In this document: one piece after another, positions 1 to 48,946 of the stretch | How positions within the stretch are numbered: the stretch's first letter is position 1 | How the letters are laid out: the number at the start of each line of letters is the position of its first letter | Assembly: GCA_903929475.1 (NCBI GenBank) | Contig: CAIYUV010000155.1 | Span: forward strand, 1-48,946 | From: an uncultured Spartobacteria bacterium | GTDB lineage: Bacteria; Verrucomicrobiota; Verrucomicrobiia; Chthoniobacterales; Chthoniobacteraceae | DNA length: 48,946 nucleotides | Reading direction: 5' to 3' | Notes under the pieces: generated by a model | What the model was told of the DNA's origin: nothing | The model's input: only the letters and a program-made list of their open reading frames with translations | Databases searched by the model: none | Translations under genes and position numbers: made by a program

Positions 1-92
1 CCCCGCAGAGCCCTATCCTCCGTCACAGCCCCGCCACGCTGCACACCCGCGTCTCCCTGCCAATCTCTTTCCGGCGCATTCCAGAATTTTTA

Positions 93-131
93 CAGTTTTG
101 ATCGCACAGACCTTTCCAGTTTTGATCGCAC
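93..131. repeat. Two 15-bp direct repeats upstream of the Sel1 gene
   Basis: The sequence CAGTTTTGATCGCAC occurs exactly at 93-107 and again at 117-131, a 24-bp period. It lies about 120-160 bp upstream of the likely start of the Sel1-repeat gene, in a stretch (1-252) with no other convincing gene. A repeated site at this distance could bind a regulator, but there is no further evidence for a function. Confidence 0.5.
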
Positions 132-252
132 CACGACAGGACTCAGAATGGCGGCGCACAGCACCGGTCTTTGCGATACGATGAAAAGCTCTTTGCGGCG
201 GGCGCACTTTCATACCATTCTATCGCCGCAAACCTTCACCTATTACCGAACG

Positions 253-1341
253 ATGAAAAAACTGCTTCTGCTCTTTGCGCTTACTGCACTGCCCTTGCTC
301 GTGGCCGCACAGACCGTTGCTGATTCGCAGCGCAAGGCGGCGCTGAAATATCCCGAACTGTCGAAGGCTGGCAGTGCGCTGAATACGAAATTCATCGCGC
401 TGGTGAATGAAGCGAAGCAGATCTATCCTGCGTCACTGAACGATCCAAACTGGCCGATGATTCTCGCTGACCGCGCGGCTGGCGTGGCGTCTGCGCAGAA
501 GGTGATTTTACCGAAGGCTGTCGGAGAAATTCAGGCGATGGCTGACAAAGGCTACGCACCCGCTCAGGCTGCGCTGGGAGTGATGCACCGCGACGGACAG
601 GGTTTCACCAAGGATGATGCGGAGGCCGTGATGTGGTTCCGCAAGGCGGCGGAGCAGGGCGATGTCACTTCTCTCTACAATTTGGGTGTTGCGCTGCGCG
701 ATGGTGCGGGCGTTGAAAAAGACGCAGATGAATCGGTGAAGTCATTTCAAAAAGCTGCGGAAGCGGGATACGGGAAGGCGCAACTGGCGCTCGGTATGAT
801 TTACGAAGAGGGCCAGCTTTTGAACAGAAAAGACGACGAGGCGGTGAAGTGGTTTCGCAAGGCGGCGGAGCAGGGAATCACTTTGGCGCAGAGCAAACTT
901 TCGATGATGTATTTCGAGGGTCGCGGGGTGAAGAAGGATGGTATCGAAGGCGCGAAGTGGCTGCGCAAAGTGGCCGAGAAAGGCGACATGAAAGCCCAAT
1001 ACGATCTCGGTGTCGTTTTTCGCGACGGCCAGTTGGTGACCAAGAACGAGACCGAGGCTGCGAAGTGGATTCGCAAGGCCGCCGATCAGGGGGATCCGCA
1101 GGCCCAGTTTGCGTTGGGAGATTTGTATCGAAACGGGGTCGGAGTGCCCAAGGACGCGCTGGAAGCTTACAAGTGGATGCTCATCGCAAGCGGGCAGGGA
1201 AACGGTGATGCGCAAAATAATGCACCGGGATTAGAGCGGTCCAGCGGCCTGACAGCCGCCCAGCGCGCCGACGGGCAGCGGAGGGCAAATGAGTTCAAGC
1301 CGAAAAAGACGCCGCCACCGCCGGGCAGCGATGCCCAATAG
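253..1341 (+). CDS. Secreted Sel1-repeat (TPR-like) protein
   Basis: The protein is 362 residues if it starts at the ATG at 253. That start opens a clear signal peptide: MKK, a Leu/Ala-rich core, and cleavage after about AAQ near residue 20. The frame is open upstream to 148, but that part looks unlike protein. From about residue 100 to 330 there are six degenerate 36-residue Sel1 repeats, recognised by recurring A..LG.....G.GV.KD..EA.KWFRKAAEQG patterns. Sel1 proteins are helical solenoid scaffolds for protein-protein contacts, often in the periplasm or at the cell surface. The C-terminus is a short Pro/Lys-rich tail. No enzymatic motif is visible and the partner is unknown. Confidence 0.9.
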   Translation: MKKLLLLFALTALPLLVAAQTVADSQRKAALKYPELSKAGSALNTKFIALVNEAKQIYPASLNDPNWPMILADRAAGVASAQKVILPKAVGEIQAMADKGYAPAQAALGVMHRDGQGFTKDDAEAVMWFRKAAEQGDVTSLYNLGVALRDGAGVEKDADESVKSFQKAAEAGYGKAQLALGMIYEEGQLLNRKDDEAVKWFRKAAEQGITLAQSKLSMMYFEGRGVKKDGIEGAKWLRKVAEKGDMKAQYDLGVVFRDGQLVTKNETEAAKWIRKAADQGDPQAQFALGDLYRNGVGVPKDALEAYKWMLIASGQGNGDAQNNAPGLERSSGLTAAQRADGQRRANEFKPKKTPPPPGSDAQ

Positions 1342-1451
1342 TAAAGCAAGGCGATTTCCTCGCTGCCGGCGCCCGCTGCATCAACGATCCATGTGTCCCG
1401 GCACATGATGGTTTCGCTGCAATCAGGGCAGAAGTTTCACCTTGTCGCGGA

Positions 1452-2699
1452 ATGCCTGTGGCAACACGCTCGTCGAGCGTGAGAATTCAAACCAGCATTC
1501 TTCCCATCTCTGCCTTCGTCATCGCACTCGCGTCAGTGCCTCCGCCCGTCTGCCACGCAGGGGAAAAGCAGGCGGCATATTCGGACGTGGAAGCTGAGAA
1601 ACACAAGGGAGAGGACGCGGCCGTGACCGGCAAGGTGTTTGGCGTCTCCAAGTCGGCAAAGGGAACCACGTTCATCAATTTCGGCGCACGCTATCCGAAT
1701 CATACGTTCACCGGCGTCGTCTTCGCGAGCGACACGCAAAAGGTCGGCGATCTTTCCGCCCTCGCAGATCAAACCGTGACGGTAACAGGACGCATCGAGC
1801 TTTTGCCCGACGGCAAACCACAAATCGTCATCAAGTCGCTCGACCAAATCACAATCCCGAAAACCGTCGCACCAGCCACCGCGGCCACATCGCCCGCATC
1901 GTCAACTCCAGCGACTCCAGCACCAGTGCCGCCCGCTCCGTCAATTTCCACGCCAACACCGCCGCCCGTCGCCACACATCCGACACCGGCCCCACAGCCC
2001 ACGCCGCCGCCGAAGACCGCCGAAACAAGGCGCATCGCTCTCGCCGCCAATTGGACCACGGCTCCGCAAACCGGCGAGATGACCCGCAAAGACCTCGCTA
2101 CCATTTTCGGCGATCAGATTTCCTCCGGTAAAAACACCATCGCCGACGAAGCAATCGTCGTTTACCCCGAGGTGCCCTACCTGACCCCGCTCGCCACTGC
2201 GCGCAAGAAACTCAATTTGGAAAACACAAATCCTGTGCGCACGAAAATCACCACACCGGGGCTGCCCGCCGATTCACTCATAGCCAATACATTCGCCGGA
2301 ATTTTTCCGGGCGGTTTCACGAGCATGACGCTCATCACCGACACCTCCGAGCAAGTCGTGAGCGTGCTCCTCGTTGACGACAACCCCCGCCAGCGCACCA
2401 CAGAGATTCTCGAAACCGACGGCTTTCACACCTACAATTTCATTCTCAACCGGGCAAAGTCCACCGCGCAACTCGTCATCAAGCACGAAGTCACCCGAGA
2501 AGGCGCACCAGCCGGAGTTGTCGTTGTAAACTCCATCCTCATTGACCCGAACGCCGCAGACCCGGCAGCCACGCCGCGCCCCACGACTCACAGTTCCACG
2601 GCCAAAAAGCCACGCACAGGAAAAGTCATCGAGCACTCGCGCTGGTTCGTTCCAAAGCCGCTCGCCAGCATCATCCTCCGCGCATCGGGGAGCCGCTGA
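1452..2699 (+). CDS. Secreted protein with an OB-fold-like domain and an unknown C-terminal domain
   Basis: The protein is 415 residues from ATG 1452; GTG 1479 is an alternative start that gives a tighter signal peptide. The N-terminus has a hydrophobic export segment ending around CHAGEKQA. Residues of about 45-135 (DAAVTGKVFGV..., FINFG, VTVTGRIE, GKPQIVI) look like the OB-fold found in exported nucleic-acid-binding-like proteins of the tRNA_anti type. A Pro/Thr/Ala-rich linker (about 140-195) leads to a C-terminal domain of roughly 200 residues that I do not recognise. The gene stands alone between the Sel1 gene and the nrdJ leader. The OB assignment is by pattern only. Confidence 0.75.
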   Translation: MPVATRSSSVRIQTSILPISAFVIALASVPPPVCHAGEKQAAYSDVEAEKHKGEDAAVTGKVFGVSKSAKGTTFINFGARYPNHTFTGVVFASDTQKVGDLSALADQTVTVTGRIELLPDGKPQIVIKSLDQITIPKTVAPATAATSPASSTPATPAPVPPAPSISTPTPPPVATHPTPAPQPTPPPKTAETRRIALAANWTTAPQTGEMTRKDLATIFGDQISSGKNTIADEAIVVYPEVPYLTPLATARKKLNLENTNPVRTKITTPGLPADSLIANTFAGIFPGGFTSMTLITDTSEQVVSVLLVDDNPRQRTTEILETDGFHTYNFILNRAKSTAQLVIKHEVTREGAPAGVVVVNSILIDPNAADPAATPRPTTHSSTAKKPRTGKVIEHSRWFVPKPLASIILRASGSR

Positions 2700-3022
2700 A
2701 AGTGCCCCTGCCTAGTCGGAAATCTTTTTGAAAGCGCTCCGTGCTTGCGCAAACACGTGGCAAAAATTTCAAATCAACCGGCGAAGACGTGCGCAAAAGA
2801 CGAAAATCATCGTCCACCAAAACAAGGCACCCGCTCCACGCTGTATTCATGCGGGTTTCAGCGTGATTGATAACCGGGGAAATGACTGAAAGCTGGTTCC
2901 ACGCGCGAGCGCGTTCAGACACCGTGATTTTGTGCGGGAGAGCGGGTGATTGATGCTGACGCAAGCAAAAATTCACCGCGAAAACTTTTGTTTCGTTCAC
3001 GTGTCAATTTTCTTGGCGGGCC

Positions 3023-3065
3023 CCACTAATTGTGGTGTGATGTCGCCCTGCGCCCAATATGGTGT
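3023..3065 (+). promoter_or_regulatory. Candidate NrdR-type boxes upstream of nrdJ
   Basis: The 16-mer at 3023-3038 (CCACTAATTGTGGTGT) matches 11 of 16 positions of the NrdR consensus ACACTATATATAGTGT, including the CACTA and GTGT ends. A second, weaker match (10 of 16) is at 3050-3065. NrdR represses ribonucleotide reductase genes and usually binds two boxes about 30 bp apart. Here the spacing is 27 bp, which is off the usual figure. The position upstream of a reductase gene supports the call, but the match is imperfect. Confidence 0.35.
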
Positions 3066-3067
3066 GG

Positions 3068-3142
3068 TTATTCACAGGACCCCTCCCTGTAAGCCACGGC
3101 TTATTGGTGCGTTACCCAGACTCTTTTCACCAGTTATTCACT
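3068..3142 (+). promoter_or_regulatory. Two DnaA-box-like sites upstream of nrdJ
   Basis: TTATTCACA at 3068-3076 fits the DnaA box TTATNCACA exactly. TTATTCACT at 3134-3142 fits eight of nine positions, in the same orientation and 66 bp downstream. DnaA boxes in a reductase promoter are known from E. coli nrdAB, where they tie dNTP supply to replication. Binding is inferred from sequence alone. Confidence 0.45.
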
Positions 3143-3250
3143 TACTCATTATTCGCCATGCCAACCTTGCCAAAACTCCAAGCCTCGACACGTTCCATCA
3201 GCACACCCGTCGCCCACGCACGCGCGACTCGCCCAACCAAAGCCAAAGCC

Positions 3251-6325
<3,075 letters not shown>

Positions 6326-6338
6326 CCGCGAACCTGCC

Positions 6339-6590
6339 ATGACACCCAAGCTCTCCATCAGCCCGAACGGAATCAGCTCACCGCTGTCCGTGTCCGGCAA
6401 TGACAATGGCGGCAGCAACGCCCATCCGGATGAAACGAGCGTTGACGCCATCAGCGCCAAGCGACTCGTGGTTGCGCTCGGCGGCGCATACATGGGCATC
6501 ACCTGCTCCTACTGCGGCAGCGGGAGAGTCGTCCGCACTGGTGTATGTGGCACCTGTCAGAACTGCGGCAACAGCGAGGGATGCGGCTAA
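6339..6590 (+). CDS. Small stand-alone zinc-ribbon protein resembling the NrdJ C-terminal tail
   Basis: This is an 83-residue protein starting 13 bp after the nrdJ stop, so almost certainly co-transcribed. Its last 30 residues run CSYCGSGRVVRTGVCGTCQN then CGNSEGCG. They align cysteine for cysteine with the end of NrdJ (CSNCGSSKVIRAGACGCCTE then CGTSQGCS). The preceding ALGxxxM segment is also shared. The first 40 residues are polar and apparently disordered. It may have arisen by duplication of the nrdJ 3' end. Possible roles are a separate redox shuttle for the reductase, a zinc-binding assembly factor, or a competitor of the tail; nothing in the sequence decides. The similarity itself is plain to see. 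Confidence 0.8.
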   Translation: MTPKLSISPNGISSPLSVSGNDNGGSNAHPDETSVDAISAKRLVVALGGAYMGITCSYCGSGRVVRTGVCGTCQNCGNSEGCG

Positions 6591-6793
6591 TTTCCAAACG
6601 CCCGAACCACCACCGATGAGCGACAAAGCCAAAGAACAAATCCGCGACGAAGGCACAGGCCCCGTCCTCGCCGACTAGCCCGCCTTGCTGTTGCGAACCG
6701 CATTCGCAATCAGTCTTGAACGCCCGTCTATTGCCGTCCCCAAGCAAAACGGAGCGCGCCCGTTGAAGAGCGCGCCCAGTTGCGCGGAAAAAA

Positions 6794-6853
6794 CATCCGT
6801 GTCCATCCGTGTCCATCCGTGTCCATCCGTGTCCATCCGTGGCATCCGTGGTC
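6794..6853. repeat. 10-bp tandem repeat (minisatellite)
   Basis: The unit CATCCGTGTC is repeated four times exactly (6794-6833), then decays into CATCCGTGG copies. On the other strand it reads as GGATGGACAC repeats, a short dispersed repeat often seen between genes in PVC-group genomes and prone to being called as a false small protein (…DGHGWTRMDTDGHG…). It is not a CRISPR array because there are no spacers. Confidence 0.9.
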
Positions 6854-6906
6854 AACGATCCGTAGTGTCCTAAGAAAACGCTGATTTAATCGGGGTTTCC
6901 TTTTTT

Positions 6907-6982
6907 GAACCGCTAATCTTCACTGATATCCCGGAGATGTGCTTTTCCATGATTAGCGAAAATCAGCGCAGATGAGCGGTTC
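6907..6982. repeat. Imperfect inverted repeat with 21-bp arms
   Basis: The arm at 6907-6927 (GAACCGCTAATCTTCACTGAT) and the arm at 6962-6982 are reverse complements at 18 of 21 positions, with a 34-bp middle that itself contains GATTAGCG. There is no T-tract, so it is not an ordinary terminator. It resembles intergenic mosaic or REP-like elements built from CGCTAAT words. Whether it is a mobile remnant or an RNA structure cannot be said from one copy. Confidence 0.65.
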
Positions 6983-7020
6983 AAGAGCACCCCTTCGATT
7001 TATTCAGCGGTTCCTCTGTG

Positions 7021-7130
7021 GCGGTTTGTGTAAATCACGGCGTTTCGGGAGCCGTGGAGCCGTGGTTTGTGCAAATCTCGGCGTTTCAAGCCCCGTGAGG
7101 CTTTGATTGGCGCAAATCTCGGTCAAAAAA
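7021..7130. repeat. Three imperfect copies of a 41-bp unit
   Basis: The word (T/C)AAATC(A/T)CGG recurs at 7031, 7072 and 7113, exactly 41 bp apart. The first two copies also share GTTTGTG before it and CGTTTC after it; the third is more diverged. The array lies about 280-390 bp upstream of the rpsA start. It could be part of a regulatory leader or a simple intergenic repeat. No reading frame through it looks coding. Confidence 0.7.
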
Positions 7131-7406
7131 GAGCCGTTTCGCCATGAAAACCAGCGTTTCCCTCTGAGGCGCAGGATTTTCCTACAAAACAGAACCAAAA
7201 CCAGAAAACCACGACCATGGCAGCCAACCCATTACCGAACGGAACGAATCCCCTCTTCACCCTCGCCGAAGATATAAAAAACGCCTTGCCACCGCAGTCC
7301 CGCCCGCTAGGTTGCGCGCCCCTTTCTCCGTAATAGGTGTGCGCGTGTGCGTGTGCCCGGTGGAGAGGTAAACCGGAAACCGTGGTTTGTAACATATTGT
7401 AAAAAC

Positions 7407-9089
7407 ATGATCGAAATGAAGGAACTGCTCGCGAAATCCATGCGTGATTTCAAAGAGGGCAGCATTGTCAAAGGAACCATCCTCGAAATTCGCCCGCGCG
7501 AAGTGCTCGTGGATATCGGCTATAAAAGCGAAGGCGCAATCGCAGGCAGCGAGTTTGACGACATCGAAAACCTGCAGGTTGGCGATATCGTCGAAGTGCT
7601 CATCTGCCGCTTGGAAAATGATGACGGCATGGTGGTGCTCTCCAAGGAGCGCGCATCGGCCCGGCAGAACTGGGAGAAAATCGTGGCCGTCTATAATGCA
7701 GGCGGACTCATCAAGGGCAAGGTCAAGGCAGCCGTCAAAGGCGGCCTGCTCGTCAACATCGGCATCGAGGCATTTTTGCCCGGCTCGCAATTCGACATCA
7801 TCCCGCCCAAGGATCTCGCTCCTTTCGTGGGGCAGACATTCGACTTTAAGATCGTGAAGCTGATGGAAGACCGCCGCAACGTGGTCCTCAGCCGCCGCGA
7901 AATCATCGAATCCCAGCGCAGTGAAAAGCGCGCTGCATTCATGGACTCGAAGAAAGTGGGCGACCGCGTGAAGGGCATCGTGAAAAACATCACCGACTTC
8001 GGCGCATTCGTGGATCTCGACGGCATGGACGGCCTGCTCCACATCACCGACATCACTTGGGGCCGCCTCACCCATCCGAGCGAGGCGCTCAAGGTTGGTC
8101 AGGAAATTGACGTGGTCGTTCTCGAAATCAACAAGGACAAGGAGCGCGTGTCTCTCGGCATGAAGCAGACGCAGCACAATCCTTGGGACAAAATCGAGGA
8201 GCGCTTCGCCATCGGCGCAAAGGTCAAAGGCAAAGTCACGAACCTCATGCCCTACGGCGCATTCATCGAACTCGAAGAAGGCGTGGAAGGACTCATCCAC
8301 GTCTCCGAGCTTTCGTGGACCAAGCGCATCGCACGTCCGAGCGACGTGCTGACGCTCGGCCAGGAAATCGAAGCCAGTGTCCTCGGCGTGAACAAAGACG
8401 AGCAGAAAATCTCGCTCGGCGTCCGCCAGCTCGAAGCCAACCCATGGGACGAGATGGAGCACAAATACCCAATCGGCAAAACCGTGAAGGGCACCGTCCG
8501 CAACATGACCGCCTACGGCGCGTTCGTGGAACTCGAAGAGGGCGTGGACGGCATGGTGCACGTCTCCGACATGAGCTGGACCCGCAAGATCAACCACCCG
8601 TCCGAGCAACTCAAGAAGGGTGACGAGATCGAAGCTGTCGTCATTGACATTGATAAGAATGCCCAGCGCATCAGCCTCGGCATGAAACAGCTCGACGAAG
8701 ATCCTTGGAAGGACATCGAGCAGCGCTTCAAGATCGGCGACAAAGTCAAAGGCAAGATCAGCAAGATCGCCACGTTCGGCGCATTCGTCGAACTCGACGG
8801 TGATATTGATGGCCTCGTCCACATTTCGCAGATCAGCGAAGACCGCATCGAGAAAGTCAAAGACGTCATCAAGGTCGGACAGGAAATCGAAGCCCGCGTC
8901 ATCAAAGTGGACAAGGGCGAGCGCCGCATCGGCCTCTCGATCAAAGCCGCCAACTACAACGACGACGACATGCGCAAGGAAGCCGCTGCGTTCGAAACAG
9001 CCATCAAGCCCGGCGAAGACCTCGTCGGCCTCGACAAGGCATTCGCCAGCGCGCTCGAAGACTACCGCCCCGGCGAAGGCGGCAAGTAG
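7407..9089 (+). CDS. rpsA: 30S ribosomal protein S1
   Basis: S1 brings mRNA to the 30S subunit and matters most for messages with weak or no Shine-Dalgarno, which suits the many SD-poor starts here. The protein is 560 residues from ATG 7407 (ATG 7416 is possible; the frame is open back to a GTG at 7347). Six S1 RNA-binding domains follow one another. The first two are divergent (GSIVKGTILEI..., GGLIKGKVKA...). The next four are canonical, each with G..VKG.V..I..FGAFV.L..G.(D/E)G..H.S. The length and domain count match the usual six-domain bacterial S1. A terminator follows directly. Confidence 0.96.
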   Translation: MIEMKELLAKSMRDFKEGSIVKGTILEIRPREVLVDIGYKSEGAIAGSEFDDIENLQVGDIVEVLICRLENDDGMVVLSKERASARQNWEKIVAVYNAGGLIKGKVKAAVKGGLLVNIGIEAFLPGSQFDIIPPKDLAPFVGQTFDFKIVKLMEDRRNVVLSRREIIESQRSEKRAAFMDSKKVGDRVKGIVKNITDFGAFVDLDGMDGLLHITDITWGRLTHPSEALKVGQEIDVVVLEINKDKERVSLGMKQTQHNPWDKIEERFAIGAKVKGKVTNLMPYGAFIELEEGVEGLIHVSELSWTKRIARPSDVLTLGQEIEASVLGVNKDEQKISLGVRQLEANPWDEMEHKYPIGKTVKGTVRNMTAYGAFVELEEGVDGMVHVSDMSWTRKINHPSEQLKKGDEIEAVVIDIDKNAQRISLGMKQLDEDPWKDIEQRFKIGDKVKGKISKIATFGAFVELDGDIDGLVHISQISEDRIEKVKDVIKVGQEIEARVIKVDKGERRIGLSIKAANYNDDDMRKEAAAFETAIKPGEDLVGLDKAFASALEDYRPGEGGK

Positions 9090-9114
9090 TCAGCGCAGAT
9101 AGAAATCATTCACG

Positions 9115-9156
9115 ACTGCGGGTGCTGCGAAAGCGGCACCCGCAGTTTGTTTTTGT
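9115..9156 (+). terminator. Intrinsic terminator of rpsA
   Basis: Perfect 11-bp arms, ACTGCGGGTGC (9115-9125) and GCACCCGCAGT (9136-9146), with a 10-base loop, are followed by TTTGTTTTTG. It lies 25 bp after the rpsA stop and just before the convergent response regulator stop. The other strand lacks a T-run, so it should act on rpsA only. Confidence 0.9.
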
Positions 9157-9158
9157 GA

Positions 9159-9854
9159 CTACACATCCAGGCGATACCCAAGCCCGTGCACCGTGAGCAG
9201 GTGCTTCGGCTCGGCGGGTTCGTCCTCGATTTTCTGGCGCAGCTTCACCACGAGTTGATCGAGGGTCCGCGTCGTGCCGTAGTATTCGACGCCCCAGACT
9301 TCATTGAGAATGCGGTCGCGAGAAACCGCATTGCCATTCTCGCGATGCAGCATTGCGAGCACCTTGAGTTCGCGCGGCGTCAGCTCGAACTTCTCCTTTC
9401 CCCGCGTGCCACGCAGCGCCTTGCTCTCGATGCGCACTTTGCCAAACGAAAGCGAGTCCGGCACCTCGCCAGCGGGATCCACTGCAAAATCCGCACGACG
9501 CAGCAGCGCCTGAACGCGCGCGAGCAGTTCGCGCAGACTGAAAGGTTTCGTCACGTAATCATCCGCGCCGAGTTCGAGGCCGACGACCTTGTCCACTTCC
9601 TGACTCTTCGCACTGAGCATGAGAATCGGCACACGACTTTTGGTGGCGCGTATTTCGCGGCATAAATCGTAGCCGCTTTTTCCCGGCAACATGATGTCGA
9701 GCACTACAATGTCCGGTTTGCGCTGCTTGAACATCGAGAGCACTTCGCTGCCTGCGCTGCAATCGGTGACTTCGTAGCCCTCCGAACGCAGCGCATCGCA
9801 AAGGCCGAGCCGGATGTGGGCGTCATCTTCCACGACGAGGACATGTTTTTTCAT
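9159..9854 (-). CDS. OmpR/PhoB-family response regulator
   Basis: A 231-residue two-domain regulator. The receiver domain (1-120) has the acidic pair E9-D10-D11, phospho-acceptor D53 (VVLDIMLPG) and K103 (DDYVTKPFS). The C-terminal winged-helix domain (about 135-231) has the family pattern ELTPRELKVLAML, RDRILNEVWG, RTLDQLVVKLRQKIE and TVHGLGYRLDV. The start ATG at 9854 is set by the receiver's first strand; the frame runs on upstream into the kinase gene without sense. It lies 16 bp downstream of a histidine kinase gene, its evident partner. An 11-bp-spaced direct repeat, the layout this family usually binds, lies upstream of the kinase gene. Confidence 0.94.
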   Translation of the reverse strand: MKKHVLVVEDDAHIRLGLCDALRSEGYEVTDCSAGSEVLSMFKQRKPDIVVLDIMLPGKSGYDLCREIRATKSRVPILMLSAKSQEVDKVVGLELGADDYVTKPFSLRELLARVQALLRRADFAVDPAGEVPDSLSFGKVRIESKALRGTRGKEKFELTPRELKVLAMLHRENGNAVSRDRILNEVWGVEYYGTTRTLDQLVVKLRQKIEDEPAEPKHLLTVHGLGYRLDV

Positions 9855-9870
9855 AAATGTGTTGGGATAG

Positions 9871-12300
9871 CTATTCTGTGTGATTTGAAATTGGAATGCG
9901 CAGCGTGAAGCGACTTCCCCCACCCTCGCGCCGCTCGAATAAAATCTCGCCGCCGTGCTCGCGCGCGAGTCGCTGCGCGAGCGTGAGGCCAAGCCCGCTG
10001 CCCTGGATGCCGCTGCTGAGCGAATCGTGCGCCCGGTAGAATGCCTCGTAGATTTTCTGCTCCTCGCCCGCAGGCACGCCCATTCCGCGATCCAGCACGC
10101 TGACGTTCACGAAGTCATCGGCAATCCACGTGTGCATTTCGACTTCCTTTCGTTCGGTGCTGTATTTCTCCGCGTTGGAAAGCAGGTTCACGAGGATTTG
10201 CGAAAGTGCGTCCTCATCGCCAACGACCAAGTAGGGCGGCGGCGCAGCTTCCCATCGCGTGCTGAAACCCGATTCGCGCAGATGCAGCCCATGACTTTCC
10301 CACACGCGTTCGATGACTGCGTGAAAATCAAACGCCTTCTTTTCAAAACGTTTCTGCTTTCGTTCGAGCTTCGCGAAATCGAGCACGTTGTTGATGAGGC
10401 GCGTAAGCCGCTCGGCTTCCACGCTGATGATACGAAGATACTGCCCCTGCTTTTCCGCCGTCGGCGGACGGTCGTGCATCAACTCGGCGAACATCCGAAT
10501 GCTCGTGAGCGGCGTTTTCAGCTCGTGCGAAACGTTCGAGACGAAGTCCGTCTTTTTCTGCGCGAGCGCGAGTTGGCGGCGCGCATCGGCCACCACGAGC
10601 CAGCCGCCAAATGCAATCAACGCCACCGCTCCCGCGATGGTAAAAGTGAGCGTGCGTCGAAGTCCGCGCGCAGAATCGGCGAGCGCGCTGGGACTGGCCA
10701 GATACAGCGCGGCCTCCCAGTGCGGCAGCACTTCGCCAATCTCGCTGGCGACGAATGGATGCTTCCAATCGCGCACCACATCGCTGCCAAAATGCGTGGC
10801 CATCGGGCGCGCCTTGTCGTCGAGCAGCGCGAGCACAAAGGGTGGACGCTCTCCGGTTCTTTCATTGCCCTGTATCTCGGCAAACAAAGCAGGCCAGAGC
10901 GCGTGAAATTCCGCCGCATCCACGAGGCAGCCGAAAACGAGTTCCGGCGCTTCGGGTGGGCGAATCCAGAACACCAGATCCAGTTTGTCCTGCACAAAGC
11001 GCGAAACCGTTCCCTCGTCTCCATTTTTAGTGAGAGTTTGAAAGTCGGAGGTGGAAGGAAGGATGCTGGACCAGTTCGAGAAACTGGATGCGATCACTTG
11101 CTGCGGCTCCACCTTTCGGTTGAGCAAAGTCGCCTCATTCTTCGTAATGATGACGTTTTGCTCGGCACGCTTCTCTGCCTCCGCAGGCTTGTTGTCGTCC
11201 GCAGTTGCCTGCTCGCGCTTATCAAACTTCGCATCAAGCCCGTCTCTGTATTTACCATCGCCCCTTCGACTACCTCCCAACTCCTCTTTGCTTTTCGTTT
11301 GCTGAGTGACGGAGGCGCCCGCCGAGTCCTTCAATGCGTCATTGGGCGTGGATTTGAATTTGTCGCCTCGCAGTGCCACCTCCTTTTTCTCCTCATCTAT
11401 CCCCACATTCGCCGGCGCGCTGGCTGCCGCTGGTTTTTGCGAAGGCGATGGCTGTGCTGAACTGCCAGCCCCAAAACTTCTTCCCTCCAACGATTTCAAA
11501 GGTTCGGGTTTTGCAGGCTGCAACTCCGCTGCCGGTGGCTCCACTGCTGCTGTTGGCGTTTTCGCGGCGGCTTTCGGGACTGCGGCTTTGGCAAGCTCGA
11601 CAACCACGGGTGCCGGCGGACGGTTAGACTTTTCAGCCAATTCCTTTTCACCAGCGCTCTGTTTTGTCTGCGCCAGCGCGACCTGACCCACTTGCTCATC
11701 CGCCTTCTTTCGCTCCCGCGCAGCAGGGATGGATTCAGCATTTTGGCGATAGGCATCCAATTCCGCGTCTTTCGCTGACGTTTCCGACTGCGGTTGAGCG
11801 GCAATATTTTGGGCATAGCTGCCACCTCTGCCGCCTGCCCTGCTCACAACTTTTCCCTGCGCCTCGACAGGCACGTAATACACCTGCGCCGGTTCCGTGC
11901 TGCATAGGAACGAGCTGTTCTCCAAAAGGAACTTCCGCCACTCCGCGTTCTTCGCGGCTCCTGCGTTCGTGGGTGAAAGTAAACGCCCATCCGGCCCGAG
12001 CGCAAAACCGATGGCACGCCGCCCCCACGCATCGGCGAGCGTATTGGAAAAGTCACGCGCCAGCGCATTGGCATCGCCTTTCGCCAGAAGTTTGTGCACC
12101 GTGTCGCCAAACGATCTCCGCTCCGACTCCACCGCCTCGCGCACGGACGCCGCGAGCGACTCCGTCTCCTTTTGATAAAGCTCCGCCGTGCGACGCTCGA
12201 AGACGATTTGCTGCTCCTCGGCACTGCGCAATGCGAGCCAGCCGAGCACTGCACTTGGCAGAAGCACGGCCAGCAAAAATATCCAGACGGTCTTTTTCAT
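9871..12300 (-). CDS. Membrane sensor histidine kinase with a large low-complexity extracytoplasmic insert
   Basis: An 809-residue kinase: TM1 at residues 5-24, an extracytoplasmic sensor region of about 525 residues, TM2 at about 550-570, then HisKA and HATPase_c. The phospho-accepting His is H592 in FVSNVSHELKTPLTS. The N box is NLLSNAEKY (about 706), and the G boxes are LDRGMGVP and GSGLGLTLAQRLAREHGGEI. Within the sensor region, residues of about 150-385 are Ala/Lys/Glu/Pro-rich and look disordered. They split a folded N-terminal part (RRAIGFALGPDGRLLSP) from a membrane-proximal part (VFWIRPPEAPELVFG). It sits directly upstream of its response regulator. The stimulus is unknown. Confidence 0.93.
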   Translation of the reverse strand: MKKTVWIFLLAVLLPSAVLGWLALRSAEEQQIVFERRTAELYQKETESLAASVREAVESERRSFGDTVHKLLAKGDANALARDFSNTLADAWGRRAIGFALGPDGRLLSPTNAGAAKNAEWRKFLLENSSFLCSTEPAQVYYVPVEAQGKVVSRAGGRGGSYAQNIAAQPQSETSAKDAELDAYRQNAESIPAARERKKADEQVGQVALAQTKQSAGEKELAEKSNRPPAPVVVELAKAAVPKAAAKTPTAAVEPPAAELQPAKPEPLKSLEGRSFGAGSSAQPSPSQKPAAASAPANVGIDEEKKEVALRGDKFKSTPNDALKDSAGASVTQQTKSKEELGGSRRGDGKYRDGLDAKFDKREQATADDNKPAEAEKRAEQNVIITKNEATLLNRKVEPQQVIASSFSNWSSILPSTSDFQTLTKNGDEGTVSRFVQDKLDLVFWIRPPEAPELVFGCLVDAAEFHALWPALFAEIQGNERTGERPPFVLALLDDKARPMATHFGSDVVRDWKHPFVASEIGEVLPHWEAALYLASPSALADSARGLRRTLTFTIAGAVALIAFGGWLVVADARRQLALAQKKTDFVSNVSHELKTPLTSIRMFAELMHDRPPTAEKQGQYLRIISVEAERLTRLINNVLDFAKLERKQKRFEKKAFDFHAVIERVWESHGLHLRESGFSTRWEAAPPPYLVVGDEDALSQILVNLLSNAEKYSTERKEVEMHTWIADDFVNVSVLDRGMGVPAGEEQKIYEAFYRAHDSLSSGIQGSGLGLTLAQRLAREHGGEILFERREGGGSRFTLRIPISNHTE

Positions 12301-12306
12301 CGCTGG

Positions 12307-12320
12307 GTGAATGTATTCAC
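12307..12320. promoter_or_regulatory. 14-bp palindrome just upstream of the kinase start
   Basis: GTGAAT-GT-ATTCAC is a perfect inverted repeat with 6-bp arms and a 2-bp centre, ending 7 bp before the kinase start codon. The position would suit an operator or a translational block. No regulator can be named. Confidence 0.4.
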
Positions 12321-12357
12321 TCTCCGCGCATCATGTGTCAGGCCGCGGTGCGGAGGT

Positions 12358-12375
12358 TGTAAAAAATATGTAAAA
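12358..12375. promoter_or_regulatory. Candidate response-regulator site (11-bp-spaced direct repeat)
   Basis: TGTAAAA occurs at 12358-12364 and 12369-12375: a 7-bp word, a 4-bp spacer, an 11-bp period. PhoB/OmpR-family regulators bind tandem 7-bp repeats with just this geometry. It lies about 60-75 bp upstream of the kinase-regulator pair and touches the eboE stop, so it could serve autoregulation. This is inferred from spacing only. Confidence 0.4.
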
Positions 12376-13569
12376 CTACAGGTGATCCTGCACCCACGCG
12401 TATTCGCGTGCGATGCTCTTCACCATGTCGCCGGGATGAATTTCCGGCGGGAGCACGTCGAACGTGTAGGTCTCAATCTCCACATGGCTCGTCGCACCGG
12501 AGCGCAACTCGTGGAAAAAATCGGGTGTCAACAGGGATGCCGTGCTCGAAAGCAATCCGCTCTCACGAAAAAATAGCGGGACGTGATAATGCACACGCAC
12601 TTGATCCAAACCCTCCCTGCCGTCCGGGTCGGCAAGCGCAAGCGGCAGATCTTTCCATGAACGAATCTCACCACTCTCGGTGCGCCCCTTGACTTGGTGA
12701 AGATAAACACCGTCGGCAAAAGGCCGCAGTTCCTCCCATCCCTCCTCAACCGCCGGGACTGTGAGCGCAGCGCTAAGTTGCACTTTTGAAATGCGAATAC
12801 CCTCGTCGCGATAAGTGCGAAGCGCCTCGATCGGGTCTTCAAATTGCATGGCGACGTGGCAGGTGTCGAAGCACACGCCGATATGCCGGCGGATGATTTC
12901 CTCCGCCTCGCTCGTGTAGCATTTGCGGATGCGTTTCACTTCCTCGACGCCTGTGGTCCAGAGCACTTCCTTGAAAAATCGAACGGTTTCCTCCGTTGTT
13001 TCGAGGTAGCAGTCAGGCTCCGGTTCGAGGCCAAGGTGGATTTCCTTGCCAGTGTCCTCGCACACAGCGGCGAGGTAGGCGGCGACGGATGCCAGATTTT
13101 CCGCCATGCTCGTGACCCCCTCGGGTGTTGTGATCCAATCTTTATACGAACCCGGCACCGTGCTGATGGAGCCATCCACACCCTCGGGCAGCCACTCGGC
13201 GAGGATGTCGCAAATATCGAATGTGTAGTTGCGCCGGTCAGCCATACGCCAGTCCGGAGCATAGACTTGATCCTTCACCGGACCGTCGTGGAAGCGTCCG
13301 TAGGGAAAAGCATTCACGGAAAAGGGGTAAAGCTGGTGCTCGGCGAAAACATCGAGCGCCGCGCGGCGCATATCCGGATCGTTGGCCAAATCATTTACCG
13401 CCTGTGCGCCGAGACGGAGGCCGAGGCCAAACCATTGGTCTGGCGCGACGAATTGATGAAGGAGCGATGATTTTTCCTGAATTGCGGAAAGCATATCAGC
13501 CCACGCCTCGCCAGCGTGGATGTTCAGGCAGTAAGTGAGATGAAGCGGGGGCTGATGCTGTATGATCAT
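12376..13569 (-). CDS. eboE: EboE-like TIM-barrel metabolite traffic protein
   Basis: A 397-residue protein of the xylose-isomerase-like TIM-barrel superfamily, closest in pattern to EboE. Likely metal-site segments are HLGLEPEPDCYLE, GVCFDTCHVAMQFED, KVQLSAAL and HVEIETYTFDVLP. Genes of the ebo set (eboA-F) are known from cyanobacteria, Pseudomonas and eustigmatophyte algae. In Nostoc they help deliver a scytonemin precursor to the periplasm. The chemistry of EboE itself is not established. It is third in a minus-strand run after the eboF-like and eboD-like genes, 19 bp behind eboD. The name rests on recalled family patterns plus this gene order. Confidence 0.82.
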   Translation of the reverse strand: MIIQHQPPLHLTYCLNIHAGEAWADMLSAIQEKSSLLHQFVAPDQWFGLGLRLGAQAVNDLANDPDMRRAALDVFAEHQLYPFSVNAFPYGRFHDGPVKDQVYAPDWRMADRRNYTFDICDILAEWLPEGVDGSISTVPGSYKDWITTPEGVTSMAENLASVAAYLAAVCEDTGKEIHLGLEPEPDCYLETTEETVRFFKEVLWTTGVEEVKRIRKCYTSEAEEIIRRHIGVCFDTCHVAMQFEDPIEALRTYRDEGIRISKVQLSAALTVPAVEEGWEELRPFADGVYLHQVKGRTESGEIRSWKDLPLALADPDGREGLDQVRVHYHVPLFFRESGLLSSTASLLTPDFFHELRSGATSHVEIETYTFDVLPPEIHPGDMVKSIAREYAWVQDHL

Positions 13570-13588
13570 CGCAGCGCGAGATAGAGGC

Positions 13589-14752
13589 TCAGCGCGTTTC
13601 GCGCAACTCCTTTAGACAAAGCTCCATCATGGGCAGGTCAATTTCATGCATCTCAAAACGCGCCCCGATTCCGCGTGGAAACGTCACACACAGTTCCCCG
13701 CCGAGGTGTTCGCGGAAATCACGGATGCCCGCGAAAATCTCCAAATGCCCGGCAGAATCACGCATCAGCGCCTCCTCGTGCCACAGAGGAAATCCGCTCG
13801 CGCGCAATCCTCGCTCTATGGTTGCGTAGTCTTCTCGAGAAATCCATCCCTGCTCCCGCGCGTAGCACGAATCCAGCAGCACACCGAACGCGACCGCCTC
13901 GCCGTGGCTCACGGAAAACTTCGACATCAACTCCAGCTTGTGCGCGCTCCAGTGCCCGAAATCGAGCGGGCGGGCGCGGCCATATTCAAACGGATCGCCG
14001 TTCGTGCGGATATGCTCCAAGTGCTCCTCGGCGCAACGATACACGAGTTGCTCCATCGCCGCCGCATCGCGCGCGGGGAACTTCACCGCGTTGTCGCTCA
14101 GCCAGTCGAAAAACTGGCGGTCCCGGATAATCGCCACCTTCCACGCCTCCGCCACGCCGCAGAGCCAGTCGCGCTGCGGCAGCGTGAGTAAAAATTCAAA
14201 ATCATTCAGCACTGCGAATGGCGGCGCAAACGTGCCCACGGCGTTTTTTCCGCCGAGGAAATTGACACCATTCTTCACGCCCACACCCGCATCATTCTGC
14301 CCAAGCACCGTCGTCGGCACGCGCACCTGACGTAGCCCGCGATGCACCAGCGCCGCTGCAAGCCCCACCGCATCCATCACCGCACCGCCGCCCACGATAA
14401 TGATGAACGACTGCCGGTCCATATGCCGCTCCAGCATTAAACGCATGAAGCACTCGACCAGCGTGAAATTATTTTTTACCGCCTCCCCTCCGGGCACCAC
14501 CTGCGGCTCCATCGCGAGTTCGATTTTTTCGGCGTGCGCCGCGAAATATGCGCTCACTTCGGCAGAAAGTTCCGCGCGTTTGCTAGCGACGTGCCCGTCA
14601 ATAAATACCAGCGCCTTGTGTCTACGCGGTTCATTTAATCGGCAGAGCGTATCCACGAGCACACGGTTCACCGGCGCAAAAAGTCCATGCGTGAAAGTCA
14701 CCGGAAAATCCCATGTCACCGTTACTGTTTGTGAAATTGAGCGTGTCGTCAT
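13589..14752 (-). CDS. eboD: EboD-like 3-dehydroquinate synthase homologue
   Basis: 387 residues from ATG 14752, chosen because that ATG overlaps the TGA of the upstream gene (ATGA), which suggests translational coupling; the frame opens at 14770. The dehydroquinate-synthase fold is evident: NAD-binding VGGGAVMDAVGLAAALVHRG, substrate loop PTTVLGQNDAGVGVKNGVNF, and metal ligands in GVAEAWK, LDFGHWSAHKLE and SHGEAVAFG. The wording departs from shikimate-pathway AroB (GHWSAHK for the usual GHTFGHA), as expected of the sugar-phosphate-cyclase branch that includes EboD. It probably cyclises a sugar phosphate, but the substrate is unknown. The neighbours are eboE-like and eboF-like genes. Confidence 0.85.
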   Translation of the reverse strand: MTTRSISQTVTVTWDFPVTFTHGLFAPVNRVLVDTLCRLNEPRRHKALVFIDGHVASKRAELSAEVSAYFAAHAEKIELAMEPQVVPGGEAVKNNFTLVECFMRLMLERHMDRQSFIIIVGGGAVMDAVGLAAALVHRGLRQVRVPTTVLGQNDAGVGVKNGVNFLGGKNAVGTFAPPFAVLNDFEFLLTLPQRDWLCGVAEAWKVAIIRDRQFFDWLSDNAVKFPARDAAAMEQLVYRCAEEHLEHIRTNGDPFEYGRARPLDFGHWSAHKLELMSKFSVSHGEAVAFGVLLDSCYAREQGWISREDYATIERGLRASGFPLWHEEALMRDSAGHLEIFAGIRDFREHLGGELCVTFPRGIGARFEMHEIDLPMMELCLKELRETR

Positions 14753-16035
14753 GCCAGTGTCTCCATCCATCGCCGCACTTCATGCGCGAGGTTCAGCTGT
14801 GTCTTCGGTGCCTGCGCGATTTCCAGCGATGTTGCCCAGGCCACTTCCATCCCTGCGCGATTGCTCCCGTGTGTGCCGTGGATTTTGTCGGTGTTGAAAC
14901 TCACCGTCCCCGGCGGCCATCCAAAGAACAGCTCGCACGGGTCGTAGCCCGGTTTGTTGTGAATATCCACATGCCCCGCAAAATCAGGTGCCTCACTTCG
15001 CTCCGTGAACCACGGATACGCGAACCAAACACCCGGTGCAGCGACCAGCATCAAGTCCCCGCTCCGGCTGTGCGCGAGCCCCCGCGCCGCCTGCTCCTCT
15101 TTTCCTAAAACCTCCGCCACGCCCGGCAGCGAACGCAGCGCATCGGCAGCAGCCGCAGTCGCAGCGGCATCGCGGCAATGCACATTCGCAACGCCGTGAT
15201 CGCTCACCGCGAAAGCACGCGAAGTGTAGAAATCGGGATACGCCATTCCTTTCAATTCGCGCGTCGCAAACAGCCCCGCCTCGCGCAGGCAACGATTCGG
15301 AAACACAGCACCACCCGTAACCTGCTCGATGGCGTAGTCGCCAAAAACAATCCAGTCGTAACCGCACTCTGCCGCCTTCGCCTTGATGTGCGAAAGATAG
15401 CCCAGCAAAACATCAAGCGCCTTGTCCGCCTTCCGCGAATCCGGCCCGTGGCGCTGCAAATCGTAATCCAAATGCGGAATGTAGGCGAACAGCACATCCG
15501 GCGCGACATCGGGCATCTCCATCACCGCGCACACCGCTTCCACGATCCAGTCGCTCGATTTGTGATTCGCGAGCGGCCCCCAGTAATTCATCAAATTAAA
15601 CGCGCGCCCCACCTTCTCATTCAGCCGCGCCTCCAACTCCGCAGGCTGCGTGTGGCACGATTGAATCATCCCGCCGCTGTGCTTGTGGACAGGCCACGGC
15701 GACACAACTAAATCCACCGCCTCGCCGAGCGACTGCTGCCAGAACATCAGCCCCACCGTCTTCCCGCGCGCACGGAACTCCTCCCAAATCCGCTTCCCCT
15801 CCACCAATCGCGCCGACTGCTCCCAAAACATCACCTTCGCCAATTCGGGAAAGTGCAGCCCGTTCGCCACCAGCCCGTGCCCGCCAATCGGCAGACCCGT
15901 GCGAAAGCTCGCCTGCACCGGGCAGGTCACCGCTGGAAAAATAGCCTCCATCGGGCGGAACTCCGGCAAATGCGAAACCAGATTCCATCCCAGTGCGGCG
16001 ACATCAACTACGAGCAGCTTGCGTTTTACAGACAT
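14749..16035 (-). CDS. eboF: EboF-like alkaline phosphatase / nucleotide pyrophosphatase-family protein
   Basis: 428 residues from ATG 16035 (MSVKRKLLVVDVAALG). The frame runs on to 16236 but overlaps a divergent gene there. It shows the type I phosphodiesterase / alkaline phosphatase pattern: metal Asp in VVDVAALG, nucleophile region FPAVTCPVQASFRTGLPIGGHGLVANG split by the usual spacing, Asp/His in YIPHLDYDLQRHG, and AVSDHG. A late segment, DIHNKPGYDPCELFF, would provide the last ligand. It opens the partial ebo set and overlaps eboD by 4 bp. Its start codon overlaps that of the divergent membrane protein (CATG at 16033-16036), so one of the two starts is probably elsewhere. Confidence 0.8.
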   Translation of the reverse strand: MSVKRKLLVVDVAALGWNLVSHLPEFRPMEAIFPAVTCPVQASFRTGLPIGGHGLVANGLHFPELAKVMFWEQSARLVEGKRIWEEFRARGKTVGLMFWQQSLGEAVDLVVSPWPVHKHSGGMIQSCHTQPAELEARLNEKVGRAFNLMNYWGPLANHKSSDWIVEAVCAVMEMPDVAPDVLFAYIPHLDYDLQRHGPDSRKADKALDVLLGYLSHIKAKAAECGYDWIVFGDYAIEQVTGGAVFPNRCLREAGLFATRELKGMAYPDFYTSRAFAVSDHGVANVHCRDAAATAAAADALRSLPGVAEVLGKEEQAARGLAHSRSGDLMLVAAPGVWFAYPWFTERSEAPDFAGHVDIHNKPGYDPCELFFGWPPGTVSFNTDKIHGTHGSNRAGMEVAWATSLEIAQAPKTQLNLAHEVRRWMETLA

Positions 16036-16813
16036 GAAGGCGCAGAGAGAACCAGCTTCGCGGAAAATTGCTAGCGATGGCGTGAGGAAAAATAACAGGT
16101 TTGCCGCGCCGCCAGTTCCCGCTGATGCTGTGAATGTGACATCGTCCGCCACCACCACTGCGCTCAGAGCGCACTTACGCGAGCACCGCTTCAATGTGCT
16201 CATCGCATCCACAATGGCCCTGATTTTTTCCGCCATCGGCTTGGGCGTGCTCTACGGCGGCCTGTATTGGGTCACCATGTTTCTGCAAACAACGCTGCAC
16301 GGTGGAGACGCAGTCGTGCCGAATGTTTTTCATTCTGCATTCGGCGTAAGCGCACTCGGCCTCATCCTCGTGGCCATAGTTGATGCGTATCTCAATCCTC
16401 ACGAGCGACAGGTGGATGACCGCCCCACCATCGAACATATCGGCGACATCCTGCTCTTCCTCCCCCGCCTCACGCTCGCGATGCTGCAAAACTTCAAAGT
16501 GTGGCCGCGCATTTCATCCGCTGAATTACCAACCGCCGCAAAGTTGATGGATCGCCTCCGCGTAAAAAACGTCCCGCTCCAAACGCTACCGCTCGATATT
16601 CCAAACAAAAGAACACGCGCCCGTGTCCTCGTCGCACTCCAAGTCGCCAACCTCGCCGAAGTCCGCACGGAGGACGAAACGCTCGTGCTTCACCTCCACG
16701 CGCTCGCGCCGGACATTTTCCGCGCCTCACTGCCCGGCACCGCCGTCGAGCCAACCAAAATCAAACGAGCGGACGCCAGCGAATTGCCGGACACAGGCCG
16801 CTTGTTGGAGTAG
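16034..16813 (+). CDS. Membrane protein of unknown function
   Basis: 259 residues from ATG 16034; GTG 16082 and ATG 16213 are other in-frame starts, and 16082 would free a short promoter space for the divergent ebo genes. A basic segment (LREHRFN) is followed by two strongly hydrophobic spans, at about residues 55-82 (ASTMALIFSAIGLGVLYGGL) and 97-118 (SAFGVSALGLILVAIVDAY). The rest is soluble, with LPRLTLAMLQNFKVWPRIS and an alpha/beta-like C-terminus. No catalytic motif is recognised. It ends 1 bp from the convergent yjbQ stop. Coding character across the membrane spans is good. Confidence 0.7.
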   Translation: MKAQREPASRKIASDGVRKNNRFAAPPVPADAVNVTSSATTTALRAHLREHRFNVLIASTMALIFSAIGLGVLYGGLYWVTMFLQTTLHGGDAVVPNVFHSAFGVSALGLILVAIVDAYLNPHERQVDDRPTIEHIGDILLFLPRLTLAMLQNFKVWPRISSAELPTAAKLMDRLRVKNVPLQTLPLDIPNKRTRARVLVALQVANLAEVRTEDETLVLHLHALAPDIFRASLPGTAVEPTKIKRADASELPDTGRLLE

Positions 16814-16814
16814 T

Positions 16815-17234
16815 TCATTCGCCGACCACACTCACCACGATGGTGCGTGTGTGTGGTGCACGGCGGTGCTCGAATAGGAATATCCCCTGCCAGGTCCCGA
16901 GCGTGAGACGTGCGGCTGAGATCGGGATGCTTTCGCTCGTCCGCGTGAGCACCATGCGGATGTGCGACGGCATATCGTCCGGCCCCTCGGCGGTGTGGAC
17001 GAAATAATCCTCATCCTCCGGCACGAGCCGGGAAAAATACTCATGCAAGTCCGTGCGCGCCGTCGGGTCCGCGTTTTCATAGATGATCAGCGATGCACTC
17101 GTGTGCTGAATGAAAACCGTGCAAAGCCCCGTGCGAATGCCGCTCTCTCGAACAATGCGGGCGACCTCCTCGGTAATTTCCGTAGTGCCCTGCCCGCGTG
17201 TGCGAACGGTGAAATTGTCTGTGTGTGCATTCAT
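16815..17234 (-). CDS. YjbQ-family (UPF0047) protein
   Basis: A 139-residue single-domain protein. Family signatures are GTTEITEEV, TGLCTVFIQHTSASLIIYENADP (read in two parts), DLHEYFSRLVPE, DDMPSHIRMVLT and LGTWQGIFLFEHR. The conserved His and Glu residues are in place. Members have been linked to a secondary thiamine-phosphate synthase activity, but the physiological role is unclear. The start is ATG 17234 (MNAHTDNF); upstream frame continuation is without sense. It is divergent from the ARC-like ATPase with a 76-bp gap. Confidence 0.92.
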   Translation of the reverse strand: MNAHTDNFTVRTRGQGTTEITEEVARIVRESGIRTGLCTVFIQHTSASLIIYENADPTARTDLHEYFSRLVPEDEDYFVHTAEGPDDMPSHIRMVLTRTSESIPISAARLTLGTWQGIFLFEHRRAPHTRTIVVSVVGE

Positions 17235-17310
17235 CGTCTTTAGCCGCCGCGCAATTTTACATCGTGCGAATTGCGAAGCGCAGTTCGTCGTGTATTCTAT
17301 CCCCAACCCG

Positions 17311-18999
17311 ATGGACGAACATTTTGCTCCGCAAACCGATGAGACTCCAGGCCTCGTCGCAAGACTGGAACGTCTCGTCGCCCAACTCCCGCCCGGCGAT
17401 CCCCTGCGCACCGAGATGCTCGACATGCGCTCCGAGTTGGCCGAGCGCGAGGACATCATGGACGAGGCGCGCGCAACCATCGAAAAACTGGAGGCCGTCG
17501 TTCACAAAGTCACCGCTCCCGCAAACCGCATCGGCACATTCCTCACGGCATATCCGCGCTTCGACGAAGGCCGCCCCACGCTGCTCGCGCAAATCATCGT
17601 CGGCGGCAGCGAGTATTACTGCAACGTGGACCCGCGGCTCGACGCGCGCAATTTCCGCCGCGGCACACGCGTGCTCGTGAACGAGGCTTTCGTGATCGTC
17701 GGCGACCTCGGCTACGACCGCGCCGGCCCCGTCGTGAAAATCGGCGAGTTGCTCGGCCCCGATCGCCTGCGCGTGGGAGCCGACGTGGGCCAGCAGAGCA
17801 TGATCGTCTATCGCTCCGAAATTCTCGCCAAGGAAAAGCTCAAGGCCGGCGACGAAGTGCGATGCGATGCAAACTTCCGCGTCGCCCTCGAAGTCCTCCA
17901 GCGCACGGAGAAAAACGAATACTACCTCGACAGTGTGCCCGAGTTACCTTGGGAAAAAGTTGGCGGCCAGCACGAAGCCATCGGGGCCATCCGCGAAGCC
18001 ATCGAAGGCCCGCTGCTCCACCCGGAGCTGTATGAAAAATTTCATCACGCAACGCCGAAGGGTTTCCTGCTCTACGGCCCGCCCGGCTGCGGTAAAACAC
18101 TCATCGGCAAGGCGACCGCGTGGAACCTCACCCAGCAACTCGCCGCAAAAAGCGGCAAGGAAATGCGCGAGTTTTTCATGCACATCAAGGGGCCGGAAAT
18201 CCTCAACATGTGGGTCGGCGAAAGCGAACGCATGGTGCGCGAAATTTTCACCACCGCTCGCGAGAAACGGCGCGAGGGCTATCTGCCCTTCATCTTTATA
18301 GACGAGGCCGAGAGCATCCTCGGCACGCGCCGCGCGGGACGCTTCGCAGGAATCCTCAGCACGCTCGTCCCGATGTTTTGCACCGAGATGGATGGCCTGG
18401 AGTCGCTGCACGACGCCGTGATCATCATCGCGAGCAACCGCGCCGATTTGATCGATCCCGCAATCCTGCGCCCCGGTCGCATAGACCGGAAAATTAAAGT
18501 TCACCGCCCCACCAAGGAGGGCGCGCACGAAATCTACCGCATCTATCTCACACCCGACCTGCCCTACGATCCCGCCCTGCTCGCCGAGAAAGGCGGCGCG
18601 GAAAACGTGGTCGAGCACCTCGCCGCGCGCGTGATTGAAACGCAGTTCGCCCATCGTGATGAAAATCGATTCCTAAGCATCACACTCCGCAGCGGACGCA
18701 AGGAAACGCTCTACCGCGGCGACCTCGTCAGCGGCGCGCTCATCGCCAGCATCGTCGAGCGCGCCAAGGGCCTCGCCATCAAACGCGCCCTCGCCACCGG
18801 TAAAGACGAAGGCATCAGCGAAAGCGACCTCCTCATCTCGCTCGACGCCGAATACCACGAGAACGATATCTTCCCGCCCAGCGACATCACCGAGGACTGG
18901 CTGCACCTGATCGATCACGACTCCGAAAACGTGGTGAAAGTCGCCCCCTTCCGCAGGGGTGCGGAAACAGCCGCCCGCGCCGGAAGTGCTGTCGTTTGA
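17311..18999 (+). CDS. arc: ARC/Mpa-like AAA+ ATPase (proteasomal ATPase family)
   Basis: 562 residues from ATG 17311. Order: an N-terminal coiled coil (about 12-68), OB-fold region (about 70-205), then one AAA+ module. The module has Walker A GPPGCGKT (256-263), Walker B FIFIDEAE (327-334) and a second region of homology with ASNRADLIDPAILRPGRIDRKI broken in two. This matches ARC of actinobacteria (Mpa in Mycobacterium), the ring that feeds Pup-tagged proteins to the 20S proteasome. Here the C-terminus ends in AGSAVV and lacks the Gln-Tyr-Leu docking tail. No proteasome subunit, Pup-like protein, ligase or Dop gene lies in the window. It may be a stand-alone unfoldase, or partners may lie elsewhere. 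It abuts the convergent ABC ATPase gene with no gap. Confidence 0.9.
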   Translation: MDEHFAPQTDETPGLVARLERLVAQLPPGDPLRTEMLDMRSELAEREDIMDEARATIEKLEAVVHKVTAPANRIGTFLTAYPRFDEGRPTLLAQIIVGGSEYYCNVDPRLDARNFRRGTRVLVNEAFVIVGDLGYDRAGPVVKIGELLGPDRLRVGADVGQQSMIVYRSEILAKEKLKAGDEVRCDANFRVALEVLQRTEKNEYYLDSVPELPWEKVGGQHEAIGAIREAIEGPLLHPELYEKFHHATPKGFLLYGPPGCGKTLIGKATAWNLTQQLAAKSGKEMREFFMHIKGPEILNMWVGESERMVREIFTTAREKRREGYLPFIFIDEAESILGTRRAGRFAGILSTLVPMFCTEMDGLESLHDAVIIIASNRADLIDPAILRPGRIDRKIKVHRPTKEGAHEIYRIYLTPDLPYDPALLAEKGGAENVVEHLAARVIETQFAHRDENRFLSITLRSGRKETLYRGDLVSGALIASIVERAKGLAIKRALATGKDEGISESDLLISLDAEYHENDIFPPSDITEDWLHLIDHDSENVVKVAPFRRGAETAARAGSAVV

Positions 19000-19839
19000 C
19001 TACGACGCAGCCTCCAGCGCTGCGTGATCAATCGTCACCAGCCGGTGCTGGCGGGCGCCGAGACGCGGGATGCACTGGATGAGCGCCTTGGTGTATGCGT
19101 GCTGCGGATTGCGGAGCACTTCTGCGGTGGGGCCGTATTCGACGATTTTGCCGCGGAACATCACGGCGACTTTGTCGGCGAAGTTGCTGATGATTCCAAA
19201 ATTGTGGGTGATGAGAATCACGGCCATGTGCAGTTTGCTGCGCAGTTCGCGGAATTGATCCATGATTTGCGCCTGAATGGTCACGTCGAGCGCGGTGGTC
19301 GGCTCGTCGGCGACGAGCAGGTCGGGCTGGCAGGCGAGGGCCATGGCGATCATCACGCGCTGCTGCATTCCGCCGCTGAGTTGATGCGGGTAGTCGTGCA
19401 GACGTTGCGCGGGGTTGGTGATGCCGACGAGGTCGAGGCACTTGATGATTTCCGCGTCGAGGTCCTTCACGTCGGGGCGATGGAGTTTCAGCGCCTCAGC
19501 GATCTGACTGCGAATGGTAAATACGGGGTTCAATGATGTGCTCGGTTCCTGAAACACGTAGGCGATCCGCTTGCCGCGCAGCTTGCGGAGTTCGTCGCCT
19601 TTCATTTTTAAAACGTCGCGCCCATCGAGAAGAATCTCGCCGCTGACGTAGCGCGCGGCCGGCTCCGGCAGAAGGCGCGTGAGCGCGAGGCCGGTGACGC
19701 TTTTTCCACTGCCACTCTCGCCGACGATGGCGAGCGTCTCTCCTTTTTCGAGATTGAAGCTGATGCCCTTCACAGCTTCGACGACGCCGTTTTCCGTGTG
19801 GAAGTGGATGGCGAGATTGCGGATTTCGAGGAGTGACAT
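19000..19839 (-). CDS. Peptide-type ABC transporter ATP-binding protein (OppD/DppD-like)
   Basis: 279 residues. Walker A is GESGSGKS, the Q-loop is in [10 protein letters not shown], the signature is LSGGMQQR, Walker B is [12 protein letters not shown], and the H-switch is ILITHNF. The length is slightly short for OppD because the C-terminal oligopeptide/dipeptide extension is trimmed: it keeps [13 protein letters not shown] but ends soon after. It is the last gene of a binding-protein/permease/permease/ATPase operon, 2 bp after the second permease. The usual second ATPase (OppF) is not present, and the next gene is convergent. Confidence 0.93.
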
Positions 19840-19841
19840 GG

Positions 19842-20933
19842 TTATGAGCGTTTGGGATCGAAGGCGCGGCGGAGCGCGTCACCGAGCAGGTTGAGTGAAA
19901 GCACGAGGCCGAAGAGCGCGGTGGTGGCGGCGGTGAGGTTCCACCACACGAGCGGCTCGCGGCTGAATTCGTTGCGCGCGCCGTCAATCATCACGCCCCA
20001 GCTAGGCGTGCCGATGGGCGAGCCGACTCCGAGGTAACTGAGGATGGCCTCGGCGAGGACGATGCCGCTAAAGCCGAGGACAAATTTGATCAGCACGAGA
20101 TGCATGACGTTTGGCAGCAAGTGGCGGATGAGAATGTTCCAAGTGCTTTGCCCAAGCGCGCGCGCGGCGATGACGTAGGTGCGCTCGGCCTGGCGCATCG
20201 TCTCACCACGGATGAGCCGGCAGAGATCCACCCACATCGTGATGCCGAGGGCGAGAGCTATCGAAAAAAGCCCTTTTCCCCAAACTAACAGCATGGCAAC
20301 GAGCAGTAATATTTGCGGAATGCTGGCCAGCGTCGAATAGACGTAAGTAATGACGTCATCCACCCATCGGCGGAAATATCCAGCAGCAAGTCCGAACAGC
20401 GTGCCGAGCACAATGTAGATCACGCTGGTGACTCCGCCAAGCAGCAGTGCGGTTTTGCACGCACGAAGCGTTTCCACGAGCGTATCGTTACCGAGCGCGT
20501 TGGTGCCAAGAATGTGCGTGCCGACGACACGGTATCTCTCCGCGCTTTGTATTTTCATGGGGTCGCCACTCGACTGCGCTGCCGCGAACTCAGACTCTTG
20601 TCCGAGTTGTAGCTTCGCAAATGGCGCGCTGTAGCTGCGTTCCTGGGGGATGTTGATTATCAGTTTCAAAAGGCTCTCTGACTGCCCTTCTTTTGTAGGA
20701 ATACGGATGACTTCCAGTGCACCAATGAGCAAATAAATTGAAATGACAACACCCGCAAAAATGCCGATGCGGTCATGACGAAAACGCCGGAATGCTATAC
20801 GCCATTGCTCGTTTTTCGAACCCAACCAGATTACCGATCCAATAATAACAAGTCCGAGCACCACGATGCTATTCTGCACCGAAGGTTGCTCGAAACACTG
20901 GTTGAGTTTGGAAATTATGGATTGGTCAGCCAT
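19842..20933 (-). CDS. ABC transporter permease (OppC/DppC-like), enlarged
   Basis: 363 residues, about 60 more than usual. The extra length comes from a hydrophobic segment at the N-terminus (SIVVLGLVIIGSVIWLGS) and a polar loop after the next membrane span (about residues 77-140). The remaining part is a normal BPD_transp_1 domain with five spans. It carries the ATPase-contact EAA loop in GETMRQAERTYVIAARALG. It should form the membrane channel with the OppB-like protein encoded 3 bp upstream. Confidence 0.9.
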   Translation of the reverse strand: MADQSIISKLNQCFEQPSVQNSIVVLGLVIIGSVIWLGSKNEQWRIAFRRFRHDRIGIFAGVVISIYLLIGALEVIRIPTKEGQSESLLKLIINIPQERSYSAPFAKLQLGQESEFAAAQSSGDPMKIQSAERYRVVGTHILGTNALGNDTLVETLRACKTALLLGGVTSVIYIVLGTLFGLAAGYFRRWVDDVITYVYSTLASIPQILLLVAMLLVWGKGLFSIALALGITMWVDLCRLIRGETMRQAERTYVIAARALGQSTWNILIRHLLPNVMHLVLIKFVLGFSGIVLAEAILSYLGVGSPIGTPSWGVMIDGARNEFSREPLVWWNLTAATTALFGLVLSLNLLGDALRRAFDPKRS

Positions 20934-20936
20934 GGT

Positions 20937-21935
20937 TCAACTCAGGCGGATACGTGGGTCTGCCACCGCGTAGCAGATGTCAGTGAGGAGCAGGCCGAAA
21001 AGATAGAGCAGAGAGCCGATGAATACAGCAGCACGCACGATGGCGAAATCCTGTTTTTGGAGTGCGTTTACCACAAGCCCACCGAGGCCCGGGATTCCAA
21101 AAAAATTCTCGATGAGAAGTGACCCCATAATGAGCAACGGCAAATGTGCAACTACGAGTGTGATGAGAGAGATTGCTCCGTTCTTTAGCACATGTTTGAA
21201 GAGCACTCCGCGCGCGTTCACTCCCTTCGCCTGAGCCGTGCGGATGTAGTCCTGCGCGATTTCTTCGAGAAAAATGGAACGATAGAGACGAACATCCGAG
21301 CCGAGATAAATCACCCCCATCACAGTAACTGGCAGCATGAGAAAACGAATCGTCCCCCATCCTTGTAAATCAAAACCAAATGCGGGGAACCATTTCAAGG
21401 TAACAGCCATGAGGTTTTGGGCCGAGATGATATAGGCCATCGGCACGATGCTCATCAAAACGGCACAGGCAACTGTCATGCCAGTATCCAATGCAGATGC
21501 ACGATAGAATACCTGCACTAGCGCCAAAGCCACGGCTAGAAAGAGGCCAACAAACATCGCTGGAGCGGTTATCAGGAGCGAAGGGATCATGCCTGAGCGA
21601 ATTTTTTCGCCGATTGGTTCGCGATTAAAATCTGACTCTCCAAGTTCGAAGACCGTGAAGTTTTTAATCTGCTGGATGAAAATGGAGTCCCACCAAGGTT
21701 GTTCGGCATGATGATAGGTTGAATCAGCCCAAGCTGCATTAATGATCAATGGCTTGTCGTAACCATGTTCATGCAACCAGTTCCTTACTTCTGTGGGTCT
21801 CGCTCGCTGCCCCAGTTGTGCCTTCGCCATGGTTTCGCGCGAACCCCACACAAAAAAGAGAATGAACGTAATCAACATCACACCGAAAACAGTCGGTATG
21901 GCGTAAAGCAGGCGGCGGAAGATGTAGGCGATCAT
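20937..21935 (-). CDS. ABC transporter permease (OppB/DppB-like)
   Basis: 332 residues from ATG 21935 (MIAYIFRRLLYAIPTVFGVM), the classical OppB N-terminus. This start is separated from the upstream TGA by 1 bp; an in-frame ATG at 21968 would overlap the preceding gene. Between TM1 and TM2 there is a long extracytoplasmic loop (about residues 32-120) rich in Trp and charged residues. The EAA loop is in EIAQDYIRTAQAKGVNARGV. The C-terminus TDICYAVADPRIRLS is typical of the family. Confidence 0.92.
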   Translation of the reverse strand: MIAYIFRRLLYAIPTVFGVMLITFILFFVWGSRETMAKAQLGQRARPTEVRNWLHEHGYDKPLIINAAWADSTYHHAEQPWWDSIFIQQIKNFTVFELGESDFNREPIGEKIRSGMIPSLLITAPAMFVGLFLAVALALVQVFYRASALDTGMTVACAVLMSIVPMAYIISAQNLMAVTLKWFPAFGFDLQGWGTIRFLMLPVTVMGVIYLGSDVRLYRSIFLEEIAQDYIRTAQAKGVNARGVLFKHVLKNGAISLITLVVAHLPLLIMGSLLIENFFGIPGLGGLVVNALQKQDFAIVRAAVFIGSLLYLFGLLLTDICYAVADPRIRLS

Positions 21936-21936
21936 G

Positions 21937-23811
21937 TCAGTGATTCCACTCAGCCCGCTTCTTTTCACGAAGCGTGGGATCGAGGCAGAGATATTTGACG
22001 CCGCCTTCGAGCATCATGTTGTTGTGCGTGCGGGGTGCCCACGGCTGGACGAGCGAGAAGAAGGCTTTGTGGTTGGTGAGGAAAATCGGGCAGTCGTCGT
22101 TGAGCATATCCACCAACTTGTGAGAAATGGCGAGCCGATCGGGGCCGTCATCCATCGTGGACATCTTCTCGTAGAGGCTGTCGAACTCCGGATTTTTGTA
22201 GCGTGAGATATTCTTTCCCTCGGGCGGCATATTTTTGCTGTAGAAAAGCATGAAGAAATTTTCGGGGTCTGGATAGTCGGCACCCCATCCCGTTCCGCTC
22301 GATAGCTGGAAGTTTCCCTTGTCCTCTTTTTCGATTTTTTTTGCGAAGGTGTTTTCGATGACGGTCACCTTGATGCCGAGTTTTTCGAGGCACTTCTGCT
22401 CAAACTCCGTCAGTAATCGCTCGTCCGCGCCGCTCGCGCTCGTATCCATCGTGATTTCCAGCGAGCGGCCGGTTTTCGGATCCATACCGCCCGGATAGCC
22501 AGCCTCGGAGATGAGTTGTTGCGCGCGGGCGAGGTTGAAGCCCATCGGATTCCGATAATCCTTCCGATATCCGGCGATGCCGGGCGGGATGATCTGCTGG
22601 GCGACCTCGCGCACGCCGTTGAAAAATATCTCGTTCTCCGTGGCCGCGTCGAACGCGCACGCGAGCGCCTGCCGGAGCTTTTTGTTTTTTCCGAGGAGCG
22701 GGTCGTCCATGTTGATGCTCGTGTAAAAAGTGGACACCTCCACATCCTTTTCCAAAGTAACTCCGCGAGCGAGCAACTCCGGCGTCAGTTCATGCGTCGC
22801 GGTCACGGCGGAGCTGTAGGCGTCCTTGCTCACGCCGAAGCTGTCGAGGTATCCCTGCTTGGTGAGCAGCCACGCCGGGATCGTCTCGCGCAGGATTCGG
22901 ATTTGCACTTCATCCAAAATCGGAAGCTGCTTTCCGGCGAGCGGTCGGCACACCGCCTCGCGTTTCGGACTCCAGCCGTCGGTCGGAAATTTTGTCGTGA
23001 TGTATCGCTCGTTGCGCACGAGGCGGAAGTTGTTGTCGTGGTCGCTCAGTTCGTGGACGTAGCGAAACGGCCCCGTGCCGACCGGGTGCCACTTGAAACG
23101 CTCGCGTCTTTTTCCATCGTGCTTTTCACCATCGTAAAACTCCACCGCCTCGCGGGCGACCGGGCAGGTGAAGTGCATCGCCATCCAGTAAATAATCTGC
23201 GGATAAGGCTTGAGGAGATGCACCTTGAACGTGTGCGAATCCACTACCTCCAGGGCCGTGAATGGAGCCGCGTAGTCGAACTTGCCGCCGTTTTTTTGCG
23301 TCAACTCGTAGGCGTCCTTCAGCCCGGTCACGTAATCCCACAGCGAGGAGAGAACGGGACATTCTGTTTTAGGATCGGCGATTCGCTGCCACGAGTAACG
23401 CACATCCGCCGCCGTCACCTCGCGTCCTTTGCCACCGGGAAAACACGGATCGTCGTGGAAGAAAATTCCTTTTTTCAACCGGCACAGATAAGTCACCGGG
23501 CCGTCCGCGGACGCGTGTCTTTCGGGCATCGCCTCTAGCATACACGGAATCAATTCGTAGGGATCCGTCTTGAACGGATGATACTCCAGCAGGCAGTCAT
23601 AGACCGGCTCGAGCACGCGGCGGCTCATCTGATCGTAAGCTTCCTGCGGGTCGAGCGAACGCGGGGCTTCCGATTGATAAGTGTATCGCACGAGCGGCGG
23701 ACCACCGTCCCTGCCGCGCTCGACCAGCGGCTTCGGGTGCGGATCATTGTCGCACGACGCGAAGAGCAGCGTCGCTAGCAGGCAAAGTGCGCGAGTAATT
23801 CCGGTGAACAT
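21937..23811 (-). CDS. Extracellular solute-binding lipoprotein of a peptide-type ABC transporter
   Basis: 624 residues from ATG 23811, which gives a lipoprotein signal with lipobox LFASC (Cys at about residue 20). The SBP_bac_5 (OppA/DppA) fold is clear: RYTYQSEAPRSLDPQEAYD, LIPCMLEAMPE, VTAADVRYSWQRI, GTGPFRYV, and late GADYPDPENFFMLFYS. It is rather long for the family. Its operon partners downstream are the two permeases and one ATPase. The substrate is probably a peptide or other organic solute and cannot be fixed from sequence. Confidence 0.93.
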   Translation of the reverse strand: MFTGITRALCLLATLLFASCDNDPHPKPLVERGRDGGPPLVRYTYQSEAPRSLDPQEAYDQMSRRVLEPVYDCLLEYHPFKTDPYELIPCMLEAMPERHASADGPVTYLCRLKKGIFFHDDPCFPGGKGREVTAADVRYSWQRIADPKTECPVLSSLWDYVTGLKDAYELTQKNGGKFDYAAPFTALEVVDSHTFKVHLLKPYPQIIYWMAMHFTCPVAREAVEFYDGEKHDGKRRERFKWHPVGTGPFRYVHELSDHDNNFRLVRNERYITTKFPTDGWSPKREAVCRPLAGKQLPILDEVQIRILRETIPAWLLTKQGYLDSFGVSKDAYSSAVTATHELTPELLARGVTLEKDVEVSTFYTSINMDDPLLGKNKKLRQALACAFDAATENEIFFNGVREVAQQIIPPGIAGYRKDYRNPMGFNLARAQQLISEAGYPGGMDPKTGRSLEITMDTSASGADERLLTEFEQKCLEKLGIKVTVIENTFAKKIEKEDKGNFQLSSGTGWGADYPDPENFFMLFYSKNMPPEGKNISRYKNPEFDSLYEKMSTMDDGPDRLAISHKLVDMLNDDCPIFLTNHKAFFSLVQPWAPRTHNNMMLEGGVKYLCLDPTLREKKRAEWNH

Positions 23812-23887
23812 CTCCGCTGCGTGTATCGGGCCTGGCTTGTGAACGCCAAGCAAGAATCGCCTGGCACTTCAGCCTTCGCCCATCATC

Positions 23888-24628
23888 TCACTCCGCAGGC
23901 TTCATCGCCTTAATCTCATCGCGCAATTTTGCCGCGCGCTCGTATTGCTCGGCGTTCACCGCCTGCTCCATTTCCCGACGGAGTTTTTCGAGCGGACTGA
24001 GCGGCTTTTTTTCGCGCAATTCCTTGAGCCATTCGCGCAGACTGATCACCTCGGCATTGTCACTCTCATCCTCGTCGTGACCGGAATCGCGCAGGAAACG
24101 CTCGATGGATGCGATGCCTTTTTCCACCAGTGCAATCGCGGATTCCATGTCGTCCTTGTCGAGCGCGAGGTGCGCCTTGGCACGCGCGTTCATCATCAGC
24201 ACGTAGGGGCGGAACTGCTGCACGGACCACGACAATTCCTCGTTCGGCGCGTGTTTCGCCACAAACGTGAACATATCGAGATTGCGCTTCGTATCGCGCA
24301 CGACCGACTGCCAGTCACCCATTTGAAAAAATGCGAGGTAGCGATGGTAATACTGGATGCCCTCGGCCTGCAGGTCGCCAATCTCATCGGGTGTGAGTTG
24401 AAAACTCGTGCCGACTATTTTTGCGCGCTGCTGGTGGAAATCAAGCAGGCTCTCGCAATCCTCCGGCGTCTGCCCGTCGGGACGGCCAGTGACCTCCATC
24501 TGGAGCACGCCCATGTCCAGACGGAGCTGAATCTTCGGGCGCCCGTCGGCACCTTCGATTTTCCTCACTTGAAGCTGCCCCGGTTCGTAAGGCCAGTCGC
24601 GCAGCAGTTCGCTCAGATCAAAACTCAT
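23888..24628 (-). CDS. UVR-motif (UvrB/UvrC C-terminal motif) protein
   Basis: 246 residues from ATG 24628 (MSFDLSELLRDWPYEPG). The last 35 residues (PLEKLRREMEQAVNAEQYER then AAKLRDEIKAM) form the helical hairpin known as the UVR motif. That motif lets UvrB and UvrC meet and also occurs in McsA and other regulators. The first 200 residues are helical and show no nuclease or helicase motif, so this is not a repair nuclease. It lies 42 bp downstream of speA on the same strand. The role is unknown. Confidence 0.85.
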   Translation of the reverse strand: MSFDLSELLRDWPYEPGQLQVRKIEGADGRPKIQLRLDMGVLQMEVTGRPDGQTPEDCESLLDFHQQRAKIVGTSFQLTPDEIGDLQAEGIQYYHRYLAFFQMGDWQSVVRDTKRNLDMFTFVAKHAPNEELSWSVQQFRPYVLMMNARAKAHLALDKDDMESAIALVEKGIASIERFLRDSGHDEDESDNAEVISLREWLKELREKKPLSPLEKLRREMEQAVNAEQYERAAKLRDEIKAMKPAE

Positions 24629-24670
24629 TGGCCGACTATCCAAAGCTGGGCGCGCGTGTCAACCGATGCG

Positions 24671-26590
24671 CTACTTTCCGTTAAAGTGCAGATACGTGTA
24701 ACCCTTGAGCGCCTTTTCGTAGCTGTTCAGCAAACGGATCGCCTCAGCCGGTTTCATCAGGTCGCCTTTGATCGCCGCATCCACCTGCGCCTTCATCAGT
24801 CTGTTCATCTCGGCTTCGTCCCACTGCGTCATGCTCAGGACGCTCGCGATGGTGCTGCCCTCCAGCGTTTCCTCGATATACCAACCGCACTCTTCATCCT
24901 CATCGAGGAAGACGTGCGCCTCATTCACACGACCGAAGAGATTGTGAAAATCACCCATGATGTCCTGATACGCGCCCATCAAAAAGCAGCCGATATAGTA
25001 AGGTTGACCGGGCTGGAGACGATGGAGCGGGAGCGTGTCCTTCACGTCTTGCAGGTCCACGAATTTGCTCACCTTTCCATCGCTGTCACACGTGATGTCC
25101 ACGAGCGTCGCCTGTCTGTCGGGCGCTACATCGAGATGATGCACGGGCATGATCGGAAAGAGCTGACCGAGCGCCCAGTGATCGAGCATGGATTGGAAAA
25201 CGGAGAAATTGCACACGTATTGATCGGCGAGCGCTATCTCGAGTTCCTTCACTTCGTCGGGGAGAAATTTCATTCCCTGCGAGTGCTCCACCACAGCGCG
25301 CGCGATTTGCCAGAAGACAGTTTCGATGCGGGCCTTCGCGTCGAGTTCGAGCAGGCCGAGGTCAAACATCGCCTGCGCTTTTTCCTTCACCTCCTGCGCA
25401 TCATGGAGCGTCTCCATGCGATTCTGCCGGGTGATGCCGCGCTTCAATTCAAAGATGCTGGCGACGAGCTTCGGATCGTTCGCTTTTGGTTCGGTGACGA
25501 CCGTCTCGCGTTCCTTTTCAATGCTGCCGAATGCTTCCACGATGAGCACGCTGTGATGCGCGACGATGGCTCTTCCGCTCTCGGTGACGATAATGGGATG
25601 CGCGACCTTTTCGTCATCGCAAACTTCCATAATGTTCCAGACGACATCGCGCGCGTATTCCTGTAGCGAGTAATTCGTGCTGCTGTCGAAGGCCGTGCGC
25701 GAACCGTCGTAGTCCACACCAAGACCACCGCCGCAATCGAGATAACCGATGGCGTGTCCGAGCTTGCAGAGCTTCGCATAAAAACGCGCGGCCTCACGAA
25801 CGGCGCGCTTCACCGTGCCGATGTCAGGCACCTGCGAGCCGACGTGAAAGTGAACAAGCTTCAAACAGTGTCCGAGGTTCGCCTCGCGCAGCATTTCGCT
25901 CGCAGCGAGAAGTTCCGCAGTGCTCAAACCGAACTTCGCGTTTTCACCACCGCTCAGCGCCCACTTGCCCGCGCCCTTCGCGAGCAAGCGCACGCGCATC
26001 CCGATCCACGGCTCGACTCCCATCTCGCGTGAGACAGCGAGGATTTGTTGAAGCTCCTCCAGTTTCTCCACGACCATGATGACTCGTTTGCCGAGCTTCG
26101 TTCCAATGAGCGCGTTCTGGATGAACGTGGCGTCCTTGTAGCCGTTGCAAATAATGAGCGATTCCGGATCACGATGGATGGCGAGCGCTGCAAGCAACTC
26201 GGGCTTGCTTCCTGCCTCGATGCCAAAATGAAACTCCTCCCCGGCCGCCATGATCTCCTCCACGACTTCCTGAAGTTGATTCACTTTGATCGGGAACACG
26301 CCGCGATAAACGCCCTGATACTTGAACTCCTCGATCGCGCTCGCAAATGCGCGGTTGATCGTCTCGACGCGATGGCGCAGCAAATCTTGAAAGCGCAGCA
26401 CCATTGGAAAAGTGAGACCATGCTCCTTCGCCTCGGCGACGAGTTCCATGATGTCTATCGGCGTGCTGGTCTCCTTCGTTGGAAAGACCTGGACGTTGCC
26501 TTTTTCGTTGATGCCAAAATAGCCCGCACCCCAGCGATCTATGTTATAGAGCGACGTTGCTGCTGATATGTCCCAATTCTGCTGCTGCAT
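24671..26590 (-). CDS. speA: Biosynthetic arginine decarboxylase
   Basis: This PLP enzyme turns arginine into agmatine, the first step of one route to putrescine and spermidine. It is 639 residues, the normal length for the SpeA family. PLP-binding K102 lies in YRGVFPIKVNQLQEV, and the phosphate-binding glycines in LDCGGGLGVDYDGS. The catalytic Cys region near the end reads DEDEECGWYIEETLEG. The N-terminus WDISAATSLYNIDRWGAGYF is a family hallmark. It starts at ATG 26590. No agmatine-processing genes are in the window. Confidence 0.96.
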   Translation of the reverse strand: MQQQNWDISAATSLYNIDRWGAGYFGINEKGNVQVFPTKETSTPIDIMELVAEAKEHGLTFPMVLRFQDLLRHRVETINRAFASAIEEFKYQGVYRGVFPIKVNQLQEVVEEIMAAGEEFHFGIEAGSKPELLAALAIHRDPESLIICNGYKDATFIQNALIGTKLGKRVIMVVEKLEELQQILAVSREMGVEPWIGMRVRLLAKGAGKWALSGGENAKFGLSTAELLAASEMLREANLGHCLKLVHFHVGSQVPDIGTVKRAVREAARFYAKLCKLGHAIGYLDCGGGLGVDYDGSRTAFDSSTNYSLQEYARDVVWNIMEVCDDEKVAHPIIVTESGRAIVAHHSVLIVEAFGSIEKERETVVTEPKANDPKLVASIFELKRGITRQNRMETLHDAQEVKEKAQAMFDLGLLELDAKARIETVFWQIARAVVEHSQGMKFLPDEVKELEIALADQYVCNFSVFQSMLDHWALGQLFPIMPVHHLDVAPDRQATLVDITCDSDGKVSKFVDLQDVKDTLPLHRLQPGQPYYIGCFLMGAYQDIMGDFHNLFGRVNEAHVFLDEDEECGWYIEETLEGSTIASVLSMTQWDEAEMNRLMKAQVDAAIKGDLMKPAEAIRLLNSYEKALKGYTYLHFNGK

Positions 26591-26668
26591 TTGTGGGCGC
26601 GCGATTATGGCAAAGAGGCGGTGTGCGCAATCATGCTGTGAAAAAATATTTCGTTACCTTGCCAAGCA

Positions 26669-27508
26669 TCACTTCTGCACGGTGCGCAAAAGCACATCGC
26701 CGACTTGCAAATCGAGCGCCAGCTCCGCGACTCGCAAGAAGCCCGTGCTTTGATCCGTGAGCGCCACTTTCAGTTTCCCAACACTCTTTTTAGGCGCAGT
26801 GAGTTTGTGTTGTTTGAGAAGTTTTTGCACAGCGAGCGCGGTGTTCTGCGCGGAATCTACGAGGGTGATATTCGGTCCGACAAATCGCTGAATGGCTTCG
26901 CGCAGCAGCGGGTAGTGCGTGCATCCGAGCACAAGCGTGTCCACGTCGTGACGCAGCATTTTTTCCAAGTAGCGGGCGATGACCGAGTCCGTGATCTTGT
27001 CTTCGATCCAGCCCTCCTCAATCAGCGGAACAAAAAGCGGGCACGCTTCGCTGAAAACTTCCATCTCGCTGTCCAGTTCCTCAATCGCTCGTTCGTATGC
27101 ACGGCTGTTCACCGTCGCCCTTGTGCCGATGACGCCGATTTTTCCGCTGCGCGTCGCCTTCACCGCCGCCTGCGCACCGGGCTCGATCACGCCGGTCACC
27201 GGCACGCGAAGATCCATTTTCAACTGCGGCACACCCAGCGCACTCGCGGTGTTGCACGCGACGACGATGCACTTCGCGCGCTCCGCGAGCAGCAGCCCCG
27301 CAAGCTCCACGCTATATCGCTCGATGGTCGCCTGACTCTTTCCGCCGTAGGGGACACGCGCTGTATCGCCGAGGTAAAAAATGCTCTCGCCAGGCAGCAG
27401 TTCGCGCAGCGCCGCGACGACCGTGAGTCCGCCGATGCCCGAGTCAAACACGCCAATCGGACGCGCAGCTTCGTTGTGTTTGATGGGTTTTGTTTTGGTG
27501 GATTTCAC
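26669..27508 (-). CDS. murI: Glutamate racemase
   Basis: This enzyme makes D-glutamate for peptidoglycan. It is 279 residues with a GTG start at 27508. The two catalytic cysteines are C85 (VACNTAS) and C196 (GCTHYPLL), with H198 beside the second. The substrate site includes FDSGIGGLTV (D22) and YLGDTARVPYGGKS. The N-terminal 15 residues are Lys/Thr-rich and probably disordered. It follows the cell-wall amidase gene on the same strand, part of a run of envelope genes. Confidence 0.96.
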   Translation of the reverse strand: MKSTKTKPIKHNEAARPIGVFDSGIGGLTVVAALRELLPGESIFYLGDTARVPYGGKSQATIERYSVELAGLLLAERAKCIVVACNTASALGVPQLKMDLRVPVTGVIEPGAQAAVKATRSGKIGVIGTRATVNSRAYERAIEELDSEMEVFSEACPLFVPLIEEGWIEDKITDSVIARYLEKMLRHDVDTLVLGCTHYPLLREAIQRFVGPNITLVDSAQNTALAVQKLLKQHKLTAPKKSVGKLKVALTDQSTGFLRVAELALDLQVGDVLLRTVQK

Positions 27509-27561
27509 AGGTGATGCAGATGAAAGGCGGATGGCGCTTCAAAGTGCAAGCGAACTGAAAC

Positions 27562-28605
27562 TCACTGTGCGTTCGGCGGCTCGATGGGCTCCGGGGCTGC
27601 CGGTTTTTTCCTTGGAGGCTCCGGCGGTGCCGCGCGTTCCTCCCTCGGTTGATTACCAACGGCACGCTTGTAGTTTTCAACGGCTGAAAAAACGGCCTGC
27701 GCCAGCGTCTGCCGGTAGATCGGCGTTGCGATGAATTTCGCGTCGTAGGGATTCGATTGAAAGCCGCCTTCAATCAGCACGCCGGGGATCGTGAGATCGC
27801 GAATGACGACAAAGCGCGCCCGCTTCAGCCCGCGATCAAACATCCGCGTCTTCACCACGAGCGCCGCGTGCGTCGCGGTCGCAAGCGCGATGTTTTCCGC
27901 ATCGTGCGCATGACCCGCACACTCGACGAAGTCGCTGATGGAAGGCCCGTCCGCCATCATTGAAGGCACGCCTCGCGGCGCGAGTGTGTAGGTTTCCACG
28001 CCCGTGCCGTAGCCGCCCGCGTTGAAATGGACGGAGACAAAAATGGCGCTCCGATTTTTGTTTGCGATGCGCACGCGATCATCGAGCGGGATGAAAGTGT
28101 CGTCGCTCCGTGTGAGCACGACCTTGTATCCCGCAGCCTGAAGCAGCGCTCGCGCGCGCTGCACCGTGTCGAGTGCAAAGGTTTTCTCCGCGCCCCACTG
28201 ACTCATCGCGCCGTTGTCGTGTCCGCCATGACCCGCATCGAGAACTACGGTATCAATCGGCTCGGCGTTCTTGATTTTGCTCGGGCGCATCACCGGCTCG
28301 ATGAGTTTCACGAGGTCCATGCGTGAGATGCACACCTTGCCATCATGCTCCACCGCCGGATAGCTGAGGACGAACTTGAGGTTGTTGATGAAAAAGTCCG
28401 GCGTGTTCAAAGTCGCGCGCAGGCTGCGCACGCCGGAGCTTGCGGTGACTTCCTTTTCCGTGCGCTTCACTTCTTTCAGTCCGTAGAAATCCGCGATGTT
28501 GTCCATGTCGAGGTAGTCGCGTCCGCCGATCTGATGCACAGTCCAGTCCCCTGCGCTGGCGAGGCGGGTGATGAGGACGATCAATAGACAGACGATCCGG
28601 CGCAT
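27562..28605 (-). CDS. Exported N-acetylmuramoyl-L-alanine amidase
   Basis: This enzyme cleaves the bond between muramic acid and the stem peptide. It is 347 residues from ATG 28605 (MRRIVCLLIVLITRLASA), a clean signal peptide; the frame stays open upstream without coding character. Residues of about 20-120 form an N-terminal domain with small repeated beta units (copper-amine-oxidase-N-like). Residues of about 130-320 are Amidase_3: zinc ligands are the His of LDAGHGGHDNG, the Glu of GAEKTF and the His of VSVHFNAG, and the catalytic Glu is in VLIEGGFQSN. A short Pro/Glu tail closes the protein. It lies between rng and murI. Confidence 0.92.
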   Translation of the reverse strand: MRRIVCLLIVLITRLASAGDWTVHQIGGRDYLDMDNIADFYGLKEVKRTEKEVTASSGVRSLRATLNTPDFFINNLKFVLSYPAVEHDGKVCISRMDLVKLIEPVMRPSKIKNAEPIDTVVLDAGHGGHDNGAMSQWGAEKTFALDTVQRARALLQAAGYKVVLTRSDDTFIPLDDRVRIANKNRSAIFVSVHFNAGGYGTGVETYTLAPRGVPSMMADGPSISDFVECAGHAHDAENIALATATHAALVVKTRMFDRGLKRARFVVIRDLTIPGVLIEGGFQSNPYDAKFIATPIYRQTLAQAVFSAVENYKRAVGNQPREERAAPPEPPRKKPAAPEPIEPPNAQ

Positions 28606-28658
28606 GGGCGGCGGGAAAATAGGAAGCGCACTCCACATGGCAAGTGCCGCGCGGCTTG

Positions 28659-30263
28659 CTACACGACTTTTAATTCCGCGTTGGTGTTTGCGTCGTGGAT
28701 GGTGAACTTCTCGTGGTGATACGATGGATCGGGCCGGAACGTGAGCCGCGCGGCGTATTTCCGCTCGATCTCCACAAGTAATTCCTCGTCCTCCTTGCGC
28801 AGGCGTTCGAGCACAAGCGGGTGCAGTTGCACGCGGACTTCGTGGATGTCCACGTAGAACTTCATCACGCGATGTAGTTCGCGCTGAATTTCGACACTCA
28901 AGCTCGTAGAACTCTTCACCGTGCCGCGACCATTGCAATACGGACACGGCGTGAAAACGGAGCCGCTGATGCTCTCGTGCGCACGCTGGCGCGTCATTTC
29001 CATGAGACCGAGCGGGCTGATGGGCAGGATATGTGTCTTGGCCTTGTCGCGCTTCATGCGGTCTTTCATGCGCTGGAAGACCTGCTGCTGATCGCGGCGG
29101 CTCTTCATGTCAATGAAGTCGCCGATGATGAGGCCGCCCATGTTGCGAAGGCGGAGCTGACGCGCGATGGCATCGGCGGCTTCGAGATTTGTCTGGAGGA
29201 TCGTTTTCTCCACATCGCGGCTGCCTTTGTTGCGGCCCGTGTTCACGTCAATCGCGACGAGCGCCTCGGTCTCATCAATGACGATGTAGCCGCCGCACGG
29301 CAACCACACCTGGCGGTGAAACGCGTCCTCGATTTGCCGCTGCACGCCGTAGCGTTCGAAAATCGGCACTGGCTCCCGGTAGTGCGTGATACGGTTCACA
29401 CTGCGCTTGCTGACCTGTCCTACGAGTTCCTTCATCGTCTTCACGCTGGCCTCGTCATCGCAAACGACCTCTTCGATTTCGTCGGTGAGGAAATCGCGCA
29501 CCGTGCGCTCAACGAGATCCGGCTCCTGGAAAACGCACGCGGGAGCTTTTTTCTCCTGCATTTGTTTTTCAATGCCGCGCCATTGCTCGATGAGATACGC
29601 GATGTCTCGCACGAAATAGCGCGCCTTCTGCCCCTCGCCGACGGTGCGGATGATCACGCCCATGCCTTCTGGAATATCGAGTTCACGAAGGATTTTCCGA
29701 AGGCGCTCGCGCTCCTTCGGATTTTCGATCTTGCGCGAAATACCGCACTGATCCGTGTAAGGCATGAGCACGAGGAAGCGGCCGGGCATCGAGATGTTCG
29801 TGGTGATGCGCGGGCCTTTGGTGCTGATGGGACCCTTGGTCACCTGGACGAGCACTTCGCTCCCGACGGGATAAATGCTCGGGATGTCTTTCGATGTGAT
29901 GCGCTGCTTCTGCTTGCGCTCGCCGCGATCCACTTCCTCGATGCCGGCATCGAGTGCTGCGGGAAGTGCGTCCCAGAAATGGAGGAAGGCGTTCTTTTCG
30001 TAGCCGATGTCCACGAACATCGCCTTGAGACCGTGTTCAATGTTGCGAACGCGGCCTTTGAAAATGCTGCCTACGATGTTCCGGTCGTCGGTGCGCTCGA
30101 TGTTGTATTCCTCGAGCACTCCGTTCTCGAGGAGCGCGACGCGCTTCTCCAGTTTTTCGACGTTGATGATGAGTTTGTTGCCCGTTGGGCGTGGTGCGAG
30201 TCCGATGAGTTGTTTCACTTTTTTGATTAGGGAAATTGTGGTTTGAGTGATTTTACGAAGCAC
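28659..30263 (-). CDS. rng: Ribonuclease G/E family endoribonuclease
   Basis: 534 residues from GTG 30263, which lies 14 bp after the mrdA stop. A TTG at 30344 would overlap mrdA by 67 bp and add a Gln/Asn-rich leader. The family core starts at NKLIINVEKLEKRVALLENG. The S1 RNA-binding insert is at IVGSIFKGRVRNIEHGLKAMFV, the catalytic Asp in VIDETEALVAIDVNTGRN, and the second metal Asp in IGDFIDMKS. The Zn-link is CPYCNGRG. RNase G trims 16S rRNA and decays mRNAs, and it often follows the mre genes, as here. Confidence 0.94.
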   Translation of the reverse strand: MLRKITQTTISLIKKVKQLIGLAPRPTGNKLIINVEKLEKRVALLENGVLEEYNIERTDDRNIVGSIFKGRVRNIEHGLKAMFVDIGYEKNAFLHFWDALPAALDAGIEEVDRGERKQKQRITSKDIPSIYPVGSEVLVQVTKGPISTKGPRITTNISMPGRFLVLMPYTDQCGISRKIENPKERERLRKILRELDIPEGMGVIIRTVGEGQKARYFVRDIAYLIEQWRGIEKQMQEKKAPACVFQEPDLVERTVRDFLTDEIEEVVCDDEASVKTMKELVGQVSKRSVNRITHYREPVPIFERYGVQRQIEDAFHRQVWLPCGGYIVIDETEALVAIDVNTGRNKGSRDVEKTILQTNLEAADAIARQLRLRNMGGLIIGDFIDMKSRRDQQQVFQRMKDRMKRDKAKTHILPISPLGLMEMTRQRAHESISGSVFTPCPYCNGRGTVKSSTSLSVEIQRELHRVMKFYVDIHEVRVQLHPLVLERLRKEDEELLVEIERKYAARLTFRPDPSYHHEKFTIHDANTNAELKVV

Positions 30264-30277
30264 TGGTGGGATATTTG

Positions 30278-32596
30278 TTAGCGGCGAGGGCCACCGTTGG
30301 TTGGTTGTGTTGGTTTGTTGCTGGGGCCGAAAATTCTTTGCCAAATACTTGGCTTGCGGAGGCCGCCGACCTGTCCGCGCGCATCTGCGGGAGCGCTGAC
30401 ATCCGGACGCACGCCAGTGGCGTCGGCACCGGTGGTTTGCTGCGGGCCTTCAGCGTGCTCGGCAGTTTCCTCGTCGTCGGCAATGTGCCTTGCGTCGGGA
30501 CGCTGGTCCGTGCCGGCGAATGCTGTGTCAACAAGTCTATTGAGCGAACCGTCTTGCTTGAGCGTGATTTCGGAGATTTGATCAAGACTTCCGTTCTGTG
30601 GTTCCAGCCACGCGACTTGCGGGGTGTAGCCAGCTTCGAGCGCGAGGCTCTGCTGTAAAATTTTCTGCGCCACGGGAGCCGCCACGCCTCCCCCGGATTT
30701 CGCGCCCTGAATCATCACGCAGATCGCGTATTTCGGCTGCTTGTATGGGGCAAAGCATATGAACCAAACGTGGTTGTCCTTCACACGCTCGTTGCCCTCC
30801 TTTCTCCAAAATTGCGCTGTGCCCGTCTTTCCTGCGACTTCCACACCTTTGATCTGCGCGCGCTTTCCGGTGCCGCCAGCTTCATTCACCACACGCCACA
30901 TTCCGCGTCGGACTACTTCGATTTGATCCGATGAAATCCCAAAGTCGTGGAGGTTCGCGCGCACCTTCGGCTCGACAGGCACGGCGAAATTTCCATCAGC
31001 GTCGCGCACATCGTTTCCCTGCGAATCCACGATGCGGGAAACGAGGCGTGGGTAGTAGCTCGTGCCACCGTTGGCGAGTGTCGAGCAGACCATCGCCATT
31101 TGCAGCGGAGAGGCTTCGACTTCGCCCTGACCGATGGAGACATTCGCAGTATGCGATGGGGATTTAACCATCGCCGCCTGCCCGGTCGCCGCGAGCCATT
31201 TTGGGCCGGGCAGAATGCCGCCATGTTCACCACTCAGCGCGATGCCCGTCTTTGTGCCGAGGCCGAGCGCTTCACCAACGGTCTCGATGGCCTGCAAACC
31301 GGCGGCGTTTCCAAACTGGAAAAAATAGCAGTTGCAGGAGTTTTTGATCGCTCCTGATAGATCGAGCGTGCCGTGCGCTCCCTTGCCGAAAATCCAGCAT
31401 TTCATTGCACGGTTGCCGTAGTTGAAACTACCCGCACAACTGTATGCGCGACTCGCCGGGATGCGCGTGCTGAGGCCTGCGAGCGCGGTAACGGTTTTGT
31501 AGGTCGAGCCTGGCGCGTAGCCCTGCACGGCACGGTTGACGAGCGGGTCGGCCACGGCGTCATCGAGCCGCTGCATGTCCTCTGCGCTGATTTTCGGGAC
31601 GAAGATATTTGGGTCGTAGTCCGGCACGCTCGCCATCGCGAGGACGTCGCCGTTGTTGGGATTGGTCACTACGACCGCGCCGCGCCCTACGCCCGCCTGT
31701 CGCAGCGTTTGTTCGACGATCATCTGAATGCGCGCGTCAATTGTTAGATAGACATGACTGCCCGGCGTGGGAGCGATGCGCTCGATCTCGGCGCCGATTT
31801 TGTTTTTCACCGTGCGTTCGAGCACGCGTTTCCCAGGCTGGCCGCGCAGAAATTTGTCAAATGTGCGCTCGATGTTCGAGCGGCCCACCACATCGGGCTG
31901 GTAGTAAGTGTATGCCTTGATGTCCGTCTCTTTGTTGATGTCCTCGGGCGCGCCGGTGTAGCCGAGCACGTGTGCCGCGAGCGCGCCATAGATGTATTGG
32001 CGCACCGGGCGAAGTGCGACTTCGACACCGGACATGCCCGAGTCGTTTTCGGAAAGACGCGCGATGGAGTCATAATCCACGTCGTCGAGATATGCGAAGG
32101 GCACCTGTTCGTTGGTGCGGAAGTGGCGTTCGAGTTGCGCGGCGTTGTAGTCGCGAGCGAGGTCCAGCTTCTTCAGCGACGGGATTACAGTGCTGTTCAC
32201 GATTTGCACGATGTCCGCGATCTTGCGGTCTTCGAGCATGTCGTTGTTGGTCGTTCGGAAAATGGAGACCGGGACTTTGCCGCCGTTTGCCTCGCGGTAG
32301 CCACGCTCCATTTGCGGGAGGTAAAAATCCACGCCGTAGCTGCGCCGGTTGGCAACGAGAGTGATGCCGTTGCGGTCACGGATTTCCCCCCGGACACTGG
32401 GAATGCGGACGGTGACAAACGCTCCTTTTTTTAAACGCTCGCTCCATTTTTTTTGCCGTGTGATTTGCTCATACCACAGCTTTGCGCTGAGTGCGCCGAG
32501 TCCGCTAATCATAAACAAGCCGAGCGCAAGCACGCGCCACGAGAGGCCCGAGAGCAGCCTGAAATTTCTGAGTTGGCGGAATGGCTTGTCCATCAT
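30278..32596 (-). CDS. mrdA: Penicillin-binding protein 2 (peptidoglycan transpeptidase)
   Basis: This is the class B transpeptidase of the elongation machinery. It is 772 residues if it begins at ATG 32596; ATG 32593 is equally possible, and both overlap the mreD stop. One TM lies at about residues 22-42. A PBP dimerisation region follows, with IPSVRGEIRDRNG at its start. The transpeptidase domain has SxxK in APGSTYKTV, SxN in KNSCNCYFF, and KTG in VAGKTGTAQF. The C-terminus carries an unusual extension of about 110 low-complexity residues ending in IWQRIFGP and a basic tail. The gene is coupled to mreD and followed by rng. Confidence 0.95.
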   Translation of the reverse strand: MMDKPFRQLRNFRLLSGLSWRVLALGLFMISGLGALSAKLWYEQITRQKKWSERLKKGAFVTVRIPSVRGEIRDRNGITLVANRRSYGVDFYLPQMERGYREANGGKVPVSIFRTTNNDMLEDRKIADIVQIVNSTVIPSLKKLDLARDYNAAQLERHFRTNEQVPFAYLDDVDYDSIARLSENDSGMSGVEVALRPVRQYIYGALAAHVLGYTGAPEDINKETDIKAYTYYQPDVVGRSNIERTFDKFLRGQPGKRVLERTVKNKIGAEIERIAPTPGSHVYLTIDARIQMIVEQTLRQAGVGRGAVVVTNPNNGDVLAMASVPDYDPNIFVPKISAEDMQRLDDAVADPLVNRAVQGYAPGSTYKTVTALAGLSTRIPASRAYSCAGSFNYGNRAMKCWIFGKGAHGTLDLSGAIKNSCNCYFFQFGNAAGLQAIETVGEALGLGTKTGIALSGEHGGILPGPKWLAATGQAAMVKSPSHTANVSIGQGEVEASPLQMAMVCSTLANGGTSYYPRLVSRIVDSQGNDVRDADGNFAVPVEPKVRANLHDFGISSDQIEVVRRGMWRVVNEAGGTGKRAQIKGVEVAGKTGTAQFWRKEGNERVKDNHVWFICFAPYKQPKYAICVMIQGAKSGGGVAAPVAQKILQQSLALEAGYTPQVAWLEPQNGSLDQISEITLKQDGSLNRLVDTAFAGTDQRPDARHIADDEETAEHAEGPQQTTGADATGVRPDVSAPADARGQVGGLRKPSIWQRIFGPSNKPTQPTNGGPRR

Positions 32597-33135
32597 TCGC
32601 TCTGCGCCACACGGGCGCGCTCGAAGTGGCCGAGCCGACGGCCAATCCAGTTTAAACCAAAAAACACCAGCGGCGCTATCAGCGCGGCGGCCAAGCCGCT
32701 GCCTGCGATGCGACCCCAGACATCGCGCGGCCATACGAGTGCGAACGGCTCGCGGCGAAATGTGATGATCAAAAATTCAATCAGCACGAAGAGCGACGTG
32801 AGCACACATGTGAGCACGCAGTGAATCTGCCATCGCCCGCGAATGAAGAGCGGATGCAGTCCGTTCATCACCGCGCCGATCCCGCCGTAGAGCAGGATGT
32901 GCCATCCAAAAAAAACATCCACTCTCCCATCCACGGGAATTGTGGTGAGGCAGTCACACATCAACCCCGCGCAGAAAGCCATCGCCAACATCCCCCAGAG
33001 CGGGAGCGCGGCGGCAGCGTAGAAAAAAACAACCGTCATTACGAGCACCTGCCCGCCTAGCCCAGGAAACGGTCCGATAAAATGCTCGGCCACCAGCGCG
33101 AAAAACATGAGCACAACTAGAAGGGCGGTGAACAT
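32593..33135 (-). CDS. mreD: MreD-like rod-shape membrane protein
   Basis: 180 residues from ATG 33135, 2 bp after the mreC stop. It is almost wholly hydrophobic with about five membrane spans, beginning MFTALLVVLMFFALVAEH and including GMLAMAFCAGLMCDCLTTIP. MreD sequences are poorly conserved, so the name depends on size, topology and place between mreC and mrdA. Its stop overlaps the mrdA start. It should act in the elongasome with MreB, MreC and PBP2. Confidence 0.88.
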   Translation of the reverse strand: MFTALLVVLMFFALVAEHFIGPFPGLGGQVLVMTVVFFYAAAALPLWGMLAMAFCAGLMCDCLTTIPVDGRVDVFFGWHILLYGGIGAVMNGLHPLFIRGRWQIHCVLTCVLTSLFVLIEFLIITFRREPFALVWPRDVWGRIAGSGLAAALIAPLVFFGLNWIGRRLGHFERARVAQSE

Positions 33136-33137
33136 GG

Positions 33138-33971
33138 CTACCGGTTGACGTTCGCTTTCATGCCCGTCTTGATGAAGACATCCGTGAGCGCCACGAGATC
33201 CACGGCCGGCTCGACGACGGCTTGCCCGTCGAGTTCGCGCGATTTGAATTCGACGACCTTCCCGATGAGCACTCCGGCCGGATAGACGCTGCCCGCGCCG
33301 CTGGTGAAAACTTTCTGTCCCGGTTGGAGCGATGCGTATTTGGAAACAAAATTCAGCGTCATGCGCGGCTGGAGATTGGTCGCCGTGCGTTCGCCGCGGA
33401 CTTCCACGCGGACGATCCCCTGCTCCTTCGTGCCTTCGACGGTCGCGGCGACTTTGCAATTTTCATCCGTGATGAGCAGCACCGTCGCAGCATGCTCGGC
33501 GGCCTGAATGACTTTGCCGACGAGTCCGTCCGCTGTGAGCACCGGCATGTCTGGCGACAATCCATCCGCAGTGCCCTTGTCCACTTCGATGGTATTCCAC
33601 CAGTTTGTGATGGGACGTCCGATCACGCGCGCCGGTATGAGCGTGAATGCCGACTGCGCCTGATAGCCGAGAGATTTCTTGAGTTGGTGATTCTCCGACT
33701 CCACGCCGCGCAGCGCCTGATTTTCTGCGCGAAGCTGCTCCACCTCCGTTTTGAATTTCGCGTTCTCCGATTCCAGATCGCCGAGTTTGCGCGCGCCTGA
33801 TTTGTAGTTTTTTAATCCGGTATCCAGCTCCGATCCTTTGCGCAGAAACGGAGAGATGAGACTGAGGAATCCCGATTGCAGACGCTGGCGGCTGCGCGGG
33901 TTGATCAGAAAAACGAGAAGCACCGCTGCGAGGAAACACGAGACGGCAATGATGTTTGCGCGACGTTTCAT
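33138..33971 (-). CDS. mreC: Rod-shape-determining protein MreC
   Basis: 277 residues: a short cytoplasmic start, one TM span (IAVSCFLAAVLLVFLIN), a coiled coil (about residues 60-105, ESENAKFKTEVEQLRAENQ), then the double beta-barrel periplasmic domain. The family signature is visible in ARVIGRPITNWWNTIEVDKG, GLVGKVIQ and VLLITDENCKV. MreC scaffolds the elongasome and activates PBP2. It lies between mreB (78 bp upstream) and mreD. Confidence 0.95.
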   Translation of the reverse strand: MKRRANIIAVSCFLAAVLLVFLINPRSRQRLQSGFLSLISPFLRKGSELDTGLKNYKSGARKLGDLESENAKFKTEVEQLRAENQALRGVESENHQLKKSLGYQAQSAFTLIPARVIGRPITNWWNTIEVDKGTADGLSPDMPVLTADGLVGKVIQAAEHAATVLLITDENCKVAATVEGTKEQGIVRVEVRGERTATNLQPRMTLNFVSKYASLQPGQKVFTSGAGSVYPAGVLIGKVVEFKSRELDGQAVVEPAVDLVALTDVFIKTGMKANVNR

Positions 33972-34049
33972 GGCTGCAATAGCGGCGACTCCGCCAACGC
34001 TGTTCTCTGCGCGGCTTCCTGTCGGCTGGTGTTCATCGGCGTGGGCCGT

Positions 34050-35099
34050 TTAGCTATTCCGCCACTGGCGGTCAGTGGCTGTGACCTGCCGGAGGAATTT
34101 CATTTCGCTGAGCGCGCGGCCTGTTCCCTCGGCAACTGCGCTCAACGGATCCTCGGCGATGTGCACCGGCAGTCCCGTCTCCTCGCTGAGAAGACGATCC
34201 AACCCGCGCAGAAGCGCACCACCACCGGCGAGCACGAGTCCCCGATCCACGAGATCGGCGCTCAGTTCGGGCGGGCAGCGCTCCAGAGTCACGCGCACGT
34301 TGTCCACGATGGTGGAAATCGGTTCCAGCAGTGCTTCGCGCACTTCCTGTGAAGTGATGCTCAGCGTTTTCGGCAGTCCCGCTACGAGGTCGCGTCCCTT
34401 GACCTCCATTGTCGTCTCTTTTTCGCTCGGGTATGCGCTGCCGATTTTGATTTTGATGTCCTCCGCCGTGCGCTCGCCAATCATCAGATTATACGCGCGC
34501 TTCATGTATTGGATGATCGCTTCGTCCAGCTCATCGCCCGCCACGCGAACGCTGCGACTGAATACGATCCCCGACAGCGAAATCAGCGCCACCTCCGTGG
34601 TGCCGCCGCCGATATCAATGATCATGTTCCCCGCTGCGTCCTGCACCGGCAGGCCGCAACCGATGGCCGCAGCCATCGGCTCCTCGATGAGATAGACCTC
34701 GCGCGCACCCGCGTGCAGGGCCGATTCTTTCACCGCGCGTTTTTCGACCTCCGTGATGCCTGAGGGCACCGCGATAACAACGCGTGGTCGTGGTTTGAAA
34801 AGTGTCCGTTTCCCGTGAACTTTCTGGATGAAATGCCGGAGCATCGCCTCCGTGATCTCGAAGTCCGCGATCACGCCGTCCTTCAATGGACGTATCGCCG
34901 TAATGCTGCCCGGTGTGCGGCCAAGCATCCGCTTCGCCTCGTCGCCGACCGCGAGCACTTTGCTCGTGCCAGCCACGACGGCCACGACAGACGGCTCGCG
35001 GAGCACGATGCCGTGATCCTTTACATAGACGAGCGTGTTCGCCGTGCCGAGGTCTATACCGATGTCATTCGAGAAAAAGCCGAGAAGTCCGTTGAGCAT
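34050..35099 (-). CDS. mreB: Rod-shape-determining actin homologue MreB
   Basis: 349 residues, the usual length. ATP-site motifs are phosphate 1 [14 protein letters not shown], phosphate 2 [16 protein letters not shown], and the adenosine motif [17 protein letters not shown]. The N-terminus [11 protein letters not shown] is amphipathic and could bind membrane. It is the first gene of the shape operon mreB-mreC-mreD-mrdA-rng. A good sigma-70-like promoter lies about 110 bp upstream. Confidence 0.97.
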
Positions 35100-35217
35100 T
35101 GAAATTGCGAAGGAGCTGGAAAGCTTGCCTTACGGGTTGTGGAGATCGCACGCAGCAGCCCGCAGGCTGGCTGTGATATGGATGCGATCGGGTTCATGTT
35201 TGGTGAAAGAGTGCGGT

Positions 35218-35246
35218 GTTGTAGGTTTCGCGGGCGAGGGCGTCAA
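35218..35246 (-). promoter_or_regulatory. Sigma-70-like promoter for the mre operon
   Basis: Read on the minus strand: TTGACG (35246-35241, five of six), a 17-bp spacer, then TACAAC (35223-35218, four of six). Transcription would start near 35211 and leave a leader of about 110 bases before mreB. It is the best promoter match I found in the window. Confidence 0.6.
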
Positions 35247-35373
35247 AGAAATTTCCCTAAATGTAACGGGAAAACTCTCTGCACTGAGAATCCGCACAGG
35301 CCATAAACATTTGAAGCTGGTTTGATTCATCCACAGAAATACGCTCTTTCTTTCAAAATCTTTCATCCTTCGC

Positions 35374-36186
35374 GTGAAAAATCGAAATTATCTCATCCGT
35401 CTCGTCCCCATCCTCATCGCCGTCGTTGCTGTCCTCTTTCAACGTTGCTCAGCGGACAAAATCACCAATCAAGCAGGCCGCACCGCCCGCCTCGCGCTCA
35501 GCACGGAGCAGGAAACCAAACTCGGCCTCCAAGCCTACCGCGAAGTCCTCAGCCAGAGTGACACCATCAACTCCGGCCCCGAATACGAAACCGTCCGCCG
35601 CTGCGCCGAACGCCTTACCGCCGCCACCGGCGAGTGGGGCAAAGATTTCCGATGGGAAGTCTCCCTCGTCCGCAGCCCGCAAGTGAATGCATTCTGCCTC
35701 CCCGGCGGGAAAATCTGCGTCTATACTGGAATCCTACCCGTCACCCGCAATGAAACCGGCCTCGCCGTCGTCATGGGCCACGAAATGGCCCACGCAACCC
35801 TGCGCCACGGCAGCGAGCGCATCCTTCAACAACAAGCCACCAATACCCTCCTCTCCGGCGTCAGTTGGTCGCTCGGCAACATGGACTACAACCAGCGCCG
35901 CGCCATCATGGGAGCCATCGGAGCCGGGGCGCAATACGGCGTCCTCAACGCATTCAGCCGCGAACACGAAAGCGAGGCCGACAGCATCGGCCTTTTCACC
36001 ATGGCCCGCGCAGGCTACGACCCCCGCGAAGCTACCGCCTTTTGGGAGCGCATGAGTTCCGCCAGCGGCGGAAAGGCCCCGCCGGAATTCCTCAGCACGC
36101 ACCCTGCTCACAGCACACGCATCGAGCGCCTGAAAAAAGACCTCCCCAAAGCCATCGAAATCTACGAGGCGGGCACACGTCGGTAA
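35374..36186 (+). CDS. M48-family zinc metalloprotease, membrane- or periplasm-located
   Basis: 270 residues with a GTG start at 35374. The N-terminus is a hydrophobic export or anchor segment (LIRLVPILIAVVAVLF); the following QRC is not a good lipobox. The M48 catalytic site is HEMAH (H136, E137, H140), with the third ligand in EHESEAD (E201). The layout without a large C-terminal TPR part resembles the Oma1/LoiP-type shorter members. These proteases act in envelope protein quality control. It is divergent from mreB, and its stop is 54 bp before the OmpA-family gene on the same strand. Confidence 0.93.
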   Translation: MKNRNYLIRLVPILIAVVAVLFQRCSADKITNQAGRTARLALSTEQETKLGLQAYREVLSQSDTINSGPEYETVRRCAERLTAATGEWGKDFRWEVSLVRSPQVNAFCLPGGKICVYTGILPVTRNETGLAVVMGHEMAHATLRHGSERILQQQATNTLLSGVSWSLGNMDYNQRRAIMGAIGAGAQYGVLNAFSREHESEADSIGLFTMARAGYDPREATAFWERMSSASGGKAPPEFLSTHPAHSTRIERLKKDLPKAIEIYEAGTRR

Positions 36187-36208
36187 GTAGATGTAAAAAT
36201 TCCACCGG

Positions 36209-36240
36209 CGCGCACGGGAGTTGCATACCTCCCGCGCGCG
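36209..36240 (+). promoter_or_regulatory. GC-rich hairpin directly abutting a start codon
   Basis: Arms 36209-36220 (CGCGCACGGGAG) and 36229-36240 (CTCCCGCGCGCG) pair at 11 of 12 positions around an 8-base loop. The right arm ends at the base before ATG 36241. In RNA it would bury the ribosome landing site of the OmpA-family gene. There is no T-tract, so it is a weak terminator candidate. Confidence 0.5.
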
Positions 36241-39171
36241 ATGGAACTACGCCTTATTAAAGAGAAACCACTGGAGGTGCCGAAGATCAACATTTCGGCG
36301 GAAACACCCGTGGAAGCACCTGGCGTGGTGACTGCACCCGCAAAAACATCCGCACCCGTGGAATCGCCTACCGTGGTCGCCGCATCCGCGAAAGTGGCCG
36401 CACCAGCGAAAGCATCAACACCCGTGAAAGTGGCTGCGCCAGCGCCCGTGCAGGCTCCAGCGCAGGCACCTGCGATCATCGCCCAAGAAAAAAACCCTGC
36501 AGAAGAGCCGCCAAAACCAAACAACCGGGAATCCCACATCCTTCTCTATCCCTGCCAGAAATGCGGCGAACCCACGGCCTTTTGCTACCTGCGCACCGTC
36601 GAATTCGAAAAAAAAGAAAGCCAGCGCTACTGTCTGGTCTGCTTTGAAAAACACGAGAAAGCAAAAAATCAGCCTAACAATGTAAGTTCGGCACTCACAT
36701 CCGGTTCCACTTTTAAAAAGCGTGTTACATGGGAAGCTTGGAAGCTCATCGGCATACTCACCGCCAGTATCATCGCCCTTGCGGTCGGCTTATTTTTCGC
36801 CATCCGAAACCACAGCAAAGGCAAACAGCCTCAAAGCGCAACCATCGCAGGCGCGACCGATGCAAGCGGCCAGCCCGCAAAACCCGGCGACAAACCCGTA
36901 GCCACCGCCAACGGCCAGCCTGCAAATTCCGTCACACATCCGGGTAGCAAGAAACCCGGAGACCCCAACGCAGCCGCCAAGCCCGGAGCCATCGCCACCA
37001 ACGGCAACATCTCGGACGCAAATGCCAAGACAGCCGCCACCCCCGGAACAACCGGCAGCAAAACCGCCACCACCTCAGAAACCAAAAAAGCCGCCGAAGC
37101 CGACGCGAAGAAAAGCGCCGAGCACATCGAAAAAATTGCAGCGCTCGCCGAAAAGGAAAACAGCGGCAAACTCGCCAAGGATAAAGATAAAGACAAAGAC
37201 CCCAACACCCTCACCAGCCCCAAAGACGCCGCAGCAACCGATTCCCACGCCGCGAAGAAACCCGGCGAAAAAGACGGCCCGAAAAAACCCGGCGAAAAAG
37301 AAACCGCCAAAGACGCCGCCAAGCCCGGAGAAAAAGACCCCGCAAAGACCGCATCCGCCACCGACACGATCAAACAAATCGAGAATCTCATCCCGATGGA
37401 CGAGAAAAAAGCCGCGCCCAAATCCGAAACCGCAGAAAGCGAAAAAAAAACCACCGCCGCAACGCAGGACGACAAACCCAAGGACCTCGCCACCACCGGC
37501 GGTCCAGTCGCCGCAGACAACAAGGAAAACAACTCCAAACCCAACAACGCAAAACCCACCATCTCCCACGAAAAAGCCGTCGAACTGAACGGCAAACTCT
37601 CCACCGTAGCCGCCAAAGTCGCACCGAAACTCAAAAGCGCCTCCACCATCGCCTCTAGGATCACCGAAGTCGCCACCCGCTTTGCCCCAAAAACAGACCT
37701 CGCCAGCGGCCCCCTCGAACGCACCGCCGCGCGCCAGAACGACACCTCCGAACAAGGCGACCTCAACCTCGACGGCGGCACCGGCGAAGACGCATGGGAC
37801 GCCCTCCAGCGCGAAATCGCAGAATCAGACCCCAGCGTAAAACTCACCAACAACAGCACCAGCACCGACGGCGCACCCGGCACCAACACCCCCAACAGTC
37901 CTTACACAATCCCCGGCCTCCAGCCAAAAATCCCCGGAAAAACACCCGGCACCCCTTCCCCGTCGAACGCCCTCAACATCAAACCCAACACCCCCGCCAG
38001 CGCCTCCCCTGCCAAAAAAGTCACCCAGCTCAAATCCACCGACATCGTCCTCAACGATCTGTCAGGGAAGCCCCGCAAAACCGCCAGCCTCAACGGCACC
38101 GAAATTCAGATCAACTCCCTCAACGACGCCAGTCCCAAAAAACAAACCCAACTCAACAGCACCGAAATCAAACTCAACGCCACCGAAATCATGTTGAGCC
38201 CATTCACCGAAATCCCCACTCGGAAAGCCCAACTCAACAACACCGAAATCGTCCTCAATACCCTCACCGGCGTCGCCTCCGAGCAAGCAAAGCTCAACAG
38301 CACCACCATCCTCCTCCGCCCCCTTGTTGAGCCCAAGGGCGTCGCAGACATCACTGCGTTAAAAACTCCCCAGGCACCTACCCTCTACATCCCCGCCAAC
38401 ACACCACCTGTCCCGAAAATCATCGTCAACCGCTACGTCGCAATACCCGACGCCTTCAAAGGCGAAGTCATCATCCACACCCTCAACGCAGACACCCTCT
38501 TCGCCGACTCCCCCACCTCCCTCTGCAAAGCCGCCGAAGACCACCTCGCCCCCTTCGCCGAAGGCATCATAAAACACACCGAAATTCCCATCCTCATCCG
38601 CTGCTACACCGACAACATCGGCACCCTCAAAGAAAATCTAGCACTCAGCCAAAAACGCGCCGAGACCGTCCGCAATTGGTTCGTCAAAAAAACCGGCGTC
38701 CCCGCAAAAAACTTCACCATCATCGGCATGGGCTCCAGCGAACCCATCGCTTCCAACACCTACTCCGACGGCACCGACAACTTTCAAGGCCGCGCCCGCA
38801 ACCGCCGCATCACCATCACCACCCCCACCCTCATGCCCAGCAAAACGCCCGGACCACCCGCCGCAACGCCCGTCACTGCAACGATACCTGTGCCAGTTCC
38901 AGCAACAGCACCAGTCGCCGCGCCGACACTCGCTTCAATTCCAACTGCCACGCAAGTTGCCGAAGCAACACCCGCCCCGGCTCCCGCAATCACGCCACCC
39001 ACGACAACAGCGGCAATTTCCACCGTGGCAAACATACCAGGCCTCACGCCGACACCCGTCCCGACTCCGGCGGACACCCCGACGGCCAATAAAACCGCCA
39101 CCCCCTCGGAAGCACATCTCCCCGCTGCAACCTCGGCGCCGATTCCAGTTGAAAAACAGCCCGCTCAATAG
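36241..39171 (+). CDS. Mosaic membrane protein: zinc-ribbon, TM, novel repeats, OmpA-family domain
   Basis: 976 residues. Order: an Ala/Pro/Val-rich N-terminus (1-95); a four-cysteine zinc-ribbon-like module at about 104-140 (CQKCGE ... CLVCFEKH); one TM span at about 166-190 (LIGILTASIIALAVGLFFAI). Then a long Lys/Ala/Gly/Asp-rich region with KPGEKD-type repeats (190-590). Next, five copies of a 20-27-residue repeat at about 597-697 with the core LN(S/N)TEI.LN. Then an OmpA-like peptidoglycan-binding domain at about 750-860 (IRCYTDNIGT...NLALSQKRAETVRNWF...RARNRRITI) and a Pro/Thr/Ala tail. The likely topology is zinc module in the cytoplasm and OmpA domain in the periplasm. It may link an internal signal or scaffold to the wall; the role is unknown. 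Confidence 0.88.
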   Translation: MELRLIKEKPLEVPKINISAETPVEAPGVVTAPAKTSAPVESPTVVAASAKVAAPAKASTPVKVAAPAPVQAPAQAPAIIAQEKNPAEEPPKPNNRESHILLYPCQKCGEPTAFCYLRTVEFEKKESQRYCLVCFEKHEKAKNQPNNVSSALTSGSTFKKRVTWEAWKLIGILTASIIALAVGLFFAIRNHSKGKQPQSATIAGATDASGQPAKPGDKPVATANGQPANSVTHPGSKKPGDPNAAAKPGAIATNGNISDANAKTAATPGTTGSKTATTSETKKAAEADAKKSAEHIEKIAALAEKENSGKLAKDKDKDKDPNTLTSPKDAAATDSHAAKKPGEKDGPKKPGEKETAKDAAKPGEKDPAKTASATDTIKQIENLIPMDEKKAAPKSETAESEKKTTAATQDDKPKDLATTGGPVAADNKENNSKPNNAKPTISHEKAVELNGKLSTVAAKVAPKLKSASTIASRITEVATRFAPKTDLASGPLERTAARQNDTSEQGDLNLDGGTGEDAWDALQREIAESDPSVKLTNNSTSTDGAPGTNTPNSPYTIPGLQPKIPGKTPGTPSPSNALNIKPNTPASASPAKKVTQLKSTDIVLNDLSGKPRKTASLNGTEIQINSLNDASPKKQTQLNSTEIKLNATEIMLSPFTEIPTRKAQLNNTEIVLNTLTGVASEQAKLNSTTILLRPLVEPKGVADITALKTPQAPTLYIPANTPPVPKIIVNRYVAIPDAFKGEVIIHTLNADTLFADSPTSLCKAAEDHLAPFAEGIIKHTEIPILIRCYTDNIGTLKENLALSQKRAETVRNWFVKKTGVPAKNFTIIGMGSSEPIASNTYSDGTDNFQGRARNRRITITTPTLMPSKTPGPPAATPVTATIPVPVPATAPVAAPTLASIPTATQVAEATPAPAPAITPPTTTAAISTVANIPGLTPTPVPTPADTPTANKTATPSEAHLPAATSAPIPVEKQPAQ

Positions 39172-39257
39172 CTGACGAGCGATTCCGCGATACGAGGCGG
39201 TTGCCATGCCCCGTGCGATGTGCTTTACCTCCGCACTCGAAAACCCACACCCACTAC

Positions 39258-39923
39258 ATGAATAAATATCTGACTGAATTCCTCGGCACCTTCTTCCTCG
39301 TGCTCACCATCGGCTGCAATGCCCTCGGCTGCAATGCCCTCGGCGGAAATGCGCTCGCCCCAATTGCCATCGGCGGCGTTTTAATGGTGATGATTTTTGC
39401 CGGCGGCCACATTTCCGGCGCGCACTTCAATCCAGCCGTGACGCTCGCCGTCACCTGTCGCGGGAAATGCACTCAGGAGGACGCGTGCGGCTATATTATC
39501 TTCCAAGTGCTCGGCGCGGCGTTGGCGGCTTTTGCTGCAAAGTATCTCTACGCTGCCGCAGCGATGAAGCTCGTGGATGCTGCCGCAAAAACGGCGGCGG
39601 CACCATTCCCCACAGGCCCGGCATTTCTCGCCGAGTTACTCTTCACCTTCGCACTTGCGTGGGTGGTGCTGAATGTCGCGACCTCGAAGGGCACGGCGAA
39701 CAACAGCTTCTATGGCCTCGCGATTGGCGGCACGGTGATGGCGGGCGCGTTTAGCGTCGGCAGCATCTCCGGCGGCGCGTTCAATCCAGCAGTCGCCATC
39801 GGCGCGGCGATCATGGGCCTTATCCAGTGGGGAAATATCTGGGTGCATCTTTTTGCCGACTTCATCGGCGGAATGCTCGCGTGCTGTGCTTTCAAGACGC
39901 TGAGCAAAGAAGACGCGGCGTAA
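39258..39923 (+). CDS. MIP-family (aquaporin-like) channel
   Basis: 221 residues from ATG 39258 (MNKYLTEFLGTFFLVLTIGC), with six spans and two half-helices. Both NPA motifs are present: HFNPAVT (58-60) and AFNPAVA (176-178). The residue after the second NPA is Val179, where water and glycerol channels nearly always have the pore-lining Arg. An in-frame 15-bp DNA repeat (39312-39356) encodes CNALG-CNALG-GNALA at the end of TM1. Substrate is uncertain. It ends 9 bp from the convergent cytochrome gene stop. Confidence 0.92.
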   Translation: MNKYLTEFLGTFFLVLTIGCNALGCNALGGNALAPIAIGGVLMVMIFAGGHISGAHFNPAVTLAVTCRGKCTQEDACGYIIFQVLGAALAAFAAKYLYAAAAMKLVDAAAKTAAAPFPTGPAFLAELLFTFALAWVVLNVATSKGTANNSFYGLAIGGTVMAGAFSVGSISGGAFNPAVAIGAAIMGLIQWGNIWVHLFADFIGGMLACCAFKTLSKEDAA

Positions 39924-39932
39924 CCGGCTGCG

Positions 39933-42900
39933 CTACTTTTTAAGCGAAGCGAGATACTCGACCAGATTCACTAGGTCTTCCTGGGTGAGTGCTTGATTGA
40001 GTCCGCTCGGCATCATCGAGGTCGCGAGCTTCTCGCGCTTTGCGATGTTGGCTTTGTTAAATTTCTGCGTCGCGCCGCCGGGCAGCGCGAGGACGACTTC
40101 CTGCGCCGTCTCACTGCGAACGATGCCCATCGCGGCACCGCCGTCTTTCAGCGAAAGCTGTGTCGTTTCAAAGCCCATGGTGACGCCGGCGTTCGGGTTG
40201 ATGATTGCATCGTAAATCGCCTCCTTCGGAAGTTTCGCGCCGATCTCACTGAGCGCTGGTGCGAAATCCACACCCACCGCGCCGATGCGGTGACACGTGA
40301 CGCACGATGACTCCGCGCGCTCGGCAATGGCCTTGCCCTTCGTGATGTCGCCTTTGATTTTTACCAGCTCCGCGATGGGCGCGAGTGGCGCACCGCCCAG
40401 CGCGGCGGGCTTTGGAAAAAGTTGATCAATTTCCGTCTGGAGCGATGCGTATTGCACGAGGCGCAGCGCGGTCGCGGCGGTGGGTTTCAGTTCGTCGGCA
40501 AGCTGGCCGTCCTTGGCGAGTTTCACGAGTGCCAGTGCTCCAGCTTGCGTGCGGGCAAGCGCGATGACTGCCGCTTTCCGCCGCTCGATATTCGCCTCGG
40601 CATTGCCAACAGTTCCGCTCACGCGCGAGATGCCTCGCTGCGTTCCACTGAGCACGAGTAGATTAAAAACCTCGTTGATTTTTCCGGCATCAAGCGCGGC
40701 GTTCACGGCTTTCTCCGACGAAGGATCCGCAAGAGCGAGCTTCACCGCTTCGACTGCCGCAGGGTCGCTCCCAATCGCGAGCGCCGTGTCGAACAATTCC
40801 TGCGCCATCCCAGGCACACCGAAGTCGCGCACCAGTTCGACAAACTGCGCAGTGCCCTTGCTCTTCGCGAGCACGCCCTTGAGCGCCTCGGCGACTGCGG
40901 GCGAGTTGTTACCCTTCAATCGCATCGTCGCCTCGCGGGAAATTTCGTCCGCCTTGCCAGACGTGGCGAGCAACACGAGCGCCTTCGCTTTCTCATCGCT
41001 TGCGGGGAGAAAATCGAACGCACGTAGGTAGCGCGGCTTTTCCTCGGCAGCGATGGATTCGTCGCTCAGCATTTTTGCGAGCAGCCCGGCGGATTTCGCA
41101 GCGCGTGTGCGCCAGATGATGTCGCGTCCGGCTGGCGTATTCCATTTGTCGCCGACGGCAGCGAGCCACGCATCGAGGCACGCGTCGTCATTTCCAGCGC
41201 AGCCGATGCCGAGCGCTTCGAGATACCAGCGATCCTTGCCGTCGTGCTGCTGCGCGAGCGCCGTCCAGAGTTTGGCGATGTCCTTTTCGCCGTGAAGCGA
41301 AAGCGCGACTTCGCGACGGACGGCGCTGTTGTCGGCGAGGATTTTTGAGGCGAGCGCGGCGTTGCCGTCGAGCGGCGTGGTGTCGAGGCCGCGAGTTGCG
41401 TGCATCATGCGGATGAGCCGGATGGCGAAGCAGCGCACATCGCTGTCCGTATCGTTGAGCCCGGCGGTGAGATATTTGATCTCGCTGCCTTTGATCTGCA
41501 CGAGGACGCCGAGCGCACGTGCGCGGAATCGCGGATTTTCGTTTTTCCAAAGCAAAAGCAGTGCGCTTTCAGCCTTTGCTCCCATCGCATTCAGCGCGCT
41601 CCACGCGGTGGCTTGCGTCACCTTGTTCGGTGAAGTGAGTGCCTTCACGCAGCCAGCAGCGGTAGTGAAATCCGGCGAAACGATCTTCATTTTCTCCGCC
41701 GAAGAAGCGACGCGATAGATGCGCCCCATCATGCTGCCCTTCACGTTGTCGCCCATGTTGTGACCGCCCACGCCGGGGTCATACCAATCCGCGATGAAAA
41801 GCGAGCCGTCCGGCGCGATCGCGCAATCGCTCGGGCGATACCACGAGTCCTTGCTCGTGAGAATATCCGCCATCGTCGCCTTGTAGCCCGCACCGTCCTT
41901 TTCAACGGGATACGCCCGCACCGTGCGCGGCCCGGCATCGCAGTGGATGATTTGATTCGTGAACTGCGCGCCGAGCGCCGCGCCTTCATTCACGAGGATG
42001 CCTGTCGGCGAACCCGCACCTGTTTGCAAAAGATTCGGCACCACGCCGGGATCATTGAGATGCCAGTGGCGCAGCGGCGTTTCCTTTTCGATGTTCGTGC
42101 GCTTCGACTGCCAGCCCGCGCCGGTCATTTCGTCCGTGTAGCCGAAATTTCCGTAGTCCATCACGTAGTTGATGCGCACGCCGCGATTGCCGTCGTCGTC
42201 ATTATCGCTCTGCCACATCGTGCCAAACGAATCCACCGCCACTTCGTAGTTGTTGCGGAAATTATGTCCCAGCACCTCCACGTTGCTCGCCTTGCCCGCG
42301 ACCAGGTCTATGTCACAACGAAACACCATCCCCTGCCGGTAAGGCTGGCCCTTGTTCGTCACCTCGTGCCCCGCGATGTCTTTCACAATCGTGCCGTCGG
42401 GCCAGAATAACTCCGTGATCGAGTTCCCCGCATTGAAGTAAAATTTTCCATCCGGCCCGAAGCTGAACGAGTGAATTTGATGATCGTAATTCCAAACGCC
42501 GCCGACCTTGAAAAGCACCACCGCCTCGTCCGCCACATCGTCGCCGTCCTTGTCCGTAAGCAGCCACACATTGGGCGCAGCGCTCACAATCACCTTCGTC
42601 CCCTTCGCCTGTGGTAGCACGCAGATGCCAAGCGGATTCGTCAGGTCTTTGCTTTGGTAAAAAGTCTTTTCCTTGTCCGCGAGACCGTCGCCATCCGTGT
42701 CTTCGAGAATCACCACGCGATCCCCCTCCGCCCGCTGCTGCATCCACCGGCGATAATTCACGCACTCCGTCGCCCACACACGTCCCTTCGGATCCACTTC
42801 GATGTTCGTCGGATTTTGAATCATCGGCTCCGCCGCAAACAGCGAACCCGTCAGCCCCGGCGCAGTCGTAAACGCCTCCATGTTCGCCTTCGCTTTCTCC

Positions 42901-43001
42901 AGCCCGTAGCGTCCATCCACAGTGGCTTTGTCCGCCGCAGCGGTGAAAACAGTCAGGTAATAAAAGGCAGCGATGCTGGAGAAAAGGAACCGTTGTTTCA
43001 T
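39933..43001 (-). CDS. PVC-type heme-binding protein (propeller, HEAT-like repeats, cytochrome c)
   Basis: 1022 residues from ATG 43001 (MKQRFLFSSIAAFYYLTVFTA), a signal peptide; the frame continues upstream without sense. Residues of about 40-450 form a glucose-dehydrogenase-like propeller (NPTNIEVDPKGRVWATE, DTDGDGLADK, APDGSLFIADWYDPG). Residues of about 450-850 are helical, HEAT-like. A C-terminal c-type cytochrome carries CVTCH at about 900-904, with Met candidates for the second axial ligand near MMPSG. This architecture is a hallmark of Planctomycetes and Verrucomicrobia, where members are thought to oxidise periplasmic substrates, often sugars. It is last in the dehydrogenase cluster. 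Confidence 0.93.
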   Translation of the reverse strand: MKQRFLFSSIAAFYYLTVFTAAADKATVDGRYGLEKAKANMEAFTTAPGLTGSLFAAEPMIQNPTNIEVDPKGRVWATECVNYRRWMQQRAEGDRVVILEDTDGDGLADKEKTFYQSKDLTNPLGICVLPQAKGTKVIVSAAPNVWLLTDKDGDDVADEAVVLFKVGGVWNYDHQIHSFSFGPDGKFYFNAGNSITELFWPDGTIVKDIAGHEVTNKGQPYRQGMVFRCDIDLVAGKASNVEVLGHNFRNNYEVAVDSFGTMWQSDNDDDGNRGVRINYVMDYGNFGYTDEMTGAGWQSKRTNIEKETPLRHWHLNDPGVVPNLLQTGAGSPTGILVNEGAALGAQFTNQIIHCDAGPRTVRAYPVEKDGAGYKATMADILTSKDSWYRPSDCAIAPDGSLFIADWYDPGVGGHNMGDNVKGSMMGRIYRVASSAEKMKIVSPDFTTAAGCVKALTSPNKVTQATAWSALNAMGAKAESALLLLWKNENPRFRARALGVLVQIKGSEIKYLTAGLNDTDSDVRCFAIRLIRMMHATRGLDTTPLDGNAALASKILADNSAVRREVALSLHGEKDIAKLWTALAQQHDGKDRWYLEALGIGCAGNDDACLDAWLAAVGDKWNTPAGRDIIWRTRAAKSAGLLAKMLSDESIAAEEKPRYLRAFDFLPASDEKAKALVLLATSGKADEISREATMRLKGNNSPAVAEALKGVLAKSKGTAQFVELVRDFGVPGMAQELFDTALAIGSDPAAVEAVKLALADPSSEKAVNAALDAGKINEVFNLLVLSGTQRGISRVSGTVGNAEANIERRKAAVIALARTQAGALALVKLAKDGQLADELKPTAATALRLVQYASLQTEIDQLFPKPAALGGAPLAPIAELVKIKGDITKGKAIAERAESSCVTCHRIGAVGVDFAPALSEIGAKLPKEAIYDAIINPNAGVTMGFETTQLSLKDGGAAMGIVRSETAQEVVLALPGGATQKFNKANIAKREKLATSMMPSGLNQALTQEDLVNLVEYLASLKK

Positions 43002-43082
43002 AGTGTTCGCGAGAGAACCCAAAACACCACACCTCCTTTGAATATTTGCGACGACAGCGAAGTAAGCACGAATACCTTCCAA

Positions 43083-44201
43083 TTACTTCGCTCCGATGCA
43101 GTGGACGGTGCCGTCTTCTGCGCCGATGACGATGGTGCCGTTGGCGATGGCGGGGCTGGCGGTGATGGGTGCGCCGATTTCGTAGCTCCATCGCTGTTTG
43201 CCATCGGCGATTTCCACGCAGTAGAGGCGGCCGTCGCGGCTGCCGACGAGGATGCCGCCGTCTTTGCATAGCACGGGCGAACTGTCCACGTCGCCGCGCG
43301 TGGCGAAGACCCAGCGGGCCTCGCCTTTTACGCGTTCAATGCAGTGCAGGCGTTTGTCGCGCCCGCCGATGATCACGGTGTCTGCGCTGAGCGCGGGGCT
43401 GCTGTAGTAGGAGAAACTGCGGTCGCGATACGTCCATTTTGTCGCGCCGGTGGTGGTGTCGAATGCGAAGACTTTCTTCGATTCGTTGCCGAGATAGACC
43501 ATCGCGCCGTCGGCGGCGACGCTGCCTGCGATGTAGCTTTCGGCGTCAATCTTCCGCACTTCTTTGTGGTCGCGGAGTGAGACGATGTGGAGTTGCGCGT
43601 CGCATCCGCCGAAGACCGCGTGTCCGTCGCCGGTGAGGGCGGGCGTGCCGTTGATGAAATTTTCCGTCTCCACTTTCCACAGCACTTTGCCGCTCGTCGC
43701 GTCGAGCGCGTAGAGACTGTAATCGTAGCTGCCGACTAGCACCCACTTTGCGTCGGACGCCGGGTCTTTCACCCAACTCGCACCGGCAAGGACTTTGTCG
43801 TTCGTCTCGTGCGCCCATTTCTTTGCGCCGGTCGCGGCGTCGAGCGCGTAGAGTTTTCCGTCGCTGCTGCCGATGTAGCAGAGGCCGTCGAGAATGAGCG
43901 GCGTCGCCTCGATGGGCCCTTCGGTTTTGAAAGTCCACGCCTCCTTGCCATCAGCAAGGTTCAGCGCGTGCACGATGCCGCCGTCGTCACCAAAGAAAAC
44001 ACGCCCGCCCGCGATGGCCGCGCTGCCTTTCACCGGCGAACCGGCTTTGAACGTCCATCGCAAAACAGCCTCGGCGGGCGCCGCGTCCTCGGAGCGGCCA
44101 TTTAGCGAAGGATTCCCGCGATGCATCGGCCAGTCGGCGGCAAAGCTCTGCGAAATCGCGACGACGGCGAAAAAGAACTTCATCACTAAATCAGGTTTCA
44201 T
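43083..44201 (-). CDS. Exported PQQ-like beta-propeller repeat protein
   Basis: 372 residues from ATG 44201, which overlaps the TGA of the upstream gene (ATGA); ATG 44183 would give the same signal peptide (MKFFFAVVAISQSFA). The mature part consists of about seven propeller blades, each with the pattern V.FG..DG.(V/L)YALDA.TG...W.(F/Y). Such propellers occur in quinoprotein dehydrogenases and in BamB. No calcium/PQQ catalytic Asp or disulfide ring is recognised, so it could be a scaffold rather than an enzyme. It lies 81 bp upstream of the cytochrome gene. Confidence 0.88.
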   Translation of the reverse strand: MKPDLVMKFFFAVVAISQSFAADWPMHRGNPSLNGRSEDAAPAEAVLRWTFKAGSPVKGSAAIAGGRVFFGDDGGIVHALNLADGKEAWTFKTEGPIEATPLILDGLCYIGSSDGKLYALDAATGAKKWAHETNDKVLAGASWVKDPASDAKWVLVGSYDYSLYALDATSGKVLWKVETENFINGTPALTGDGHAVFGGCDAQLHIVSLRDHKEVRKIDAESYIAGSVAADGAMVYLGNESKKVFAFDTTTGATKWTYRDRSFSYYSSPALSADTVIIGGRDKRLHCIERVKGEARWVFATRGDVDSSPVLCKDGGILVGSRDGRLYCVEIADGKQRWSYEIGAPITASPAIANGTIVIGAEDGTVHCIGAK

Positions 44202-44878
44202 TGGAATTTACGCTGTAACTTGCGGAGTCGCGCCAGATGTTCCTCGGGCGTGGCATGGTCGCAATGATTCGGAATGACCCCAGCGAGGTCAAAAGCCAAT
44301 GCAGTAGCAACACTTGCGGTCAGTCGGGCTGGCTCGGAGTTGAAGATCATCGGAGGCAAATGCGTGAAGGTTCGATAGCTGGCAAAAAGGTCCGCCGTGA
44401 ACATGAGCTTAAGACTTTCGCAGTAAAAACCCATGTGCCCGTGGGTATGACCGGGGAGATGAACTGCCCTCAATCCCTGCCAAACTTCGATGAAGTCGCC
44501 ATCGTCAAGCCACCGATCAGGGATAAACGGCTGGAAGGGCAAAACGGCTCTGCCGATACTTTCAAAGCAACCCGTGACTCGCGCCCAGCCGTGATAGCGG
44601 GGATGGCCAGAGTAGTGGTCGGCGTCGAGACGCGGAGCTGCTACCCACGCACCATGCTCCCGTGCAATCGCAGCAACATTGAGAATGTGATCGAGATGCC
44701 CGTGAGTAACTATGATTCCAAGGATAGGCTCCTTTTCCCAGCCACGTTCAACAAGCGCGCTGTGTAAAAGTGAGCGCCCACCGATGAATCCAGCGTCGAG
44801 CAAAAACAGCCCGGATGCGTCACGGAGGACGTAAAAGCTGACAGCTAGCGAACGAACTTGGAGGACATCGGCAAGCAA
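44198..44878 (-). CDS. Metallo-beta-lactamase-fold hydrolase
   Basis: About 226 residues. The dinuclear metal site is THGHLDH, followed by a His in HLPGHTHGH, Asp in MFTADLF, and His in IPNHCDH. Glyoxalase-II- and lactonase-like hydrolases have this layout. No ATG start exists: TTG 44878 leaves a 10-bp gap after the dehydrogenase stop, while TTG 44923 overlaps it by 35 bp; the true start is open. It is between the alcohol dehydrogenase and propeller genes and overlaps the latter by 4 bp. A thioester or lactone substrate is possible. Confidence 0.85.
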   Translation of the reverse strand: MLADVLQVRSLAVSFYVLRDASGLFLLDAGFIGGRSLLHSALVERGWEKEPILGIIVTHGHLDHILNVAAIAREHGAWVAAPRLDADHYSGHPRYHGWARVTGCFESIGRAVLPFQPFIPDRWLDDGDFIEVWQGLRAVHLPGHTHGHMGFYCESLKLMFTADLFASYRTFTHLPPMIFNSEPARLTASVATALAFDLAGVIPNHCDHATPEEHLARLRKLQRKFQ

Positions 44879-44888
44879 GGCGGTGTTA

Positions 44889-46058
44889 TTATTGCTCCAA
44901 GAGCGCCGCGTAAATCCCCGCAAAGTCGGCGGCGCTTACGGGGCGCGGGTTGAAATTGGCTGTCCACTGGCGGGCGGCTTCCTCGGCGAGCATGGGGATT
45001 TTTTCGGCGGTGACGCCGAAGCTGCGCAGCGGTGCAGCGAGATCTGCGAGGACGAGGAGTTTTTCCAGCGCTTCAGCGAGGGACTCGGCATCGGGCACAC
45101 CGGCAGCGGCGCAAAGTTCCGTGTATCCGGCGCGGGCGGCGGGATCGGTGGCGTTGAAGCGCACGACGGACGGGAGCACGAGGCCGACGGCTTGACCGTG
45201 GACGATGTCGAAGTGTGCGGTGAGCGGGTTGGCGAGGCTGTGCGCTGCGCCGAGCATGGATGTTTCAATGGCGAGTCCGGCGTAGGCTGCGCCGAGTTGC
45301 ATCCGACCGCGCGCGGCGAGGTCGGAGGGCGAGGCGAGGACGTTTGGAAAGGCCGTGAAGGTGAGGCGAAATGCCTCCCTCGCGAGCATGGTGGAAAGCG
45401 GCGTGGCCTTTTTGGTGACGGCGGCTTCCACTGCGTGCGAAATGGCGTCAATTCCAGTGCAGGCAGTGACGCGCTGCGGCTGGCTGAGCGTCAGTTCGGG
45501 ATCGAGAATTGCAATGCGCGCGGCGGCTTTCGCGTCGAGACACGCCATCTTTTGGTGCGTCGTTTCATCGGCGATGATTGCAGCACTCTGGCACTCGCTG
45601 CCGGTGCCGGCGGTGGTCGGGATGGCGATGAGCGGGAGCATGGGCTTGATCGCTTTGCCGACGCCCCAGTAGTCCTTCATTTCGCCTCCGTTGGTGAGGA
45701 TGAAATTGCAGCCCTTCGCCGTGTCCATGCTGCTGCCGCCGCCGAGACCGACGATGCAGTCCACTTTTCCAGCGCGTGCGATTTCCACACAACGCGCAAC
45801 ATCGCCGGTCGTGGGATTTTCGCGCACGATATCATCCACGATGACTGTGAGACCCGCAGTCTCCAGCGCGCTCTGCGCATGACTCGCGTGCCCAGCGTCA
45901 ACGATCCCCTTGTCCGTCACCAAAAGCACACGCCGCCCGCCGAGCGAGGCGGCCAGTTCCCCCAGCCTGCCCAGCGTGCCCGCCCCGCAAACCAGCCGCG
46001 TCGTGGGCTGCCAGTCAAACGGCGCGAGGAGTTGTTCGAGAGTGGCGTGTGGTTGCAT
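44889..46058 (-). CDS. Iron-type (group III) alcohol dehydrogenase
   Basis: 389 residues from ATG 46058 (MQPHATLEQLLAPFDW). It has the NAD(P) site GLGGGSSMDTAKG, substrate region PTTAGTGSECQSAA, and metal-binding segments ILDPELTLSQP, GIDAISHAVEA and AHSLANPLTAHFDIVHGQAVG shown as one His-rich block. These fit the Fe-ADH family of lactaldehyde/propanediol-type oxidoreductases. The physiological substrate is not evident. It is the first gene of a minus-strand group followed by the hydrolase, propeller and cytochrome genes. A divergent gene starts 202 bp away. Confidence 0.94.
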   Translation of the reverse strand: MQPHATLEQLLAPFDWQPTTRLVCGAGTLGRLGELAASLGGRRVLLVTDKGIVDAGHASHAQSALETAGLTVIVDDIVRENPTTGDVARCVEIARAGKVDCIVGLGGGSSMDTAKGCNFILTNGGEMKDYWGVGKAIKPMLPLIAIPTTAGTGSECQSAAIIADETTHQKMACLDAKAAARIAILDPELTLSQPQRVTACTGIDAISHAVEAAVTKKATPLSTMLAREAFRLTFTAFPNVLASPSDLAARGRMQLGAAYAGLAIETSMLGAAHSLANPLTAHFDIVHGQAVGLVLPSVVRFNATDPAARAGYTELCAAAGVPDAESLAEALEKLLVLADLAAPLRSFGVTAEKIPMLAEEAARQWTANFNPRPVSAADFAGIYAALLEQ

Positions 46059-46260
46059 CGTGGGCGTTTCGACTCGTTGTCGCGGTGGATGTTCAAGCCG
46101 TGAAGGTATGAAATCCTTAGCAGCCTCGTCGCAAATGTCTCTCACTTCATGGGCACCTCGCCTGCTAAACAACAGCAGTAATGTCACACGTTCTTCACAG
46201 TCCACACGGGAAAACCCTCTTGTCATCGCCGATTGCTCCCTTAATGTTCCCGACCCGCGT

Positions 46261-47145
46261 ATGAAATTGACGCCCATAGCACTCATCACCCTTTGCCTCA
46301 CATGGGCGGGGATTGCCGTGGCTCAGTCGCCTTACCAAAGCAGCGCCGATTTTTCCAAATACGCGATGAAGCTCCGCGAGCAGTCGCTGATGCAGTTGGA
46401 GCCGCAGGTCATCATTCCCACAGAGTCGAACCGCGCGGGCGTCGGCGGGCTTTACCCGTGGAAGCTGAACATCGTCGCCACCATCTTCTGGGTCGGCGAA
46501 TCAGCCTCCGCAAACAACCCCGTCCACAATTTCTCCAGCTCGTGGGACAAGGAATGGTGGCGCAGCTACGGCGGCTTCGACAACCCCGACCGCTCCGTCC
46601 GGCGCGGACTGCCCGATGGCGGCTCGGTGCCCGGCAATTTCAACCCGCAGCAAAACCCGTTTTACTTCGCCCTTCCCTACAACGACGTGACGAGCGGCCA
46701 CCACAAGCCGGAGGCGCGCTTCATCCCATGGTTCAAACAGACGTATGAGGAGGACGGCAAATCCGTCTGCCGCGACCGCTGGATCGCCATCAAGAAAGGC
46801 AACCGCGTCTGCTACGGCCAGTGGAGCGACTGCGGCCCCTTCCGCACCGATCATTTCAACTACGTCTTCGGCAACGAAAGACCCGCGCCCAACCTCAATC
46901 AGGGTGCCGGCCTCGATGTCTCTCCCGCAGTCCGCGATTATCTCGGCCTCGCAAACACCGATGTAGTGGACTGGAAGTTTGTCGAGTTTCGCGACGTGCC
47001 CATCGGCCCTTGGTCCCGCTTCGGCGAAAACAACACCTTTGTGATCGAGTCGCGACGCACTCAGACGCGCGTCGTTCAGGCGGAAAAACGGACGCCCGCC
47101 GTGCGCGAGACCCCGCAGGATGGCCCGGTGGTCATCACCCACTAA
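46261..47145 (+). CDS. Exported protein with a possible double-psi beta-barrel-like domain
   Basis: 294 residues from ATG 46261 (MKLTPIALITLCLTWAGIAVAQ), a clear signal peptide. The middle has an Asn/Trp/Gly-rich region (SSSWDKEWWRSYGGFD, NPFYFALPYND). Then comes KGNRVCYGQWSDCGPFRTDH, followed by GLDVSPAVRDYLGL and VDWKFVEF. The Gly-Pro-Phe and 'LDVSPAVRDYLG' parts recall the Asp box of RlpA/expansin-type barrels, but I am not certain. Function unknown. It lies 69 bp upstream of valS on the same strand. Confidence 0.75.
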   Translation: MKLTPIALITLCLTWAGIAVAQSPYQSSADFSKYAMKLREQSLMQLEPQVIIPTESNRAGVGGLYPWKLNIVATIFWVGESASANNPVHNFSSSWDKEWWRSYGGFDNPDRSVRRGLPDGGSVPGNFNPQQNPFYFALPYNDVTSGHHKPEARFIPWFKQTYEEDGKSVCRDRWIAIKKGNRVCYGQWSDCGPFRTDHFNYVFGNERPAPNLNQGAGLDVSPAVRDYLGLANTDVVDWKFVEFRDVPIGPWSRFGENNTFVIESRRTQTRVVQAEKRTPAVRETPQDGPVVITH

Positions 47146-47214
47146 CGCGACAGGCACTTCACTTGCGCTTGCCGTTTTCCGTGCCCTCGGCATCTTCGCG
47201 CCCCTTTTCCAGCC

Positions 47215-48946
47215 ATGTCTGAAATTCCAAAGACCTACGAGCCAGCATCCATCGAAACGAAATGGTATTCCCATTGGGAAAATTCCGGCTGCTTCGCCGC
47301 TGACCCTGCTTCGACGAAGCCCGCGTATTCCATCGTCATCCCGCCGCCGAATGTCACCGGCGTGCTCACGCTCGGGCATGTGCTGAACAACACGATCCAG
47401 GACATCCTCGCACGCCGCGCGCGCATGACGGGCCACGAGGTGCTTTGGCTGCCGGGCACCGACCACGCGGGCATCGCGACGCAAAACGTCGTGGAGAAAA
47501 CGCTGCGCAAGGAAGGCGTGATCAAGCATCGCGACGACCTCGGCCGCGAGGCGCTCGTGGGTAAAATCTGGGAGTGGAAGGAAAAATACGGCGGCATCAT
47601 TTTGAAGCAGCTCCGCGCGCTCGGCGCTTCATGCGACTGGTCGCGCACGCGGTTCACGATGGACGAGGACTACTCGCGCTGCGTGTCGCGCGTGTTCGTG
47701 GACCTCTATAAGAAGGGCCTCATCTACCGCGGCAAACGCATGGTGAACTGGTGCCCCGCCTCGCTCACCGCGCTGAGCGACGAAGAGGTCATCATGAAGG
47801 AGCAGAAGGGCTTCATGTATCACTTCCGCGTCGAGGTCGCGGAGGAGCCCGGCACTTTCCTCACCATCGCGACCACGCGTCCGGAGACGATCCCCGCTGA
47901 CACCGCCGTGGCCGTGAACCCGAACGACCCGCGCTACACGCATCTCATCGGCAAGCACGTCTATCGCGCGCTTCCGCTCGAAGTGCCGAAGGAGCAGCGC
48001 CGCATCCCGATCATCGCGGACGATCACGTCACGTTCGACTTCGGCACCGGCGTGCTGAAAGTGACGCCGGCGCACGACAAGGCGGACTACGAAATCGGCG
48101 TGCGCCACAAACTGCCGGTCATCGACGTGCTCACGCCCGACGGCCGCATGACCGCCGAAGCCGGTGCGGACCTCGCGGGCCTCGATCGTTTCGCCGCGCG
48201 GAAAAAGGCGCACGAAATCCTCGAGGCCGCAGGCGCATTGGAAAAGGCCGAGACCTACGTGAACAACGTCGGCTTCAGCGAGCGCGCGGATGTGCCGATC
48301 GAGCCGCGCCTCAGCGAGCAGTGGTTTCTGAAATACCCGAGCGTCGCCGAATCGCAGGCCTGCGTGGCGGACGGACGGATGAAGTTTTTCCCCGACCGCT
48401 GGGCGAAGGTGTATGACCACTGGCTGAACGGAATCCAGGACTGGTGCATCTCGCGTCAGCTCTGGTGGGGGCATCGCGTTCCGGTGTGGTCCGTCCAAAC
48501 TCGCCTCGAAAAGGGATACATTCCCAATGAAGCGGCCGCCGGACTTGCATGCCTCCTTCAAGAACAGCGAACGGATGTCACCCTCATTCTGCTCAAAGAA
48601 GATGGTTCAAAATTGGACGTCGAACTCTGGCGCGAAGACACGCCGCCGCAGGAATACCTCGAGTATGCCGGAGCATTGACGATACGCGTCTTGTTCGCAG
48701 GCCCAGACGCTGCGCTTGAAAAGGATTTAAGCGACAGCGGCTTCACCCAAGACCCCGACGTGCTCGACACCTGGTTCAGCTCGTGGCTCTGGCCGTTTGC
48801 GACGATGGGCTGGCCGGAGAAGACGGGCACGCTCGCGAAATTCTACCCGACCACCGACCTCGTCACCGGGCCGGACATCATCTTCTTCTGGGTCGCGCGC
48901 ATGATCATGGCGGGCTTCGAGTGGATGGGCGAACTGCCGTTCAAGA
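47215..48946 (+). CDS. valS: Valyl-tRNA synthetase (5' part, truncated by window end)
   Basis: This charges tRNA-Val. It starts at ATG 47215 (MSEIPKTYEPASIE) and 577 residues are visible; the KMSKS loop and anticodon-binding part lie beyond the window. The HIGH-type motif is in PPPNVTGVLTLGHVLN (H55). The editing domain is seen in TIATTRPETIPADTAVAVNP and DFGTGVLKVTPAHDKADYE. The catalytic part resumes with WCISRQLWWGHRVPVW and QDPDVLDTWFSS. Between these last two there are about 85 residues, whereas E. coli has about 35, so about 50 are extra (residues of about 426-505). The frame is intact across it. Confidence 0.95.
   Translation, partial: MSEIPKTYEPASIETKWYSHWENSGCFAADPASTKPAYSIVIPPPNVTGVLTLGHVLNNTIQDILARRARMTGHEVLWLPGTDHAGIATQNVVEKTLRKEGVIKHRDDLGREALVGKIWEWKEKYGGIILKQLRALGASCDWSRTRFTMDEDYSRCVSRVFVDLYKKGLIYRGKRMVNWCPASLTALSDEEVIMKEQKGFMYHFRVEVAEEPGTFLTIATTRPETIPADTAVAVNPNDPRYTHLIGKHVYRALPLEVPKEQRRIPIIADDHVTFDFGTGVLKVTPAHDKADYEIGVRHKLPVIDVLTPDGRMTAEAGADLAGLDRFAARKKAHEILEAAGALEKAETYVNNVGFSERADVPIEPRLSEQWFLKYPSVAESQACVADGRMKFFPDRWAKVYDHWLNGIQDWCISRQLWWGHRVPVWSVQTRLEKGYIPNEAAAGLACLLQEQRTDVTLILLKEDGSKLDVELWREDTPPQEYLEYAGALTIRVLFAGPDAALEKDLSDSGFTQDPDVLDTWFSSWLWPFATMGWPEKTGTLAKFYPTTDLVTGPDIIFFWVARMIMAGFEWMGELPFK

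Follow-up and report, generated by a model that had tools for sequence, protein, structure and literature searches.

A putative peptidoglycan-anchored inner-membrane tether with a cysteine module, LNxTEIxL repeats and an OmpA-like domain in one genus of Verrucomicrobiota

Results

Gene organization

The window (i.e., the whole stretch of 48,946 nucleotides analysed here) carries, at 36241-39171 (+), a frame of 976 codons without a stop, flanked upstream by mreC (named by eye) and mreB on the opposite strand and by an M48 peptidase gene on the same strand, and downstream by an aquaporin gene (39259-39923). From its N- to its C-terminus, the encoded protein consists of about 95 residues rich in Ala and Pro, a cysteine module, a transmembrane (TM) segment, a low-complexity stretch, a series of repeats, an OmpA-like domain and a Pro/Ala/Thr tail (Table 1). 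The ATG at 36241 lacks a clear Shine-Dalgarno sequence, and in-frame GTG codons lie between this ATG and the Cys module. An inverted repeat (GGGAG...CTCCC, 36213-36234) is located immediately 5' of the annotated start codon.

Table 1. Features of the putative tether gene (coordinates in the window; residues numbered from the ATG at 36241).
Feature	Coordinates	Strand	Evidence
Whole gene, 976 aa	36241..39171	+	Open frame; start codon uncertain
Four-Cys module, residues 105-134, CxxC-x22-CxxC plus Cys115	36553..36642	+	Sequence; weak PF01258/PF12674 matches below cut-off; low-confidence model; conserved in G003
Single transmembrane segment, residues 170-188	36748..36804	+	Hydropathy; helix in model
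Low-complexity Ala/Lys/Thr/Pro-rich stretch, residues 191-595	36811..38025	+	Composition
Block of strongest constraint, residues 441-535, predicted long helix followed by the GEDAWDALQREIAESD motif	37561..37845	+	dN/dS 0.17
LNxTEIxL repeat region, six copies	38029..38355	+	Pattern matches
OmpA-like peptidoglycan-binding domain, residues 746-862	38476..38826	+	PF00691 E 1.6e-15
Pro/Ala/Thr-rich tail, residues 863-976, apparently neutral	38827..39168	+	dN/dS 1.09 vs G005

The first-pass annotation had placed a Cys module, a TM segment, LN-TEI repeats and an OmpA domain in one chain, and this architecture is confirmed by the open frame and by a homologue in another genome of the genus (G003), where a 774-codon stop-to-stop frame holds a Cys module (CPSC...CLVC), a TM segment, an Ala-rich stretch, repeats (LNSTEIKLHDTTIRL and FNDTAIRLHDTAITLHSTAVQL) and an OmpA-like domain. 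Because this single frame repeats the layout seen in the window, and because the copy in G005 matches the window over residues 393-976 (73% identity, ended by a contig edge), the N- and C-terminal parts belong, as far as sequence can say, to one gene; the separate N-terminal gene that had been envisaged as a possible outcome was not obtained.

The cysteine module and the transmembrane segment

The cysteines of the N-terminal module occupy residues 105, 108, 115, 131 and 134. The module matches zf-dskA_traR (PF01258) at 19.4 bits, below the cut-off of 24.9, and Zn_ribbon_2 (PF12674) at 17.1 bits, below the cut-off of 22.5, and no PDB sequence matched the N-terminal part below E 0.099. In a structure model of this part (mean pLDDT 62.7), a beta hairpin lies between the Cys pairs 105/108 and 131/134, with a pLDDT of about 60 there. 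The module and the TM segment align with those of G003 at a score of 76, the maximum in 2000 shuffles being 49. When both were searched together across 213 genomes of the order, 37 passed E 0.02; among the matches read, the relatives recognised were G003 and G004 only. Of ten other loci retrieved, eight had their frames read: several were plainly other genes (e.g., 3-dehydroquinate synthase), and some were uninformative.

Residues 170-188 form the sole strong hydrophobic segment of the protein (Kyte-Doolittle mean 2.56) and are modelled as a helix with block pLDDT up to 91. Positive residues flank this segment on both sides, so that the inside rule is not decisive, and about 165 residues, including the Cys module, precede it, with no cleavable signal or lipobox apparent at the N-terminus.

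At face value, a Cys module, one TM segment and a periplasmic part recall the zinc-finger anti-sigma regulators, whose general plan combines a cytosolic Cys module, one TM segment and a periplasmic sensor; the Cys module would then hold a sigma factor and the wall-binding part would sense the state of the envelope. We consider such a regulator very unlikely: no family of the zf-HC2 type appears among the Pfam matches up to E 5, the spacing of the cysteines departs from the HxxxCxxC of that class, and no sigma-factor gene was found either among the four neighbours scanned with Pfam in the window or in the short flanks of the G003 and G008 genes, whose translations were read by eye.

The OmpA-like domain

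PF00691 matches residues 753-842 at 57.6 bits, above its gathering cut-off of 27.2. The top NCBIfam match of the domain is a YiaD-type OmpA lipoprotein (E 5.2e-19, 68.8 against a cut-off of 175), from which the protein differs by having no apparent lipobox, and the model of the long-form TssL of type VI secretion systems (T6SS), TIGR03350, matches the same part at E 9.6e-13, its 48.3 bits staying far below the cut-off of 139.8. In a search of plasmids, generic OmpA domains only were retrieved, in eight records.

In a structural study of TagL, the residues that contact diaminopimelate (DAP) are Asp486, Asn494, Leu497 and Arg501 (PMC8253398), and this spacing, as given there, falls on D791, N799, L802 and R806 of the window protein, all four residues being the same. 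Across five sequences (window, G005, G003, G008 and G004), Asp, Leu and Arg are kept in all, while Asn is kept in two (window and G008) and replaced by Ser in G005 and by Asp in G003 and G004, the domains of the latter two having also diverged outside the key residues. Accordingly, the window protein probably binds peptidoglycan, and binding by its relatives is less certain.

Selection along the protein

We compared the window with L032, a locus of a Prosthecobacter debontii metagenome-assembled genome taken as the G005 copy, using the Nei-Gojobori method. As point estimates from one sequence pair, with 40-117 codons per segment, dN/dS ratios are 0.25 for residues 393-440 (46 codons), 0.17 for residues 441-535 (95 codons), 0.88 for the linker 536-594 (58 codons), 0.33 for the repeats (111 codons), 0.37 for residues 706-745 (40 codons), 0.25 for the OmpA domain (117 codons) and 1.09 for the tail (114 codons), with an overall value of 0.43 (581 codons). 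Hence, block 441-535, the repeats and the OmpA domain are under purifying selection, while linker 536-594 and the tail are near-neutral.

The long arm and its constrained block

The link between the TM segment and the OmpA domain had been described as a disordered stretch of roughly 400 residues; the low-complexity part does extend over about 405 residues, but only up to the repeats, and the OmpA domain begins about 555 residues after the TM segment. The most constrained part of the protein, block 441-535, had been overlooked in the first-pass annotation. It shares 92% of its amino acids with G005 and is covered by no Pfam or NCBIfam family, both having been scanned. Its helix has block pLDDT 50-72 in a model of residues 440-870 whose mean pLDDT is 36. 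Compared with G003, the score of the entire block is reached by 2 of 2000 shuffles, and the GEDAWDALQREIAESD motif has GYDAFDAMVREAAAAE as its counterpart, with a score of 41 that just exceeds the best of 2000 shuffles (40). Since the wall could be reached with far fewer than these 555 or so residues, the constrained islands of the arm more plausibly represent docking sites than spacer.

The LNxTEIxL repeats

The repeat, first counted as five copies, does have the LNxTEIxL core but occurs six times: the pattern L[NK]xT[EDT]Ix[LI] matches at residues 597, 617, 638, 645, 665 and 685, the third and fourth copies being spaced by seven residues and the others by 20-21. Shuffling the 130-residue region 10,000 times gives a mean of 0.0037 matches and a maximum of one, a figure that describes regularity rather than an unbiased P, the pattern having been derived from the same copies. 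Between the window and G005, the cores are identical at 42 of 47 residues and the intervening spacers at 48 of 64. L032 contains 27 additional residues here, among them a further LNSTEI unit, while its final unit is altered; the looser pattern LxxTx[IV] accordingly matches six times in each chain. The small beta unit suggested at first pass is a conjectural fold for the repeat: the model of the region, built from two sequences only, has a pLDDT near 20 and is not usable.

In line with the initial impression that the repeat lies outside known families, neither Pfam nor NCBIfam has a family covering the copies. A leucine-rich repeat (LRR) origin was rejected, as no Pfam LRR match was found over the repeats up to E 1. 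In G029, a kinase bearing LRR-like repeats aligns weakly with residues 604-697 (E 5.3e-4), an alignment that we put down to the likeness between LNxTxI and LRR turns. Read by eye, the frame of this kinase (L039:707-3541) begins with an FHA-like part and also carries a kinase domain and leucine-rich repeats of the LNxTxI type. Among the ten genomes of the genus, the repeats were found in G000 and G005, and weakly in G003 (E 0.42). A search for them beyond the gene recovered, across 288 genomes of the phylum, the gene itself and one match in G231 (E 0.0077), where the frame at the locus contains no such repeat and the match was taken as chance.

Repeats of alternating hydrophobic and Thr residues do occur in surface fibres, and the protein might accordingly be imagined in the outer membrane or outside the cell, with the TM segment serving as an export signal that stays uncleaved and the repeats directed outwards as an adhesive stalk. 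We regard this arrangement as highly improbable, given the long Cys-containing region ahead of the TM segment, an N-terminus that looks like neither a cleavable signal nor a lipoprotein, and a C-terminal OmpA domain that belongs in the periplasm.

Distribution and genomic context

The long form occurs in four of the ten genomes of the genus (G000, G005, G003 and G004). The G004 copy lies on two contigs (L036 and L059), with a frame change and the loss of the repeat region, and may be broken or misassembled. G008 encodes a protein of 253 residues (L037:5965-6726) with CxxC...CxxC, a TM segment and an OmpA domain, without repeats. Its N-terminus aligns with that of the window at a score reached by 193 of 2000 shuffles (16 of 2000 against G003) and thus appears to resemble it in plan only; this compact protein is perhaps a minimal form, perhaps a convergent one. 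The remaining five genomes yielded generic OmpA matches or none. With the G008 protein as a full-length query against 40 genomes of the family and 387 of the phylum, no second Cys-TM-OmpA protein appeared among the matches read. No description of a Cys-TM-repeat-OmpA architecture was found in the open-access literature searched.

The neighbourhood also varies. In G007 (L104, G007:C8), the M48 gene is 93% identical and adjoins mreB, while the tether gene is absent, an aldo/keto reductase-like frame (named by eye) following M48 in its place. In G005, the gene is followed by fragments of the aquaporin gene (L038:1859-2105) and then by a katG-like gene (named by eye). The G003 gene adjoins an ABC transporter operon and a recR-like gene, and that of G008 is located elsewhere. 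The proximity to mreB is therefore a fact of this window and no conserved link, and because the neighbours differ between genomes, no partner can be named from the context. Taken at the sequence level, the gene is best read as accessory, fast-evolving and lineage-specific.

Such a pattern raises the question of whether the gene does much at all, as a fusion recently gained, decaying or neutral might. The patchy long form, missing after mreB-M48 in G007, the split and frame-shifted G004 copy and the approximately neutral evolution of the tail and of one linker would all suit a gene with little present function. We nonetheless judge this unlikely, in view of the strong purifying selection on block 441-535, the OmpA domain and the repeats between G000 and G005, and of the retention of the DAP-site Asp and Arg even in the most diverged copies.

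Discussion

Comparison with known envelope proteins

Several envelope proteins share parts of this plan. The B subunits of flagellar stators (MotB/PomB) consist of one TM segment, a periplasmic linker and a C-terminal OmpA-like domain, as is predicted for the tether protein, and the NCBIfam models of MotD and MotS match the latter weakly; yet its TM segment contains no acidic residue, in contrast to the MotB type, and no motA-like gene was found among the four window neighbours scanned. GltJ, a protein of the Myxococcus gliding machine, has an N-terminal zinc finger. Together with MreB, GltJ has been listed as an effector of MglA (PMC12288465), and it ends in a TonB-like domain (PMC8262864); likened by description alone, it is an envelope protein as well, but with a TonB-like end instead of OmpA. 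Finally, TagL and the long form of TssL are TM-anchored proteins of the inner membrane; part of the chain lies in the cytoplasm, and peptidoglycan is bound by an OmpA-like domain at the C-terminus (PMC8253398). The tether protein would share this layout, but whereas TagL has three TM segments and a T6SS partner, it has one TM segment and adds a Cys module, repeats and an arm of much greater length. Thus, it anchors like TagL or MotB but is, by the tests run, a member of neither family. The OmpA anchor itself is ordinary; what is new is the combination of parts and the repeat.

Proposed function

Altogether, the protein is probably an inner-membrane, peptidoglycan-anchored tether of one genus, putatively Prosthecobacter. 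It would have an N-in/C-out topology, which would place the Cys module on the cytosolic side and the OmpA domain in the periplasm, where the latter would hold the DAP stem peptide of peptidoglycan. The Cys module might bind a metal, probably zinc, and serve as a cytosolic contact or an oligomerisation knob, while the long arm would span the periplasm and the helical block and repeats would offer docking motifs to envelope partners. A cytosolic or membrane complex would in this way be fixed to the wall, as TagL does for the T6SS and MotB for the flagellar stator. The connection between cytosol and cell wall suggested at first pass is plausible in the light of the retained wall-binding residues, and remains a sequence-based prediction.

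A bolder version of the tether, to which we give little credence, is that of a genus-specific trans-envelope linker in which the LNxTEIxL units and the helical block represent a new class of periplasmic docking motifs. Such a linker would join a zinc-bound complex in the cytosol to the wall, would be tuned as repeat copies are gained or lost, and might serve the cell-shape apparatus of the stalked Prosthecobacter. Pending a partner or a phenotype, the interest of the gene is modest. If the predicted topology is right, the protein would nevertheless connect cytosol and peptidoglycan through a single chain in Verrucomicrobiota, a phylum whose envelope coupling has received little study, and would be a compact system in which to ask what is kept in place by a cytosolic Cys module that is anchored to the wall.
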